A stretch of DNA of 64,000 nucleotides, taken from NCBI GenBank assembly GCA_944324805.1, contig CALUXS010000005.1, positions 89,157-153,156 of the forward strand, written 5' to 3'. Origin of the DNA: an uncultured Acholeplasmatales bacterium. GTDB taxonomy: Bacteria > Bacillota_I > Bacilli_A > Acholeplasmatales > Anaeroplasmataceae. The translations under genes were made by a program, and so were the position numbers. Each line of letters starts with the position of its first letter. Positions within the stretch are counted from its first letter, which is position 1. The notes under the pieces are model-generated. The model saw only the letters and a list, made by a program, of their open reading frames with translations, had not been told where the DNA came from and ran no database searches. Of the stretch, positions 1 to 64,000 are shown piece by piece.

Positions 1-55
1 TATTTTCTTCTTTTGCTATATTAAATAGTGCCTTTGCATATTCATCTGCAATCAT
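1..55 (-). CDS. atpH: ATP synthase F1 subunit delta, N-terminal fragment (runs off window)
   Basis: Only the first 18 codons are inside the window. The translation begins MIADEYAKALFNIAKEEN, the usual start of the delta (OSCP) subunit that links the F1 head to the b stalk. The ATG overlaps the atpF stop codon by one base (TAATG), which implies translational coupling. The rest lies beyond the left edge. The call rests on the N-terminal motif and the gene order a-c-b-delta. Confidence 0.85.
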   Translation of the reverse strand, partial: MIADEYAKALFNIAKEEN

Positions 56-618
56 TACTTTGCACCTTCTTTAATAATATCATCGACTACATCCATATAT
101 TTTTCTGGATTAATTTCTTTAGCAACAATCTTATTTGCAGCTAAGAAAGCTATATTTATAATTTCTTCACGAATTTTATCCCTCATATTATTAACTTCTT
201 GAGCAATTTCTTCTTTTGAGGCTTCTAAACGTCTTTTTGCTTCATCTTTAGCGTTTTGTACAATCTCATCTTTTTGCATATTTCCTTCTTTTATTGCTTC
301 CTCAATAAGACGTTTTACCTCTTTTTTAGATTCCTCATATTCTAAATTTAATTTTTCTTCTAACGAAAAAGCTCTTTTCTTTGCTTCTTCTGCATCTTGA
401 AGTGCTTTGTCTATAGCATCTTGCTTTTTCTCAATTAAATTAGTAATTGGCTTCCAAAGAAAAAACCTTACCACTAAGAAAATTATTAAAGTGCTGGCCA
501 TTTGAATCAAAAAATCTCTAATTGATTCAAATGTAAATCCTGAACTTCCTAATGGCCCTAAACATACATTTATAATTTCTGCAATCTTATCTAATGCATC
601 TTGAAGTGCAAAAATCAT
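55..618 (-). CDS. atpF: ATP synthase F0 subunit b
   Basis: This is the peripheral-stalk subunit, 187 residues. A single membrane helix lies near residues 36-55 and is followed by a long charged helix rich in Glu, Lys and Ala, typical of the dimeric b stalk. The first 30 or so residues before the helix are a longer N-terminal segment than in most b subunits. It sits between atpE and atpH in the conserved order. The ATG is preceded by a GAGGTGAT ribosome site. Membrane-anchored with a cytoplasmic stalk. Confidence 0.95.
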   Translation of the reverse strand: MIFALQDALDKIAEIINVCLGPLGSSGFTFESIRDFLIQMASTLIIFLVVRFFLWKPITNLIEKKQDAIDKALQDAEEAKKRAFSLEEKLNLEYEESKKEVKRLIEEAIKEGNMQKDEIVQNAKDEAKRRLEASKEEIAQEVNNMRDKIREEIINIAFLAANKIVAKEINPEKYMDVVDDIIKEGAK

Positions 619-635
619 AAAATCACCTCGTTAAA

Positions 636-923
636 CTATTTATTAACTAACATGATAGCCATGATAAAACCATATAAAGCACCTGTTTCAGTAATGGCTT
701 GTCCTATAATCATAGTTACAGTAATTTTTCCTGAAGCATCTGGTTGTCTTCCGATTGCTTCTACTGCCTTCATTGCAGCTAAACCTTCACCTAAACAGCT
801 CATAGCTGGGGCAATACAACAAATTCCAGCTGCTAAGTAAGCAAAAGCTCTACTATAATATTCATTTGGAACTGTTTCTAAAAAATTTACAACAAATGTT
901 GCAATTTGTGTTAAAATAGTCAT
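636..923 (-). CDS. atpE: ATP synthase F0 subunit c, two-carboxylate type
   Basis: This is the rotor-ring proteolipid, 95 residues, with two membrane helices joined by the polar loop GRQPDASGK (58-66). Helix 2 has the ion-binding Glu79 in GQAITETG. Helix 1 has Glu46 in the GEG position where Na+-type c subunits usually have Gln. Thr80 keeps the hydroxyl next to the carboxylate, and Gly81 replaces the usual Thr. A helix-1 plus helix-2 carboxylate pair is known from the Fusobacterium nucleatum Na+ c-ring, so Na+ coupling is plausible but inferred. About 15 extra residues precede helix 1. Confidence 0.95.
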   Translation of the reverse strand: MTILTQIATFVVNFLETVPNEYYSRAFAYLAAGICCIAPAMSCLGEGLAAMKAVEAIGRQPDASGKITVTMIIGQAITETGALYGFIMAIMLVNK

Positions 924-934
924 AATTTACTCCT

Positions 935-1603
935 TTATACAAAAATTTTTTCGCTATCATCTATTTTCATAGATGTAAAAATAATACTAAGCATTACGAA
1001 AACTAACGCTTGAATTGAACCAGAAAACAAATCTAAAACTACATTTAAAACTGGCATTATAGGAATTGCAGCCCATGAAAAAGCCCCAATGACTAGAGAT
1101 GAAATGACTGTTCCAGCAAGCATATTACCTGTAATTCTTAAACATAATGAAAGTGGAAAAGAAAATTCACCGATTATATTGATTGGAAGTAAAATAGGAA
1201 TTGGAGTCACAAAAGATTTCATATAACCAATAACTCCATTTGATACGATACCAGTTATTTGAATAATAAAAAATGAGATTACTGCTAATGCTGCATTCAC
1301 CATAATATAAGATGTAGGTGGTGTTATTCCCCATATTGAAGAAGTGTTTGAGATAAATAGAAAGATACCTAAAGCACAAAAATATGGTGCATAACTTTTC
1401 CATCTCTTTCCAATATATGATTTCACAAAATTATTTATTGTTTCGACTAAAAAAATTAATGGAACTAACCATTTTGGTGTTTTTTCTAAAGGATCTATTT
1501 TTCTTACTTTAAGATATATGATAAAAGATACTATACTAATAATGATGGTTAAGCAAATTGTTGACTTAATTTGTCCAGGCATTTCTCTAAAATATTCTAA
1601 CAT
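935..1603 (-). CDS. atpB: ATP synthase F0 subunit a
   Basis: This is the stator channel subunit, 222 residues and mostly hydrophobic. The essential arginine is Arg156 in LCLRITGNMLAG, matching the LRLFGN motif that faces the c-ring. The C-terminal helices (residues 160-212) follow the family pattern. Stop and start codons abut the upstream atpI-like gene (overlap at 1603), and atpE follows 12 bases downstream. Confidence 0.95.
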   Translation of the reverse strand: MLEYFREMPGQIKSTICLTIIISIVSFIIYLKVRKIDPLEKTPKWLVPLIFLVETINNFVKSYIGKRWKSYAPYFCALGIFLFISNTSSIWGITPPTSYIMVNAALAVISFFIIQITGIVSNGVIGYMKSFVTPIPILLPINIIGEFSFPLSLCLRITGNMLAGTVISSLVIGAFSWAAIPIMPVLNVVLDLFSGSIQALVFVMLSIIFTSMKIDDSEKIFV

Positions 1604-2010
1604 TAGTATAACACCTTCTCTCTAAGTACTAGTGATGATACTATAACAACAACTCTTGTATCTAAATAACCAATAATTAAAGCTATTAAATTAAATTTTT
1701 CATCTTTTACGTAATATTGAAAATATGAAAAAATACCTAAAACTGCTAGCAATAAAATTAACTTTAATAATAAATATAATAAGAAATGATTGACTGGCTT
1801 TTCTCCTTCTTTTAAGACTCTAGCTTGCCTAATCATACTCTTGCCATTTTGCAATAAAATACTAAAACATACCAAACCAGTTAAGTTACCAAAAATAAAA
1901 CTAAAAATATACTTATTAAATGATGTAAAAGCTATAATTAATGATACAATACCTGCGACAATTATTGTTCCGATATTTACCCAAATAGCCAATTTATATA
2001 AACGTTCCAT
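1603..2010 (-). CDS. atpI: ATP synthase subunit I-like membrane protein
   Basis: A 135-residue protein with four predicted membrane helices (about 9-30, 34-54, 76-96, 104-128), directly before subunit a. Position, size and topology fit the poorly conserved ATP synthase I family, thought to help c-ring assembly and possibly ion supply. It starts right after the TAG stop of the small AtpZ-like gene. Family assignment rests on context and topology more than on sequence motifs. Confidence 0.7.
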   Translation of the reverse strand: MERLYKLAIWVNIGTIIVAGIVSLIIAFTSFNKYIFSFIFGNLTGLVCFSILLQNGKSMIRQARVLKEGEKPVNHFLLYLLLKLILLLAVLGIFSYFQYYVKDEKFNLIALIIGYLDTRVVVIVSSLVLREKVLY

Positions 2011-2214
2011 CTATTGCTTGTCACCTCCAACTGTTAAAACCATTTTGATGAAAATCGTCAAGGCAACAATTATCCCTAAAACAGAAAAAATACCAGCTAG
2101 CGTATAAGAGTCATTATCAATGAATCTTCCTAAAAAATATCCACCAACTGCCAATAAAATAAGCAGTATTAAACCTTGTGTTACAACAGCATAATAGGTA
2201 GCTAGTTTTTTCAT
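2011..2214 (-). CDS. atpZ: AtpZ/AtpI-type small membrane protein of the ATP synthase operon
   Basis: About 67 residues from the ATG at 2214, with two membrane helices separated by GYFLGRFIDN, the GxxxGxxxD pattern of the AtpZ/putative F0F1 subunit family. A longer frame starts at 2253 but would overlap upp, so I chose the start just after the upp stop (2216). AtpZ with AtpI has been proposed to form an Mg2+/Ca2+ channel and to aid synthase assembly. The stop is TAG, showing this codon terminates normally here. Confidence 0.75.
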   Translation of the reverse strand: MKKLATYYAVVTQGLILLILLAVGGYFLGRFIDNDSYTLAGIFSVLGIIVALTIFIKMVLTVGGDKQ

Positions 2215-2215
2215 A

Positions 2216-2839
2216 TTATTTAGTTCCAAAAAGACGATCGCCACAATCTCCAAGTCCTGGAACTATATAACCATTCTCATTTAATTTTTCATCAAGACTT
2301 GCAAGATAAATTCTTATATCAGGATGAGCCTTTTCAAGAGCAGAAACTCCTTCTGGTGCACCAACTAATCCAACGAAACGAATATCTTTAGCTCCTTCTT
2401 CCTTCAATACATCTATTGCGGCGATAGCACTACCACCAGTAGCCAACATAGGATCTACAACTAAACAAATGCCATTTTTTATTGTATTAGGTAGTTTGCA
2501 AAAATACTTATGAGGTTCAAGGGTTTCTTCATCCCTATATAAACCAATAAAACCAACCTTTGCTGTAGGTATCAAATTTCTTATTCCATCAACCATACCC
2601 AACCCAGCACGTAAAATTGGAACTATTACTACTTCACAATCTAACTCTGGTTGTTTTGATTTACAAATAGGCGTTTCAATTACTATATCATGAGTAGGAA
2701 AATCCTTACTTATTTCATATGCCATTAAACCAGCAATTTCACTTACATTCTGATAAAAATCTTTTGTGGAAGTATCTTTTTTTCTTATGTTAGTTAATTT
2801 ATGTTTTACTAAAGAATGATTTAAAACAAATACTCCCAT
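2216..2839 (-). CDS. upp: Uracil phosphoribosyltransferase
   Basis: Converts uracil and PRPP to UMP for pyrimidine salvage in the cytoplasm. The 207-residue length is standard. The PRPP-binding loop [12 protein letters not shown] is intact, and the C-terminal [11 protein letters not shown] end matches the uracil-binding region of the family. Its ATG overlaps the rpiB stop by one base (TAATG). The rpiB-upp-atp order is common in Bacillota. Confidence 0.97.
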
Positions 2840-3282
2840 TATTTTCCCTCGATATCTGTTATTTTATTTACTCTTCTTATATGACGTTCCCCATTAGAAA
2901 AAGGTGTAGTTAACCATGTATCTACTATTTTTTTAGCTGTTTCAAAATCAACTAAACATGCACCTAGTGCTAAACAATTTGAATCATTATGTTCTCTTGT
3001 TATTTTTGCAATTTCAGGTTTATCAACTAAAGCACAACGTACTCCTTTTACTTTGTTCGCTACAATAGACATTCCAATTCCTGTAGTGCACATTACTATT
3101 GCTCTATCAACTTTGCCTTCTTGTAACAATTTGCATGCAGCAAAGCCAAAATCAGGATAGTCACAACTATCTAAAGAATTTGTTCCACAATCAACTAATT
3201 CATATCCCTCTCTTAATAAGTATTCTTTTAAACGTGCCTTTAAAACTAAAGCACCATGATCACACGCTAATGAAATTTTCAT
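2839..3282 (-). CDS. rpiB: Ribose-5-phosphate isomerase B
   Basis: A LacAB/RpiB-family sugar-phosphate isomerase, 147 residues, interconverting ribose 5-phosphate and ribulose 5-phosphate. The N-terminal ACDHGA motif and the CTTGIGMSI active-site loop with its catalytic Cys are present, as is the later [11 protein letters not shown] segment. It is the first gene of the operon into upp and the atp genes. A GGGAG site precedes the ATG. Galactose-6-phosphate isomerase (LacB) is the alternative, but the upp/atp context favours RpiB. Confidence 0.92.
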
Positions 3283-3316
3283 AAAAAGCGCTCCCTTCTA
3301 CACTATATTTATATTT

Positions 3317-3345
3317 ATTATAACATATAAATAGCTTAAATAAAA
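3317..3345 (-). promoter_or_regulatory. Promoter of rpiB-upp-atp operon
   Basis: On the minus strand a TATAAT -10 (3317-3322) is preceded by TGT, making an extended -10, and by TTTTAT 17 bases upstream as a weak -35. It lies about 35 bases before the rpiB start. Confidence 0.6.
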
Positions 3346-3355
3346 CTATAAGAGC

Positions 3356-3385
3356 ATAAAAAAGGTGATGCAAAAGCATCACCTT
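3356..3385 (-). terminator. Rho-independent terminator after the solute-binding protein gene
   Basis: A 10-bp perfect stem (3362-3371 with 3376-3385, AAGGTGATGC arm) with an AAAA loop is followed on the minus strand by a T run. It lies directly after the stop of the lipoprotein gene. Confidence 0.85.
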
Positions 3386-3391
3386 ATAAAA

Positions 3392-5536
3392 TTATTTTAA
3401 GCTTTCTAAATTCTCCATAGAATCAGCATATGCTCTTCTATAAGCTGGCAAGTAGTATTGGTTGATTGGATCAACGTTTGTACTTGATAAAATTGCTTTT
3501 ATTGCAGCATCACTAATCTTAGAAGCATCCTTAATTAATGGTGTATAACCACAAGTACTATTTGAACTATCTTCTTTCCATAAGTCTGCAAAGTATTTAC
3601 AATTTGCATCGATAGTTGTTGTTTCATTTGGTTGTAATGCAAATGTAGATGGAACACATGAGAAGAATGTACCAGTTGTAGAAGTAACTGTAATATACAT
3701 AGAACCATACTTAATTGCTAATGAAACATTTTCCATACCTGCTTGTAAAGAAGCACCCATATTTTGATAGTCTAAACCATCAGAACGAATATGTCCAATA
3801 CCTTGAGTAGAACCAACAAATTGACGATAATAATCATTCCAGTTCTTTGAGCGAGCCTTCATATCTTCTAAAACTTTATTAGCAATAACAACAGATGTTT
3901 TATTATTAACAATCATAACACCATCATCAGTACTATTTGGATCTGGATCAACACGATTACCGTTTTCATCATATGTAGTTACAGCCTTACGGAAGTCAGT
4001 TGTATTTGGACCATAATCTTGTAAATCTGCACCTTCATCAGTGAACATGTAATCCATAATAGCTAATACCTTATCTAAAACAGCATCATCACATGTAGTA
4101 GGTACAACCCAACCACCATCTTTTAATGCACGAGCATCTTCAGAGAAATGGAAGAAATTATTTAAATCTTCACCATTAGGGCCTTCTTCAACATCCCATT
4201 TTGCAACTGGTGGTAAAACAGCTGTATAAATTGGAGTTGCTGTACCTTCACCACAATATGGAGATGTAGTACCTGTATAATCATAAGAAGAGAAACCTGT
4301 ACCTTTACTTAAGAATTCTTTACGCCATTCATTCTTTGGAACACCACCGAAACCTTTATCATAGTTATCAATGATTAATCCTTCTTGATACATTTGATTT
4401 AATTTTTGGAATGCTTTATAAGTATCTTCATTAATACGAGCATCTTGTAATTCGCCATTTTTGTCAAAATAGAACTTTTCAGATTCAGCTGAAATACCTC
4501 TTACACCGAAGAATGATGCTAATTCAATAACACCTTTTTGACGGTTAGCCTCACCATTACGTGTAAAGAATACGTTAACTGTATCAGTACCTGTTAAATA
4601 TTGAGGATTTGTCTTTACAGCACGATACAATGCTACTAAATCATCAACATTATAACATGCACTTGCTGATAAGAATACATCAGAACGATTTGGATATAAA
4701 GCCTTTAATTCGTCATTATAACGATATGCTTTATCAATATAATTACGTAATGCAGTAACTGTATTAACACCATTCAATGTTCCTTGAGCATTTTGTGCAG
4801 TTATAGCAGAAGAGTGTTCTGGATTACCAACAACCAATTCATATGAACCATTATGTTCTTTATTTACTACAGTAATCTTTTCACCTGTAACATCACCATA
4901 GAATTCTGTATATTTAGCTTCAATAACTGTTGCTGTATCTAATCCTGTAGGAACAGAATCACCATCTAGTAATTTTGTAACAAAATCAGCATTCATCATT
5001 AAATACTTTTCAACTGAATCAACACCATCAAAATAAGGTGTACTATAGATTTTGCCATCAGCTTGTGTTAATTGAGCTTTAATAGATGGATGAGAATCTA
5101 AATATGCTTTGAAATTAGGCATTTGGTCAAGGTGATCAGATAATGCAATTAATTTCTTAGCATTTGCCATATCTTTAGTTTGAGAGTTTGTTGACATAAC
5201 TAAATCAACAGCTTCACCTTTAACTCCTTTGTAACCATCTTGCATATACTTATTTACTGCATTTTTTGTACTTGATTGAGAATAGTCAGCAGCATCGTTA
5301 AAACGAACCCCAAACTTATTTTGTAACTCAACCCAAGTAGGTAACATATCGCCAATTTTTACTTTTTGACCATTTACTAAAGTAGTTGAATCTTGTTGAC
5401 GATAAGTCATACCATTATCACTCTTATAAAGGATAATAGCATCAATAACAGGACGTGTGTCCTTTTCGCCGCATGAAGCCAAGCTTAATGTAGATAAAGT
5501 GGCTAATGCAGCAACACCTAAAATTTTCTTGTTCAT
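3392..5536 (-). CDS. ABC transporter solute-binding lipoprotein (oligosaccharide, probably oligogalacturonide)
   Basis: A 714-residue secreted lipoprotein. The signal peptide ends in the lipobox LASC with the lipidated Cys22. The rest reads as a large family-1-type extracellular sugar-binding protein of the LplA/YtcQ kind that pairs with LplB/LplC permeases. Those permeases are encoded just upstream together with GH28, so pectin fragments are the likely ligand (inference). It has its own promoter and operator at 5649-5677, a leader of about 100 bases and a stem-loop around its ribosome site, which should let it be made in excess over the membrane parts. A strong terminator follows. Confidence 0.88.
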   Translation of the reverse strand: MNKKILGVAALATLSTLSLASCGEKDTRPVIDAIILYKSDNGMTYRQQDSTTLVNGQKVKIGDMLPTWVELQNKFGVRFNDAADYSQSSTKNAVNKYMQDGYKGVKGEAVDLVMSTNSQTKDMANAKKLIALSDHLDQMPNFKAYLDSHPSIKAQLTQADGKIYSTPYFDGVDSVEKYLMMNADFVTKLLDGDSVPTGLDTATVIEAKYTEFYGDVTGEKITVVNKEHNGSYELVVGNPEHSSAITAQNAQGTLNGVNTVTALRNYIDKAYRYNDELKALYPNRSDVFLSASACYNVDDLVALYRAVKTNPQYLTGTDTVNVFFTRNGEANRQKGVIELASFFGVRGISAESEKFYFDKNGELQDARINEDTYKAFQKLNQMYQEGLIIDNYDKGFGGVPKNEWRKEFLSKGTGFSSYDYTGTTSPYCGEGTATPIYTAVLPPVAKWDVEEGPNGEDLNNFFHFSEDARALKDGGWVVPTTCDDAVLDKVLAIMDYMFTDEGADLQDYGPNTTDFRKAVTTYDENGNRVDPDPNSTDDGVMIVNNKTSVVIANKVLEDMKARSKNWNDYYRQFVGSTQGIGHIRSDGLDYQNMGASLQAGMENVSLAIKYGSMYITVTSTTGTFFSCVPSTFALQPNETTTIDANCKYFADLWKEDSSNSTCGYTPLIKDASKISDAAIKAILSSTNVDPINQYYLPAYRRAYADSMENLESLK

Positions 5537-5545
5537 ACATTCATT

Positions 5546-5576
5546 GTAGAACCCCTAGTTCTACTTCCCCTTTCCT
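5546..5576 (-). promoter_or_regulatory. Stem-loop in the ribosome-binding region of the solute-binding protein mRNA
   Basis: A perfect 7-bp stem (GTAGAAC, 5546-5552, with 5558-5564) has a purine-rich TAGGG loop. A second purine-rich stretch, AGGAAAGGGGAA (minus strand, 5565-5576), lies just before it. The ATG is at 5536. Either the loop presents the Shine-Dalgarno sequence or the hairpin brings the upstream one closer to the start. Confidence 0.5.
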
Positions 5577-5648
5577 AAAATAATGAACATGTGGTTTACC
5601 ACAATTATTAAGTTTAAGTTTCCCCAAAACTTCATTTTTTACATATAT

Positions 5649-5677
5649 ATAATACAACACTTTGTAAGTGTTTTCAA
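5649..5677 (-). promoter_or_regulatory. Promoter with operator for the solute-binding protein gene
   Basis: TTGAAA (-35, 5672-5677), 17 bases, then TATTAT (-10, 5649-5654). The spacer holds a perfect palindrome, ACACTT-ACA-AAGTGT (5657-5671). The cre-like box TGTAAGTGTTTTCA (5663-5676) overlaps the -35. This is a typical repressor-site layout. Confidence 0.65.
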
Positions 5678-5713
5678 GAGTTTTTTTCTTCAAAAAACAA
5701 ACAAAATCAAAGA

Positions 5714-7270
5714 CTAATTTTCAACAAATTCTTTAACTTCTACACATTCGAATTTATCATTATTTAAGCCTTCAAATGAAACATTTTTCAAAGTGACTTT
5801 GTCTACATAATTGAATAAAATTCCTCTACCAACCATTGGATCTAAGAAACTCATCATTGCAGGAATTCCTTCTTTTGGATTATCACTATACTTAAAATGA
5901 ACATCATTAAAATTAATTTCAGAAATTGGCTGTTCAGGTAATCCATAGAATGCGCCTGCAGCTACATTAACATTTTCACACCAAATATGATTAAAATTAA
6001 ATTTACCTAAATATGGTGTTCTATCATCAACAGGAAGTTTTTCCTTAGAATACACATATTCTGTTTTTCCATCTGGATCACAATAATAGAACATATTAAT
6101 TACTAATGGTGTTAAAACGTTATTCATCTTTATATTTTCAAAAGTAATTCCATCTATTATGGCATCTTTTCCTCTACCACGACGTGTTTTTATTCTTAAT
6201 CCTCTATCAGTTTCGTTAAAAACACATTTCGTAACTGAAATATCTTTTATACCCCCAGCCATTTCACTTCCTAAAACAACTGCACCATGACCAAAATTCA
6301 TTGAACAGTTTCTAATATTGAAATTTTCTGATGGTTTTTTATACTTTCTTCCCATATAAATTTTTCCTGATTTAATTGCAATGCAATCATCACCAACACT
6401 AAAATGTACACCAATGATATCAACATTTTTACATGATTCAGGGTCACATCCATCTGTGTTAGGAGAATTTTTTGGGCTTATAAGTTTCATATCTATAAAA
6501 CGAATATCCTTTGAAAAATATGGATGCAAGTTCCAAGAAGGTGTATTAGTAACTGTAACACCCTGGAAAGAGACATTTTCACAATTATTTAAAAATACTC
6601 CTCTAGGTCGCCATGCAATTCTTTTAACTCTTACATTTTGCCACCAATCAGAGTTTTGTGCATTACCATCAATAATGCCCTTTCCTATTATGTTAACATT
6701 CTTTACATTTATTCCCGTAATAATACTTGCAAAACAATCTAGAGGATTTCCTTCCCAGCTTCCTAGATTATATTCATCCTTTTCATTTGTCGTATAAATC
6801 ATACCAGGAAGTATAGGATATAAGTTTCTATCTGTTGCACCAACTAAATGTGCTCCTTCTGCTAATTCTATTGTTATATTACTTCTTAAAAAAATTGGAC
6901 CTGTTAAATATTCACCAGCAGGGAAAAAGACTCTTCCACCTTTAGGACAGGCCTCTATTGTAGCTTGTATGAAATTTGTATCTAAAGTTTTACCATCACC
7001 CTTAGCTCCAAATTTTCTTACATTTAGTGAAACATATTCCTTCTTGGTTTTTATAGATAGTGAATATTCATCATCCTCAGTTTTTATTGTAATTGTATAC
7101 TTTGTATTTGGAATTAAATCATAGATTGAGCAAACATTTGTACAAACATCTTTTATAATTAGTGAATTATTTAAATATACATCATACTTATTATTTGAAT
7201 AATATGGTGCATCATTATCAAGTTCTAAAGTTAAACTTCTACTGCTTAAATATATAATATTAAACTGCAT
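5714..7270 (-). CDS. Cytoplasmic GH28 polygalacturonase with N-terminal FnIII-like domain
   Basis: 518 residues. Residues 1-78 form a fibronectin-III-like module, and the rest is a right-handed beta-helix of glycoside hydrolase family 28. The catalytic motifs are all present: NTDG (271-274), GDDC with Asp294 and Asp295, GHG with His328, and RIK (359-361). There is no signal peptide, so it should act in the cytoplasm on imported oligogalacturonides. Exo-acting galacturonosidases often carry this N-terminal module. It is the last gene of the importer operon, 2 bases after a small membrane-protein gene. Exact substrate and endo or exo mode are inferred. Confidence 0.92.
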   Translation of the reverse strand: MQFNIIYLSSRSLTLELDNDAPYYSNNKYDVYLNNSLIIKDVCTNVCSIYDLIPNTKYTITIKTEDDEYSLSIKTKKEYVSLNVRKFGAKGDGKTLDTNFIQATIEACPKGGRVFFPAGEYLTGPIFLRSNITIELAEGAHLVGATDRNLYPILPGMIYTTNEKDEYNLGSWEGNPLDCFASIITGINVKNVNIIGKGIIDGNAQNSDWWQNVRVKRIAWRPRGVFLNNCENVSFQGVTVTNTPSWNLHPYFSKDIRFIDMKLISPKNSPNTDGCDPESCKNVDIIGVHFSVGDDCIAIKSGKIYMGRKYKKPSENFNIRNCSMNFGHGAVVLGSEMAGGIKDISVTKCVFNETDRGLRIKTRRGRGKDAIIDGITFENIKMNNVLTPLVINMFYYCDPDGKTEYVYSKEKLPVDDRTPYLGKFNFNHIWCENVNVAAGAFYGLPEQPISEINFNDVHFKYSDNPKEGIPAMMSFLDPMVGRGILFNYVDKVTLKNVSFEGLNNDKFECVEVKEFVEN

Positions 7271-7272
7271 GC

Positions 7273-7848
7273 CTATAAATTCCTTTCTTTGCTACTTTCA
7301 CTATTTGCCTTTTTGTATTTATGCTTTTTATGAGCATTATAAATAGCATTTTTTATAAACAAATAAATAAAATCCAAGAATATTGCTGCAAGCGCAAATG
7401 TGAATGGATCTATACCATCTAATCCAAAAATGGATAATTTTAATCCTTTACTAACTAAGTAACTATACAAAATAACTATTGGAATAATTACTAGCGGAGC
7501 AATTAATAAGTTAACAAAAAATGATTTAGTGCCCTTCAAATTTACCAAATTATAATAATAGGTATCATCTCTAGAATTTCTCATTAATCTTACAATTTGC
7601 TTTACAATATACTCCTGAGCAAGTGCATAACCAACAATTAACATAATTGTCAAAAATATTGTGGAGTCTTCTGAATTTTCTTTACTCCAAATAAATGAAC
7701 CACCAAATCCAATAAAGAAAAAGACAGCTCCCGCTGCCCAATACTTTAGCAGAAGAATTTTAATCCAGGAAGGGATTTTCGAAAAAACCCCTACCTTATA
7801 TGGACTTGGTTCATTGTTTTGAACACGTTCTTCTTTAAATTTTTTCAT
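7273..7848 (-). CDS. Uncharacterised membrane protein of the pectin importer operon
   Basis: 191 residues, with about four hydrophobic segments (roughly 30-50, 64-82, 110-132, 144-166), a charged N-terminus and a Lys-rich C-terminal tail. I recognise no family motif. A good ribosome site (AAGAGG) precedes the ATG, and it ends 2 bases before GH28, so it is part of the importer operon. A role in pectin-fragment uptake is suggested only by this position. Confidence 0.75.
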   Translation of the reverse strand: MKKFKEERVQNNEPSPYKVGVFSKIPSWIKILLLKYWAAGAVFFFIGFGGSFIWSKENSEDSTIFLTIMLIVGYALAQEYIVKQIVRLMRNSRDDTYYYNLVNLKGTKSFFVNLLIAPLVIIPIVILYSYLVSKGLKLSIFGLDGIDPFTFALAAIFLDFIYLFIKNAIYNAHKKHKYKKANSESSKERNL

Positions 7849-7866
7849 TAAAACCTCTTAATTTTT

Positions 7867-8373
7867 CTAGTCCTTAATTCTATTTTTATCAATAAATTTA
7901 TATGTAAGACCAGCTGCAACTAATGATGAAAGACAAGACACTCCTACAATTGCTATTGAAACAATAGTACTAGTACCAAAAACATCCCATCCTTCATTAT
8001 TCGCTTGAATAAATTGTATTGAATATAAAACACCAAATAATGTCAACAAAATTGAAGTAATTGTAGAAAATATTGCCATACCAACACTTCTTTTAGCTGC
8101 AAATGACATTGCATTAAAAATATTTATACAACCTAATAAAGTCAAAGCAAATAAATAGAATCCAGCATAACTATATTCAGAAGGTAATCCAGCAGATGCT
8201 TCGTAGTGGCTACCTAAGAAAAGTCCAACAAACAAACCAGGAATCATAAATAAAATTGTACATACATTCCAAGGTTTAATCTTGAAAGAATCCTTAATAT
8301 CATAGCATAAATTCTTTAAAAAATTTGTAAATGCTTTGCCAACATTTTTAAAAAACTTTGATAAACTACTCAT
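7867..8373 (-). CDS. Uncharacterised four-helix membrane protein of the pectin importer operon
   Basis: 168 residues from the ATG at 8373, chosen because GGAGGAA lies just upstream; a longer frame would overlap the ATPase gene. An amphipathic, basic N-terminal segment of about 35 residues precedes four membrane helices. No recognisable family. It lies between the importer ATPase and another small membrane protein. Function unknown. Confidence 0.78.
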   Translation of the reverse strand: MSSLSKFFKNVGKAFTNFLKNLCYDIKDSFKIKPWNVCTILFMIPGLFVGLFLGSHYEASAGLPSEYSYAGFYLFALTLLGCINIFNAMSFAAKRSVGMAIFSTITSILLTLFGVLYSIQFIQANNEGWDVFGTSTIVSIAIVGVSCLSSLVAAGLTYKFIDKNRIKD

Positions 8374-8377
8374 ATAA

Positions 8378-9742
8378 CTATTCCTCCATTTCCCTAATAC
8401 GTTTTGTACTATCAATATCAAAGAAATGTACCTTATTTATATCAAAGCATGCTTTAACATTTTTCAATTCACTTTGGTCATTTCTTACATTTACTTTAGC
8501 AATTACTCTCTCATTGCCAAATAAACCGTAAATTAAAGAGTATGAACCTAACATTTCATCATAATCAACATCTAAATCAAATGTAGCCCCTGAAAATTCA
8601 GATAAATGTGCTTCATCTAAATAAACATACTCTGGTCTTGATGCCATAACAACTTGTCTATTAATGTAATCTTGACTCTTAAGTATTGCAAATTTTTCAT
8701 CAGAGATAATAATCTTATTTTTTAGAGTAAAGAATATAATTTTTCCATCATTACGAATAATTGATAAGATAGTTGAATTATCCTCAATAGTAGGATTATC
8801 TTCAGAAGAAAACTCAGATACAACATTATCAGAAAGCTTTATAGAAATAGAATTATTAATTACGACAGTATTATTAACTACTGTAAGCTCAATAACTTTA
8901 CCAAAATTTGCATACTCAGATGCAACTAATTCTTTTACTGCTTCTTCATCTAGTTGTTGTTCAGCCTTTTTATCAAATTGAACGAAATAGCCATCCTCAG
9001 AAACAATACCATTGTAAAAGTTCATTGGAGGTGTACCGATGAAACCTGCGACAAATAGATTTTCTGGATTATCAAACATTTCTTTTGGAGTTGCAATTTG
9101 TTGAACTCTACCATCGGCCATTACAACAATTCTTGATGCTAAAGTTAATGCTTCTATTTGATCATGAGTTACATAGATGAAAGTTGCATTCAATTTATTA
9201 TGCAAAATCATTAACTCTTTTCTCATAGTTCCACGTAATTTAGCATCCAAATTTGATAGTGGTTCATCTAATAAGAATACAATCGGATTTCTTACGATTG
9301 CTCTACCAACTGCAACACGTTGACGTTGACCACCAGATAATTGTTTAGGTTTACGATTTAAATATGGAACCAAACCAAGAATCTCAGCTGCATTCATAAC
9401 ACGTCTATGGATTTCATCTGCATCGACTTTTCTAATCATTAATGAAAATGCCAAGTTATGATATACAGTCATGTGAGCATACAATGCGTAGTTTTGGAAA
9501 ACCATGGCAATATCTCTATCACGAGGAGCAACGTCGTTTACTCTTTTACCATTAATAATCAAATCACCTGAAGATATTTCCTCTAAACCAGCAATCATAC
9601 GTAAAGTAGTTGATTTACCACAGCCAGAAGGACCAGCAAGAACAATAAATTCTCCTCTTTCTATTTCAATATTAAAATCGAAAACAGCTTGAACACCATT
9701 AGGATAAATTTTATTTACATTTTTTAAAATGACGTCTTTCAT
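8378..9742 (-). CDS. ABC sugar importer ATPase (MsmK/UgpC type) with enlarged C-terminal domain
   Basis: 454 residues. Walker A GPSGCGKST (37-45), the LSGGQ signature (135-139) and Walker B FLLDEP with Glu160 are intact, so it should hydrolyse ATP. The C-terminal part after residue 235 is TOBE-like but about 80 residues longer than the usual 370-residue MsmK. Many LplABC-type importers borrow a shared genomic ATPase, whereas this cluster carries its own between its membrane genes. It ends with TAG, and the next gene starts 5 bases later. Confidence 0.93.
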   Translation of the reverse strand: MKDVILKNVNKIYPNGVQAVFDFNIEIERGEFIVLAGPSGCGKSTTLRMIAGLEEISSGDLIINGKRVNDVAPRDRDIAMVFQNYALYAHMTVYHNLAFSLMIRKVDADEIHRRVMNAAEILGLVPYLNRKPKQLSGGQRQRVAVGRAIVRNPIVFLLDEPLSNLDAKLRGTMRKELMILHNKLNATFIYVTHDQIEALTLASRIVVMADGRVQQIATPKEMFDNPENLFVAGFIGTPPMNFYNGIVSEDGYFVQFDKKAEQQLDEEAVKELVASEYANFGKVIELTVVNNTVVINNSISIKLSDNVVSEFSSEDNPTIEDNSTILSIIRNDGKIIFFTLKNKIIISDEKFAILKSQDYINRQVVMASRPEYVYLDEAHLSEFSGATFDLDVDYDEMLGSYSLIYGLFGNERVIAKVNVRNDQSELKNVKACFDINKVHFFDIDSTKRIREMEE

Positions 9743-9757
9743 ACCAATTCCTCCTAA

Positions 9758-10579
9758 CTATTTCTTCAAAGTAGCTAAATACTTATTTAATTTATTAGCC
9801 TTTGAATAACCAATCAAAGATCCTGAACAAAATGCAATACCAGCAATTAAATATGAAACAATAGCAATTATTCCTCTAACTGTTCCGTTACTTGGTAAAT
9901 ATGCATTTTGACTATGATCACCAGTAATTGGAAGTCCTAAAATTCCGCCAGCATTACCATTAGCTTGTTGAATTATTAATTGTAAAGGTAACCAGAAAAT
10001 TAAGGCAAAACAAATTAATCCTAGGACACCCATTGTATATGCATAGTTTATCTTATATGTTTTTGTCTTTTCAGAACATAAAAAGCCAACTAATAAAATT
10101 GCAATTGTTAGTAAAATATATAACAATACAAACCATTTAGGTAAAACAGAATTCAAACATACAAAGGCTGAAATTACTGTACCAAAAATTCCTACCATTC
10201 CTAAAACATATGAAGCTTTATTATTATTATATCTCATATGTTCTAGATGATATATTTTACTTTCTTCTTCAGTCAATAGGTTTAATTCCCATGTTCTTAA
10301 TACAAGTTCATCTTCACCTTCAGTAATAACTACAGATAATGAAACTTTCTCAGATTTTCCGTTAGATTTAACTAACAAGTAATTGTTATCTAAACTAAAT
10401 ACATCTCCCTTATATGCACTTCCATCAACTGAAGTAAGAACATATTTAACAGCAACATTTGGGAAATTAGTTTTTAATTTTACTTTTGTATATTCTTTTG
10501 TAAATACAGTTTTAATAACTTGATTAGAAATTAAACTGATTGTAGTAGGTTCATAGTTCAATAAGTCAATATTACTCAT
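9758..10579 (-). CDS. Uncharacterised membrane protein with N-terminal soluble domain
   Basis: 273 residues. Residues 1-115 are a hydrophilic, beta-rich-looking domain. About four to five membrane helices follow (about 122-142, 147-167, 180-202, 235-257). The AAGGTGG ribosome site is good. It sits 15 bases upstream of the importer ATPase gene and 2 bases downstream of another membrane-protein gene. No family recognised; an accessory role in the importer is inferred from operon membership only. Confidence 0.77.
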   Translation of the reverse strand: MSNIDLLNYEPTTISLISNQVIKTVFTKEYTKVKLKTNFPNVAVKYVLTSVDGSAYKGDVFSLDNNYLLVKSNGKSEKVSLSVVITEGEDELVLRTWELNLLTEEESKIYHLEHMRYNNNKASYVLGMVGIFGTVISAFVCLNSVLPKWFVLLYILLTIAILLVGFLCSEKTKTYKINYAYTMGVLGLICFALIFWLPLQLIIQQANGNAGGILGLPITGDHSQNAYLPSNGTVRGIIAIVSYLIAGIAFCSGSLIGYSKANKLNKYLATLKK

Positions 10580-10581
10580 AA

Positions 10582-11127
10582 TTATGCCACCTTCCTTGAA
10601 GATTTGTATTTAAAGACTGTATACACAATATATAAAACATTTAATATTACATATACAAATACATATGCAATAGATACAATTAATGCTGTAGAATCACTAA
10701 CAGTACTATTAAATCTATTTAAAAACTCTACTAATTCGTCATAACATAAATTAAATTTATTTAGACCATTAATTATAACTATGCCAGTTATTATTCCAAA
10801 TACTGCAGTTAAAGCAGGAAAAGCGATTCCGACTACTAAATTTGATTTATATAATTTTTTACGATATCCATTACCAAAAATTTGCAAAACAACAAAACTT
10901 AAAATTCCAACAACAAATAGGTATAGAACCATATTGTTAGCAAATTGTAATGCATCACGAGCAGTTATAATCTTATTAGCAACTTCTGTTGACAAGCTAC
11001 CTAAATCTGTATCTTCTGTAATTGATAATGATTGGTATCCAGTCATAAATAATAAAGCTAGTATTAGAACTAAAACTGTAACTATCAAATAAATAACATT
11101 AACTGATTTTGTATATTTCTTTAACAT
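10582..11127 (-). CDS. Uncharacterised four-helix membrane protein of the importer operon
   Basis: 181 residues with four predicted membrane helices (about 10-30, 66-84, 95-118, 148-170) and a polar loop of roughly 35 residues after the first. Basic residues flank both ends. No family recognised. It lies between the second permease gene and the soluble-domain membrane protein with very short gaps, so it is probably co-transcribed. Confidence 0.77.
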   Translation of the reverse strand: MLKKYTKSVNVIYLIVTVLVLILALLFMTGYQSLSITEDTDLGSLSTEVANKIITARDALQFANNMVLYLFVVGILSFVVLQIFGNGYRKKLYKSNLVVGIAFPALTAVFGIITGIVIINGLNKFNLCYDELVEFLNRFNSTVSDSTALIVSIAYVFVYVILNVLYIVYTVFKYKSSRKVA

Positions 11128-11145
11128 ATTTGCCTCCCAATAATC

Positions 11146-11997
11146 TTATTCTTTAACGCCACCAACGTTAACGCCGGCTGCAAAGAATTTTTGAAGTTGA
11201 GGATAAACAATAATGATTGGAACGATTGAACAAATAATCATTGCATATTGAACAGCAGTTAATGAATAGTCAACCATAGATCCTGAATCACCAGTCATTT
11301 TTTCCATATATGTTCTCATATATACTTGAAGAGGTTGTGCATCTTCAGCTAAAAGCATTCTAGCCCAGAAATATGTATTCCATCTATTCAAAGCATAAAA
11401 CATTGTTACTGTAGCAATAGATGCCTTTGACATTGGAATATATATTTTAGTTAAAATTTGGAACTCATTAGCACCATCAATAGTTGCAGCTTCTTCAATT
11501 TCATGAGGAACGCCTGAGAAATAGTTTCTTAAAAGTACAATATTAAATGCATTAAATCCCATACCTAAAATGTAACCCATACGATTATTAATACCTAAAT
11601 TAATAAAGTTTTGGTAAGTAGGAATCATACCTGCAGCAAACCACATTGTAAATACTAAAATAAAGTTAAACCCTCTACCCCAAATTAAACGTGGTTTAGA
11701 TAGAGCATATGCACCAGTTACAGCGACAAACATTGATACTGCTGTACCATATACAGTGTAAAAAATAGTATTACAATAAGCAATCCAATATCCTTTTTCC
11801 TTAAGAACAACACTAAAAGCAGTGAAATCAATACCAACTGGGAATAATATTACTTTACCTGTATCAACAGCATCTGCTGATGATATTGCACTTGAGAATG
11901 TAAAAATCAATGGATAAATACATGCTAAAGCAAAAATTGTTAATAGTACATAAGCTAAAATTTTAAATATTTTTTCGGATGTAGACATTCTTTTCAT
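11146..11997 (-). CDS. ABC sugar permease, LplC/YtcP type
   Basis: 283 residues, six membrane helices, binding-protein-dependent transport (MalG-like) fold. The ATPase-contacting EAA loop is EEAATIDGANEFQILTKI. The C-terminus ends near FFAAGVNVGGVKE, a pattern common in LplC-type permeases. GGAGGAAAT lies before the ATG. Partner of the LplB-type permease 22 bases upstream and of the lipoprotein at 3392-5536. Confidence 0.93.
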   Translation of the reverse strand: MKRMSTSEKIFKILAYVLLTIFALACIYPLIFTFSSAISSADAVDTGKVILFPVGIDFTAFSVVLKEKGYWIAYCNTIFYTVYGTAVSMFVAVTGAYALSKPRLIWGRGFNFILVFTMWFAAGMIPTYQNFINLGINNRMGYILGMGFNAFNIVLLRNYFSGVPHEIEEAATIDGANEFQILTKIYIPMSKASIATVTMFYALNRWNTYFWARMLLAEDAQPLQVYMRTYMEKMTGDSGSMVDYSLTAVQYAMIICSIVPIIIVYPQLQKFFAAGVNVGGVKE

Positions 11998-12019
11998 ATT
12001 TATATTTCCTCCTTATATA

Positions 12020-13072
12020 CTAGAATAATGATGTATCAGAAATTCTTCTACTAATTGCATTAGCACCAAGTACTAATACCATCGCAATTAAAGAATTAAA
12101 TAAATCCGCAACAACACCTATTGATTGGAAAACCGGCTTACCATCTATTTTCCATCTATAAATCATTGTTGATACAACATCGGCAGTCTCATAGCCATTT
12201 GGTTGATAAAGTAATAATACCTTTTCATAACCGATATTCAATATTTGACCAATACGCATAATTAGCATAATTGAAAGAGTAGGAGCCATTCCTGGGAATG
12301 TTACATATTTTATTTCTTGTAATTTTGAAGCCCCGTCAATTTTAGCTGCTTCATAACTTGTTGGAGAAATAGCCATAACAGCAGCAAAGAAAACAATTGA
12401 ACCATATCCAGCATCTTCCCATATACTTGAAACTTGGAAAACCGGTCTAAAGAATTTCGCATAATCTAATACACCCAAACCATTAACAGGATACCAAACT
12501 CCATTAACAACCTCATGATCAATCCAACCAAAATGCATAAATAATCTCGTCATAATACCAGGAGCTGCATTACCTTTTGAACCAGCATAGCACCATAAAG
12601 TTATAATTGTAGTAACAACTACAGTTGAAAGAAACTTTGGTAAATAAGCGCACACTTGTAGCACACTTCTATATGCTTCATTTTTAACCTCACTAAATAA
12701 TAAAGCCAAAATAATTGGAATTGGGAATCCAAAAATTAGACCATACATACTAGTAACGAAGGTATTTCTAAAAGCACGCCAGAATTCTCCTGCACCTTGT
12801 CCTAAGAATAATTCTTTGATGTAATATCCACCTTGCCATGAATTTTCCATCAAACCACCTACTGAAGTATCATATTCTTTAAATCCTTGTAAAATACCAT
12901 ACATAGGTAAATACTTGAACAAGAATATAAATACTAACAAAGGAACTAACAAAAGATATAAACGCCAATCTTTAGCCACTTCAGCAGCAATTCTTTTCCA
13001 TTTAGTGCGTTCCATTTCTTCAACAATTTGTTCTTTTCTAGTTAGTTCGTCAAGTTGTTCAATTTTTTGCAT
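12020..13072 (-). CDS. ABC sugar permease, LplB/YteP type
   Basis: 350 residues from the ATG at 13072. I chose this start because GAGG lies 8 bases upstream and the longer frame would run into the preceding gene. There are six core membrane helices plus an N-terminal cytoplasmic extension of about 40 residues typical of LplB. The EAA loop is EAAKIDGASKLQEIKYVTF. It forms the importer channel with the LplC-type permease. Confidence 0.93.
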   Translation of the reverse strand: MQKIEQLDELTRKEQIVEEMERTKWKRIAAEVAKDWRLYLLLVPLLVFIFLFKYLPMYGILQGFKEYDTSVGGLMENSWQGGYYIKELFLGQGAGEFWRAFRNTFVTSMYGLIFGFPIPIILALLFSEVKNEAYRSVLQVCAYLPKFLSTVVVTTIITLWCYAGSKGNAAPGIMTRLFMHFGWIDHEVVNGVWYPVNGLGVLDYAKFFRPVFQVSSIWEDAGYGSIVFFAAVMAISPTSYEAAKIDGASKLQEIKYVTFPGMAPTLSIMLIMRIGQILNIGYEKVLLLYQPNGYETADVVSTMIYRWKIDGKPVFQSIGVVADLFNSLIAMVLVLGANAISRRISDTSLF

Positions 13073-13094
13073 AAATAAAACCTCACTCCTAATC

Positions 13095-13709
13095 CTATTT
13101 TTTTGAATCATAATAATCTTTTTCAAATTTTGCTTCTTCTTTACGAGAAATGAAAGATTTTTTCACATCTTTCAATACACCCTGGCTTCTAAGTATCTCT
13201 AATGCAACAATAGATATTATAAAGCACATTAATTGATCTATTGAAGTTCTCAAAAAAGCCATAAATAAATTTTGCTCAAAAAGCATCTGTGACACGCTGC
13301 TTAGTGTAACTCCTAAAAGATATATGCTAGAATAACCAAGCATTCTCATTCCAAAGGAGGAGAAGTTTTTTTCATCCCTTTTAAACACCAATAATAATAC
13401 AGCACTAATATTAAATGCGATTATAGTTAAGTAATTTTGGTGCAACAATACATATCCTTCGGCAAGTGTTTTATTTGGAATTACATAAAGTGCACATAAA
13501 TAGGTAACTAGTGATTGAATTGGTATTAAAATGATTCCTATTTTTCCCCAACGCATAATTGCTACATAAAACAGTGTGAATGATGCAACGAAAACAGGTA
13601 TCACCGTTGGCAAAAATAAATTAACTAAGTATGAACCGACAACCTCCGTTATAACCCCAATGAACAACAAAAAAGTTAAATCTACATACTTGTACGTTTT
13701 CAAATTCAT
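13095..13709 (-). CDS. Uncharacterised polytopic membrane protein, first gene of importer operon
   Basis: About 204 residues from the ATG at 13709; a GTG three codons earlier overlaps the GGGTG ribosome site and is unlikely. About six hydrophobic helices and a basic, hydrophilic C-terminal tail of 35 residues. Its overall look recalls small S-component-like or sensor membrane proteins, but I cannot assign a family. It leads the operon behind the promoter at 13953-13981, so it may have a regulatory or accessory part in uptake (inference). Confidence 0.75.
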   Translation of the reverse strand: MNLKTYKYVDLTFLLFIGVITEVVGSYLVNLFLPTVIPVFVASFTLFYVAIMRWGKIGIILIPIQSLVTYLCALYVIPNKTLAEGYVLLHQNYLTIIAFNISAVLLLVFKRDEKNFSSFGMRMLGYSSIYLLGVTLSSVSQMLFEQNLFMAFLRTSIDQLMCFIISIVALEILRSQGVLKDVKKSFISRKEEAKFEKDYYDSKK

Positions 13710-13952
13710 TCTAATCACCCTTTAACATAATTCATAATTTTGGTAACAATAATCGTACATATTTAATACTTCACCTATTCAATTTTAAATCCCATACATC
13801 ATTTTACTCATAGTAAAATGAGCCCCCATTTTCCAACGCAAAAACGTCTTCAAAAACATTCTAATATTATCATACAGCGCATTTAAAGTCAAACAATTTT
13901 TGGAACCTGCTACTCCCCCTACTCTATTTTTACAATATTACTTTCATTTTAA

Positions 13953-13981
13953 ATTTTACTACTAATGTAAGCGCTTGTAAA
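13953..13981 (-). promoter_or_regulatory. Promoter with cre/LacI-like operator for the importer operon
   Basis: TTTACA (-35, 13976-13981), 17 bases, then TAAAAT (-10, 13953-13958). The box TGTAAGCGCTTGTA (plus strand 13966-13979) has the AAnCGnTT-type core of LacI/CcpA operators and overlaps the -35. The gap from here to the first gene is about 245 bases. Confidence 0.65.
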
Positions 13982-14000
13982 TAGTTTTTTAAAAAACTCT

Positions 14001-14022
14001 CAACTAAAAGCCCTTTTAGTTG
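14001..14022. repeat. Perfect 10-bp inverted repeat upstream of the importer promoter
   Basis: CAACTAAAAG-CC-CTTTTAGTTG, centred about 30 bases upstream of the -35. A related palindrome sits at the same distance from the promoter at 19110-19138. It could be an activator site or a terminator-like hairpin. The rest of the 13719-14119 gap holds only the importer promoter, its AT-rich leader and the downstream terminator. Confidence 0.6.
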
Positions 14023-14084
14023 TTCTTTTATTTTTTTGAAAAGGCTTTTATTTTCGCAATATCATTTTTTGCAAAATTAATTAT

Positions 14085-14114
14085 AAAAAAAGCATACGAA
14101 AATCGTATGCTTTT
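14085..14114 (-). terminator. Terminator after the PL9 gene
   Basis: Stem AGCATACG (14091-14098) with CGTATGCT (14104-14111), extended by A/T pairs, loop AAAAT. A run of T follows on the minus strand just after the PL9 stop. Confidence 0.8.
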
Positions 14115-14119
14115 CCTTT

Positions 14120-17100
14120 TTATCGTAGTACAAATACGTATCTACCAGAAATTTCTTTTATATCCCAAATGTTAACAATATCAATTTGAGTCAATTCAGT
14201 TATTACACTCATTTTTTCTTTATCCGGTCCAAAGAATTCACTAGCAACTTGTGTAACATCATATGTTCCAACAGAATCTTGGGAATTATATTCACCTATA
14301 TTTCCATAACATAATTCTACATTTGTTTGACCAGTACCAGAATTTATAGCATATCTTCCCATAATTGAACTATTATTCTTTTCACATGCAACAATTAAAT
14401 TGCCTTGCTTATATATCTTAACATTTGCTGCACTATTTTTAACAGTAATTTTACCAATTCCTGATGTGAAACTCATAATTCCACCACCATAATTGTCTAC
14501 TAATATTTTTCCATCATAAATACAATGATCAATGTTAATTTCCATTCCTGAAATTCTATCATCTACACGTCCAATAAAACCACCGCAATATCTATTTGAA
14601 CCTGAACCAAGGGTTGTATATACAACCGAATTAGAAATATTAACACTCATATCAGTTACTGAAGAATCATTTTGCACAAAGCCTACCAATCCACCAATAT
14701 CTTGTCCAGATGTAGTATTAACGCCTGTAATTATATCAGTTTCTTCATTGTGAAGACTAACTTGTGTAATGTAATTATCTCCAGAAGTTATATGTCCAAC
14801 TAATCCACCTATTCGTTTATTTGCAGATATATTAATTCCACTTATTTTTACATTATGTATGTATCCGCCACTCATTCTTCCAACTATTCCAACTCTTTCA
14901 CCAGTAGTTGATTGTAAATCTATATTAACAAAATTTACATTCATTATTGTTCCACCATCAAGTTGATTGAATATACTCAATGTATCTTTAGAATTTGCTA
15001 TCGAAATATTAGATATAGTATGTCCATTTCCATTAAATAAACTAGAGAATTTTTTAGTTCCTGAGTTAGGTGTCCAATTGAATCCTGAGAAATCCAAGTC
15101 TGCTTTCAAGCTATAAATAACTGGAGAACTTGAGCCATTACTCATTAAATTGTAGAACTCTTCTTTTGTAGTTATATCTTTGACATCAACCTTTATACTA
15201 GTGATAGCTGACTTTTCTGTTTCTTTTACATTTGTAACAACCATATGAATATAATAACCATTTTCATTAGAATTTGTTGCTTGAACACTTACTAAATCAT
15301 CAGTTATATAGAACTTTTCACCTTTACTTATAATTGTATCTACATCTTCTACTGAATTACTTGAAGTATAAACATACATATTTGCATTTACATTATCTAA
15401 TTCACCACTAACAAGGAATCCATCTCTATTTATATATACATTAGGTTGTGTTACAAATGACACTTTAGCATCAGGATCAACAACATATACATCATATGAT
15501 TTTGTTGTTTTGACATTAGGATTTAATTTTGAAATAGCCTCAAATGTAACTGTATAAATACCAGGAGTAGATGTATAAACATTTGAAACCTCTATACCTT
15601 GAGCATTTTTATTTATCCTATATGTATATGAAACATTCAAGTCATAATCCTGTCCTTCAACTAATAATTTTCCATTATAGTCTGATGAATTTGTTACAGC
15701 TACTTTTTCCAAAGTAAATTGTTCATATTTATCTAGGATTATTTTTTCTACATCGTCACCAATTTTTATACTTCCAAGTTCAGGTGAAGCTTTTTTTACA
15801 GTAACTTCAAATGTTTTTTCAGTTGAAACTGTATTAAGTATTGTATATGTTAATCCATCATCATTTAAAATTACCCTATTGTATATTAGTTTAGCAGTTA
15901 ATGTTACTTTTACATCAGAATTTCTATCTCTATTAACTGTTACTAAACGTTCTGTTGAACCAGAATTTGAAATAATATCCTCTTGACCTATTGATAAAAC
16001 ATTTGGATTTGAAGAATACCAAATTACATCAGTTGCATTTAATCTTGTTGGTAATAAAAAGTCTTGATAAATAGCATTTGGATCACAAGTTAATGATAAT
16101 GCTTTTTTAGCTCCCTCAAGTATTGCATGATCCTCATCTAAATCCCCATTTACTTCTAAATCATAATGTTCATATTCGTTCCATGAATTTTTATTTAGAG
16201 TAGCTCCTATAGGACTTCCATCATTTAAAACTTTTAAATTTTCATCTTTAAGAACTAAAAAATCACCCAAATTAATAGAACCATCCTCATTTCTTAATTC
16301 AGAATGAATATTTGGATTTTCTAAACCACTTGGAGCCTCAACGCTAACAAATGATTCATCACTAAGCCCTTCTTCGTATAAAACACCACTTTTTTCACTT
16401 ACATAACTTGAAGCATCAGAATATCCCTCAAATATATTATATTTTTCTTTTCCTACATTTAGTAAACTATTATTCATAGTTCCTCTAAAGGCATCAGTTC
16501 CAACTGAATTATTAGATGCATAGGATAACAATCCAGAAAATACATTATAACTATCTTCAGTTCTTGCTAAATTGAAATTTGTAGATACACTATCTCCCTC
16601 TGGTATAGATAATGAACTATCAATTTTTCCTGTTGTCTCATCAATAACCGCACTATTATTGTAAGTAGTTGTATTATAAACAGAAATTATACCTGGATTA
16701 GAATTATCTCCAACGCCATGCAAACGATTATTAAAGGCAATACAGTTGTATAACTCTACATCACCTTTCATAATTGAGCCACCAAGCTTAAATCCAATTC
16801 CATCACCAAGGGTAGTACGATATGATGGTTCTGTTATAGGTTCATTACTAGTGTTTTTCTCGCTCATTTTTGTATACAAGAAACCATTTTCAAATGAAAC
16901 ACAATTATAAAGTATTACTCTACCAATGTTACCAGAATCTTGCTTTGCAAATAAATCCCAACCATCATCTGCATTTCGATAAGCTATACAACCATCAAAC
17001 ACATTTCCATAGCCTACTGTAAGCTTAGCTGCAAATCCATCAGCATTTTCGCCACCTGTTTGGTCATCAAAATTATTATAAGATGTACAATTTTTAATTA

Positions 17101-17671
17101 AATTATTACATGGCCATTCATCCATATTAACCATCGAAGAACCACCACGACCAATTTGCAAACCAGTATCTCTATTATCATGGAATACACAATTTTCTAC
17201 CACATTGTAACTACCAGAAACATACATACCATTGTCTCCAGCACCTTTTATTTCTAATCCATAAATATTATAATAATTTCCTGATAATGTTACGCCTCTA
17301 TTAGTAGATAAAAAGTCCATTTCACTAAAATCGAATACAACTTTAGAACCTTCTACCTATGGTTTTAATGTTATCGGCTTATTAGATGTACCAATTTTAG
17401 ATAGATAGATTGGCAAACTAAATTCGTACGTTCCTTCAGCAAAAAGTACTGTTTCCCCTGCATTTGCCAAAACAGCTGCACTTGCACCATCTAATGGGCT
17501 TTCTTTTGTACCAGAATTCGATTCTACCCCAGTTGGAGAAGCATAAATTATTTTTCCTTCTTCTTTTCCTTCAGAACCATCACCAGTTCCACCTTCCTTT
17601 TTACATGATACAAATGTCAATGCAAAAAGGAATACAAGGAAACTTACAATAAATTTCTTACCTATTTTCAT
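14120..17671 (-). pseudogene. Surface PL9 pectate lyase with Ig-like and GLUG regions, interrupted by one in-frame TAG
   Basis: Two adjacent same-frame segments form one gene. Segment 17357-17671 encodes a lipoprotein signal (lipobox FVSC, Cys23) and the first beta-helix turns, ending ITLKP then TAG. After the TAG the frame continues without shift (VEGSKVVFDFSEMDF) into the 1066-residue segment. Counting from the Met at 17320, the PL9 calcium ligands are Asp94, Asp118, Asp119 and Asp122 (NADGFAAK, NADDGWD) and the catalytic base is Lys178 (GIGFKLGG). After the helix come Ig-like segments (a WYSSNP motif) and C-terminal GLUG-type repeats (GGLVG, GGFIG). All catalytic residues are intact, so the stop is recent, an error, or read through. 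A change from CAG (Gln) would explain it. Confidence 0.85.
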
Positions 17672-17686
17672 TATTATTCCCCCATA

Positions 17687-19087
17687 TTACATTGAAATCT
17701 CTACGTATACGCAATAAACATTTATACCTCCACTACTAGAGTATAAATAATATTCTTGGCCACCATTTATTGTTGCTTCATTTTTATTTATTGCAGCACC
17801 AAGGACACTAAATTCATTTAATACATTTGTAAATGTTGAATCGCCTAAAAGTAATGTACGATCAGCAGAACTAGAACTACTAATTGCATAAACGACTAAT
17901 TTAACAGAAGCATTTGAAGGATAGTTAGTCAAATCAACTTTAATACTTCTACTAGAAATACTTCCCTCGCCACCTAGTTTGATTCGTTTTGTAAATTTAT
18001 AATCATCAATGCTCTTATTGTTAGCATCAATAACCACTTGTTCACTAGTATTTGCTAAAATTGTATAGATACCATCTTCACTAACTAAATTACTTGTAAG
18101 AGTAGCTAATTCTAAATTTGATGCATTAAATTCATACTTTATAGTTGTTGCACTTGATGGATTAACTGTAATTTCAACGCTACAAGTTTTAGTAACCCCA
18201 TTTTCTTCATATGTGATTGTAGCATTAGTAGTTCCAGGTAGACTTGTATTCGCAGTGACTGTAAAACCACTTATATTGTACTTAGCACCACTTTGATAAG
18301 ATGCTTCAACTATCCAATCACTTGTATCAATACTATTACCTTGTTCAACAATTGTATTACCTGATACAAAACTAATTCCTGTTAAAACATCCATTACATC
18401 AATTAAAACAAAGTTAGAAACTTCAACAATTCTAGTTACGCCATCATATTCGTATGTCTCACTATATTTAACAACCAATTCTTGATTATTACCTGCCTTT
18501 GACATATCAAGTTTAGTCGTATCAAGTTCATATTCGCCTTCATTAACAACTTTGCTTGAACCGTCTTTATAGTATGCAGTTACAACTAGTGTCTCTAAAT
18601 TTAAAGCTTCACCAACATTGTAAGTAGTATTTTCTAAACTAACACTTAGGCCATTAACATAATTTGGTAATAAACCTAAAACATCTTTTACATTTACTTG
18701 ATAACTTTTTGAGTAATATTCAGACCCTGAGTCATATGTAACAAAAATATCATATGTACCAACAAACTTATTATCAAATTTTGAATCATCGATTTTAATA
18801 TTATTTGTTACTTCTTCTCTTGTTATCTCACTAGAAAAAACATTTTTGTATACAGCAGTTACTTTTAAATTGCTTGTATCTAAATTTTCCCCCAAGTAAT
18901 AATCTGTTTTAACATTACTCGTGTCTAACTCTAAATTTGTTAAAACAATAACTGTTTCTGGCTGGTTTTCTTCACCGCCATCTTCACCTTGATTGCCATC
19001 ATTCCCATTCTCTTTGTTGCAAGATGCAACACCCCACAAGAGAACAAAAAATAAGGCAACATAAAAAAATTTCTTAACTTTTTTCAT
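17687..19087 (-). CDS. Surface lipoprotein with Ig-like (Big_3-type) domains and a pectinase-associated C-terminal domain
   Basis: 466 residues. The lipobox is GVASC with Cys23, followed by an acidic Gly/Asn/Glu linker. Three Big_3-like Ig modules follow (about 50-135, 140-230, 232-310), recognised by the repeated DTSxLxVTAxYxxG pattern. The C-terminal 150 residues resemble a beta-sandwich region (NASNLELATLTS, SSSSSADRTL) that accompanies secreted pectate lyases and methylesterases and may bind carbohydrate. No catalytic domain is visible. It is the first gene of a two-gene operon with PL9 and probably helps present the enzyme or bind pectin at the surface (inference). Confidence 0.82.
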   Translation of the reverse strand: MKKVKKFFYVALFFVLLWGVASCNKENGNDGNQGEDGGEENQPETVIVLTNLELDTSNVKTDYYLGENLDTSNLKVTAVYKNVFSSEITREEVTNNIKIDDSKFDNKFVGTYDIFVTYDSGSEYYSKSYQVNVKDVLGLLPNYVNGLSVSLENTTYNVGEALNLETLVVTAYYKDGSSKVVNEGEYELDTTKLDMSKAGNNQELVVKYSETYEYDGVTRIVEVSNFVLIDVMDVLTGISFVSGNTIVEQGNSIDTSDWIVEASYQSGAKYNISGFTVTANTSLPGTTNATITYEENGVTKTCSVEITVNPSSATTIKYEFNASNLELATLTSNLVSEDGIYTILANTSEQVVIDANNKSIDDYKFTKRIKLGGEGSISSRSIKVDLTNYPSNASVKLVVYAISSSSSADRTLLLGDSTFTNVLNEFSVLGAAINKNEATINGGQEYYLYSSSGGINVYCVYVEISM

Positions 19088-19109
19088 TTCCCTTCATCTT
19101 TTCATTTTA

Positions 19110-19138
19110 ATTATAATTTTTATGAAAGCGTTTGTAAA
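19110..19138 (-). promoter_or_regulatory. Promoter with cre/LacI-like operator for the surface lipoprotein-PL9 operon
   Basis: TTTACA (-35, 19133-19138), 17 bases, consensus TATAAT (-10, 19110-19115). The box TGAAAGCGTTTGTA (plus strand 19123-19136) overlaps the -35 exactly as at 13966-13979. The start codon is about 20 bases downstream of the -10. Confidence 0.75.
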
Positions 19139-19159
19139 GAGTTAATAAGTAATAAAAAT

Positions 19160-19181
19160 CTAATAAAAGGGCTTTTACTAA
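19160..19181. repeat. Imperfect inverted repeat upstream of the lipoprotein-PL9 promoter
   Basis: The 22-base element has the AAAAG-GG-CTTTT core with one arm mismatch, about 32 bases upstream of the -35. It is the counterpart of 14001-14022. Confidence 0.5.
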
Positions 19182-19223
19182 ATTTTTGTTTGTTTTTTAT
19201 ATATTTTTAATAAATTTATATGA

Positions 19224-19229
19224 TATAAT
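19224..19229 (+). promoter_or_regulatory. Extended -10 element upstream of the pectinesterase gene
   Basis: TATAAT preceded by TGA (an extended -10) lies 53 bases before the ATG on the plus strand. No clear -35 is visible. The two pectin transcription units diverge from this region. Confidence 0.5.
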
Positions 19230-19282
19230 TTAAAAGCAAATACGTTGAAAGGAAAAAGTTTTAACTAAAAATTAATTTAAAT

Positions 19283-20185
19283 ATGGAATACATTATTAGA
19301 ACAAATGAAGACTTCGAACAAATAAAAAATTTAATTACTGATTATGATATAATATTTTTTCAGGAAGGTAGCTTTAGAATAAAACATAGTTTTCCCCAAA
19401 ATAATATAAAGATTTGTGGAATCAGTAAAGAAAAAACAATAATCACAAATGATGACCATTATCATAAAATAATGGAAGATTTTAATGAGTGTAATACATT
19501 TAGAACCTACACAATAGAAATTTTAGGTGATAACGTCCAATTAGAAAATATTACAATTAAAAATTCTTGCAAATCATCAATTCATGGTCAAGCTGTAGCA
19601 TTAAGCGTTTATGGAAACAATTTTAATGCAAATAATTGTTCTATCTACGGGGAACAAGATACTTTATTTACAGGACCATTACCAAATGATCTTAAAATAA
19701 GGTATAAAGGATTTTTAACAGATTTAGAATTAAATAAAAATAATTCCATACAAATTTACGAAAATTGTGATTTATATGGTGATGTTGATTTTATTTTTGG
19801 ATGTGCTACTGCTTTATTTAAAAAATGCAATATATACTGTTTAAATAATCGTGGTTTTGTTTGTGCACCTGCACATGATAAAAGCATACAATTTGGTTAC
19901 TTGTTTCTAAATTGTCACATAATAAATAGAACAAATTCTAGTAATCAAAGTTTTTATTTAGCAAGACCATGGCGAGACTATGGATGTGCAGCATTCATTG
20001 ATTGTATCTACGACAATCATATTTTAGAAGATGGTTTCAATAAGTGGAATGATACAAATAGGGATAAGACTGCTCGCTTCTATGAATACAATATTAAAAA
20101 ATATAATCGTATCAACTTTGTTAAAATTCTAAATAATAATGAAAAGGACAACTACATCCAAGATTTCTTTAAATATATAGACTAA
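19283..20185 (+). CDS. Cytoplasmic pectin methylesterase (CE8)
   Basis: 300 residues, carbohydrate esterase family 8 beta-helix, removing methyl groups from galacturonate residues. The signature motifs are GQAVAL (Gln103), GEQDTLF (Gln125, Asp126), GDVDFIFG (Asp169) and LARPW (Arg228), so the catalytic Asp pair and Arg are intact. There is no signal peptide, so it probably demethylates imported oligomers before GH28 acts. Ribosome-site support is weak: the nearest purine stretch (AAAGGA) is about 25 bases before the ATG, and an in-frame stop shortly upstream rules out a longer start. Confidence 0.93.
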   Translation: MEYIIRTNEDFEQIKNLITDYDIIFFQEGSFRIKHSFPQNNIKICGISKEKTIITNDDHYHKIMEDFNECNTFRTYTIEILGDNVQLENITIKNSCKSSIHGQAVALSVYGNNFNANNCSIYGEQDTLFTGPLPNDLKIRYKGFLTDLELNKNNSIQIYENCDLYGDVDFIFGCATALFKKCNIYCLNNRGFVCAPAHDKSIQFGYLFLNCHIINRTNSSNQSFYLARPWRDYGCAAFIDCIYDNHILEDGFNKWNDTNRDKTARFYEYNIKKYNRINFVKILNNNEKDNYIQDFFKYID

Positions 20186-20204
20186 ACTATAAGTTTAATC
20201 AAAC

Positions 20205-20240
20205 ATAAAAAAAGTACACCCTAAAAGGTGTACTTTTTAA
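20205..20240. terminator. Bidirectional terminator between the pectinesterase and DUF1508 genes
   Basis: Stem AAAGTACACC (20211-20220) with GGTGTACTTT (20227-20236), A run before and T run after, so it can serve both converging genes. Confidence 0.85.
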
Positions 20241-21581
20241 TTATCTCTTTGTTGTAGTTTTAGTAGTAACTTTAGTAGTTGTTGTAGTTTTAGTAGTTGT
20301 TGTTTTTTTAACCGGAGCAACTGTTCTATCACTTACAACTGCCAAATCAATGAAATTTAAAATTGATGTAACAACATCTGTAGCAACATTATTAGTTGTA
20401 TAGCCTTCACCAACCATTGCTAATCTTCCATTATTGTAAAGTTTAAATTGATAATTATCATTCTTATCACGATAAATATAAAATTTACCATTCTTAACGC
20501 TTTCCTTGAAAGAAGCAATTGATGTATCTAGACTATTTCGATTACTATATCCTGCAGCCTTACATAAAGTTTCGCCATTATTAGCTTTAAATTCCCAAGA
20601 AAATTCACCGTTTAAATCTTTACGTAAAACGAATTTTCCACCCTTTTTATCTTCTTCCTTGTTCTTTGGAATTTCAACTAATGCTGAGTCTAATTCTTCA
20701 ACAGGAAGAGTAATTTCAACAATATCATCTGTTTGTGCAAAGCGTTTGAATGATTCTAAAGCATTTTGTGCTCCACGCTCAGTTGAATAATTTGCACTTA
20801 TTGCTAAAACTCTATGATTTGCAGCAACTAATTTAAATTTATAATTTTTGTTTTTATCAACAATAATTAACATCTTTCCCTTTTCAATATTTCTCTTTAC
20901 AGCACCAATAGACTTTAAAGCAGTATCTTTTGTAGCATAAATTTCACTATTGAAAAGAACTTCGCCATTTGAAGCTTTTAGACGATAACGATAATAATTA
21001 TTTTCTTGATAAACTTCAAATTTTCCGTTATAAGTACGTCCCTTACTTTCTTCCATATGACCACCATCCGCTGGTTCTTCAATTTTTTCTTCTACTACTG
21101 GTTCTTCAGCTTTTTCTTCTACTACTGGTTCTTCAACCTTTTCTTCTACCACTGGCTCTTCAGCTTTTTCTTCTACTACTGGCTCTTCAGCTTTTTCTTC
21201 TACCACTGGCTCTTCAGCTTTTTCTTCTACCACTGGTTCTTCAGCTTTTTCTTCTACCACTGGTTCTTCAGCTTTTTCTTCTACTACTGGTTCTTCAGCT
21301 TTTTCTTCTACTACTGGTTCTTCAGCTTTTTCTTCTACCACTGGCTCTTCAGTTTTTTCTTCTACTACTGATTCTTCAATTTCTACATTATCATTATCAT
21401 TATTAGTTTCTTCAGTTTGTAATCTATTAAATTCTTGTTGAAGCACTTTTTCAGTCTTTTTATCAGTTATCTTTTTAATAACAAAAAACACTAATAACAA
21501 TACTAATAACCCGGCAAATAATCCTAAAAAAACAATATCAACCGCCTTCAAATCAAGTGCATATAATGTGTTTAAACCCAT
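20241..21581 (-). CDS. Membrane-anchored DUF1508 protein with an acidic 9-residue repeat array
   Basis: 446 residues. One membrane helix (about 14-38) is followed by a Lys-rich segment, suggesting a cytoplasmic remainder by the positive-inside rule. Residues about 68-170 are tandem copies of EEPVVEEKA. The rest is four DUF1508 (YegP-like) modules in two pairs, recognised by KFEVY..YRxRLKASNGE-type strands. The C-terminus is a Thr/Lys-rich tail. DUF1508 proteins are small, dimer-like and of unknown function. The anchor-linker-domain plan looks like a spacer presenting the DUF1508 array. Confidence 0.82.
   Translation of the reverse strand: MGLNTLYALDLKAVDIVFLGLFAGLLVLLLVFFVIKKITDKKTEKVLQQEFNRLQTEETNNDNDNVEIEESVVEEKTEEPVVEEKAEEPVVEEKAEEPVVEEKAEEPVVEEKAEEPVVEEKAEEPVVEEKAEEPVVEEKAEEPVVEEKVEEPVVEEKAEEPVVEEKIEEPADGGHMEESKGRTYNGKFEVYQENNYYRYRLKASNGEVLFNSEIYATKDTALKSIGAVKRNIEKGKMLIIVDKNKNYKFKLVAANHRVLAISANYSTERGAQNALESFKRFAQTDDIVEITLPVEELDSALVEIPKNKEEDKKGGKFVLRKDLNGEFSWEFKANNGETLCKAAGYSNRNSLDTSIASFKESVKNGKFYIYRDKNDNYQFKLYNNGRLAMVGEGYTTNNVATDVVTSILNFIDLAVVSDRTVAPVKKTTTTKTTTTTKVTTKTTTKR
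21078..21377 (-). repeat. 27-bp tandem repeat array (11 copies) inside the DUF1508 gene
   Basis: Unit of 27 bases encoding EEPVVEEKA: ten EEP-type copies plus one EES copy, differing mostly at synonymous sites (ACT/ACC, GGT/GGC) and at the last residue (A, V, I, T). Exactly in frame, so copy-number change would preserve the protein. Confidence 0.9.
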
Positions 21582-21696
21582 GTTATTACCTCCATCGCTT
21601 ATTACTATTTAATTATATCTTATTTTTTGAAAATTTACAACTAAATACAAAGCATTTTATTATTTATAAGCACAATTTACAATATATATTTTTAAC

Positions 21697-23478
21697 TTAA
21701 AGTTCAAACTGACTATTATAAAGGCTAGCATAAAATCCGTTTTTAGCTAATAATTCTTCATGGTTTCCTTGCTCTATTACATTACCATCTTTTAACACTA
21801 AAATTAAATCAGCATTTTTAATAGTAGATAGTCTATGTGCAATTACAAAAGATGTTCGTCCTTCCATTAGCTTATCCATTGCTTTTTGAATCAAAACTTC
21901 AGTTCTTGTATCAACAGATGATGTGGCCTCATCTAATATTAACATTGGTGAATTTTCAATCATTGTTCTTGCAATAGTTAATAATTGCTTTTGACCTGCC
22001 GATACATTTGCATTTTCGTCTAATACATAATCTAATCCACCAGGTAATGAATGAACAAAATGATCCATATGACAAGCCTTTAAAGCTTTCTCAATTTCTT
22101 CATCAGTAGCATTCTTATTTCCAAACTTCAAATTATCACGTAATGTTCCCTCAAATAGCCAAGTATCTTGTAAGACCATTCCAAAAAGACTTGCAACATT
22201 CTCTCTTGAAATACTTGTTGTAGGAATATCATCTATTAGTATGCTTCCACTATCAACTTCGTAGAAACGCATCAAAAGGTTAACCAATGTAGTTTTCCCT
22301 GCACCTGTAGGACCGACAATTGCAATTTTATTTCCAGGCTTTACATTACAATTAAAATCAAAAATAATTTGTCTATCTTTTGAATAACCAAAGTTGACAT
22401 TCTTAAATGTAACCTTACCTTCAACATGTTCTTTATCTAGATAATTACTAGGATTTTCTTTAGGCATAGAAGGTTCTTCTAAGAATTCAAATACTCTTTC
22501 AGAAGCGGCTGCACATGACTGTAGCACATTAGTAATCTGTCCAATTTGTTGTATTGGTTGATTTAAAAGTCTAGTATATTGAATGAACATTTGTATATAT
22601 TCTAAACCAAATTTTCCTGCTACAATAAATAAACCACCCATAACACAAATAGCTATATATGAAAGATTACCAATAAATTGCATAATAGGCATCATCATTC
22701 CTGATAAAAATTGACTTTTCCAAGCAGAAGATTGAAGATTTGAATTTAGTTTTGCGAAAACCTCGTATTCCTCATCCTCTTGGTTAAAAGCTTTTATGAC
22801 ATTATGTCCTGAATATACCTCTTCAATATGTCCATTTAATTTACCTAATGCCGTTTGTTGTGCTCTAAAATATTTTTGAGAAACACTAACAACAAGCATC
22901 ATCAAAATTAACGAAAGTGGAATAGAAATCAAAGCAATTAGTGTCATCCAACCAGATAATGTTAGCATCATAATAAAGACACCAATAAATAATGTTACTG
23001 ATGATATTATTTGGGTCAATGCTTGATTTAGATTTTGACTTATAGTATCAACATCATTTGTTACTCGACTTAATACATCACCAAAACTTCTTGTATCAAA
23101 ATAACTCAATGGAAGTTCATTTATTTTAATAGAAATATCACTTCTCATTTTATTAGAAACTCTTTGACTAACACCAGTCATAAAGAAACCACACATATAA
23201 TCACATATAGCAGAACCAGCATATATACAAATTAAAATTACACCTGTTTTTGTTATATCATCAATATGCTTATCTCCTGTTGTAATGAAATCTTGTGAAT
23301 ATTTTGTAATATTACCTAAGAGTTTAGGTCCTAGAATCATTGATATTGCTCCACATACTGATAGTATAATTGCAATAATGATATATACAGTATATGGTTT
23401 CAAATATCCACTTAATTTGGCAAAGGATTTACGCATATTTTTAGGCTTTCCAGCCATCCTAGTATTTCTACCTTGCAT
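21697..23478 (-). CDS. Heterodimeric ABC exporter, subunit with the catalytic site
   Basis: 593 residues: a six-helix exporter membrane domain (about 30-320) fused to a nucleotide-binding domain. Walker A is GPTGAGKTT (389-397). Walker B LILDEATS keeps the catalytic Glu517, and the H-loop is IAHR. Its signature is VSAGQ (492-496) instead of LSGGQ. That is the expected counterpart of a partner with a degenerate site, as in TM287/288 and BmrCD. It overlaps the partner gene by 11 bases. Substrate (drug, peptide or lipid) cannot be told. Confidence 0.93.
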   Translation of the reverse strand: MQGRNTRMAGKPKNMRKSFAKLSGYLKPYTVYIIIAIILSVCGAISMILGPKLLGNITKYSQDFITTGDKHIDDITKTGVILICIYAGSAICDYMCGFFMTGVSQRVSNKMRSDISIKINELPLSYFDTRSFGDVLSRVTNDVDTISQNLNQALTQIISSVTLFIGVFIMMLTLSGWMTLIALISIPLSLILMMLVVSVSQKYFRAQQTALGKLNGHIEEVYSGHNVIKAFNQEDEEYEVFAKLNSNLQSSAWKSQFLSGMMMPIMQFIGNLSYIAICVMGGLFIVAGKFGLEYIQMFIQYTRLLNQPIQQIGQITNVLQSCAAASERVFEFLEEPSMPKENPSNYLDKEHVEGKVTFKNVNFGYSKDRQIIFDFNCNVKPGNKIAIVGPTGAGKTTLVNLLMRFYEVDSGSILIDDIPTTSISRENVASLFGMVLQDTWLFEGTLRDNLKFGNKNATDEEIEKALKACHMDHFVHSLPGGLDYVLDENANVSAGQKQLLTIARTMIENSPMLILDEATSSVDTRTEVLIQKAMDKLMEGRTSFVIAHRLSTIKNADLILVLKDGNVIEQGNHEELLAKNGFYASLYNSQFEL

Positions 23479-25246
23479 CTTCTAATTCCTCCTTTGATAA
23501 TTGAGAATAAGCTATTTCTTGATACACAGAACAATTTTTTAATAGTTCTTTATGTGTGCCATAACCAACCATTTTTCCTTGATCTAAAACTATAATTTTA
23601 TCAGCGTGTAAAATAGTTCCTATTCTTTGAGCAACTATTATATTTGTTGTTCCCTTTACTTTTTCCCTCAACGCTTCTCTAAGAAGTTTATCAGTTTTTA
23701 AGTCTAAGGCACTAAATGAATCATCGAAAATTAATATTTCTGGCTTTTTAATGATTGCTCTAGCAATTGATAGTCTTTGTTTTTGTCCACCTGAATAATT
23801 TGATCCTCCTTGGGCAACTAGGGCATCATATCCTATTTCTTCAACAAACTCTGATGCCTGTGCTATATCTAAAGCCTCTTTTATTTCATAATCTGTAGGA
23901 TTTTTTTTGCCAAAAGCTAGATTTGATCTAATAGTGCCACTAAAAAGAACTGCTTTTTGAGGCACATATCCAATTTTATTTCTAAGTTCTTCTTGGCTAA
24001 TTTCCTTTACATTAATACCATCGACTAATACATCACCTTTATTAGCATCAAAAAAACGAGGAATTAGGTTTATCATAGTTGTTTTTCCACAACCAGTACC
24101 ACCAATTATAGCTAGTGTCTCGCCCCTATTTACTTTAAAACTTATATTTTCTAAAACAGGCTCTTCACTACCTGCATATTCGAAATATACATTTTTAAAT
24201 TCTACTGTTCCTGTTTCATTGGTGTTATTATTTGAATTTTCAGGATCATTTATAGTAGTACTAGAATCTAATACCTCACTAATTCGCTTACCAGAAACTG
24301 CACCTCGAGGTACCATTATAATTATCATTGTTAATTGCATAAAGCCCATAACAATCATCATTGTATATTGTTGAAAAGTGAAAACTGAACTTATTAAAGC
24401 TGGATTATCAAATATTTTATAAGCTCCTACCCATAAAATAGATAATGATGTAAAGTTCATTATTACTCTCATTCCTGGAGAAAATATTGAAAACACACGA
24501 TTTACAAACAAATTATTCTTAGTTATATTTTGATTTGCTTCATTAAATTTTGCACTTTCAAATTCATAAGCATTACTTGCTCTTACTACTCGTAAGCCTG
24601 TTAGATTTTCTCTTGTCACTAAGTTCAATCTATCAGTTAAAGTTTGAATCTTCTTAAATTTAGGTAAAACAACTACAAATATGCTAACTACTAATAATGT
24701 TAAGGCTATTATAGATATAATTACTATAAAACTTAATGAAGCAGCGCCATTAACTTCTAATGCTTTTATTATTCCATAAATTGAATATATAGGGGCTGCT
24801 ACTGCCATTCTTAAAACCATAACAACTACCATTTGGACTTGAGTTATATCATTAGTTGATCTAGTAATTAAACTTGAAGTAGAAAAATGATCAATTTCAC
24901 TCATTGAAAAATTTTCTACTTTTCTATATACTTCTTTTCTTATTTCAGCAGAAAATCCAGCTGCTATTTTTGCAGATAAAAAACAAACGATTACTGTTGA
25001 AATTACTGAAACAAACGCAAGACCTAACATTTGTAGACCATTTTTCCAAATTTCACTCTTAGCAGCATTAATTAATTCTTCTGAAGCAGTTGGACCTAAT
25101 TTTTGAATCAAACTAGCCTGTCCCATTATAATTCCTAATTTGTCAGGCATTTCTAAATCACATGATACTTGAACTGCAACTAATATTATAACTACAACTG
25201 CTAATAGCCAATATGTTGCTTTCATATGCTTAAGTAACTTAATCAT
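23468..25246 (-). CDS. Heterodimeric ABC exporter, subunit with the degenerate site
   Basis: 592 residues from the ATG at 25246, chosen for its GGAGGAAAG site; it overlaps the end of the MarR gene by 8 bases. Exporter membrane domain plus nucleotide-binding domain. Walker A GGTGCGKTT (about 382-390) and signature YSGGQ (484-488) are normal. Walker B reads IFDDSF, with Asp where the catalytic Glu belongs, and the H-loop His is Gln (VAQR). This pattern marks the non-hydrolysing site of a heterodimer. Confidence 0.92.
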   Translation of the reverse strand: MIKLLKHMKATYWLLAVVVIILVAVQVSCDLEMPDKLGIIMGQASLIQKLGPTASEELINAAKSEIWKNGLQMLGLAFVSVISTVIVCFLSAKIAAGFSAEIRKEVYRKVENFSMSEIDHFSTSSLITRSTNDITQVQMVVVMVLRMAVAAPIYSIYGIIKALEVNGAASLSFIVIISIIALTLLVVSIFVVVLPKFKKIQTLTDRLNLVTRENLTGLRVVRASNAYEFESAKFNEANQNITKNNLFVNRVFSIFSPGMRVIMNFTSLSILWVGAYKIFDNPALISSVFTFQQYTMMIVMGFMQLTMIIIMVPRGAVSGKRISEVLDSSTTINDPENSNNNTNETGTVEFKNVYFEYAGSEEPVLENISFKVNRGETLAIIGGTGCGKTTMINLIPRFFDANKGDVLVDGINVKEISQEELRNKIGYVPQKAVLFSGTIRSNLAFGKKNPTDYEIKEALDIAQASEFVEEIGYDALVAQGGSNYSGGQKQRLSIARAIIKKPEILIFDDSFSALDLKTDKLLREALREKVKGTTNIIVAQRIGTILHADKIIVLDQGKMVGYGTHKELLKNCSVYQEIAYSQLSKEELEDAR

Positions 25247-25676
25247 TTGTACTTTCCTCCATAAAATCAATTATCTTTTTTAAAATTTCTTCTAATACTT
25301 TAGCATCCTTTTCACCTAAATATTCAAAAAAGCGATTTGTATAATTTTCTAGCTTTCTTTGATATTGATTTGCTAAATCAATTGCTTTTTCAGTCAACTG
25401 ATAATACTTAGTTCTTGTATCTTCAGTCGATGTAACCTTATATACATATCCTTTTTCTTCTAAGGATTGCATTTTATGCATAATAGCAGCAATTGTAACT
25501 CGATTTTTATCAGCTAAATAAGAAGCATTTAAATTTTCTTTGCTGTTTTTATATAATTGCATCAACAATTTAACTTCTAAAAAAGACATTTCATTATCTT
25601 CTTTTATTCTATCAAAATGTTTTATAGCTAATTCTTTTATCTTTTTTATGTATTCATCGAATAAAAATGCATCCAT
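25239..25676 (-). CDS. MarR-family transcriptional regulator
   Basis: 145 residues with a winged-helix DNA-binding core (about 35-100) and the wing region STEDTRTKYYQLTEKA. It is encoded first and overlaps the exporter gene, so it most likely represses its own exporter operon. A perfect 11-bp palindrome covers the promoter just upstream (25706-25732). GAGGTGAT precedes the ATG. Confidence 0.93.
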   Translation of the reverse strand: MDAFLFDEYIKKIKELAIKHFDRIKEDNEMSFLEVKLLMQLYKNSKENLNASYLADKNRVTIAAIMHKMQSLEEKGYVYKVTSTEDTRTKYYQLTEKAIDLANQYQRKLENYTNRFFEYLGEKDAKVLEEILKKIIDFMEESTND

Positions 25677-25696
25677 TAATTATCACCTCGAGGAAT

Positions 25697-25732
25697 ATTT
25701 TAGCACATAAACTTTACTAGATAAAGTTTATG
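25697..25732 (-). promoter_or_regulatory. MarR operon promoter with palindromic operator
   Basis: TTTATC (-35, 25720-25725), 17 bases, TAAAAT (-10, 25697-25702). The palindrome CATAAACTTTA-CTAGA-TAAAGTTTATG (25706-25732) covers the -35 and most of the spacer. Confidence 0.75.
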
Positions 25733-25761
25733 CTTTATTTTACATAATTTCCCATAAATTT

Positions 25762-25787
25762 AAAAGGTGAGCCAAGCTCACCTTTTT
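25762..25787 (-). terminator. Terminator after the thioredoxin-like lipoprotein gene
   Basis: Stem AAAAGGTGAGC (25762-25772) with GCTCACCTTTT (25776-25786), overlapping the stop codon region of the gene at 25786. The downstream T run on the minus strand is short. Confidence 0.6.
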
Positions 25788-26304
25788 ATTCAACTAAATC
25801 TCTAAAAATGTAACCACAAACTAAATCATAATCAACACCCTTAGCAACTTCCGAGAAAAATTTAGCTCGAGTATCACTAGATGATGTGTCAAAAATTAGT
25901 TCTTGATCTTTAAAAACCATTACTGTTGGTAACCAATTTGGATCTTTCATATTAGTTGCTTTTTTTAGAATAGTTTTATCGCAGTCAGGTTCATTTAAAT
26001 AATAAACCTTTTCTACCTTAAATTGTTTTGCCTGAGTGTCAATTTTTGTAATTACTTTCAAAGTCTCAAAATTTTCGGGAGAACCATAGAAGGCATATAC
26101 AAATTCATTAGATGTTTTATATATATTCTCTAATTCATCAATTGTTACTAAATCATACACATTATCTTTTGCTAATGTCAATTTATCCTTGTATATTTTT
26201 GATACTTCATTACTACTGCAGCTTGTTAATATTAATAGACTAAATATAAAAATAAAAAATAACCCTGTAATCTTTTTAATACTAGAAATTTTGCTCATTC
26301 TCAA
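25786..26304 (-). CDS. Lipoprotein with thioredoxin-like fold but no CXXC
   Basis: 172 residues. The signal peptide ends in the lipobox LTSC (Cys29). The body shows a thioredoxin-like plan: a strand with FVYAFYGSPEN where the active-site loop should be, then NWLPTVMVFKDQEL resembling the cis-Pro segment. The CXXC pair is absent, so thiol-redox activity is not expected. It could be a chaperone, a binding protein or a bacteriocin-accessory-type protein. It is followed by a small hairpin terminator. Function unknown. Confidence 0.7.
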   Translation of the reverse strand: MRMSKISSIKKITGLFFIFIFSLLILTSCSSNEVSKIYKDKLTLAKDNVYDLVTIDELENIYKTSNEFVYAFYGSPENFETLKVITKIDTQAKQFKVEKVYYLNEPDCDKTILKKATNMKDPNWLPTVMVFKDQELIFDTSSSDTRAKFFSEVAKGVDYDLVCGYIFRDLVE

Positions 26305-26318
26305 AAACCTTCTTTCAA

Positions 26319-26948
26319 TTAAATATACTCTAACACTTCTGATAAATCACTTATTAGAGTAGCATTAGTTTTCATAAGCACTTCTTTACTCTGATGACCT
26401 TGTGTAAATAATAAAATCTTACCACCTATTTCACTCGCAACAGAATAATCATGTGTTGTATCACCAACGAAAAGAATTTCTTTTGGATTTATTTTGTTGC
26501 TTTGTATGAATTCTTTCGCAATGTCTATTTTACTTGCCGCATGTATATTATCTAATCCTAAAACAACATCAAATAAATTATATATATTAAATTTTTTTAA
26601 TTGCTCAATTAAATTATTTTTCTCACTTGCGGATAAAACGCCAACCATTATCCCTTTGTCCTTTAATTTTAAGACGGTTTCCTTAAGATTAGGAAACAAC
26701 TTACAATTGAATGATTGAGGTTGATATTCTTTTATAAACCACTTAGAAAGTTCTTCATAGCTATTTATATTAAAATCAACTCCAGCTAATTCATAATAAT
26801 GCTTAATTGGGAAGCAAAATATATTTTTGTATTTTTTTAAATCGATTGTATTTTTGTTTTGACTTACTAATATCTCATTCAATAGATTTAAACATAATTC
26901 AACATCATCTATAATTGTTCCATTAAAATCAAAAAAAACCCATTTCAT
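26319..26948 (-). CDS. HAD-superfamily hydrolase with DxN motif I
   Basis: 209 residues, phosphoglycolate-phosphatase-like HAD fold with an alpha-helical cap. Motif I is DFNGT with the nucleophile Asp7, but the usual second Asp is Asn9. Motif II is VLSAS, Lys is near SKIDIAKEF, and motif IV is FVGDTTHD. Probably a cytoplasmic phosphatase. The DxN form may change catalysis or substrate. Ends 15 bases before the lipoprotein gene. Confidence 0.82.
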   Translation of the reverse strand: MKWVFFDFNGTIIDDVELCLNLLNEILVSQNKNTIDLKKYKNIFCFPIKHYYELAGVDFNINSYEELSKWFIKEYQPQSFNCKLFPNLKETVLKLKDKGIMVGVLSASEKNNLIEQLKKFNIYNLFDVVLGLDNIHAASKIDIAKEFIQSNKINPKEILFVGDTTHDYSVASEIGGKILLFTQGHQSKEVLMKTNATLISDLSEVLEYI

Positions 26949-26975
26949 AAAATTACCTCATTCTTTAGAGATATT

Positions 26976-27602
26976 TTATAACAAATACATATAAATTGCA
27001 ATAAATTGTAGAACCGTTCCTAATATAACAAAAAAATGCCAAATGAAATGTGCATATTTAAATTTTGAAGCATAAAAAATTATTCCAAGCATGTAAGCAA
27101 TTCCTCCACTTAGTATATACCAAAAAAAAGATACATTTATTTTGTATATAAGTGGTAGTATTACAATACCACTCCATCCAAGTAAGCAACATAAAATAGT
27201 ATGCACAAGTGTCGTTTTAAATTTTATAAATAATTTACCTATTATTCCAAATAAAATTAAAGTCCATTGAATTATAAAAAAAGTCATCCCGATATTATTT
27301 CTTAAAGCACAAAGTAAAACAGGAGCATATGTTCCTCCTATCAACAAGAAAATAGATAAATGATCAAAAATTCTAAATACCTTTTTGACTTTAGTCCCAT
27401 TTTTAAAACTATGGTATAAACAACTCATTAAATATAATATAAACATACATGCACCATATATAGATACTCCTATATATTCCCTAGTATCATCAGCCTTAAT
27501 TAGCATTAAGATTGTTGCAACTATAGCAAATATCGCACCCACACCATGTGTAATAGAATTACCTATTTCTTCACCAAGTGATTGTAATCGTCTAGTTTTC
27601 AT
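26976..27602 (-). CDS. TrhA/hemolysin III-family membrane protein
   Basis: 208 residues, seven membrane helices, HlyIII/PAQR family. The family histidines that may bind zinc are visible in NSITHGVG, SCLYHSF and HFIWHFFVI. These proteins influence membrane energetics and lipid homeostasis in Bacillus (YplQ/TrhA); the haemolysin name is historical. Apparently transcribed alone or with the HAD gene 27 bases downstream. Confidence 0.92.
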   Translation of the reverse strand: MKTRRLQSLGEEIGNSITHGVGAIFAIVATILMLIKADDTREYIGVSIYGACMFILYLMSCLYHSFKNGTKVKKVFRIFDHLSIFLLIGGTYAPVLLCALRNNIGMTFFIIQWTLILFGIIGKLFIKFKTTLVHTILCCLLGWSGIVILPLIYKINVSFFWYILSGGIAYMLGIIFYASKFKYAHFIWHFFVILGTVLQFIAIYMYLL

Positions 27603-27674
27603 TTTATATCCACCTCTTTACACATAGATTATACTACTTTGTTATTTGTTTTTCAATACTAGATAATGTGTTTT

Positions 27675-27698
27675 TAAAAAGTGAGCTAATGCTCACTT
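27675..27698 (-). terminator. Terminator overlapping the stop codon of the ECF gene
   Basis: Stem AAGTGAGC and GCTCACTT, loop ATTA; the TAG stop (27686-27688) lies in the loop and descending arm, and T residues follow on the minus strand. Coding end and terminator share bases. Confidence 0.75.
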
Positions 27699-28456
27699 AA
27701 TACATCTGAAAATTTAAATTTTAAAGCTGTTTCTAGAGGTGGGAAAATCATTACAGCAAAAATTGTAGTAATTATACCTGTAAAAATTGATGCAGGTATC
27801 TTTGATAATGAACTTACTAGCGATGGCATAAATCCATATCTATCAATTACCATTGATAAGAATAATCTAGTAAAGAATTCTCCTAGAATATTGAAAATTG
27901 TCGCAATTGAAACTGCAATAAGTAATTGGTTATATATTATTTTTTTATTTTTCATAAATATTGCAGCTATAGTAAATAACTCACTAAAAATAAATATACA
28001 AATTGGAACTAAAACGTGTATTTTAATTATTATTCCTTCAAAATTTATTTCACCTTTCATAAATAAAATTAATGAAATTATGAAAACTGCCTTAAAAAAT
28101 AGCGACATTCCGTAAAGGAAACTAGTTAAAGATAGATTATTGATATTCTTCTTCCTCAATAGTTTAAATATACTTCCAGCTATTAACCCCATAAAAAATT
28201 TCAAAACAAGTGTTCTTATTATGGTTGATGGTGTGTCAAGGTACCAATGTAAATCATTCAAACCCATACCTAATGAACCAATTAAACCACCTTTTACACC
28301 ACCTAAAAGCAATGCAGATATTATACATATTAGATTACCAAGATGAATTTTGGCTCCTGTTGGTAAAGGAATCATTATAAACGTACCTAAATAACATAAT
28401 GCAGTCAAAATAGAAAATAACACTAAATCAAAAATTCTTTTTTTTCTTTCCGTCAT
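27686..28456 (-). CDS. ECF transporter S component (riboflavin-type family), substrate unknown
   Basis: 256 residues, hydrophobic. The N-terminal half matches the ECF S-component pattern: basic N-terminus, IPLPTGAKIHLGNLICIISALLLGG, then GSLGMGLNDL and a later KFFMGLIAG. It is longer than the usual 170-200 residues because of an extra helical region after residue 110. S components capture vitamins and use a shared EcfAA'T module, which is not in this window. No riboswitch is visible upstream, so the ligand cannot be guessed. Confidence 0.82.
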   Translation of the reverse strand: MTERKKRIFDLVLFSILTALCYLGTFIMIPLPTGAKIHLGNLICIISALLLGGVKGGLIGSLGMGLNDLHWYLDTPSTIIRTLVLKFFMGLIAGSIFKLLRKKNINNLSLTSFLYGMSLFFKAVFIISLILFMKGEINFEGIIIKIHVLVPICIFIFSELFTIAAIFMKNKKIIYNQLLIAVSIATIFNILGEFFTRLFLSMVIDRYGFMPSLVSSLSKIPASIFTGIITTIFAVMIFPPLETALKFKFSDVLSEH

Positions 28457-28484
28457 AATATTTATCTCTTTCCCAAAAATTACT

Positions 28485-28510
28485 CAAAAAGATGGGCAAA
28501 TACCCATCTT
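28485..28510 (-). terminator. Terminator after the 351-residue membrane protein gene
   Basis: Stem AAGATGGG (28489-28496) with CCCATCTT (28503-28510), loop CAAATA, T run on the minus strand. Confidence 0.8.
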
Positions 28511-28516
28511 CATTGT

Positions 28517-29572
28517 TTATTTATCTTCTTTTACAGTAGATTGCTCATCTACTTTTTCTTCTTTATTTTCTTCTATAGTCTTAACTTCCAAATTAGATTC
28601 TGTCTTTTTGTCCTCTTTTATCTCTGTAACAGAAGCTTTCATGGCTTGTTGTTTCTTTTTATTTATCTCATCTATTTGATAAGGGCGAGGTAATTTTGTG
28701 TTCTTTTTACGTAAAATAAAGTAACCTAATACACCGCAAATACCAACATAAATAACCATTACAATTACTGTCTTTACATATATAGAAGTAGGCTTACGTT
28801 CCTTATCAGTCATTGTAATGCCATTATTAGAATTACTGTTATAAGTTTCTAACCAATCATTGTAAAAAGACATATACTTATCAGCATCTAAATCGCTAAG
28901 ATATGTGTCATAAGCAGAAACTAGCTTATCCACTTCTTTGAAATAATCAGAATCAATATTTAAATCACATGTAATAGTTCCGACTATTTCGCCCTTAGCA
29001 TTCTTTACTTCTACCTTATTGATTGCACCATCAAGTTCTTCTTCAATAATTTTTGTGCTTAAATCAATCTCACAGAATTTTAATTCCTTAGCTGCAGATA
29101 CATAATAGCGATTAGTATCTTCTCCGCCTTCAACTGCATCAATAGGATCATTAAATGTATATTCGTATGATTTGTCATTATTGTAGAAAACTAAACTTGT
29201 ATAGTTTTTAATTGGTGCATTGTCACTTTCCTTTTTTCCATCTAAATCAAAGTTAATATTATCAACAAAGAAAATTAATGCATCTTGGTAACGATTAGTA
29301 GTTTGTTCCTGTTCATCAATAGTTACCTTAGTTTCTTCAGCAATAACGCCTTCATATACTACTAATTTAAAGTCATCATTGCCACCTAAATCAACTTCTT
29401 CTTTATTATAAAATGGTAAAAACATTTTCGCTAAAGAATCATAATCATCATTTTCAATTGCACTATAAATCATAGTTTGAGTATTAGACATATAAAAGCT
29501 ATAGTATGATGTCATCCATACCATAATACCTAATATAATAGCAATACCAAAAAACAAAATTTTTTTAACCAT
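28517..29572 (-). CDS. Uncharacterised bitopic membrane protein
   Basis: 351 residues. N-terminal membrane helix (about 4-26), an extracytoplasmic domain of about 235 residues (about 30-265), a second helix (about 270-292), then a basic and acidic cytoplasmic tail rich in Glu, Lys and Thr. The outside domain contains NWLETY- and FYNNDKSYEY-like segments I cannot place in a family. It appears to be a single-gene unit closed by a terminator. Function unknown. Confidence 0.8.
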   Translation of the reverse strand: MVKKILFFGIAIILGIMVWMTSYYSFYMSNTQTMIYSAIENDDYDSLAKMFLPFYNKEEVDLGGNDDFKLVVYEGVIAEETKVTIDEQEQTTNRYQDALIFFVDNINFDLDGKKESDNAPIKNYTSLVFYNNDKSYEYTFNDPIDAVEGGEDTNRYYVSAAKELKFCEIDLSTKIIEEELDGAINKVEVKNAKGEIVGTITCDLNIDSDYFKEVDKLVSAYDTYLSDLDADKYMSFYNDWLETYNSNSNNGITMTDKERKPTSIYVKTVIVMVIYVGICGVLGYFILRKKNTKLPRPYQIDEINKKKQQAMKASVTEIKEDKKTESNLEVKTIEENKEEKVDEQSTVKEDK

Positions 29573-29643
29573 TTTTTACCTCACTTAAATTACATATTCG
29601 TATACTATTTTACAATATTTTTTTAAAAAATCAACTTTTTCAC

Positions 29644-29671
29644 TTGCTTTTTTTATTTTTTTGTGTATAAT
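29644..29671 (+). promoter_or_regulatory. Promoter of tRNA-His
   Basis: TTGCTT (-35, 29644-29649), 16 bases, TATAAT (-10, 29666-29671); the tRNA begins about 20 bases downstream. Confidence 0.75.
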
Positions 29672-29691
29672 AGATGTTGCTTATGCGTTAT

Positions 29692-29768
29692 GGCGTATAT
29701 GGTGAAGTGGTTAACACTCCGGATTGTGGCTCCGGCACGCGCAGGTTCGATCCCTGTTATACGCCCCA
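29692..29768 (+). tRNA. tRNA-His (GTG anticodon)
   Basis: Cloverleaf with acceptor GCGTATA/TATACGC, anticodon loop TTGTGGC with GTG, and T-loop TTCGATC. The extra G at position -1 (29692), the identity element of tRNA-His, is encoded and opposes the discriminator C. CCA is encoded at 29766-29768. Confidence 0.96.
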
Positions 29769-29778
29769 AATAGTAAGT

Positions 29779-29804
29779 AAACAGCCTATAAGGCTGTTTT
29801 TTTC
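29779..29804 (+). terminator. Terminator of tRNA-His
   Basis: Stem AAACAGCCT (29779-29787) with AGGCTGTTT (29791-29799), three-base loop, then a T run. Confidence 0.85.
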
Positions 29805-29818
29805 TTTTATAGCATATT

Positions 29819-29856
29819 AAATAAGACTCACCACTAAGGGTGAGTCTTATTTTTTT
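29819..29856. terminator. Strong hairpin between tRNA-His and the CvpA-like gene
   Basis: 12-bp stem ATAAGACTCACC (29821-29832) with GGTGAGTCTTAT (29839-29850). A long T run follows on the plus strand and T-rich sequence on the minus strand, so it probably ends the giant gene and blocks read-through from the tRNA. Confidence 0.75.
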
Positions 29857-32800
29857 AAAACTTTGATTTTAACATTTGTTTTAGAGCAATTATTTGAGCT
29901 TGATTCAAATATTCTGTTTCTAAGGTGTCTAAAATTACTAAATTAGATTCAAATCTTAATACATCAAATTTTGCTTTTTCTAATTCTACCAACTTGTAGT
30001 CGATACCATATTCAAAGACATAATCATCATAAGCGGCACCAAGGCTAGCAAGATTAATTTTAAATGATTGATATTCACTATTATACACATCCCGTCCACT
30101 TACTTTGAATCCCATAATAGTGTATTCACCTAATAATAAATTTGAAACAATTGCTCTAGAGATTTGTGATTTCGTAAGATGATATATTTGTTCATCAGTT
30201 AAATTTAGTAAAGACATACCATCAATATTAAATTCAAATCCCTCTAAAGTAGATTGTCCAGCTACTATTTTTATTGCTGTTAAGAAATTAATTATTTCTT
30301 CTTTACTTAATACTTGAGTTTTAGAACCATTAATATGATATTCTGAATAAACTTTTTCAGACTCTAATAACGAACTATTATTAATGTTAACACTATTATT
30401 ACTTGCTTTAATAATTTCATTAGAAACACTACTTTGTATTACTAAGCTTGATAATAATGAATCTTTATTATCAAAAATTTGTTCAGCATCAATACTAAAT
30501 GAACCAAAATTATCAATACCTAATTTTTGAGCAAAACTAACTAGTAATTTAAATTCCTCTTTATCAATTGTCTTCTCCTGATAATTAACACCAATTGGTA
30601 AAATAACCTCATCTAAGTAGCATAAATTATCTTCGGTAACATTTCTTACCCTTTCTCCAATTGTAAAGTAGATAATCTTACTTAAGGCAATAGAATCTAT
30701 TATATTTTCATAGTCATCACGTTTTATGATTGAATCTGCATCAACAACTATTGTATTACCAACTATAGGCAACTCTAAAGAGTTCAACGCAACAAATATG
30801 TTGTTTATTTCTTCATCAACTACCCAATTAAAATCTGTGTCATAATTAAGTATAATTTCTTCTTTTGTAACATTTAATCTACTAGGGATATTTAAAGCTT
30901 GCTTTCCATCATTATCAGTTATAGAAATAATTTGATTAATTAATGTTGAATTAAGAATTATTGATTTTAAAATAGCCTCTTTCAATAAGTCCTTCTTCAT
31001 TTTAATTTCATCACTATCACCAGCTGAATAGAAAATATTTGAGACCTCAAATGTCTTAGAAAGTTCTTCTTGGAAGTCATCCTTTCCAAATTTTGCACCT
31101 AATTCAGTAACATTAAATATATCAAGAAGATGACCTATTTCTCCTTCTTCGATGATTTCATCAAACTCATTTCTTGATGCATACCAACTATAAGGGCCAG
31201 ATAGTGTATTATTTAAAACATTTGGAATAATGATAGTATCATTATTTTTAAGGTTTAATTCAACTTGTTTCACAAGTGTATTCTCTAAAATATACGATGT
31301 CAATAAAGAATCTCTTTTTTCTTCGTAATTTGCTATAAATACATTTCTAATTAATCCATTGATATCTGAAAATTTACTTAATATATCATCTTCAATAGAA
31401 ATATCAAATGATTTTTTCATGGCTGAAACTAAATTTTTCCATTCACTTGCTTTAATGTATTTCTCAGTTTCAGTAGATTCTTGTGAAAGTGCAGTATTAG
31501 GAACAAAAATTTTACCTTCTAAATCTTTATTATTCAATAAATTGTATGACATTGTTAAAGAAATAACCTTAGATTTAGAAATAATTTCGATTTTACTCAT
31601 ACTATTATCTTCTTTTGCTGGCAAATCAAATAATAAAATCTTATTAATTAATTGACTAGCATCAACATTTTCAAATGAGCTTAATTTAATTTCTAATTCA
31701 TCAATTGCAGTTATAATTTTATAAACTTCATATTCATTTATACTATTACCATACCAATTTGAATTTTCAAAATTTTCAAAATCACATTCAGACAAATATT
31801 CTGGGATTTTAATATATTCATTAGCACCATTATTACTTAAATTCAAAAAATAATTTATTACAGTCGCATGAATTATGTCTGTCTTTAACATTGTGTCTTT
31901 ATTTTCGGTGATTGCATCTAAATTATAAGCTAAAGAGTTATCTTTAACATAAATAACTTTTGCTGCTGCATTAAATACATTTTTTATTTCATTTTTTGTA
32001 ATAACAGTAATATCATCAAAAGACTCCTCTACAGTATTAGGAATTACGAAACTAAGTTCACCTAAATCCATATTCTCTAATATATTACCGACACTACACC
32101 AAATTATATTTGATAATAGTATTACATCTAATTTTTCTTCTTCAATATTCAATAATTCAACTATATAATTTGGATCATTTGACACTAACTTATTAATATC
32201 AAAATATTCAAGGGAATTAAGAATATTACTAAACTCTGGCTTCCAGGCTTCATATATGATATTCATATCTACACCTTCGATTGAATAATCATATCTTGCT
32301 GGTATAGTTATATATTTTCCTAAATCTTCATTATTCTTAGTAGCCTTTACGATATAGTTTGATGCAGTAGCCACTAGCACATCTGATTTATTTATTGAAC
32401 TTTTTACCTCTTCATCCTTTAATAATTCAATTACCTTAGTTGGATCTTCAGTAAAAATATCTAAACTATCAATCTTATTAAGTATAATGGATGCTGAATT
32501 AAAGATATTTTTTATTTCTTCTTTTTTAATCATGCCATTATTTGCACATGCTAAATCAGGTGTAATAATTTCAAAACTTGACAAATTAACATTTTGCATA
32601 GAAATGCTGCATCCATAATATATTATTTTTGATTCTAATAAATATTCAAGTAAACTTTGATTATTGTCATAGCTTGAATTCATAATATTTGTAATTCCCT
32701 TAATAACATTAATGTCCTTATAATCAACACCAGGAGAAATATACTGAATTATACCTTTACTACAAGCAACTCGCAAACTATTTAATAAAATTCTAAGTTC

Positions 32801-34702
32801 GCCTGGCACTAAAGCACCATCAACAACCTCATCAGTCCAATTTATATCGCGTGGAATAACTATCTCTTCAACTTTATAAAACTTTTCTAGCGTAGTTTCT
32901 AAATATCCATAAATAAAGTCTGAGTTAAATAATACATTTACTGATTCATATTTATTTACATTATCTACCATAACACTAAAGTTAGCATCAACTTCTTGTT
33001 TTTTTGAATAGTTTTCAGAAAAAACATTTTCTATTGCTTTAGCCATAGATCCACTATTTTTTTCTTCTAAAACCATTAAGTTTGTTAAGCCGGTAATACT
33101 AGAAAAAGTGTCTTCAATTGCATTAATTTCATTAATCCAGTCAAATTCCTGTCCTTCAAAAGGATTTTCATATTCAATATTATTTTTATCTATTGCTATG
33201 CTAAACGCATAATTTATTCCTCTGCTTATAATTCCATTCATTTTTTTAGATTTATCAGCATTTCCATTCCAAAAACTCATATTTTCAACGCCAGAATAGA
33301 ATGTAGAAAATGCCTCTAATCCTAAATTTGTTGTGTTTACATAGAAAGATAATTTATCATTTTCACTCTTATTTTCAACAGTATAATTTAAAATATCAAT
33401 GACTTCAGGAGCAGAATTTATGACGCTTTTTAACAATAACTTTGCATCATCAAAAGTAACAATATCAGCAGGTGCAAGATAATCATTTGAATCAACGTCA
33501 CCAAACATTGCATCATAAAAGCCTAAAATATTATTAGCTAATTCTTTGTTTTCTAAATTTAAATTGTTAACAACCAATTCAAAGTTCTTAGTGACACTAC
33601 TAATTGCAATTTTAGTCATATTTTTTAAATATTCTGTTGATTGATAGTTATCAATTATTGCTTCTAATTCTAAGTTGAAATTTTCATTGTCAAAAAGTTT
33701 TTCCATCAATTTAAGAGCAGCATCCGGATCTTTTCCTGAAACTATCGCAATAGTTAATTCTTCTCCGCCATATTTACCTAACAAATCTAACAAATCATTT
33801 GCAATTCCTGCAATTGATCCCAATTCATTACTTCCATTAACCCTATACTCATCACCATTATAATCAGTTGTCTTTCCAGAAATAACAGCATCAGCAAAAA
33901 ATAGATAGAATGGAACATTATCCGAATTTTTATAATTATTAAGAAGCTTAAAAATTCCTGTATTACCAAAAGTTTTTACCATGTTATTCATATCATAGAT
34001 TTCTGATAACTCAGGATCCGTAAATTTTACTTCATCATTTTCTTCTCTTCCACCTGTAACTGAAAATAAAATCCAACCCAAAAAGGAAAATGTAACTAAA
34101 CCTGTAATTAAACCACGTACTAAACCAACGCCACCGCCAAGAATTCTATGTTTTTTATAAACCTTGTTTCTTGATATTGTTTTTTTCTTATATTTTCCCT
34201 CTCTAAAGAAAATAAAATAGAAAACATTTAATATGAATAAGACTATTAAATAACAAACTAAACTAACCAAAAAAGCACAAAATCTTAAACTCATCTCAGC
34301 CCATACTGCAATTTGAGGATAAATTTCAATTGCTATTTGATCATAGCCTCCAGCTTTTTCAGCGACAAGTTTCAATATGTATTCTTCTAATACGCTTAGC
34401 ATATTCGGATTTGATACACTAACTCCTAATTTTTCTTCTAAATTAATTCCTATGGCTAATAAACTGTTATAAAATACTTTACCACCATCAGAAACTATTA
34501 TTGTAAAAAAGATAATTGCAAAAATAACTGCAAAAATCATTATTACAAACCTAAAAATACTACTTCTAAATCCTCTTATAAATCCTACTAGCGTTCCAAC
34601 TAATACAATCGCTATGAATAAAAAGGTTGGAACAAAAAAAACCCAAGGATTACTTTCGACAAACTGAATAAATTGTTCCACTCTTACCACACTCTCTTTC
34701 AT
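29855..34702 (-). CDS. Giant CvpA-like membrane protein with a degenerate repeat array
   Basis: 1615 residues. The first 215 hold four membrane helices (about 20-45, 48-70, 138-166, 192-216) with CvpA/colicin-V-production hallmarks: GFIRGFRSSIF after helix 1 and ILGGGVGLVRGLITG before the last. Thereafter there are about 1400 hydrophilic residues without further helices. From about residue 590 a loose repeat recurs at roughly 80-120 residue spacing. Each copy has a hydrophobic run with Ser/Thr-Ile-Ile, a polar helix, then an IP or VP motif and an acidic helix, for example around 692, 775, 863, 942, 1045, 1137, 1247, 1341, 1418. Probably anchored with a long extracytoplasmic array. Ordinary CvpA is about 170 residues. 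Function unknown. Confidence 0.75.
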   Translation of the reverse strand: MKESVVRVEQFIQFVESNPWVFFVPTFLFIAIVLVGTLVGFIRGFRSSIFRFVIMIFAVIFAIIFFTIIVSDGGKVFYNSLLAIGINLEEKLGVSVSNPNMLSVLEEYILKLVAEKAGGYDQIAIEIYPQIAVWAEMSLRFCAFLVSLVCYLIVLFILNVFYFIFFREGKYKKKTISRNKVYKKHRILGGGVGLVRGLITGLVTFSFLGWILFSVTGGREENDEVKFTDPELSEIYDMNNMVKTFGNTGIFKLLNNYKNSDNVPFYLFFADAVISGKTTDYNGDEYRVNGSNELGSIAGIANDLLDLLGKYGGEELTIAIVSGKDPDAALKLMEKLFDNENFNLELEAIIDNYQSTEYLKNMTKIAISSVTKNFELVVNNLNLENKELANNILGFYDAMFGDVDSNDYLAPADIVTFDDAKLLLKSVINSAPEVIDILNYTVENKSENDKLSFYVNTTNLGLEAFSTFYSGVENMSFWNGNADKSKKMNGIISRGINYAFSIAIDKNNIEYENPFEGQEFDWINEINAIEDTFSSITGLTNLMVLEEKNSGSMAKAIENVFSENYSKKQEVDANFSVMVDNVNKYESVNVLFNSDFIYGYLETTLEKFYKVEEIVIPRDINWTDEVVDGALVPGELRILLNSLRVACSKGIIQYISPGVDYKDINVIKGITNIMNSSYDNNQSLLEYLLESKIIYYGCSISMQNVNLSSFEIITPDLACANNGMIKKEEIKNIFNSASIILNKIDSLDIFTEDPTKVIELLKDEEVKSSINKSDVLVATASNYIVKATKNNEDLGKYITIPARYDYSIEGVDMNIIYEAWKPEFSNILNSLEYFDINKLVSNDPNYIVELLNIEEEKLDVILLSNIIWCSVGNILENMDLGELSFVIPNTVEESFDDITVITKNEIKNVFNAAAKVIYVKDNSLAYNLDAITENKDTMLKTDIIHATVINYFLNLSNNGANEYIKIPEYLSECDFENFENSNWYGNSINEYEVYKIITAIDELEIKLSSFENVDASQLINKILLFDLPAKEDNSMSKIEIISKSKVISLTMSYNLLNNKDLEGKIFVPNTALSQESTETEKYIKASEWKNLVSAMKKSFDISIEDDILSKFSDINGLIRNVFIANYEEKRDSLLTSYILENTLVKQVELNLKNNDTIIIPNVLNNTLSGPYSWYASRNEFDEIIEEGEIGHLLDIFNVTELGAKFGKDDFQEELSKTFEVSNIFYSAGDSDEIKMKKDLLKEAILKSIILNSTLINQIISITDNDGKQALNIPSRLNVTKEEIILNYDTDFNWVVDEEINNIFVALNSLELPIVGNTIVVDADSIIKRDDYENIIDSIALSKIIYFTIGERVRNVTEDNLCYLDEVILPIGVNYQEKTIDKEEFKLLVSFAQKLGIDNFGSFSIDAEQIFDNKDSLLSSLVIQSSVSNEIIKASNNSVNINNSSLLESEKVYSEYHINGSKTQVLSKEEIINFLTAIKIVAGQSTLEGFEFNIDGMSLLNLTDEQIYHLTKSQISRAIVSNLLLGEYTIMGFKVSGRDVYNSEYQSFKINLASLGAAYDDYVFEYGIDYKLVELEKAKFDVLRFESNLVILDTLETEYLNQAQIIALKQMLKSKF

Positions 34703-34894
34703 TTTATATTATACTAAAAAAAACAAAATATAAAACTAAAATACACATTTTTTACATATACAAAATTATTTTGTAAATCATTAATCTGCATGTTAATTAT
34801 TATCTAATTTTTATATTAAAGTCATTTATCTATAAATATCATGATATTAAATTTCTCTTTAATATTTGAGTAATCCTTTAAGATATTAATTTTA

Positions 34895-35590
34895 CTATTT
34901 AGCAAAATTATATTCGTATATTAGCAAATTATTATTTTCGTAGTCATAACCTAGTACTACATAGTTATATTCTAAATTGAATTTATTAGGATTATATTCA
35001 TAAGTATCAAAGCAATAAATTAAAAACTTTTCATAATTTACAGTATCATAATAAAAAATAATTGGCACATAACTTCTTTGATTTTCAACGCTTGATATCC
35101 ATCCATTCGTAAAAGATAAATCATTTTCACTTTCTAATCTAACTATACTAACACGCTTTAAATAAATGTTATCTATTGATGTTTGTTTCGCATTAGTATA
35201 ATCTACACTTAATATAGAAAATTCATTTGGTAAGTCAATCCCAATTTTTTGTTCTAGATTATACAAATAATTCTTATCCTTACTATAACTTGATCTAGTT
35301 ACAAAATACATAGTTCCAAAACAAATTAATAAAATAGAAAAAATAATTCCTATTGTTAGATTAGATTTATATTTGTTATTTTTCTTTTTTAGATGAAAAC
35401 TATATATAATATTAACAATTGAAATTGGTAAAAATAATAAAAATATCCACGACACATTCAACATAAAATATAAGCCCTCTTGACTATTAATTGGTTCCTT
35501 ATTATTTGTTATGAAACTAACAACAAACAATCCAAAAGGCAAAGATAAACAAGTTAATATATTTAAAATTATTTTAATTATCCTTTTCAT
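34895..35590 (-). CDS. Uncharacterised membrane protein with extracytoplasmic domain
   Basis: 231 residues from the ATG at 35590, chosen for GGTGATAAA just upstream. Three hydrophobic segments in the first 115 residues, then a polar, Tyr/Asn-rich domain of about 115 residues with no recognised motif. It stands alone at the edge of the accessory region, with about 190 unassigned AT-rich bases on the 3' side (34703-34894). Function unknown. Confidence 0.65.
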   Translation of the reverse strand: MKRIIKIILNILTCLSLPFGLFVVSFITNNKEPINSQEGLYFMLNVSWIFLLFLPISIVNIIYSFHLKKKNNKYKSNLTIGIIFSILLICFGTMYFVTRSSYSKDKNYLYNLEQKIGIDLPNEFSILSVDYTNAKQTSIDNIYLKRVSIVRLESENDLSFTNGWISSVENQRSYVPIIFYYDTVNYEKFLIYCFDTYEYNPNKFNLEYNYVVLGYDYENNNLLIYEYNFAK

Positions 35591-35712
35591 TTTATCACCA
35601 TCCGTATTAATTTTATCATAGTTATAATTAAATATATAAAAAATTTTTACAAGCCATAGTAACAATAAGCATTTTCAACTATAAGTTTTGTAATATTAAA
35701 ACAATTAGAAAT

Positions 35713-35794
35713 AAAAAAACTGATACTTACAAAGGTATCAGAATTAAAATCTCATTATGTCACTAAAAATAAATATTGATATTTTTAACACCCT
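35713..35794. repeat. Dispersed intergenic repeat, copy A
   Basis: About 82 bases sharing a clear pattern with 38218-38300: ACTGATACT..., then CAGAATTAAAATC, a TGTCACT/GGCACAG segment, TTGATA and an ACACCC end. Copy A starts with a perfect TGATAC/GTATCA hairpin. It lies in the 257-base gap after the broken acetyltransferase; I see nothing else in that gap. Confidence 0.6.
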
Positions 35795-35922
35795 AGACTT
35801 AAAAGCGCCACTTCTTTAATAGTAACAAAATATCATAATGATAGTAATTTCTTGTAATTGAACTTTATTTTAAAAAAATTTACTTTGTAATTATTAGTCG
35901 ATTTGTAGCACTATTATAATAA

Positions 35923-36435
35923 TCACACTTTTTCTATAAAATGATTCTTATACATATCCCAGTATTTCTTATAAACAAAATCTTCATTACAATTAAAATT
36001 TAATTGATACATCCTAAAATATACTGTAATATTTTTTGGTTGCCATTGTTCTTCATATGTATAACAATATTTCATACCACATGCTTTCATCACCATTCCG
36101 CTTCTAGGATTATTTTTATCATGAGTAGCGATAATATATGGTAATCCATCTTTTTTAACCTGTTGAACGATAGCTTTGGCTGCTTTAGTAACAATCCCTT
36201 TATGCCAGTATTCTTTACGAAGTCCATAACCCAAATCATGACTATCACTCACATCAACATTAACATAACCAATTGGTATATCATTTTCATATTTTATAAA
36301 AAATTGAGTTTTGCCTTATATTACTTTTGTATATTGGTCAATTAAAGAATGATTTTTCCGCAATGATAGTACTAATTTTGCTAAAATTTCTAAATTATTA
36401 TTTAGATTTTTAATGATTTTAATTATTCTAATTTT
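35923..36435 (-). pseudogene. Broken GNAT acetyltransferase
   Basis: The frame 35923-36315 encodes the C-terminal part of a GNAT acetyltransferase (YENDIPIGYVNV, then the acetyl-CoA region LGYGLRKEYWHKGIVTKAAKA, THDKNNPRSG and a WQPKN...FRMYQLNF end). It is preceded in frame by a TAA (36316-36318). Upstream of that the same frame stays open to the methyltransferase stop (LAKLVLSLRKNHSLIDQYTKVI), but no start codon follows the AGGAAAGGG site. A GTG at 36252 could start a 109-residue remnant. Most likely inactive. Confidence 0.65.
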
Positions 36436-36444
36436 CCCTTTCCT

Positions 36445-37191
36445 TTAGTTAATGTTACATTCATATAAGAACATCTCGCAACTATCATTTTTAGCAATTT
36501 TCTTAGAAAACGAAGAATATACTTTTACATTTGTAAAGCCAATTTCTTTAAGAATAGTATCCATTTCACCATATTTATATAAGTGTGTTTGAAAATCCAT
36601 TTCTTCTATTTGTAAAACATTATCATCAGATAATAATTCATAAATAGATGGAGAAAATTGTGTTTGAGTTTTGATTTCATAGTAATTTTTTGTTTTTAAA
36701 TATAAATCCAAGCCATCTTTTGTTTTTACTTTTACTTTAACTTTATATTCAGTATCATCAATACATCTATTGGAAATTGTATCAACTGCAAAAACAAATT
36801 TTCCATTAGTCTTTAAAAAAGATTTAATTTTCAAAAGAATTTTCTTACATAAATTCATATCCGTAAATAAAGACACTGATCCTGATGAAATAAAGATATA
36901 ATCATATTTTTCTTTTGTATTATATTTTAAAATATCCTCTTGAATTACTTTTGTATTATTATTCTTTTCTTTTAATTTAGCAAGCATCTCACTAGACAAA
37001 TCAATCCCTGTAATGTCTAAATTATTTTCTACAAATGGAATTAAGAATCTTCCACTACCACATAAAGGTTCTAAAATTTTTTGTCCATGTCTTGCATAAG
37101 AAAGATAAAATTCTAGTTCATCTTTAGGTGCTTGTTCATGTAAAATTTCATACATTTCTGTACATAAGCTGCCATAATAATTCTTCTTCAT
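36445..37191 (-). CDS. Class I SAM-dependent methyltransferase
   Basis: About 248 residues from the ATG at 37191 (AAAGGTGAT upstream). The SAM-binding motif I is ILEPLCGSGRFLIPF, followed by ITGIDLSSEML with the ribose-binding Asp and DYIFISSGSVSLF. Methyltransferase-25/11-type small-molecule enzyme; the substrate cannot be told. The remnant GNAT gene follows directly, so the two may once have formed an accessory operon. Confidence 0.85.
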   Translation of the reverse strand: MKKNYYGSLCTEMYEILHEQAPKDELEFYLSYARHGQKILEPLCGSGRFLIPFVENNLDITGIDLSSEMLAKLKEKNNNTKVIQEDILKYNTKEKYDYIFISSGSVSLFTDMNLCKKILLKIKSFLKTNGKFVFAVDTISNRCIDDTEYKVKVKVKTKDGLDLYLKTKNYYEIKTQTQFSPSIYELLSDDNVLQIEEMDFQTHLYKYGEMDTILKEIGFTNVKVYSSFSKKIAKNDSCEMFLYECNIN

Positions 37192-37342
37192 TTTTATAAT
37201 CACCTTTCATAAATAATATTTTAAATACAATTAAAAGTAAATACTATTGTAATATATTACACCATAGTAAAAAAAATATGTATATTGAAATGTAAAAGTT
37301 TCATGATTTCTAAATTATAATCTAATGATCAGAAATGTAGTG

Positions 37343-37840
37343 TTAAAAACTTAATGAATACAGATTTAATCGATTTTCGTATAAATCAATTGTTCCTATA
37401 TATTCAAACTTTAATTTTTGAATTATTCTTTGCGATTGTATGTTTTCAGGATATATCATTGCTATTACTTTTTTCCATTTGTAATTTTCTCTAGCAAAAT
37501 CTAAAACAGCACTAGCAGCTTCGAAAGCATAACCATTTCCCCAATATTTCTCATCTATCATATATAAAAGTTCAGGACAATTAGACTTTTCGACATATAA
37601 ATATCCACATTGTCCAATTAACTCGCCAGTATATTTTTTTGTAACTGCCCATACTCCATAATTATAATTAACCCAATTATTTTTAAAATATAATAAAATG
37701 TCCAATATTTCTTTTTTATTCTTGGCTTTACGATTACCAAGATATTTTGTAATATTTCTATTTTGCAAAATTTTAAAATAGTTATCATAATCTTTATCAG
37801 AAAACTTTCTTAAAATTAACCTATTTGTTACTATATTCAT
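37343..37840 (-). CDS. GNAT acetyltransferase, RimJ/RimL type
   Basis: 165 residues from the ATG at 37840. N-terminal TNRLILRKFSDKD is typical of RimJ/RimL-like enzymes. Acetyl-CoA-binding region EKYWGNGYAFEAASAVLDFA, then PENIQSQRIIQKLKFEYIG. Transfers acetyl groups to protein N-termini or small amines. A TTG three codons earlier is possible but lies too close to the AAGG site. Confidence 0.88.
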   Translation of the reverse strand: MNIVTNRLILRKFSDKDYDNYFKILQNRNITKYLGNRKAKNKKEILDILLYFKNNWVNYNYGVWAVTKKYTGELIGQCGYLYVEKSNCPELLYMIDEKYWGNGYAFEAASAVLDFARENYKWKKVIAMIYPENIQSQRIIQKLKFEYIGTIDLYENRLNLYSLSF

Positions 37841-37910
37841 AAAAAACAATACCTTTTCCTATTAATAAATTTAGATTTAGTTTTACATTAAATACTATGG
37901 TTAGTTGCAT

Positions 37911-38000
37911 CTATGATATTAACAAAGTTTTACCAATTTTTATTGTTCTTTCATGTATTCCCCACTTATTAACAAAACAAGCTATAGATTTTAGTCCCAA
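37911..38000 (-). pseudogene. Possible 29-codon coding remnant in a 580-base gap
   Basis: The gap 37850-38432 has no intact gene. A short open stretch here reads GLKSIACFVNKWGIHERTIKIGKTLLIS then stop, loosely like the end of a HATPase-type protein. A nearby frame gives YDICRLTIVLCSYRNERG. These look like eroded coding DNA, but no family can be fixed. The gap also holds repeat copy B and a hairpin. Confidence 0.25.
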
Positions 38001-38217
38001 ATTAAAATGCCTCTTTCATTACGATATGAGCACAATACAATTGTAAGCCGACAAATATCATAAGTCAACACTCCACCATTATCGATATGATACCATTATA
38101 TTTAGATTATATAAATTACTTTAAATTTAACAAAAATTTAAGTTTAATTGTGCTACCTATTAGTTTCTCTAACCCATTTAAAATTGATTAAAGATACACT
38201 AAATATTGGTTAAATAT

Positions 38218-38300
38218 AAAAAAAACTGACACTCATAAGAAGCATCAGAATTAAAATCATATAATGGCACAGAACACATATTTTGATACTTTCGACACCC
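38218..38300. repeat. Dispersed intergenic repeat, copy B
   Basis: About 83 bases matching copy A at 35713-35794 over most of its length, ending in CGACACCC, which is itself the left arm of the following hairpin. Could be a MITE-like element or the residue of a mobile-element end. Confidence 0.6.
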
Positions 38301-38325
38301 ACAGAGATAAAGGGTGTCGTTTTTA
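38293..38325 (+). terminator. Hairpin with T run at the end of repeat copy B
   Basis: CGACACCC (38293-38300) pairs with GGGTGTCG (38312-38319) and is followed by TTTTT on the plus strand. No plus-strand gene precedes it, so its role is unclear. Confidence 0.5.
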
Positions 38326-38432
38326 GTATTTTAGTGCGACACCCTAAAGAATAATTGTGACACTCTTGTATAAATTTCCAGTACCACTGACAAGTTAAAA
38401 TTAAGAAAAAATTAAAGTATATTGCTCGACAA

Positions 38433-38888
38433 TTACAAGCTATTATTTTCTCCTGTGTTGATTAAATCAGGTATGGATTTATTTAGTATAATGCAAAAAA
38501 CAAAACCAGTTATCAACATAAAAGCATCGGATGAATCAAATATAGAAGTACCTAAAATTTTATCTACACCCAAAAGAACATAAATGAATGAAATTAAACC
38601 ATATACAAAAAACTCAACATTAAAACTTTCAAGTAATATTTTTATGAATTTTCTTTTTGTCTTAGCCCATTCAAATATAGAGATAATAAAAGGAAATAAA
38701 ATATACATAGTAATTCTATATCCAATTAATGATAACCATGCTTCAATTTTAAAAGAATCATAATATACATAGCTATCAAAAAGTTGTGGTAATTTAGTGA
38801 ATAAACAAGTTACAAAAAAAGAAATAAATAAAAGAAAAACGATTATTGATTTAATAGTCCATCTCTTAACCGGAAATTTATTTTTCAT
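38433..38888 (-). CDS. Uncharacterised four-helix membrane protein
   Basis: 151 residues: basic N-terminus, then four hydrophobic segments (about 13-30, 50-72, 92-110, 122-138). No family recognised. Its ATG overlaps the stop of the upstream helical-protein gene (TAATG), so the two are made together. A membrane partner or effector of that protein is possible; this is inference. Confidence 0.65.
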   Translation of the reverse strand: MKNKFPVKRWTIKSIIVFLLFISFFVTCLFTKLPQLFDSYVYYDSFKIEAWLSLIGYRITMYILFPFIISIFEWAKTKRKFIKILLESFNVEFFVYGLISFIYVLLGVDKILGTSIFDSSDAFMLITGFVFCIILNKSIPDLINTGENNSL

Positions 38889-39217
38889 TATAATGCTCCA
38901 ATTAAAGCTGCTAAATCTTCAAAGATAGTTCTATGTATATTACTTAAATCAAGCAAATCTTTTTTTAATTCTTGTTTTGTCTTGTCACTCATTGAATCAA
39001 TTCCTTCTATTATATCTTCAAAAAACAAGCTACATTTCTCTCTTTTACTTTTTAAAACTTTTTTTAAAAAATCTTTTATATTTTTGATAAAAGTATCATT
39101 ATCATACTTGTTTAATAATTTTTTTAATGAATTGTATATATCTTCAATTTCTCTATTACTTGCCTTCTTTAAATCTTCTCTAATATTTGTTATCAACCAA
39201 TCTAAGTTTTTGCTCAT
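38888..39217 (-). CDS. Uncharacterised all-helical cytoplasmic protein
   Basis: 109 residues, highly charged, predicted helical (DWLITNIREDLKKASNREIEDIYNSLKKLL). No membrane segment or known motif. GGCGG precedes the ATG, and the HNH fragment ends 3 bases upstream, so it was probably translationally coupled to it. Transcribed with the four-helix membrane gene. Confidence 0.62.
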   Translation of the reverse strand: MSKNLDWLITNIREDLKKASNREIEDIYNSLKKLLNKYDNDTFIKNIKDFLKKVLKSKREKCSLFFEDIIEGIDSMSDKTKQELKKDLLDLSNIHRTIFEDLAALIGAL

Positions 39218-39219
39218 AT

Positions 39220-39405
39220 TTATCTACCGCCTTTTTCTCTATTACATTGTCTACATAACATTTGACAATTATCAACTTCAGTTTTACCACCCTCATGCCA
39301 AGGAGTAATATGATCCCCTTCCATTTCTTCAAATGCCCAAATTTTATTTTTAGTTGGTTTATTCATAGCAGCACATCTAGGACATTTACCGTTTTGATTT
39401 TCATA
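39220..39405 (-). pseudogene. HNH endonuclease C-terminal fragment
   Basis: Open frame without a start codon at its head. It encodes [11 protein letters not shown], then [13 protein letters not shown] and [16 protein letters not shown]: a complete HNH core (DH...N) with two CxxC zinc pairs. The form is that seen at the end of DUF262-type HNH proteins. A TAA lies just before it in the same frame, and the HTH fragment's frame runs into it, so it is the stump of a longer gene. Confidence 0.8.
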
Positions 39406-39536
39406 TTAGGTTCAAACTTACCAGTTTCCCATCTTGAAACAGTTAATAAAGTAACACCTAATTCTTTAGCTAATTCACTTTGCGTAAGAAACTTTTTTTC
39501 TCTATATTCTTTTATTTTTTCAGCATAATTAATCAT
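39363..39536 (-). pseudogene. XRE-family HTH fragment
   Basis: 57 codons from the ATG at 39536: MINYAEKIKEYREKKFLTQS, then [24 protein letters not shown], a clear helix-turn-helix of the XRE type, then a few out-of-family residues and TGA. The frame is lost where the HNH fragment begins, about 39410, suggesting a deletion or frameshift that joined two partial genes. Confidence 0.7.
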
Positions 39537-39599
39537 AAAATTATCCTTTTATCAACATTATTTTATCATATTTTGATAAAAAGTATTACTTATATTTCA

Positions 39600-40136
39600 T
39601 TATTTGCTAAATTTAGATAATTTTTTAAGATCATCAAGAAAATATAACTGAATTATTTTATATAAAGTATTAATATTCATTACTCTTGTTCCATTTTCAT
39701 AAGTTTTAAGAGTGGATTCATCAATACCTAAATGAAATGCTGCTTCAGCTCTAGTTATTCCTAATTTAGTTCTAATCTCTTTTATCTTTAATCCAAATTT
39801 TGCTATATCTAAATTTTTAATTTTGTTCTTTTCGTTTTCATTTACTACTTCATTCCAGACTTCATTGATTTTTCTAAAGATTTGATAATTAACCTTGCAA
39901 AAAGGAGTTCCTTTGCATAAATTTTCAAAAGCAATTCTAGACTCTTCATCTAAAGAACATAAGATAACTTTATGTTGATATATGATTCTATTAGCTTCAT
40001 TAGCTTCATCTTGTAATTCTATTCTCGATATTGAAGTAGTATAGTTTCGATACCACTTTATAAAATATTTAGCTTGTCTATAAATATGTAACCATTTATT
40101 TAATTCATTATCTCGAAAATAGTAATGCTTATGCAT
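39600..40136 (-). CDS. XRE-type protein partnered with an AbiEi-like gene
   Basis: 178 residues. The C-terminal 65 hold an XRE helix-turn-helix (IKEIRTKLGITRAEAAFHLG, then IDESTLKTYENG). The N-terminal 110 are a helical region with no known family. It overlaps the upstream AbiEi-like gene by 8 bases. In classic AbiE systems the partner is a nucleotidyltransferase toxin; none is visible here, so this is either a different effector or a second regulator. Confidence 0.7.
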   Translation of the reverse strand: MHKHYYFRDNELNKWLHIYRQAKYFIKWYRNYTTSISRIELQDEANEANRIIYQHKVILCSLDEESRIAFENLCKGTPFCKVNYQIFRKINEVWNEVVNENEKNKIKNLDIAKFGLKIKEIRTKLGITRAEAAFHLGIDESTLKTYENGTRVMNINTLYKIIQLYFLDDLKKLSKFSK

Positions 40137-40767
40137 GATTAGACATCATCACTTCCATTACCTTATTAGGTATATGAAGATCGTTTAACATACGTTCCAA
40201 AGTACATAAAGTTGAATATTGATATTTATGATATCTAATAAGTTCTCTTAATACTTCATCTTTATAGTATTGGAGTAAATCACAAATAACATTACTCATC
40301 TGACCTACATCTAAATCGATAATCATAGGACTATTTTCAATAATATCTAAAGCTTCAATTAAACTTTTAAAGTCATTATCAAAGAAGAATAAAGGATATC
40401 TAATTAATTGATAATCATCACCAATATTTTTAGTAGTTGTTTCCATTGCTCTAGTATAAATAACAATAGGCTTTTCTTGATGAGTAGTAAGTCCATATTT
40501 ATTATACATAGCATAACCAACAACAACTCCATTCATATCACTAGCATAAAATGAAATAATTGGATCTTGTTTTGGATCATCATTAACAATAATATAAAGA
40601 CCTTTAGAATATTTCTCTATGATGCCTTCCTCTTCAAGTCTATTTAAAATCTTTAGTAATGTTTTATAAGGAACCATATCAAAATGAGTTTTCATTTCAT
40701 AGGACACATCAAATACATTACCTTTATTTTGTAAACAATATTCTCTAATCGTTTTTGAATAATTCAT
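40129..40767 (-). CDS. AbiEi-like (type IV antitoxin/DUF6088-like) regulator
   Basis: 212 residues. An N-terminal winged helix (about 15-60, LKILNRLEEEGIIEKYSKGLY) is followed by the AbiEi-type core VVGYAMYNKYGLTTH. AbiEi antitoxins repress their own promoter through repeats; here TCGACA repeats cover the promoter. AGGTGATGAG precedes the ATG. First gene of a two-gene unit. The assignment is by motif resemblance and is moderately sure. Confidence 0.7.
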   Translation of the reverse strand: MNYSKTIREYCLQNKGNVFDVSYEMKTHFDMVPYKTLLKILNRLEEEGIIEKYSKGLYIIVNDDPKQDPIISFYASDMNGVVVGYAMYNKYGLTTHQEKPIVIYTRAMETTTKNIGDDYQLIRYPLFFFDNDFKSLIEALDIIENSPMIIDLDVGQMSNVICDLLQYYKDEVLRELIRYHKYQYSTLCTLERMLNDLHIPNKVMEVMMSNHA

Positions 40768-40786
40768 ATTCTCATCACCTGCTTAT

Positions 40787-40845
40787 ATTTTACCATAAAA
40801 CAGCTCAAAAATCGACAAAATAATAAAAAATATCGACATTGTCGA
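40787..40845 (-). promoter_or_regulatory. Promoter and TCGACA operators of the AbiEi-like locus
   Basis: Extended -10 TGGTAAAAT (hexamer 40787-40792). TCGACA at 40812-40817 overlaps the -35 position. A perfect palindrome TCGACA-T-TGTCGA at 40833-40845 lies 21 bases further up, two helical turns away. Confidence 0.6.
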
Positions 40846-40892
40846 CTTATTTTCTTAGTTTGATTTTAATGTTTATATACAAAGTATATAAA

Positions 40893-40929
40893 ATAAAAAA
40901 GACATCTTGTAACAGGTACAAAATGTCGA
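40893..40929 (-). terminator. Terminator of tRNA-Trp
   Basis: On the minus strand, stem GACATTTTGTA (40917-40927) with TACAAGATGTC (40901-40911), one wobble pair, loop CCTGT, then TTTTTT. Confidence 0.8.
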
Positions 40930-40940
40930 CTTTTCTAATA

Positions 40941-41015
40941 TGGCAGGGATATCAGGATTCGAACCCGAACTAACGGTTTTGGAGACCGCTGTGCTACCGT
41001 TGACACCATATCCCT
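40941..41015 (-). tRNA. tRNA-Trp (CCA anticodon)
   Basis: 75 bases including encoded CCA (40941-40943). Acceptor AGGGATA/TATCCCT; anticodon loop CTCCAAA with CCA at 34-36; T-loop GTTCGAATC. Reads UGG. Together with TGA used as a stop in several genes, this supports the standard code. Confidence 0.95.
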
Positions 41016-41033
41016 AATTGCAACTGCTTTATT

Positions 41034-41062
41034 ATGATACCATAAAGCAGTTTATAATGCAA
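41034..41062 (-). promoter_or_regulatory. Possible tRNA-Trp promoter and efp-tRNA hairpin
   Basis: TTGCAT (41057-41062), 17 bases, TATCAT (41034-41039). The same segment carries an 11-bp inverted repeat (41022-41032 with 41042-41052, AACTGCTTTAT arm) between efp and the tRNA, without a T run; it may be a processing stem. Confidence 0.45.
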
Positions 41063-41080
41063 GTTGTTTTTTATAAATAA

Positions 41081-41629
41081 TTAAGCACGAGAAACATAAC
41101 TTCCATCAAGAGTAGATACTAAAATCTTTTCTCCTTGTGCTAAGAAAACAGGAACGTTTAATTCATATCCAGTCTCTAGAACTGCCTTTTTTCTTTCTGT
41201 TGCTGCACCTTTTACAGGTTCTGTACATTCAGTAATTGTTAGAGCAACCTTATCAGGTAAATCAACACCTAAAATTTCATTTTGATAGAATGTAATATTA
41301 ACCATAGAACCTTCAACCATAAATTTTCTTTCCCAATCAAGTCTAGCTTCAGGAATTTCAATTTGTTCATAAGTTGTTGTATCCATAAAGCACATCGCCT
41401 CACCAGTACTATACAAATATTGCATTTCTTTACGGTCTAAAAATGCCTTTTTAACCTTTACACCAGCATTAAGTGTAGTTTCAGTTACTGAACCAGTTCT
41501 TAAGTTTTTCATTTTAACACGAACATAAGCAACTTTATTTTGTAATACATGTTGAAATTCTACAATTTGAAATAAGTTACCATCTACCTCAATTGCTACA
41601 CCATTTTTTAAATCATTTGTTGAAATCAT
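41081..41629 (-). CDS. efp: Elongation factor P
   Basis: 182 residues, three OB-like beta-barrel domains. It relieves ribosome stalling at polyproline stretches. Typical segments are STNDLKNGVAIEVDGNLFQI, the loop around Lys29-30 region (HVLQNKVAYVRVK), and the C-terminal KILVSTLDGSYVSRA. The position normally modified by hydroxylation or lysylation lies in a Gln-Asn-Lys loop here. Starts 14 bases after the lipid kinase stop, with AAGGAG upstream. Confidence 0.95.
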   Translation of the reverse strand: MISTNDLKNGVAIEVDGNLFQIVEFQHVLQNKVAYVRVKMKNLRTGSVTETTLNAGVKVKKAFLDRKEMQYLYSTGEAMCFMDTTTYEQIEIPEARLDWERKFMVEGSMVNITFYQNEILGVDLPDKVALTITECTEPVKGAATERKKAVLETGYELNVPVFLAQGEKILVSTLDGSYVSRA

Positions 41630-41642
41630 TTTTTCTTTCTCC

Positions 41643-42548
41643 TTAAAAATATTTTTTCTTTACTTTATTACTAACTATAATATTGATTGCCTGCTTTATA
41701 ACCTTAATTTCTACTTCTTTCTCACTAAATGCAAATTCTCCATCAACATTATAGGATAACGGAATATCAGATTTTATTCTTATGTGATTCGTTCTAATTG
41801 TTTCTACTCCATTATGCCAACGGTCTCCAAACAAAAAGAAAAAAATCAAATAAATGATACTCATTTTAAATTTGGCCTTTGTTAACATAGTAAAATCAAT
41901 TATGCCATCATTTAATTTAGGATGAATATAGCGATGTAAACTAAAACCTGCAATGCGCTTCGAATTTAGTGCTAATAATACATAATATTTTCCTGTGTAT
42001 TTTTTTTCAGGAAGCTCAATTTCTAAATTCATTGTTTCATCAGCCTTTAGTTCTTTTGCCGCTTCAAGAAAATATGCCATTCTACCTAGATGCTTTTTTA
42101 ATTTACTAGGAGCCTCGTAGCTGACATTAGTGAAGCTACCAACTCCAGCAGCATATATAAAATATCGATCTTGAATTTGGCAAACATCCATTTTAACCTT
42201 ATTTCCAGCTAAAATTGTATCCATAACACCTTTTATATTCTTTTTTAGTTTCAGCATATTTCCAACATCATTTACAGTACCTACTGGTATATATGCTAAT
42301 GTTGGTTTTTTTTCTAGCTTCATTACCCCATTTATGGCTTCATTTAGGCTACCATCACCACCAGCAACCAAAATTATATCATAATTACTACCAAAACTAG
42401 TGATATATGTTGTGATTGTTTTAACATTAATTGAACGAAAAATATCAACCTCATCATATTTTTCTTTCAAACGTTTTACAACATAATCTAGATTATCTTC
42501 AAAGTTTTGCTTGCCACTAAATGGATTATAGCAAATTAGTGCTTGCAC
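41643..42548 (-). CDS. dgkB: Diacylglycerol/lipid kinase, YegS/DgkB family
   Basis: 301 residues from a GTG at 42548, directly after the trkA-type stop (TAATGTG). GGTGAT lies just upstream, and QALICYNPFSGK then falls at the N-terminus as in the family. The nucleotide motif VAGGDGSLNEAINGV is intact. Phosphorylates diacylglycerol or a related lipid in membrane lipid turnover. An ATG at 42560 would add four residues inside the upstream gene. Confidence 0.88.
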   Translation of the reverse strand: MQALICYNPFSGKQNFEDNLDYVVKRLKEKYDEVDIFRSINVKTITTYITSFGSNYDIILVAGGDGSLNEAINGVMKLEKKPTLAYIPVGTVNDVGNMLKLKKNIKGVMDTILAGNKVKMDVCQIQDRYFIYAAGVGSFTNVSYEAPSKLKKHLGRMAYFLEAAKELKADETMNLEIELPEKKYTGKYYVLLALNSKRIAGFSLHRYIHPKLNDGIIDFTMLTKAKFKMSIIYLIFFFLFGDRWHNGVETIRTNHIRIKSDIPLSYNVDGEFAFSEKEVEIKVIKQAINIIVSNKVKKKYF

Positions 42549-42549
42549 A

Positions 42550-43209
42550 TTAATCACCATTAATGAAGCTATCAAATTTTCTAATCTTAGTGTTTTGTCC
42601 TAAAACTAATAAAATATCCTTTGGCATTATTTTATCAGTACCTTGTGGCATTATAAATTGATTAGAACGAATTATTCCAATTATACTTATTGAGAATCTT
42701 TGTCTAACACTTAATTCAATTAAGCTTTTAGGATCATAGTCTTCCTTTACTTTTAATTGTACTATACTATGATCACCTCTTACATTATAGTAATCTAAAA
42801 TACTATTACTAACAATTTTATGCGCTAAAGATATTGCTGAGGCTTCCTCTGGAATAATTACATTAGTAGCACCTAATGTCTTGAAAACCTCTTGATATTC
42901 TGCATCATCAACCCTAACAGTTATCTCTTTAATCCCTAGTGACTTCAAATTAATTGTAGTTAATATACTAGACTGTAAATTATTTCCTATAGCTACAATT
43001 ACATGATCAATAGAAGACATACCAACTGCTTGCAAATCTTTTTTATTTGTAGAATCACAAATAGCACAGTTATTAATAAATTCAGCTATTTTTGTAACAT
43101 TATCCGTATTCCTATCAATTGCTAGAACATCTTCATTAGTTTTAGCTAATTCTTTAGCAACACAGCTTCCGAATCTACCTAAACCTATTACTGCAAAACT
43201 TTTTTTCAT
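42550..43209 (-). CDS. ktrA: K+ uptake regulatory subunit, KtrA/TrkA (RCK) type
   Basis: 219 residues. N-terminal RCK-N Rossmann domain with VIGLGRFGSCVAKELA and the acidic end of strand 2 (LAIDR), then an RCK-C domain (about 135-219). Forms the nucleotide-gated ring on the KtrB channel. Overlaps the ktrB gene by one base. Confidence 0.95.
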   Translation of the reverse strand: MKKSFAVIGLGRFGSCVAKELAKTNEDVLAIDRNTDNVTKIAEFINNCAICDSTNKKDLQAVGMSSIDHVIVAIGNNLQSSILTTINLKSLGIKEITVRVDDAEYQEVFKTLGATNVIIPEEASAISLAHKIVSNSILDYYNVRGDHSIVQLKVKEDYDPKSLIELSVRQRFSISIIGIIRSNQFIMPQGTDKIMPKDILLVLGQNTKIRKFDSFINGD

Positions 43210-44507
43210 TAGCCTATGAACACCCTTTCTTCAACATACTTTATAGAATCATCAGATCCCAATTTCCAATTTCTATTTATCAAACTTATTATAGTTAAAG
43301 GACCTAGCCTTCCAAAGAACATCATAAAGGAAATTATCAATCGCGATGGATTTGAAAGCTTTAATGTAGCCCCCATAGATAATCCTGTAGTTGAGAATGC
43401 AGAAACAACCTCAAATATCACTTGCTCAGGATTAAGTTCAGGATCAAACACTGATACTAAAAAAATTGCCATAATGCAAAATAAAATTGCTGTCGTAACA
43501 AGAGCAAATGCCTTTAAAATAGTATTATTTGCAATTTGTCTTTTAAATATAACTGTTTTTTTACCAAAACCATATGAAACAATAGCTAAAATTATAACAA
43601 ACAATGTAGTAGTTTTTATACCACCACCAGTTGAACCAGGCGACGCACCAATAAACATTAAAAATGTAATAACAGCAAACTCACCTGTATTTAAATTTGC
43701 ACAATCAATTGTTTGAAATCCTGCTGTTCTACTTGTTATAGACATAAAAAATGCTTCTAATATTGTTAGATCATTATTTGCAATTTTTAAAAGGATAGCA
43801 CCACCAAAGATTAAGCATACTGTAGATATTATGACTATTCTAGAGTTAATACTAATTTTTCTCCATCTTTTATTTCGTAAAATATCATCAATTACGAAAA
43901 ATCCTAAGCCACCTAAAACTATTAGTAGCATTGTAGTAATATTCAAAAACCAATCTCCAGCAAAAGGAATCATTGATGAAGAGCCAAATATATCTAAACC
44001 TGAATTATTAAAACTTGCTATAGTATGAAATACTGCAACGCCTAAAGTCTTAAAAAATCCATCATAATAATCCATTAAAGCTAAATAGTTTAAAACAACA
44101 CCTATAGATTGCATAATCAGCGACATGATGATAATTTTCTTAACTAATAATACAATTCCTCTTAATGAATCTTGGTTTAAAGCTTCTTTTAATAGAAAAC
44201 GATTAGAAATACCAATCTTTCCACCTAAAACAATAATGAAGAAAGTTGCTATCGTAATAAATGATAAGCCTCCTATTTCAATTAGTAAAGCCAAAACCAC
44301 TTTACCAAAAATACTTATTTCTTCACTAATATTTTGCACAACTGTAAGACCCGTTACACAAACTGCAGATGTAGACATGAATAAAGCATCAATAAAATTC
44401 AAATGTCCTTCAACTGATGAAATAGGTAACATTAATAAAAATGTACCAATAAGTATTACAATTAGGAAGGTAAAAACAATTTTAATATACGGTGATATTT
44501 TCTTCAT
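43209..44507 (-). CDS. ktrB: K+ uptake channel subunit, KtrB/TrkH type
   Basis: 432 residues with four membrane-pore-membrane repeats. The filter segments are SAVCVTGL, SFNNSGLDIFG, SITSRTAGFQ and SAFSTTGLS, each with the conserved glycine. Probably Na+-dependent K+ uptake together with KtrA. First gene of a unit that continues with ktrA, dgkB and efp. Confidence 0.95.
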   Translation of the reverse strand: MKKISPYIKIVFTFLIVILIGTFLLMLPISSVEGHLNFIDALFMSTSAVCVTGLTVVQNISEEISIFGKVVLALLIEIGGLSFITIATFFIIVLGGKIGISNRFLLKEALNQDSLRGIVLLVKKIIIMSLIMQSIGVVLNYLALMDYYDGFFKTLGVAVFHTIASFNNSGLDIFGSSSMIPFAGDWFLNITTMLLIVLGGLGFFVIDDILRNKRWRKISINSRIVIISTVCLIFGGAILLKIANNDLTILEAFFMSITSRTAGFQTIDCANLNTGEFAVITFLMFIGASPGSTGGGIKTTTLFVIILAIVSYGFGKKTVIFKRQIANNTILKAFALVTTAILFCIMAIFLVSVFDPELNPEQVIFEVVSAFSTTGLSMGATLKLSNPSRLIISFMMFFGRLGPLTIISLINRNWKLGSDDSIKYVEERVFIG

Positions 44508-44591
44508 AACTAAACCTCCACAGTACTTAACTATTATATTCTTTTTTTATGTTTTTTACAAGACTAGCATGATATAACCAGGTTTATTTTG

Positions 44592-44634
44592 CTAAAAAAG
44601 GATTGAGACTAATAACAATCAGTTTCAATCCTTC
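44592..44634 (-). terminator. Terminator of degV
   Basis: 13-bp stem with one wobble (44598-44610 with 44621-44633, AAGGATTGA arm), 10-base loop, followed by TTTTTT on the minus strand. Confidence 0.85.
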
Positions 44635-44653
44635 TAAATTAATCAAACATATA

Positions 44654-45529
44654 TTATTTAACAAGTTCTTTTGTAATAGCAATTGCTAAGGTTCCTGGTC
44701 CAACATGACAAGATACAGAAAGAGAAAGGTTTGCAACTTCAGAATCAATAAATTCAAATTCCTTTTTTATTTCCTCGGCAAACTTTTTAGCCTCTTCTAA
44801 ATTATCTGTATGTGCAATATCAACATAGATATTAGTTTTCTTCCCATCATATGATAAGAAATTTTCTAAGTCTGCCTTTGCTTGATCAATCATAATTCTC
44901 TTAGCATTTTCCATTGTTCTAGTTTGCTTAAATTTATCAAGCTTATCACCATGGATTTGCAAAATAGGTTTAATTTTTAATAATGTTCCCATTAAGGCAA
45001 CTGCTGGTGTAATTCTTCCGCCTTTTCGTAAATATTTAAGCGTATCAACAGTAATGTAAATTGTACTATCAGCTTTAGTTTTCTCAAGCAATTCTTTTAT
45101 TTGGCTACCACTATATCCTTCTTTTGCTAACTTCAAAGCTTCAATTACAGATCTCTTTTGGGTAACACTTATTCTTTGATTATCGACAACAAAAACCTTA
45201 CCATTATATTCTTCTTGTGCGGCTAAATTTAGGGCACTCTTGCAAGACATACTTAACCCAGATGACATAGGAATATAAACAATTTCATCATATGATTCAA
45301 GAATTGTATCCCACATATTAGAAATCAAACCAATAGAAGGTTGGCTTGTACAAACAGATGCATCATTTTTAATCAAATGATAAAATTGCTCTTGTGTTAA
45401 ATTAATATCTTCAAAATATTCTTCTCCATCTATCATAAAAGGCATTGGTACTACTTCAATACCTAACTCTTTACCCTCTGCTTGAGTTATTCCACTATTA
45501 CTATCAGTCATAATAAATACCTTACTCAT
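44654..45529 (-). CDS. DegV-family fatty-acid-binding protein
   Basis: 291 residues. N-terminal IMTDSNSGITQ and MPFMIDGEEYFED are DegV hallmarks, as are the YIPMSSGLSMSC segment and the central LKYLRKGGRI. DegV (FakB) proteins carry fatty acids to the FakA kinase for phospholipid synthesis. Apparently a single-gene unit with its own terminator. Confidence 0.95.
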   Translation of the reverse strand: MSKVFIMTDSNSGITQAEGKELGIEVVPMPFMIDGEEYFEDINLTQEQFYHLIKNDASVCTSQPSIGLISNMWDTILESYDEIVYIPMSSGLSMSCKSALNLAAQEEYNGKVFVVDNQRISVTQKRSVIEALKLAKEGYSGSQIKELLEKTKADSTIYITVDTLKYLRKGGRITPAVALMGTLLKIKPILQIHGDKLDKFKQTRTMENAKRIMIDQAKADLENFLSYDGKKTNIYVDIAHTDNLEEAKKFAEEIKKEFEFIDSEVANLSLSVSCHVGPGTLAIAITKELVK

Positions 45530-45587
45530 AGCTATACCTCCATAAAAGTATCTTTTATATTATATCAAAAAGACATTAAAAATCAAC

Positions 45588-46148
45588 CTATTTTATTTCT
45601 CTAATTTTCGCATCAATAATTTTATCATTTTGTTTAGCTTTTCTATAGTTAATGAACGCAATTATTATATTATAAATGGCAAATAAAATTATTATTGCTC
45701 CTGCAACATATCTTAATACCTTTATTATTGAAGCAAAGCCAAAAAGAATTACAAATAAACCAACTATTATATTAAATAATTCATTTTTGAAAGTTTCCTT
45801 TTTATTTTCATTTAATCCTACACGAACTAAAGGTAAAATTACAAGGAAAATTGCAGCAATTATATTAACAATTGTCATTTGGAAAAAAATCAATAGAAAG
45901 CCAATAACAAGATAGACAATCGCACTATAAAAAGCATATTTACCTAATCTAGATTTGTCATTGTATGTAAATAGTAATCTAGGAATACTAATTATTACAA
46001 AATAAATTCCAAACAAAATTGTAAAAAAATTTAAAGTGTTTTCTAGTTTTAAAAAGAAAAATAATATTCCTATAATTAATTGTATTATCGCGTAAAAAAT
46101 TGCTCGTTTGAAAATATCCTTATATTCTCTTGATGTCTCCAATTCCAT
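45588..46148 (-). CDS. DUF308/HdeD-like membrane protein
   Basis: 186 residues from the ATG at 46148, about six hydrophobic helices in paired repeats, Lys-rich C-terminal tail. Matches the DUF308/HdeD style of small membrane proteins of unclear function. Its start overlaps the end of the second GH28 gene by 29 bases, so it is co-transcribed with it. Confidence 0.75.
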   Translation of the reverse strand: MELETSREYKDIFKRAIFYAIIQLIIGILFFFLKLENTLNFFTILFGIYFVIISIPRLLFTYNDKSRLGKYAFYSAIVYLVIGFLLIFFQMTIVNIIAAIFLVILPLVRVGLNENKKETFKNELFNIIVGLFVILFGFASIIKVLRYVAGAIIILFAIYNIIIAFINYRKAKQNDKIIDAKIREIK

Positions 46149-47658
46149 CACCTGTCACATCCTCTCCGATATTACCTGTAAATTTAACGTTTTTCAATTT
46201 TATCTCATTAATGTTTTCAGCATATATACCCTTTTTTAGCATTTTCACTTTATGTTCAACCATAACAGGATAACCTTCTACTGCATCTTCCTTATATGAA
46301 AAGCTTACATTTTCAAAGGAAATACCTTCTATTGGTTCTTCAGGAAGACCTAAGAAAACTGCTGCTGCTAGACTGACGTTAGTACAATTCATATTTTCAA
46401 AGTGAAAACTTCCAATCTTAGGAGTTCTTTCATCAACTGGCAGTTTTTCTTTTGTCCATGCATATTCCTCATGACCACCTGCTGGCCCCATATTATAAAA
46501 CATGTTTACAACAAATGGCGTCAATACATTATCCATCTTTATATTTTTGAAACTAACGTTATCTATGATACCTACTCTTCCTCTTCCTCGTCTTGTTTTA
46601 ATTCGCAATCCACGATCTAAGTCTAAGAAAAGACATTTTGATACCTCTACATTTTTTATTCCTGCAGATGATTCACTACCAAAAACTACTCCTCCATGAC
46701 CTGCTGTCATAAGACAATTTCTTATTGTTATGTTTTCAGAAGCCTTCTTATATTTTTTTGCTAATTCTAAGGCACCAGACTTAATCGCTATACAATCATC
46801 ACCAACCTTAAAACTTACACCTGCTATTAAAATATCATTTGAGCAATCCGGATCTAAGCCATCTGTTGTAGGCATATCAGTAGGATTTTCTAACCTCAAA
46901 TTTATAAAATTTAAATTACTAGAAAAGTAAGGATGAACATTCCAAGATGGAGAATTATGAATATATAGACCTATAACATTTATATTTTTAGAATGTGCAA
47001 TATATAAACCAAAAGGACGCCAAGCAATTCGTTTTTCTCTATGCTTATGATACCAATCGCTCATATAGGCACGTTCATCAACCTCTCCGTTTCCTATTAT
47101 ATTCAAATTTTCAACATCTAAGGCAGTGAGTGTAGAAGCAAAGCAATCTTCTATTTCCCCTTCCCACGTACCATAATTTTTTTCAAATCCTGTTTTATCA
47201 TTTTTAAATAAACCTGGTAATACAGGATAATTATTTCTATCTAAATCACCAATTATTTTTGCATTTTTTGAAATATAAAATGTCATATTTGATTTGAAAA
47301 ATAATGATGTAATTAAATATGTTCCTTCATCTAGGTAGACAGTACCATTTTCTGGGCAAGCCATAATTGCAGCTTGAATTTTTAAAGTATCATTTTTTAT
47401 TCCATCTTTAGAAGGATTAAATGAGTTTGTATGTATGCAAAGACTCTCCATTAAGGTTTCAAATTCTACTTTTTCTTCACCAATACTTACAATATATTTT
47501 TCATTAGGTTCTAAATCGAAAATTGTAAAAACATTTCTATTTTCAGTAAAAAGATATTTACCATTTAAATAAACATCATATTCCTTTTCGTTATAATAAG
47601 GATTATCTGAAGATAATTCAAAAGATGCACTTCTTGATGTTATTTTTAAGATTTCCAT
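46120..47658 (-). CDS. Second cytoplasmic GH28 polygalacturonase
   Basis: 512 residues, same plan as the enzyme at 5714-7270: N-terminal FnIII-like module (about 1-70), then GH28 beta-helix. Catalytic motifs are TTDG (264-267, Asp266; Thr replaces the usual Asn), GDDC (286-289), GHGG with His321 and RIK (352-354). No signal peptide. It lies far from the importer, in an operon with two membrane proteins, so it may handle a different galacturonide. No cre-like box was seen at its operon. Confidence 0.9.
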   Translation of the reverse strand: MEILKITSRSASFELSSDNPYYNEKEYDVYLNGKYLFTENRNVFTIFDLEPNEKYIVSIGEEKVEFETLMESLCIHTNSFNPSKDGIKNDTLKIQAAIMACPENGTVYLDEGTYLITSLFFKSNMTFYISKNAKIIGDLDRNNYPVLPGLFKNDKTGFEKNYGTWEGEIEDCFASTLTALDVENLNIIGNGEVDERAYMSDWYHKHREKRIAWRPFGLYIAHSKNINVIGLYIHNSPSWNVHPYFSSNLNFINLRLENPTDMPTTDGLDPDCSNDILIAGVSFKVGDDCIAIKSGALELAKKYKKASENITIRNCLMTAGHGGVVFGSESSAGIKNVEVSKCLFLDLDRGLRIKTRRGRGRVGIIDNVSFKNIKMDNVLTPFVVNMFYNMGPAGGHEEYAWTKEKLPVDERTPKIGSFHFENMNCTNVSLAAAVFLGLPEEPIEGISFENVSFSYKEDAVEGYPVMVEHKVKMLKKGIYAENINEIKLKNVKFTGNIGEDVTGDGIGDIKRI

Positions 47659-47659
47659 T

Positions 47660-47932
47660 TTATTCCCCCATTTTCATCTTTTTAATTTTAAAATAAAAAA
47701 TACTAAAAACAATAAACGCAATTATTATGATACCTAAGCATATCCCTGATATTATTCTTCCGGCTAATATTGAAAAACTCGCTGGATATCCCCTTTCTAA
47801 TCCATACATTATCGAAGAAATTGTACCAGAAACAACAATCACTATAATCATACTTAGTTCTATTATTTTGTACTTTCTAAATAGATACGCATCGCTTGAC
47901 ATTGGTATCTTTTTATCATCTTTCTTTAGCAT
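47660..47932 (-). CDS. Small two-helix membrane protein
   Basis: 90 residues, two membrane helices (about 25-43 and 60-82), basic ends. It sits 1 base upstream of the second GH28 gene. No family recognised. The GH28 of the importer operon also has a small membrane-protein gene directly upstream. Confidence 0.65.
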   Translation of the reverse strand: MLKKDDKKIPMSSDAYLFRKYKIIELSMIIVIVVSGTISSIMYGLERGYPASFSILAGRIISGICLGIIIIAFIVFSIFYFKIKKMKMGE

Positions 47933-47978
47933 TTTATCACCTACTTTTTATTCTATCATAATAACTATTTAAAATAAA

Positions 47979-48018
47979 GAAAAAGCGTAGTTTATAAAAA
48001 AATAACTAACGCTTTTTC
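47979..48018 (-). terminator. Hairpin downstream of the AAA ATPase gene
   Basis: GAAAAAGCG plus TAGTT arm (47979-47992) pairs with 48004-48018 with one bulged A. On the minus strand T-rich sequence follows. It lies about 160 bases after the ATPase stop. Confidence 0.6.
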
Positions 48019-48178
48019 GAATCGTATTTATATTTATAGGGAGTGGGAATTTTTATTTATGTGAAACAACAAATGTTAACCTACTAGGCCTCCTTCCTTT
48101 GTTGTACCTATATAATACTCCTCTAATTCAGCCAAATTATAAGGAAAAAATGGTAAATTGTCTTAAACTATATAGAAA

Positions 48179-49249
48179 TTATTTTTCTTCCTTTTTATGA
48201 AAAGCATACGACAAGTACATTTTTTCAATATTATTAACCTCTCTAATGTTGCTTTCTAAACTTGAAAGTCTCGCAAAACTTGTTTTAAAATTAGCAAAAC
48301 TAGCAAAGTATATTTGGTCTGGTCTTAATAAAGACATAATATGTGTATTATGGGAAGTAAATATCAATTGGATATTTTTTTCTTTGACTAATTTAAATAT
48401 TTCTTGAATTACGAAAGGGTGCAAGCTTCTTTCTATTTCATCAACAAATATTATACCATTTTCCTTAGAAACTAAAATCAAAGCAATTAATAAACATTCG
48501 TTAAACATTCCATTGCTTAAATACTCAATTGGTAATTTTTCAGTTTCATCATACAGAATATAATATTTATTATGCTCACAAATTATTTTATAACTATATG
48601 TGTGTAAAGCTCTTTCTAAAACTGTATTTATTTGCTCAGAATATTTTACTAATATATGATATATATCACTATCAAGTAAGCATTTTGCAATACTATTAGT
48701 CCTATGATCCGCAACATAAACAATTTGACTTAAATAATCATATGCTTCGGGTAAAATATCTTTTAACTGATATAGCATAGATTTTGATGAGTCATTCAAT
48801 TTTATGTAACTAGCATAATTCAAATATAGGACTATCCCTTCAAGATTTCTTTCTGCTAATTTCAATCCATTCAACACAAGCTCTTCATTTATAACATTAC
48901 CTTTACAATATTGAACTTTGTAATAATATAAATTATCTTTTATGTTAAAGGTAAGTTCAATTGTTGAAACTAAATAAGGAAAATCTTGATGCTTCTTTCT
49001 AATAATTTGTTCTAGTAATAAGTTAGGTTCAAGATTAATAGTTTCTCCTTCATTCATCAATGATACAATAAAGCCAATACCATTTATTAATGCAGACTTA
49101 CCACTACCATTATATCCATAAATTGCCAATGGATTTACATATTTATCTTGATATACCATATCTTTTTTAAAACTATATCTTCCCTTTGTAAAATCAATCT
49201 CACATTCTTCAATTGAATACACATTCTTCATTTTAATCTTCAAAAGCAT
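48179..49249 (-). CDS. AAA-family ATPase (AAA_15/AAA_21 type)
   Basis: 356 residues from the ATG at 49249, chosen because GAGGTGAAA precedes it and the sequence then starts MLLKIKMKNVYSIEE, as in this family. Walker A GYNGSGKSA, Walker B FVDEIERSLHP and the following LIFTSHNTHIM His are all present, so it should hydrolyse ATP like an ABC/SMC-type head. Related ATPases are common in phage-defence operons with a nuclease partner. No partner gene is intact here. Confidence 0.85.
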   Translation of the reverse strand: MLLKIKMKNVYSIEECEIDFTKGRYSFKKDMVYQDKYVNPLAIYGYNGSGKSALINGIGFIVSLMNEGETINLEPNLLLEQIIRKKHQDFPYLVSTIELTFNIKDNLYYYKVQYCKGNVINEELVLNGLKLAERNLEGIVLYLNYASYIKLNDSSKSMLYQLKDILPEAYDYLSQIVYVADHRTNSIAKCLLDSDIYHILVKYSEQINTVLERALHTYSYKIICEHNKYYILYDETEKLPIEYLSNGMFNECLLIALILVSKENGIIFVDEIERSLHPFVIQEIFKLVKEKNIQLIFTSHNTHIMSLLRPDQIYFASFANFKTSFARLSSLESNIREVNNIEKMYLSYAFHKKEEK

Positions 49250-49319
49250 ATATTTCACCTCTTTATACATTTTCATTATACAATAACTGTATATTTTATA
49301 CAATATATTTTGCACAAAA

Positions 49320-49346
49320 ATAAAAAAGTCTCCATTAGAGACTTTT
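49320..49346 (-). terminator. Terminator after the 95-residue membrane protein
   Basis: Stem AAAAGTCTC and GAGACTTTT with a CATTA/TAATG loop, and T run on the minus strand. Confidence 0.8.
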
Positions 49347-49359
49347 AGTGATTGAAACA

Positions 49360-49647
49360 CTAGATTAAACTGATTGTTCCAAAAGCAATAATTAAAATTA
49401 CAAATACCCAGAATGCAATTCTTGCCCACATAGGCATAGTTTTAGAATAACGCCATCCAGGAATTACTACACCAGCTAACAATAAAATAGTTGCGATAGT
49501 GTTTATAATACCAAAATTAATGCTTCCTCCAAATAATTTTATAAGTGCATTAATAGTGAACATTAAACCTGATACACATACTGCCCAAAAAGCACAAAAT
49601 CTTGTAATCTTGTTCCAATCTGTTGTATTATTCTTTTTTGTTGCCAT
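49360..49647 (-). CDS. Small membrane protein with three helices
   Basis: 95 residues: hydrophilic N-terminus (MATKKNNTTDW), then three hydrophobic segments (about 19-38, 45-63, 73-94). Unknown family. GGAAGGAG precedes the ATG. Lies 58 bases after trmD, in the place where rplS is often found, but it is not ribosomal protein L19. Confidence 0.7.
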   Translation of the reverse strand: MATKKNNTTDWNKITRFCAFWAVCVSGLMFTINALIKLFGGSINFGIINTIATILLLAGVVIPGWRYSKTMPMWARIAFWVFVILIIAFGTISLI

Positions 49648-49704
49648 AATAAATCTCCTTCCCTAAATCTAGTAATAGTATACAACTTTTATTTAATTTG
49701 TCTA

Positions 49705-50424
49705 CTATATTTCTTTTTTTATTTTTTCAAGCATTTTATTCATTTCAGGTGTTAAATCATATTTTTCTATTAAATCAGGGCGTCTAATATATGTTTTTTT
49801 TAATGATTCATATAATCTATATTCCCTAATTTTAGCATGATTACCATTTATTAAAACCTCAGGAACGCTAAAGCCATCATATAGTGGTGGTCTTGTAAAT
49901 TGTGGATATTCTAGCAATCCTGTAGAGAATGAATCATCTTCATGACTCTCATCCTTTGTAGCACCTTTTTGTAAACGGATTACACTATCAGCTACTACCA
50001 TTGCCGCTAATTCTCCACCTGTAAGTACATAATCTCCAATACTTATTTCTTCATCTACATAATTTAATACTCTCTCATCAAATCCTTCATAATGACCACA
50101 TACGATTACTATATCATCTAGTTTTGAAAATTCTTCTGCTAACTTTTGATCGTATCTTCTTCCTTGAGGAGTCATCAATAGTACTTTAGAATTTTCATTT
50201 CTAACTGATTTAATGGCTCTATCTAGTACATCAACTCTAATAACCATACCTGCTCCACCACCATATGGAGTATCATCTACGTGTCTATGCTTATCTAAAG
50301 AAAAATCCCTTATGTCGACTACATCAACCTCAACTATTTGGTTTTGAATTGCTCTTTTAATAATTGATTCAGTTCTAAATGGTTCAAACATACTAGGAAA
50401 TAACGTTAAAATTGTTATTTTCAT
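49705..50424 (-). CDS. trmD: tRNA (guanine-N1)-methyltransferase
   Basis: 239 residues. Makes m1G37 in tRNA. SPOUT fold with the knot motifs LTPQGRRYDQ, CGHYEGFDERV and IGDYVLTGGELAA. The N-terminal ITILTLFPSMFEPF and the substrate-binding DDTPYGGGAGM are standard. Its start overlaps the rimM stop by 4 bases. Confidence 0.97.
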   Translation of the reverse strand: MKITILTLFPSMFEPFRTESIIKRAIQNQIVEVDVVDIRDFSLDKHRHVDDTPYGGGAGMVIRVDVLDRAIKSVRNENSKVLLMTPQGRRYDQKLAEEFSKLDDIVIVCGHYEGFDERVLNYVDEEISIGDYVLTGGELAAMVVADSVIRLQKGATKDESHEDDSFSTGLLEYPQFTRPPLYDGFSVPEVLINGNHAKIREYRLYESLKKTYIRRPDLIEKYDLTPEMNKMLEKIKKEI

Positions 50425-50912
50425 AGTAATCCCTCAATTTCTTCAATTATTATTTTATCAGATAAAACTTCCTTTACGAATTCTTTTCTAAACGGAATCA
50501 TTCTTCTTTTTTCCTCTACAATTGCTATTAGCATATGGCCTTGAGGATATTCTTTTACATCAATTACTTTACCTCTTTTTTGCCCTTTTGTATTGTATAA
50601 ATCTTTATTCAATAAATCGCTATAGAAATATTCATCTTCTTCTAAATCATCATTAGATGCTATTGCGTATAAGATGTTTCCTACTAATGGTTCAATCAAA
50701 TTAATATCTTCATAGCCATCAAATACTACTAATATTCCTTGCTTATAATTAGCAACCATTTTAATTTTTAAAGGTAAATATTCATTTCCTTCTTGATAAT
50801 AAACTATATTACCTTCAAAAAAACGATTAAAATCACTATAATTTTGAATTTTCACCGCTCCCTTTAAGCCATGAGTAGCAAGGATTTTACCACATGATTT
50901 ATAATTAGACAT
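50421..50912 (-). CDS. rimM: Ribosome maturation factor RimM
   Basis: 163 residues from the ATG at 50912; a TTG one codon earlier is an alternative. Needed for 30S subunit maturation. N-terminal GKILATHGLKGAVKI and the later DEYFYSDLLNKDLY with the PRC-barrel are typical. Overlaps addA at its start and trmD at its end. Confidence 0.95.
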   Translation of the reverse strand: MSNYKSCGKILATHGLKGAVKIQNYSDFNRFFEGNIVYYQEGNEYLPLKIKMVANYKQGILVVFDGYEDINLIEPLVGNILYAIASNDDLEEDEYFYSDLLNKDLYNTKGQKRGKVIDVKEYPQGHMLIAIVEEKRRMIPFRKEFVKEVLSDKIIIEEIEGLL

Positions 50913-53900
50913 CAACTTTTCTAACCTCCTGCTTATATAAACTTAGTAAATAAGCTTCTACTTTTTTATTTGCTACACTTCTAACATACTTAGCATATAA
51001 ACTAAGCTGTCTATCATAAGCGTCATCTGAAATATCAGAAAGCTTATAATCAATAATAACAAATTTATCTTCATATTCCAATAGTAAATCAATAATTCCT
51101 GAATATTCCTTGTTATCTTCTTCAAAGTAAAATTCATATTCTTGGTGTATTTTAGCATTTTCAATTTCATCAAAAATAGGTAATGCTAAAATTGATTTAA
51201 TTTTATCTACAAATTCTTCTTTAACAAGTGAATAATCAGGATTTTTCAAGTCTATACTTTCTAAAATCGCATGGAAGTAAGTACCAAATTCCAAAGCTGC
51301 TTTTTCTTGTTTAGTTAATATGCTTGTTATTTGTTTAGATATTTTTTCTTTCTTCAAGATACTTCCTCTAAAATCATTTTCTACATACCTTAACATTTCA
51401 TTTTTAGTATCTATATTTTCAATTTTCTTATTCAATAAGTAATTTTTAGAAAGTTCTAGGTTATCAATATCGATTTTAACTTTATTTCGATTAATCTTGG
51501 TTACATTTGCTAATAGTGCAGCAAAATTTGACAAATTACTAGGAATTAGTTCTTTCGTTTTAAATTCCTTTTCTTTATGAATTAAAATAATTTTTTCTCT
51601 TGCTCTTGTTAATGCAACATAAAACAATCTTATTCTTTCACTTATATTTCGCTTTTTTTCTTTATTTAGAACTAAATTTTTTAAAATAGTATTCTTTAAA
51701 CCATTTTCGTATAAAGGAATAAAAATTCCATATTCATTATCAAATCCAAATCTTGCTTTACTATCACTATCATTAAACTTTACATCAAGAAGCGGGAAAA
51801 TACAATATGGATATTCAAGTCCTTTTGAATGATGAATGGTCATAATTCTAACCTCATCATTCTTACTTAATTCTACTTTATATTTTAACTTTGCATTATT
51901 ATCATCAAAAATTTTAGCCACTAGTTCAACAGATTTAGAAAAGTCATAACCAAGTTTATTGTAATTTACTAAAAGTTCCTGAATCTTTTCTATTTCTAGT
52001 AAGCTATTTCTAACATTTCCTATCAAAGTTAATTTATTATAAATTGAAAATTTTTCTAACAAATCATACAAAATACTAGCTGCTGAGTTTTTTAAATCAA
52101 TATTTTTTATAATTGATACAACCTCGCACTCTCTATTTTCTCTTATAATTTCATAAATTTTTTCATCACTATATTCACAAATAAAGCTTCTTAAGACTCC
52201 AACTAAGGCTCTTTTATAAGAAGAATCATATTTAGATTGCTTTATACATACACAAAGTTCTAATAGGGAAAGAATTGATTTACTAAAATCACTTTCTGTC
52301 AAATCAATATCGGCATCAATAGTTAGTGGTATTTTAAAATATGTAAATACTTTTTTAAATACCGGAAACTGTGTTGCCCTATCGACTATAATTGAAATAT
52401 CACTATATTTAGCTTTACGTATTTTTTTAGTTTCCTTGTCAAATGTGTAATTATGAGCAATTATTTCCTTTACTTTTTTAGCAGCAATAAATGCTTCAAT
52501 TTCAAAACTTTCAAACTGAAACTCTTCTGGCATATCATAGGTTATATTTTCTAAATGATAATCATAATCTGGTTTATTTACTTCATAATCTTGAAGACCA
52601 AATACCATTTGATGATCCTTAATATAATTTGCATCACCATAATCTTCTGTCATTGCACTACTAAAAATAATGTTTATATCTTCTAAAACCTCTTTACGAG
52701 ATCTAAAATTGTGTAATAAATCTATTTTAATTCCCTTATTTTCTAAACTATATTGATCATATTTATTTTTAAAGATATATGGATTAGCATTTCTGAATCT
52801 ATAAATAGATTGCTTAATATCTCCAACCATGTATAAATTATTTTTTTCTATTTTACTTAAAAATGCCTCTTGTAAATCAGATGTATCTTGATATTCATCA
52901 ACAAGAATTTCTTTTAATTTATAAAAATCATTTCTAACGTTTTCATAATCACTAACTAATTTAATAGCCATTTTAGCAATATCATTGAATGAAAAGGCCT
53001 GATATTTAAATTTATAATTCCATATTGCCTCACTTATATCTAAGCACATATCAACTATGAAATTAACATCATCTCTAGTCTTTTTCAGTGCTAATATCAT
53101 TTCTTCTTTACTTGCATAGTTTTCTAAAAACTTTGTTTTAAATGACTTTAAATTATCTGTAACAGATTGTTTCAAGTTCTTTATATTTTCTTCTGTATTT
53201 CTTTTTAAGCTAGGTAATTTAAATTCTGTTAAAAAAGCAAGCAAATCTTCATAATTTTTTATATGACTTGCATTTAATAAAGCTTCTTCTAAATACGAAC
53301 TTAATTTTTCATTATCTTCATCAAGAATGCCCTTTAAATCAACCATATCACATAGTATACTATCAAACTCTTTTAATGCACATTCTTCATATTCTAGGGC
53401 TAATTTTTTTAAATTATCTTCTTTGAAAAAATTACTTGTAAAATTTTCTAAATATTCTTTTTCATTAGGAATTAATTCTAACTTATCACTAATAGATAGA
53501 AGCATACTTATAATTTCTGTGTCATTCTTTAAACTATAATGACGAAGAAAATTCAAAAAAGGTTCATAATCACTTTCATAATAGGAAGCAAAGATATTTT
53601 CAATAATCTTCCTTTTTTCTTCTCTTAAAACAGCTTGATCAGCAATGGTTAATTTAGGATCTACTCCTAACAGATAATAATATTTTCTAACCATTGCTAG
53701 TGAAAAGGAATCAAAGGTAGTAATATAAGCGTTTAATGCTTTATTTGCCTCTTCTTCTAAACCAGCTTTACGCAAATTTTTAGCTATTCTTTCTTTCATT
53801 TCAGCAGCGGCTGCCTTTGTAAAAGTCAAAACTAATATTTGATCAATACTTGTTCCTTCTTTACATAATTCAAGTATACGCGCACTTAATACGGCTGTTT

Positions 53901-53982
53901 TACCACTTCCTGCTCCCGCTGAAACTATAATATTTTTATTTCGCTCATATATAGCTTTAGTTTGCTTATCAGTCCATGCCAT
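50905..53982 (-). CDS. addA: AddA helicase-nuclease subunit
   Basis: About 1025 residues from the ATG at 53982 (AGGAGGTGA upstream). UvrD-type helicase fused to a RecB-family nuclease. Walker A SAGAGSGKT near the N-terminus, motif II DEYQDTSD, and the late helicase motif LFYVALTRA. The C-terminal nuclease motif has GIIDLLLE and IIDYK. Processes double-strand breaks with AddB for recombination. Shorter than the Bacillus protein (about 1230). The start overlaps addB by 14 bases. Confidence 0.95.
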   Translation of the reverse strand: MAWTDKQTKAIYERNKNIIVSAGAGSGKTAVLSARILELCKEGTSIDQILVLTFTKAAAAEMKERIAKNLRKAGLEEEANKALNAYITTFDSFSLAMVRKYYYLLGVDPKLTIADQAVLREEKRKIIENIFASYYESDYEPFLNFLRHYSLKNDTEIISMLLSISDKLELIPNEKEYLENFTSNFFKEDNLKKLALEYEECALKEFDSILCDMVDLKGILDEDNEKLSSYLEEALLNASHIKNYEDLLAFLTEFKLPSLKRNTEENIKNLKQSVTDNLKSFKTKFLENYASKEEMILALKKTRDDVNFIVDMCLDISEAIWNYKFKYQAFSFNDIAKMAIKLVSDYENVRNDFYKLKEILVDEYQDTSDLQEAFLSKIEKNNLYMVGDIKQSIYRFRNANPYIFKNKYDQYSLENKGIKIDLLHNFRSRKEVLEDINIIFSSAMTEDYGDANYIKDHQMVFGLQDYEVNKPDYDYHLENITYDMPEEFQFESFEIEAFIAAKKVKEIIAHNYTFDKETKKIRKAKYSDISIIVDRATQFPVFKKVFTYFKIPLTIDADIDLTESDFSKSILSLLELCVCIKQSKYDSSYKRALVGVLRSFICEYSDEKIYEIIRENRECEVVSIIKNIDLKNSAASILYDLLEKFSIYNKLTLIGNVRNSLLEIEKIQELLVNYNKLGYDFSKSVELVAKIFDDNNAKLKYKVELSKNDEVRIMTIHHSKGLEYPYCIFPLLDVKFNDSDSKARFGFDNEYGIFIPLYENGLKNTILKNLVLNKEKKRNISERIRLFYVALTRAREKIILIHKEKEFKTKELIPSNLSNFAALLANVTKINRNKVKIDIDNLELSKNYLLNKKIENIDTKNEMLRYVENDFRGSILKKEKISKQITSILTKQEKAALEFGTYFHAILESIDLKNPDYSLVKEEFVDKIKSILALPIFDEIENAKIHQEYEFYFEEDNKEYSGIIDLLLEYEDKFVIIDYKLSDISDDAYDRQLSLYAKYVRSVANKKVEAYLLSLYKQEVRKVDV

Positions 53983-56296
53983 TTTCTTCACCTCCTAGAT
54001 CTTCAAATGCTTTAAAAGACACATCGTTATACATATTTTCCTTTTTAAAACATATTCGTTTATATGCACAAAATTTACAACTTTCATTTTCGCCATTAAT
54101 TCTAACAGGAGCAATCGGGAAATCGAAATTTCTTATTGCTTCTCTTAATTTCTCTAAAAGTTTAGGCATAATATCTAAAATTTCTTCAATTTGTTTTTCA
54201 TTATATACCTTCGCATATTTACTAAAGTTACCATCCTTAGTAACTGTCATTGATTTAATATATTCGCTAGCTTTGAAATTTGGATCTAAAAGTTCTAGTT
54301 CATTCCAATTGCTTGTTGAATATCCTTGAAGTTTAAAATTGTTCCATCTTGCAGCTTTCTCTTCTAAAGCTGAATTGATTAATGTAGTTGTTACCTTTTG
54401 TAAATATAAACCTATAACTTTTATTTTATATTTTTTAAACTCTTCATCATTATTTACTAAATACAAATATGAAGGAAGCTGCAAATTTTGACCATCTATG
54501 ATATTATTCAATTTTATAATATCACTTCCTGTTTTGTAATCAAATATTGCTAAATACAATGTATCATCAATTATCTTGTACAAAATCTTATCAATGAAAC
54601 CATAAAAATTGATGTTAGGTAAACTTACATTTATTTTTCTTTCACGATATACATCATTTAATTCCATTTTTGATTCAAATTCATGATTGAACTCTAAGAC
54701 ATCTTTTAATACTTTATCCATCAAACTGGCAAAAAATTGTTCCTTTTTAGTAAGTTTTTCCTTGCCACTTGCTATTTCCTTATCAAAATCAAAATCCTTA
54801 TTATAACTATCTTCAAGAATTTGGTGAGCGTAAGATCCAATGTTAGTAGCAAGAGTTGTTTCAAATTTTATTAAACCAAGAATGCGATCTAGATAATAGG
54901 AAAATGGGCAACCAAAATATAATTTTATATTAGAATATGACATATTAATATCCCTATCTAGAGGATGTTTTTCTAAAAACTCATTACTAAACTTTTTAAA
55001 TTTACTATCAAACTCTTGATATCTTAATTTTGATAATTGATATTTATGTAAATCCGTATGATCAACACCAAATTTATTATAATTATCTAGTAGGCTTCCT
55101 AAATATAGATTGTCTTCAATTTCAGAAAAGCCAAGTCTTCTATTACTATATGGAATGTTTTTCAATTCTAATGCAAATGCTAACTCACTTATTAATTGAA
55201 TACTAGCTCCGTCTAATTCTTTAAAGCTTATTTTTAAATTTTTTATTGATTCTATTTCTCTTAAAATTTGATTTTTTCTTAAGTTGTTTATTTCATATGA
55301 AGTAGAAATTCCTAACAAAATTTTAGACTCATCGCTTAAATAATCTTCATCCTTACATTTTTTAGGAAAATCATTATTAAAATTTAACAAATAAACATAA
55401 TCTAAATCCGTAAAATTACTACTTAATGTTACTAAATTAACGGCTTTATCATAGAGTTTTGTTTCATACTTTTTATTCCTAAAGCTTTCTAAAAATAATT
55501 CATATTCATCTTTCAAATTATTAAGATCTATACTATATTTATTTATTATTTTAACTATAAACTCTTTAATATCATTGCTTGTATCTTTAAAAATCTCTTC
55601 TATTGGTAAATTTTGTTTAATTTTTTCTAGTACTAATTGAACCTCTTCTTCAACTAATATTGACATAGTATCAGGGATGTTAACATTAATATTAAAGGAA
55701 GCTCCCATTCGTTTTAGGATTGGATAATATGATTCATCGACGTTAACTAAAAAAATATGACTTAAATCGGTTATTTTCAGCTTTTCTTCAATATCTAAAA
55801 ATAATTCATAGACCTCTGTTTCTTTATCAGGATAAGAATAATAAACCTTTTGACTAAATTTCACATTTTCATCCTGTTTAATATTAACATTAGCTATTTT
55901 TTTTAATATTTCAATGGTTCTTTTTAACTCTACTGATAACAGAGGGTTTATAAACGTTATATTGCTATTTTTTATTTTATTAATAAAAATCTCGTCAATT
56001 TGATAAAGTTTTACCTTAATTAATTCTTTTTTTACAGATACAAGACTATTTAGTTTAATATCATTGTATTTTTTATTTTCATCTAAAAAAGGTAAATACT
56101 TGCTTATTTCTCTCGCTTGAGGATATGAAAAATGAAATTTTTTATGCATATATGTTAATCCTTCAGATTTAACATATCCATATAAACCACGATATAGTTC
56201 ACTTACTGTTAAAAAAGAAAAATCATGGATACCTTTAATTTCTTTTAAAATTTTTTTCTTTACGTTTGAACTAGCCACTATTATTTCTTTTTGCAT
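53969..56296 (-). CDS. addB: AddB helicase-nuclease subunit, short form
   Basis: 775 residues against about 1160 in Bacillus subtilis. The C-terminal nuclease domain is clear: FIDKI and IFDYKTG carry the metal-binding residues. The iron-sulfur cysteines are present as CPFSYYLDR plus a C-terminal CxxCxxxxxC (CKFCAYKRIC). The N-terminal region lacks an obvious Walker A and seems to be a reduced helicase scaffold. Stop codon is TGA. Confidence 0.9.
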   Translation of the reverse strand: MQKEIIVASSNVKKKILKEIKGIHDFSFLTVSELYRGLYGYVKSEGLTYMHKKFHFSYPQAREISKYLPFLDENKKYNDIKLNSLVSVKKELIKVKLYQIDEIFINKIKNSNITFINPLLSVELKRTIEILKKIANVNIKQDENVKFSQKVYYSYPDKETEVYELFLDIEEKLKITDLSHIFLVNVDESYYPILKRMGASFNINVNIPDTMSILVEEEVQLVLEKIKQNLPIEEIFKDTSNDIKEFIVKIINKYSIDLNNLKDEYELFLESFRNKKYETKLYDKAVNLVTLSSNFTDLDYVYLLNFNNDFPKKCKDEDYLSDESKILLGISTSYEINNLRKNQILREIESIKNLKISFKELDGASIQLISELAFALELKNIPYSNRRLGFSEIEDNLYLGSLLDNYNKFGVDHTDLHKYQLSKLRYQEFDSKFKKFSNEFLEKHPLDRDINMSYSNIKLYFGCPFSYYLDRILGLIKFETTLATNIGSYAHQILEDSYNKDFDFDKEIASGKEKLTKKEQFFASLMDKVLKDVLEFNHEFESKMELNDVYRERKINVSLPNINFYGFIDKILYKIIDDTLYLAIFDYKTGSDIIKLNNIIDGQNLQLPSYLYLVNNDEEFKKYKIKVIGLYLQKVTTTLINSALEEKAARWNNFKLQGYSTSNWNELELLDPNFKASEYIKSMTVTKDGNFSKYAKVYNEKQIEEILDIMPKLLEKLREAIRNFDFPIAPVRINGENESCKFCAYKRICFKKENMYNDVSFKAFEDLGGEENGMD

Positions 56297-56475
56297 AATT
56301 TACCCTCCTACTTTAAATTTTTATCAATAATTAATAAAAAAAGCATATTCCATTATGAATATACCTCGACTAAATTATACCATAATTGCTATGAATAATA
56401 AAGAACTTTTCATTTTTACTCTCTACATACCAATAAAATAAATGTACAAAAAAATAAAAAAGGTCAAACTGACCT

Positions 56476-56721
56476 TTATTTACTAGCAATATCCAAATAG
56501 ATTTTCTTTCCTTCTTTAGAAGCTCCCGCATAAAGAATCGTTCTAATAGCTTGGGCAATATGTCCACCCTTACCAATAACACGACCAAAATCGCTAGGAT
56601 TAACTTTAACTTGATATTCTAAATTCGTTTCATCATCATTTAGACAATTAATTTCAACATCTTGAGGATAAGCAACTAAAGGAAGAATTAAACTTTGAAT
56701 TAACTCTTCAAAATTAATCAT
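56476..56721 (-). CDS. khpA: KH-domain RNA-binding protein KhpA
   Basis: 81 residues, a single KH domain with the signature GRVIGKGGHIAQAIRTIL. In Bacillota KhpA pairs with KhpB (EloR) and affects cell elongation and RNA regulation. It follows rpsP by 11 bases, the usual order before rimM, but here addBA come between. Confidence 0.95.
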   Translation of the reverse strand: MINFEELIQSLILPLVAYPQDVEINCLNDDETNLEYQVKVNPSDFGRVIGKGGHIAQAIRTILYAGASKEGKKIYLDIASK

Positions 56722-56732
56722 CTTAACACCTC

Positions 56733-56993
56733 TTATTCTGCTGATTTAGGTGTCTTAACGATGTTTTGACTCTTGAATAAATTTTTTACAGTAACTGTAG
56801 GTTGTGCTCCATTATCTAACCACTTAACTGCCTTTTCAGCATTAATTGTTACAGTTGCAGGGTTAGTTTTAGGGTTATATGTTCCGATGATTTCAATGAA
56901 TTTTCCATCACGAGGTGAACGAGAATCACATGCTACAATACGATATTTAGGATCTTTATGAGAGCCAAATCTTTGTAATCTTAATTTTACCAT
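56733..56993 (-). CDS. rpsP: 30S ribosomal protein S16
   Basis: 86 residues. [20 protein letters not shown] and [18 protein letters not shown] are the classic S16 sequence. First gene of the rpsP-khpA-addB-addA-rimM-trmD cluster. Confidence 0.98.
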
Positions 56994-57034
56994 ACCTAAT
57001 ACACTCCTTTTATTTAAAATATATCAACATACGT

Positions 57035-57078
57035 ATTATATCATTATTTTTTATACTGTCAAGTATTTTTTCTTGACA
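57035..57078 (-). promoter_or_regulatory. rpsP promoter with an overlapping inverted repeat
   Basis: Consensus TTGACA (57057-57062), 16 bases, TATAAT (57035-57040) preceded by TGA (extended -10). The inverted repeat TGTCAAG...CTTGACA (57057-57078) includes the -35. Confidence 0.8.
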
Positions 57079-57079
57079 T

Positions 57080-57412
57080 CTATAAAATTTCTTTTTTTAT
57101 TTCTTTCAATGTTTCATTGCTAATATCTTCAATGCTATGCAACAAAGAAAAATATTCTTTAATTTCCTTTTTGCTATACAAATCTGCTTTAAGTTCTTGA
57201 TACTCTTTTTTTATTCCTTTCATATTAGGATAGTATTTTCCATATTCTAAAGCCGTTTCTAATTCTTTTTTCTTTTGATTAAATTTTGTAATTAAATCTT
57301 TATATTTAGTCTGAATTATCCTATAAGTATCAATTAATTTTTTAAAGTCAGCAGTATTTTTTAATTCTATTATGTATTTATCTATTTCTTCATTTAACTT
57401 TAAATAATCCAC
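57080..57412 (-). CDS. YlbF/YmcA-family protein
   Basis: 110 residues, helical and charged, GTG start at 57412 overlapping the gmk-like gene by 23 bases. The pattern (ADFKKLIDTYRIIQTKYKDL, ELKADLYSKKEIKEYF) resembles the Com_YlbF family, whose Bacillus members support RNase Y-dependent RNA processing and development. The assignment is by general resemblance. Confidence 0.65.
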   Translation of the reverse strand: MDYLKLNEEIDKYIIELKNTADFKKLIDTYRIIQTKYKDLITKFNQKKKELETALEYGKYYPNMKGIKKEYQELKADLYSKKEIKEYFSLLHSIEDISNETLKEIKKEIL

Positions 57413-57923
57413 GTTTTGTCAAAATCTCCTTTATTTCTATAAAAAGTTCCTCTAGTTTTTTTGTTCCATCTAGGATATAATCACATTTATTCTTGACATC
57501 ATCAGTGAATATTTTTGAATCTCCAGATAATCTCTTGTTTATAGATTCTAAATTATCTCCTCTTAAAGACATTCTTTCCTTTCTTATTTGTGAAGGAACA
57601 TCTATGTAAAAAGAAATAGTATTATCTTCTTTTCTATATTTTTCTAATCCTGATGGTTCAACTATCAAATATGCATTTTTATTCAAATCTGATTTTGCTG
57701 TTCCATAACAATTATTATGATAACAAACTGTTTCAAAGAAAAAGTTTCTTTTTTCTAACTCATAGAAATATTCTTTAGACACAAAATGATAATCTATTCC
57801 ATCAATTTCGCCTATTCTTTTTTCTCTTGATGTATATGTAACTAATTTTTCTATTCCAGCCTTTTGTAACAATTTACCTAGTTCAGTTTTACCAGAGGCA
57901 CTAGGTCCAACAAGTATAATCAT
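57390..57923 (-). CDS. Guanylate kinase-like P-loop kinase
   Basis: 177 residues from the ATG at 57923 (GGTGAT upstream). P-loop GPSASGKTELG, then TYTSREKRIGEIDGIDYHFVSKEYF, which matches the GMP-binding region of guanylate kinase. Shorter than the usual 200 or so, and several positions differ (S for T, no GE after the PR motif). It could be the genome's Gmk or a paralogue. Confidence 0.75.
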   Translation of the reverse strand: MIILVGPSASGKTELGKLLQKAGIEKLVTYTSREKRIGEIDGIDYHFVSKEYFYELEKRNFFFETVCYHNNCYGTAKSDLNKNAYLIVEPSGLEKYRKEDNTISFYIDVPSQIRKERMSLRGDNLESINKRLSGDSKIFTDDVKNKCDYILDGTKKLEELFIEIKEILTKRGLFKVK

Positions 57924-57978
57924 AGTATCACCACGAAAATAATTATAAAACAAAAGAATAGTTTTAACAACAAAAATA

Positions 57979-57987
57979 TGCTATAAT
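57979..57987 (+). promoter_or_regulatory. Extended -10 promoter of def
   Basis: TGCTATAAT gives a TGn extended -10 with hexamer 57982-57987. Transcription would begin only about 10 bases before the start codon, so the leader is very short. Confidence 0.6.
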
Positions 57988-58003
57988 CAATAAGGTGATA
58001 AAA

Positions 58004-58585
58004 ATGTATTTAGATAAAGATATATGCAAAGAGGGTAATCCTGTTCTAAGAGAAAAATGTGTTCCTGTAAACCTTCCTCTTAATAATAGTGATTTAGAAT
58101 GTTTAAAACAATTATACCAATATGTAATTATTTCAGAGATTGATGATTTAGTCAAACAATACAATATAAGACCTGGAGTTGGTATTGCCGCTCCTCAAGT
58201 TGGAATTAATAAGCGTATGTTTGCTATGAATTGTACTGATTTCCTTGATGAAAAGCAAACTAAGTATACTTATGCTGTAATAAATCCTAAAATAACTTCT
58301 GTCAGTCAAGAAATGGTATATTTACCTGGCGGTGAAGGTTGCTTAAGTGTAACTAGGGATACCAAGAATCTCGTTACTCCTCGTCATTATGCTATAATTT
58401 TTAAGGCCTATGTTTATGACTTTACTACTGAAAAAGTCAAATTCATTACTAAAAAGCTTGAGGGATACCCTGCAATTGTTTTCCAGCATGAATATGATCA
58501 TCTAGATGGTATTATGTTCGTTGATAAGCTTTTTGATGAAAAAGATATCGATGCCTTACCTCTATTTACAACTGAAGAGCAATAA
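58004..58585 (+). CDS. def: Peptide deformylase
   Basis: 193 residues from the ATG at 58004 (AAGGTG just upstream; the GTG at 57995 is part of that site). Removes the formyl group from nascent proteins. The three family motifs are GVGIAAPQVG, EGCLSVT (metal Cys) and QHEYDHLDG (metal His pair). Longer form typical of Gram-positive type-2 enzymes. Confidence 0.97.
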   Translation: MYLDKDICKEGNPVLREKCVPVNLPLNNSDLECLKQLYQYVIISEIDDLVKQYNIRPGVGIAAPQVGINKRMFAMNCTDFLDEKQTKYTYAVINPKITSVSQEMVYLPGGEGCLSVTRDTKNLVTPRHYAIIFKAYVYDFTTEKVKFITKKLEGYPAIVFQHEYDHLDGIMFVDKLFDEKDIDALPLFTTEEQ

Positions 58586-58593
58586 TATTTTAT

Positions 58594-58630
58594 AAACTTA
58601 TCATTATAATCATTGATAAGTTTTTTTTTT
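58594..58630 (+). terminator. Terminator of def
   Basis: Stem AAACTTATCA (58594-58603) with TGATAAGTTT (58614-58623), then a run of ten T. It overlaps the -35 of the following promoter. Confidence 0.88.
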
Positions 58631-58673
58631 ATTGTATAATTAAATTGTAATGATGCTATTCACAATTTAATTA
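58613..58673 (+). promoter_or_regulatory. Promoter and inverted repeat upstream of the LRR protein gene
   Basis: TTGATA (58613-58618), 16 bases, TATAAT (58635-58640). A perfect 12-bp inverted repeat (58637-58648 with 58662-58673, TAATTAAATTGT arm) overlaps the -10 and the start region. The leader to 58782 is about 135 bases. Confidence 0.5.
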
Positions 58674-58781
58674 ATGCTAAGGATATTTTTAAGTTAAATA
58701 ACTATTTTAAATTCTAATTAGGTAAAGATTAAAGCATATTATTTTCTAAACAAAATTTTATAACTAAGGCAGGTGATACCT

Positions 58782-60224
58782 ATGAAAAAGAAAATTATTG
58801 CTTGGGGAATTTTTATTTCTATTTTATTACTAATTTACCCTGTTACACGTTTTACTATTTATTTAGTAAAAACAATAAAATTTAATATCAATCACTATAC
58901 AATAGGAGAAACTATAAATATTGATAATGTAACCTATGAAGTAATTAGTTATGATGATTTTATAGCTGAGGTTAGTTCCCTAAATATTGAAAAATTATCT
59001 AGACTTGATTATAGTTTATTTCTATCAAATAATTTAAGTTTAAAGGCGAATGGGGAGATAACTACAACTTCACTTTTTTATTCTACATCTTTTAATAACC
59101 CAATAGATGCAATTCATTTTCAGTATAATAGTTCTAAAATTTCTAATATAATAAAAGTCAAAAGCTTTAAAAATACTGAAATATTAAATATTGGAGATAG
59201 TACTTTTACTTCCTTTGGTAATTATTTCTTCTATTTACCTTCTTATTTAGAAGGATTAGACAAAATTAAAGAAATTAACTTCTATAATAATGTTTATGTT
59301 GGTAAAGATTTTATGGTAAATAATTCTTCTTTGAATAAAATAACTTTTTACCAAGAGTTTTATATTTTTGAAAATGCCTTTTCTAAATGTGAAAATTTGC
59401 ATTCAATCATCCTAAATCCAACAGTATTTAAAGAGCTAGATAGCCCTTCCTTCCCATCTTCTTTGATTACTAATAATGCCTTTTCAGATTTACCAAACTT
59501 AAAAGAGATTGATTTTAGACTTTTATTCCCAGGAGCTTTCCATAATTGTAAATTCGATAAAATAACTTTCTTTGGTGATGAATTAAAAAAATTTTCAGAT
59601 GTTCAAACAATTAGAACTAAAAATGCTGAAGCTATTGAAGAGCATTATCGCTTTGAACCATATTTAATTGATAATGCTGTTTATCTAAATCAAGCTTTAC
59701 TTTATCTTAATGATGATGAAAATATTACCGACTTGAAAATTTATAAAGATACTATTTTACTGACATCTTCAGTATTTCCAAGACACAGAAATATAAATAT
59801 AGAAATTGAAGAGGGAAGTAGATATTCTATAAATGAAAACGGACATTTAGTCTATAATTTTGATCTTTATTTTAAATATCCTGTAGTAGGATTAATCTAC
59901 ATTAAACCAGGAAATTATGATTCTATAGATTTATCAAAATATGATATTATTTCTTCTTATTCTAGTATAGGTGTAAATGCAAATAAAATTACTTTTGATA
60001 TTAATCAATTGGTTTGCCCTGATAGTTTTACTAATTCAGCCATTAAAGAAGTAAAATTTATAAAAGAAAAAGATGAAGACTTATTTAGATCATATTGTGA
60101 TGCTGATCTTGATATTATTACTAATAATAAGACTGCTATTACTTCTTCATATGGAGTTTGTTATGAAAAAGATGGTATGTATCATTTAAAAGCAAAATAT
60201 AAAGTAGGTAATATAAGAGGATAA
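58782..60224 (+). CDS. Membrane-anchored BspA-like leucine-rich repeat protein
   Basis: 480 residues from the ATG at 58782 (GGCAGGTGAT upstream). One N-terminal membrane helix (about 5-30) and no lipobox, then an extracytoplasmic region with BspA/LRR_5-like strands (LPSYLEGLDKIKEINFYNN, FSKCENLHSIILN, FSDLPNLKEIDF, FHNCKFDKITFFG). Such proteins often mediate adhesion or polysaccharide contact in gut bacteria. Repeats are degenerate. No neighbour suggests a specific role. Confidence 0.75.
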   Translation: MKKKIIAWGIFISILLLIYPVTRFTIYLVKTIKFNINHYTIGETINIDNVTYEVISYDDFIAEVSSLNIEKLSRLDYSLFLSNNLSLKANGEITTTSLFYSTSFNNPIDAIHFQYNSSKISNIIKVKSFKNTEILNIGDSTFTSFGNYFFYLPSYLEGLDKIKEINFYNNVYVGKDFMVNNSSLNKITFYQEFYIFENAFSKCENLHSIILNPTVFKELDSPSFPSSLITNNAFSDLPNLKEIDFRLLFPGAFHNCKFDKITFFGDELKKFSDVQTIRTKNAEAIEEHYRFEPYLIDNAVYLNQALLYLNDDENITDLKIYKDTILLTSSVFPRHRNINIEIEEGSRYSINENGHLVYNFDLYFKYPVVGLIYIKPGNYDSIDLSKYDIISSYSSIGVNANKITFDINQLVCPDSFTNSAIKEVKFIKEKDEDLFRSYCDADLDIITNNKTAITSSYGVCYEKDGMYHLKAKYKVGNIRG

Positions 60225-60247
60225 ATTCTTTGTTTAATACATAAAAA

Positions 60248-60292
60248 TAAAAAAGATGATTTAACTATAATTTATAGCTAAATCATCTTTTT
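60248..60292. terminator. Bidirectional terminator
   Basis: Long hairpin with AAAAAGATGATTTA and TAAATCATCTTTTT arms and an inner CTATAA/TTATAG stem, between converging genes. Confidence 0.85.
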
Positions 60293-60314
60293 ATATATTC
60301 ATTTTGCTTTTTTG

Positions 60315-61004
60315 TTACTTTAAAAGATACATTAAAATACCGCCAGCAACACTAACATTTAGGGACTCTGTATTATTTAGTGGAATATAGATATTAGACT
60401 TTGTAATGGTTTTTAATTTTTCATTCATTCCATTACCCTCATTTCCTAATATTAGACCAAGTAATTCAGTTTTTGCAACTTTTTCTACTTCTACTCCCGT
60501 TTTTACATCTGTTCCGTAATAAGTATACTTAGTATTTGTTTTTATGAATTCTTCTAAATCTGCATTAATAAAATTAAGCTTGAAAATTGCTCCCTGACTA
60601 GATCTAATAACCTTATCATTATATATATCAACAGTACCTTTGCCCAAAACTATTGTTTCAAACCCAAAAGCTTTAGCAGAGCGCATTAATGTCCCTAGAT
60701 TACCTGGATCTTGTATAGCATCTAGTAATAAAAGATGATTAGATAACTCCTTTTTAGGGAGTAACCTACAAATTCCAATTGTGTTAACAATAGTATCTGT
60801 TTTGCATATTTTTTTCATACTTTGTTCACTTATAATTGTGTAGTTAGGATTATTTATACTAAACGCCTCAATTAAAACACCAGCATTTTTAGCTTCTTCG
60901 ACTAAATGAGAACCTTCTACTATAAACTTTTGAAATTCCTTGCGATATTTTGCTAAATAAAGTTTATTTATCTCTTTTATTTCATTAATTGATAAGTCTC
61001 TCAT
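60315..61004 (-). CDS. TrmH/SpoU-family RNA 2'-O-methyltransferase
   Basis: 229 residues. N-terminal substrate-binding region, then the SPOUT motifs LLDAIQDPGNLGTLMRSAKA, LGLILGNEGNGM and IPLNNTESLNVSVAGGILMY. Probably modifies 23S rRNA or tRNA ribose. Its ATG overlaps the thiI stop (ATGA). Confidence 0.93.
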   Translation of the reverse strand: MRDLSINEIKEINKLYLAKYRKEFQKFIVEGSHLVEEAKNAGVLIEAFSINNPNYTIISEQSMKKICKTDTIVNTIGICRLLPKKELSNHLLLLDAIQDPGNLGTLMRSAKAFGFETIVLGKGTVDIYNDKVIRSSQGAIFKLNFINADLEEFIKTNTKYTYYGTDVKTGVEVEKVAKTELLGLILGNEGNGMNEKLKTITKSNIYIPLNNTESLNVSVAGGILMYLLK

Positions 61005-62239
61005 TTGTTAAGTTCCTTTAAAACTTCTCTTACTTCTAAACCATACATTGCAAGATCAATGTCAGAATCTTTTGAAATCCAAATTGAATTTGTATTATTA
61101 ACACAATCATCAACCATTTTTTCATAATCAAAATTCTTCTCATATGCTTCAGCTTTATAAATTCTTGGTGCTGTTGCAGGTGCTTTAGGAACATATACAG
61201 TACAGCAATCCTCAAAAGGCTTAATGCTTATATCAAAACAATCTATTTTACGTGATATTTTTATGATATCTTCCTTATCATAAGTACATAGTGGCCTAAT
61301 AACAGGTATGCTTGTAACTGAATTAATTGTATTCATACTTTGCAAAGTTTGACTAGCAACTTGACCAACTGATTCACCATTTATTAAAACTAAGTCATTA
61401 TTTTTTTCAGCTAATTTTGTGGCAATTCTATACATCATTCGACGCATTATTGTAATATTATATGATTCAGGAATATTATCTAATAATGCCATATGCAATT
61501 CCTTAAAAGGCACCATATGTACTAAAATTCTATTTTTTGGAGCATATTTAGCAATCTTTTTAACTAGATCAATTACCTTTTGAGCTGATTCAATACTAGT
61601 TAAAGGCGTTGATTCAAAGTGAACGCATTCTATCTCAATTCCTTGTTTCATTGCCAAATACCCTGCAACAGGTGAATCAATACCACCACTTAACATTAAT
61701 AGTCCTTTGCCTGCTATTCCAACAGGGTATCCTCCCATACCACGTATTTGACTTGTGTATAAGAAAATTCCTTCTGTTCTTATTTCAATTTTTAAAGTTA
61801 AATTAGGATTATGAACATCAACTTTAAGTGTATTTAAATTTTTCAATAAATAGCCAGAAACTATTTTACTTGTTTCTAAACTTCCAAACGGGAAATTCTT
61901 ATCCGCTCTTTTTGTTTCGACCTTGAATGTAAGTGGTGAAGTGACAATTTCTTGCAAATATTCTAAAGCCTTTTGTTTCAATTCTTCTATATCACGATTT
62001 ACTTTTACAACCAAGCTATAAGAATGAACTCCTGAAACCAAATTAAGACGTTCTATTACTTCATCAGCGTCACAATCATTTAAAATTATAAAAACATGAT
62101 CGTGTTTTTTATCAATTGTAACATTTAACCCATACATTTTTTCTTCTAGTAAATTATATAACTTTCTTATAAAGGAAATTTGATTTTTTCCTTTCAGTGT
62201 CAAATCACCAAATCTAACTAATATACGATCATATAACAA
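61001..62239 (-). CDS. thiI: tRNA 4-thiouridine synthetase ThiI
   Basis: 412 residues from a TTG at 62239, chosen because GGAG lies 8 bases before it and LYDRILVRFGDLTLKGKN then matches the family N-terminus; a longer frame from 62272 is unlikely. THUMP domain (about 60-165), PP-loop LMLSGGIDSPVAGY. Lacks the C-terminal rhodanese domain of the E. coli protein, as usual in Bacillota. Stop is TGA. Confidence 0.95.
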   Translation of the reverse strand: MLYDRILVRFGDLTLKGKNQISFIRKLYNLLEEKMYGLNVTIDKKHDHVFIILNDCDADEVIERLNLVSGVHSYSLVVKVNRDIEELKQKALEYLQEIVTSPLTFKVETKRADKNFPFGSLETSKIVSGYLLKNLNTLKVDVHNPNLTLKIEIRTEGIFLYTSQIRGMGGYPVGIAGKGLLMLSGGIDSPVAGYLAMKQGIEIECVHFESTPLTSIESAQKVIDLVKKIAKYAPKNRILVHMVPFKELHMALLDNIPESYNITIMRRMMYRIATKLAEKNNDLVLINGESVGQVASQTLQSMNTINSVTSIPVIRPLCTYDKEDIIKISRKIDCFDISIKPFEDCCTVYVPKAPATAPRIYKAEAYEKNFDYEKMVDDCVNNTNSIWISKDSDIDLAMYGLEVREVLKELNK

Positions 62240-62301
62240 AATTATCACTCCAATCTTTACTAATTCTATCACAAATTATATAATTACGCTAGGTGATAAT
62301 G

Positions 62302-62745
62302 ATGAATAATAAACTTTTTTTAAAAACACTAAAAAGCGTACTAGATAAAGAAAATGAGCCTTTAAGTAATTATGCTAATATGACTGCTATAATAAATGAA
62401 TTTTTTGATGAACTAAATTGGGTTGGATTTTATTTTGTTAAAAACAACTCTTTATATCTAGGACCTTTCCAAGGTAAGGTTGCATGTACAAACATTCCTT
62501 ATGGTAAGGGTGTTTGTGGAACAACGCTCGCCATTAAAAAGACAATATTAGTCGATGATGTTCATTCTTTTGAAGGCCATATAGCATGTGATTCAGCCTC
62601 ACAAAGTGAGATTGTTATTCCTATTTTTAAAAATGACAATATAGTCGCTCTATTAGATATTGATTCTCCAAAATTAAATAGATTTACTCAAAATGACAAA
62701 AATATTCTTGAAGAGGCTTGTCATATTCTTGAGTCAATATTATGA
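62302..62745 (+). CDS. msrC: GAF-domain free methionine-(R)-sulfoxide reductase
   Basis: 147 residues from the second ATG at 62302 (AGGTGAT upstream). All three cysteines of the fRMsr family are present: GKVACTN, KGVCGTT and HIACDSA, with QSEIVIPIF following. Repairs free methionine sulfoxide. Stop is TGA, right in front of the terminator. Confidence 0.93.
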   Translation: MNNKLFLKTLKSVLDKENEPLSNYANMTAIINEFFDELNWVGFYFVKNNSLYLGPFQGKVACTNIPYGKGVCGTTLAIKKTILVDDVHSFEGHIACDSASQSEIVIPIFKNDNIVALLDIDSPKLNRFTQNDKNILEEACHILESIL

Positions 62746-62771
62746 CTAGGTTTAACTACCTAGTTTTTTTT
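62745..62771 (+). terminator. Terminator of msrC
   Basis: Stem ACTAGGT (62745-62751) with ACCTAGT (62758-62764), then a T run; the first base belongs to the stop codon. Confidence 0.85.
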
Positions 62772-62792
62772 GTCATAATTGATATTTTTCTA

Positions 62793-62821
62793 TTGTAAGA
62801 ACGTTTTCAATAGCTTATAAT
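62793..62821 (+). promoter_or_regulatory. Promoter with cre-like box for the CooC-like ATPase gene
   Basis: TTGTAA (62793-62798), 17 bases, TATAAT (62816-62821). TAAGAACGTTTTCA (62796-62809) is one base from the CcpA consensus and overlaps the -35, as at the pectin promoters. Confidence 0.65.
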
Positions 62822-62855
62822 ATATATTGAATAAAGACAAAAAAGAGGTAAAAAA

Positions 62856-63617
62856 ATGAATAAATGTATTATAACAGTAGCGGGAAAAGGTGGAGTTGGC
62901 AAGACTTCTATTTCTGCAGCTATAGTTAGAGAATTAGTAAAAAAATTTCCTGATTCTCGTATTCTTGCTATTGATGCTGATCCAGCAGTTGGATTAGCTA
63001 CAGCACTTGGTGTTGAAGTAAAATTAACGATTGATGACATTCGAAAAAGAATTACAGATGAAGCACCAGATAGTCGTGATAAGCAGCTTGTTCAAGCAAT
63101 GCTTGCAGAAGCTAAATATCAAATCTATGATGCAATGGTACAAAAAGATAGTTTTTCTTTTTTAGCTGTTGGTAGACCTGAAACCGCAGGATGCTATTGT
63201 GGAATAAATTCCTATCTTAAACAAGTCATTAGTATGATGAGTGAGGAGTTCGACTTTGTTGTTATCGATGGAGAAGCTGGAATCGAACAAATTAATCGCC
63301 GTGTTATGGAAACTGTAACTCATTTGATTTTAGTTACTGACCCAAGTAAAAAAGGTACTCAAGTAGTTCAAACTATAAAAAAAGTTGCTGATGAATTAGT
63401 AATGTATAAAGAAATTGGCGTTGTTGTAAATAGATTAACTAATGATGAACAAAAGAAATATATAAATGTAGGTGATTTACCTATCTTAACCTATATTAAA
63501 GAAGATACTAATTTGCAATTAACTGATATTAAAGGTGAAAGTGTTTTAGATTTACCTGATAATTCAAATCTAGTAACAGGTGTTGATGAAACACTAAAGG
63601 CGTTAAAAATATTTTAA
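62856..63617 (+). CDS. CooC/MinD-type P-loop ATPase with CxC motif
   Basis: 253 residues. Deviant Walker A GKGGVGKTS near the N-terminus, switch Asp in DADPAVGL, then the GRPETAGCYCGINSYLKQ segment with a Cys-x-Cys pair as in the metal-binding CooC ATPases that insert nickel or activate CODH. VIDGEAGIEQ is the Walker B region. AAAGAGG precedes the ATG. It is followed by a 2-hydroxyacyl-CoA dehydratase-like gene, so it may mature or energise that iron-sulfur enzyme (inference). Confidence 0.88.
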   Translation: MNKCIITVAGKGGVGKTSISAAIVRELVKKFPDSRILAIDADPAVGLATALGVEVKLTIDDIRKRITDEAPDSRDKQLVQAMLAEAKYQIYDAMVQKDSFSFLAVGRPETAGCYCGINSYLKQVISMMSEEFDFVVIDGEAGIEQINRRVMETVTHLILVTDPSKKGTQVVQTIKKVADELVMYKEIGVVVNRLTNDEQKKYINVGDLPILTYIKEDTNLQLTDIKGESVLDLPDNSNLVTGVDETLKALKIF

Positions 63618-63667
63618 TTAATAATAAGCGAAAGCTTAAAAACATAAAAAATTAGGAGGTAGTCTTT

Positions 63668-64000
63668 TTGAAAGATTTAAAACACTTGTTCTACTTTGAA
63701 GGTTTGTTACAAGACGCTAATAATGACTTGGTAAGACAAGCAAAAAATGAAGGCAAATTGGCAATCGGTTATACTTGTTTTCATATGCCTGAAGTATTAT
63801 TAAACTTAGACAAATGCTTCTCAGTTAGACTAAGAGCTCCCAATATGGGAACTATGGAAGTGGCAACTTATTATATGTGTAATGGTAGTTGCGAGTATAG
63901 TAGAGCTCTACTTGAAAGAGCGATGGAAGGAAATTACAAATTCCTAGATGCTATTGCCGGTGTTGATTTATGTGAGGCAATGAATAGATGTATGGAAAAT
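63668..64000 (+). CDS. 2-hydroxyacyl-CoA dehydratase/benzoyl-CoA reductase-family subunit, N-terminal part
   Basis: 111 codons are in the window, TTG start at 63668 seven bases after AGGAGGT; the gene runs off the right edge. The start KDLKHLFYFEG, AIGYTCFHMPEVLLN, and MCNGSCEYSRALLERAMEG resemble the HgdB/BcrC family, where Cys residues hold an iron-sulfur cluster. Possible double-cubane cluster protein. Which reaction it catalyses cannot be told from this part. Confidence 0.7.
   Translation, partial: MKDLKHLFYFEGLLQDANNDLVRQAKNEGKLAIGYTCFHMPEVLLNLDKCFSVRLRAPNMGTMEVATYYMCNGSCEYSRALLERAMEGNYKFLDAIAGVDLCEAMNRCMEN

Follow-up and report, generated by a model that had tools for sequence, protein, structure and literature searches.

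A giant protein with a CvpA-like membrane head and an array of degenerate alpha/beta repeats in an Acholeplasmatales bacterium and its relatives

What role could be played by a protein of 1615 amino acids that starts like the small membrane protein CvpA and continues as a long hydrophilic chain? The question is raised by an open reading frame on the minus strand at positions 29855-34702 of the window, i.e. the whole stretch of 64,000 nucleotides that was analysed, from an uncultured Acholeplasmatales bacterium. A preliminary description of this DNA had reported the frame with the same coordinates and had proposed a CvpA-style start fused to about ten degenerate repeats. The frame comprises 1615 codons from ATG to stop, it is present as a single copy in the genome of 1.83 Mb, and open orthologues of 1184-2277 aa were detected in 33 of 60 relative genomes (E<=1e-3); thus the gene is real. 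The protein consists of a four-helix CvpA-like head (residues 1-216), a helical linker (residues 217-585) and ten degenerate units (residues 586-1511), followed by a C-terminal tail. The upstream segment 34703-34730 (minus strand) has no clear ribosome-binding site and contains a TATAAT-like hexamer that ends a few bases 5' of the annotated ATG. Therefore the true start codon may be a few codons downstream of the annotated one.

The repetitive nature of the chain was hardly apparent from the single sequence. In an ungapped self-comparison the best score of 64 was modestly above those of shuffled sequences (mean 38, maximum 54), a comparison too weak to decide on repeats. On the other hand, profile self-comparison of residues 200-1615 based on six close orthologues yielded off-diagonal matches with E=4.7e-43. 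With match columns only, E was 1.2e-36, while six column-shuffled controls gave 0.22-0.93 and the reversed profile 0.24. A unit HMM seeded on these orthologues recognised ten contiguous units of 78-109 aa at residues 586-1511. Number, length and starting point of the repeats had been predicted well (about ten units of 80-120 residues from about residue 590). In remote orthologues outside the seed the HMM found 5-18 contiguous units, and after iteration over the set of giant proteins it identified 818 units in 63 proteins.

All ten units are encoded on the minus strand. Unit 1 spans residues 586-685 (32648-32947; 47 bits with the unit HMM), unit 2 residues 683-769 (32396-32656; 37 bits), unit 3 residues 767-857 (32132-32404; 45 bits), unit 4 residues 856-938 (31889-32137; 37 bits) and unit 5 residues 934-1037 (31592-31903; 41 bits). 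These are followed by unit 6 at residues 1036-1132 (31307-31597; 55 bits), unit 7 at 1129-1238 (30989-31318; 62 bits), unit 8 at 1241-1335 (30698-30982; 38 bits), unit 9 at 1334-1415 (30458-30703; 40 bits) and unit 10 at 1413-1511 (30170-30466; 34 bits). The tail (residues 1512-1615; 29858-30169, minus strand) remained below the threshold of the unit HMM and no separate domain was recognised in it. It aligned with earlier units in the hhalign self-comparison and probably represents one further degenerate unit. In nearly all of the 63 proteins the last unit ends at most 129 aa from the C-terminus and a separate tip domain is absent; an exception is L169, where 679 aa separate the last detected unit from the C-terminus. 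No LPXTG motif was present in the C-terminal ends looked at.

The unit consensus starts with a helix carrying a near-invariant serine (92%), continues with a hydrophobic, strand-like I-x-[IV]-P segment (proline 67%) and ends with a second helix opened by a glutamate (90%). Apart from this serine and this glutamate the conserved residues mostly form the hydrophobic core. The order of a hydrophobic helix, an I/V-P motif and a polar or acidic helix had been recognised before; the near-invariant glutamate marks the start of the latter. With a net charge of -74 over 1030 aa the array is acidic, so that the term hydrophilic was fair, and its cysteine content is low.

Average identity is 28% between units that occupy equivalent positions in close orthologues and 20% between units of the giant protein itself, and tandem repetition at the DNA level is absent. 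Judged from these values, the array is old and its units are divergent rather than the product of a recent or phase-variable expansion. Yet gain and loss of units still occurs, because L035 lacks an in-register piece of 189 aa, equivalent to two units, relative to its neighbour L034.

For structure prediction 107 non-overlapping unit pairs were aligned and two neighbouring units of the array (residues 767-957, including units 3 and 4) were modelled with AF2. The model was confident with a pLDDT of 94.3 and a pTM of 0.88, and showed an alpha/beta unit. A Foldseek search with the pair model against PDB and BFVD yielded no match at E<=0.001; in the PDB the best one had an E of 2.1. No Pfam family matched the 107 unit pairs consistently, and comparison of PDB sequences with the unit profile revealed no convincing relative; the best score (E=0.023) came from EF-hand proteins over a partial stretch. 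The likeness to EF-hands (E 0.02-0.34 in the PDB) was judged superficial, because the match is partial and the pattern of aspartate ligands before I-x-x-x-E is missing. These data are suggestive of a new fold. This is a reasonable suspicion and not more, since Foldseek is insensitive for small helix-rich models.

Could the repeats nevertheless be an artefact, due to chance or to the composition of a reading frame that is rich in AT and low in complexity? The modest excess over shuffled sequences in the single-sequence comparison would be in line with this. Yet the profile controls, the end-to-end units in 63 proteins, the confident model of the unit pair and the in-register deletion of two units in L035 refute the assumption, and we give it practically no weight.

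The head (residues 1-216; 34055-34702, minus strand) was predicted by AF2 to form four long helices at residues 19-43, 45-83, 125-165 and 186-216, consistent with hydropathy. It is followed by the linker (residues 217-585; 32948-34054, minus strand), a domain that is helical almost throughout until residue 586 and is conserved in the family with invariant alignment columns. The mean pLDDT was 85.7. Foldseek of the head and linker model against the PDB gave no match at E<=0.001. The assignment of the four-helix start to CvpA stood in one comparison and fell short in another. With the Pfam family Colicin_V (PF02674) the full-length protein scored 15.6 bits (E=0.016, residues 27-68) and the N-terminal part alone 19.2 bits, both below the curated cut-off of 29.3. 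Colicin_V was still the commonest Pfam match among the orthologous heads (7 of 34), and NCBIfam gave nothing consistent. In contrast, when the profile of the giant heads was compared by hhalign with 28 short CvpAs encoded in these genomes, 190 columns across the whole four-helix region were aligned with a probability of 92.7% and an E of 4.2e-7. The reversed profile, which is the valid control for this comparison, gave 6%; L081 and L082 are CvpAs themselves and do not qualify as controls. Heads from other families of the class aligned with those of this family at 99%. Head identity among family members is 19-39% with respect to the protein studied here. TM1 and TM2 of the giant heads are joined by a turn of the G-x-x-[RK]-G-[FL] type. 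Taken together the data support homology of the giant head to CvpA.

On which side of the membrane is the array located? The median net charges of the loops in 68 heads were +3 for TM1-TM2, -3 for TM2-TM3, +7 for TM3-TM4 and -5 behind TM4, and the signs were kept in 93-96% of the heads. The set includes two unrelated L167 ORFs, which did not noticeably affect the medians and were left out of later profiles. According to the positive-inside rule the two basic loops would be inside, and the N-terminus and the whole repeat array would be outside the membrane (N-out/C-out). Charge bias and hydropathy thus back the envelope-exposed location assumed in the preliminary description. The predicted topology agrees with that reported for MarP, which has four N-terminal TM helices and a periplasmic C-terminal domain (PMC4992679).

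The opposite topology would make the protein a membrane-bound intracellular scaffold. An acidic array with little cysteine suits either side of the membrane and AF2 says nothing on sidedness. However, the strongly basic TM1-TM2 and TM3-TM4 loops are conserved in 96% of the 68 heads and MarP sets a precedent for an external C-terminal part (PMC4992679). Thus a cytoplasmic array is very unlikely.

The architecture had been considered unusual, a view that did not hold. Within the order, 102 of the 160 genomes sampled contained a match to the unit-pair profile, and within the class 111 of 395; all 55 matching genomes of a phylum-wide sample belong to the same class. The sampled small genomes of 0.6-1.2 Mb, from two families (f8 and f18) and one genus (g26), gave no match; judged by their size they may be of the Mycoplasma and phytoplasma types. 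With a nine-row alignment as the query, named relatives with related loci were Acholeplasmatales, Anaeroplasmataceae and Anaeroplasma. A CvpA-like head fused to an array was found in 20 of 20 class-level loci fetched, with 5-28 units and lengths of up to 3159 aa. Such relatives are present in many gut bacteria that have a thin wall or none. Usually a genome carries one or two giant genes, and both this genome and those of most relatives also encode a short CvpA on its own. Two further CvpA-headed proteins were seen. In a sister family a giant of 1425 aa (L100:5303-9580) has no detectable repeat units and adjoins the same two-TM partner as described below. In a relative an open frame of 4461 codons (L098:6937-17001) contains only about five weak units and is probably a very divergent array.

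A penicillin-binding protein (PBP) transpeptidase domain was not detected in this genome, in its genus or in most of the order; the 22 genomes that possess it come mostly from the same family. Thus the host genus appears to lack peptidoglycan. According to the literature, Anaeroplasmataceae comprise species without a wall and others that possibly have one (PMC10868615). Because the giant protein is found in both, it is not tied to peptidoglycan.

Downstream of the giant gene lies a candidate for a syntenic partner (28517-29572, minus strand), a protein of 351 aa with a TM helix near each end, an ectodomain and a short tail. It has no confident Pfam family. Homologues were found in 51 of 55 genomes of the family and in three of three of the sister family, and in 15 of the loci examined the gene adjoins the giant gene or is within a few genes of it. 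The two probably do not form one operon, because a tRNA-His gene on the opposite strand sits between them. A different family of the class has the giant as a tandem pair, with one long (2.2-2.9 kaa) and one short protein (0.9-1.3 kaa; L158-L160, L171, L172, L174 and L177). These seven loci are flanked by a divergent trypsin-like (GSSGG) lipoprotein, and a 5'-nucleotidase-like lipoprotein also flanks the pair in this family. The tandem pair with its separate trypsin-like lipoprotein is an unfused echo, at the level of gene neighbourhood, of the MarP fusion. Elsewhere the neighbours are not conserved.

Three other genes of the window may be mentioned. A GH28 polygalacturonase at 46120-47658 suggests breakdown of plant pectin by an apparently wall-less host. 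A protein of 1066 aa at 14120-17320 has a sub-threshold match to aBig_2, an atrophied bacterial Ig-like domain, and is possibly another surface protein. At 50905-56296 two adjoining genes resemble an AddAB-type recombination pair; one encodes a UvrD-like helicase that includes a PD-(D/E)XK domain, the other a PD-(D/E)XK protein.

How does the giant protein compare with known systems? Like CvpA/Colicin_V (PF02674) it has four TM helices and, behind TM1, the G-x-x-[RK]-G-[FL] turn, and the profiles of the heads align over their full length. Unlike the giant with its 1615 aa and its array, members of PF02674 are short (about 235-250 aa among those seen) and devoid of repeats; the giant scores under the cut-off of the family, and a short CvpA is encoded by another gene of the genome. 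To our knowledge there is no settled molecular function of CvpA. The head of MarP is generally assigned to PF02674. The functions of CvpA in colicin V export and bile resistance are known from enteric bacteria only (PMC6705877). In MarP-type proteins four N-terminal TM helices are followed by a large C-terminal part outside the cytoplasm (PMC4992679), a layout that the giant would share by its predicted topology. Thus CvpA-domain proteins with a large ectodomain are already known in kind. Yet MarP carries a trypsin-like protease, while the giant carries a repeat array and its chain has no Pfam match to a trypsin-like protease domain. Like the repeat-array stalks of Gram-positive bacteria with Ig-like or helical units, it has many tandem folded units on an anchor, their number varying between species. 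In contrast to those stalks, which have a signal peptide, LPXTG or a lipobox, and a binding domain at the tip, the giant is anchored by an N-terminal polytopic head and neither LPXTG nor a tip was seen. Its alpha/beta unit also differs from theirs and has no relative in Pfam, PDB or Foldseek searches. No account of such a protein type, repeat family, size range or clade-wide spread was found in the literature searched.

We favor the view that the protein forms an extracellular solenoid that is tethered to the membrane and acts as a scaffold or spacer at the surface, with a probability of roughly one half. The CvpA-homologous head would tether the protein in the membrane, with the N-terminus and the array outside as in MarP. 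Behind the helical linker ten contiguous homologous alpha/beta units (5-28 in relatives) extend to or near the C-terminus in nearly all members. The AF2 model covers two of them, and the array as a whole could take the shape of an elongated acidic rod or of a superhelix on the cell surface. The length of this scaffold or spacer would be set by the number of units. Because nothing follows the array in nearly all members, its surface itself would be the functional part. In its own family the giant probably works together with the neighbouring two-TM protein. Of the earlier proposal of a surface stalk or envelope spacer, the CvpA-like anchor, the long array and the predicted outside location were borne out, and a stalk or spacer would be the best-fitting class of function.

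The array could be used differently, and a channel, signalling or substrate-binding role is possible. In a surface adhesin or ligand receptor the units would bind a glycan, mucin, a plant polymer or another cell, and their large number would provide avidity. An array placed outside by the positive-inside rule, unit numbers that differ between species, a rumen- or gut-type setting in related records and the GH28 polygalacturonase within the window are in line with such a role, and the fast divergence of the heads (19-39% identity) would also fit a host-facing ligand-binding protein. On the other hand, no known binding domain was recognised in Pfam or PDB, a tip domain is absent in nearly all members and the conserved residues, i.e. 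the hydrophobic core, one serine and one glutamate, look structural. The gene is core-like across many families and free of nucleotide-level tandem repeats of the kind expected if phase or length varied between cells of one strain. We consider an adhesin possible, yet doubtful. If instead the CvpA head were the working part of a channel, sensor or envelope-stress protein, the array would be a large ectodomain for sensing or gating. CvpA is required for deoxycholate resistance in enteric bacteria (PMC6705877), in MarP a head of the CvpA type is coupled to an enzyme in the periplasm (PMC4992679), and in seven loci of another family of the class the giant lies beside the separate trypsin-like lipoprotein. 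However, most genomes of the family possess a separate short CvpA as well, the serine protease neighbour is confined to one family and absent from the 64-kb window, and there is no evidence for a channel. This makes a role of that kind unlikely.

A membrane-tethered scaffold or spacer would bear on the biology of lineages that are abundant in guts and rumens. Many of them have no peptidoglycan, which raises the question of what covers or stiffens their surface, and the giant gene is among the largest and most widely kept candidates for a surface cover in such lineages. Besides the MarP protease the CvpA family gains a second kind of ectodomain, and the 818 units in 63 proteins define an uncatalogued repeat family that is ready for structural work. 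As a tentative proposal, a new repeat fold might build giant extracellular solenoids that are tethered by CvpA. These would be a core part of the surface, independent of a wall, in the wall-less and thin-walled relatives of Mycoplasma, i.e. Acholeplasmatales and neighbouring orders, and would perhaps assume part of the mechanical role of the lost wall.
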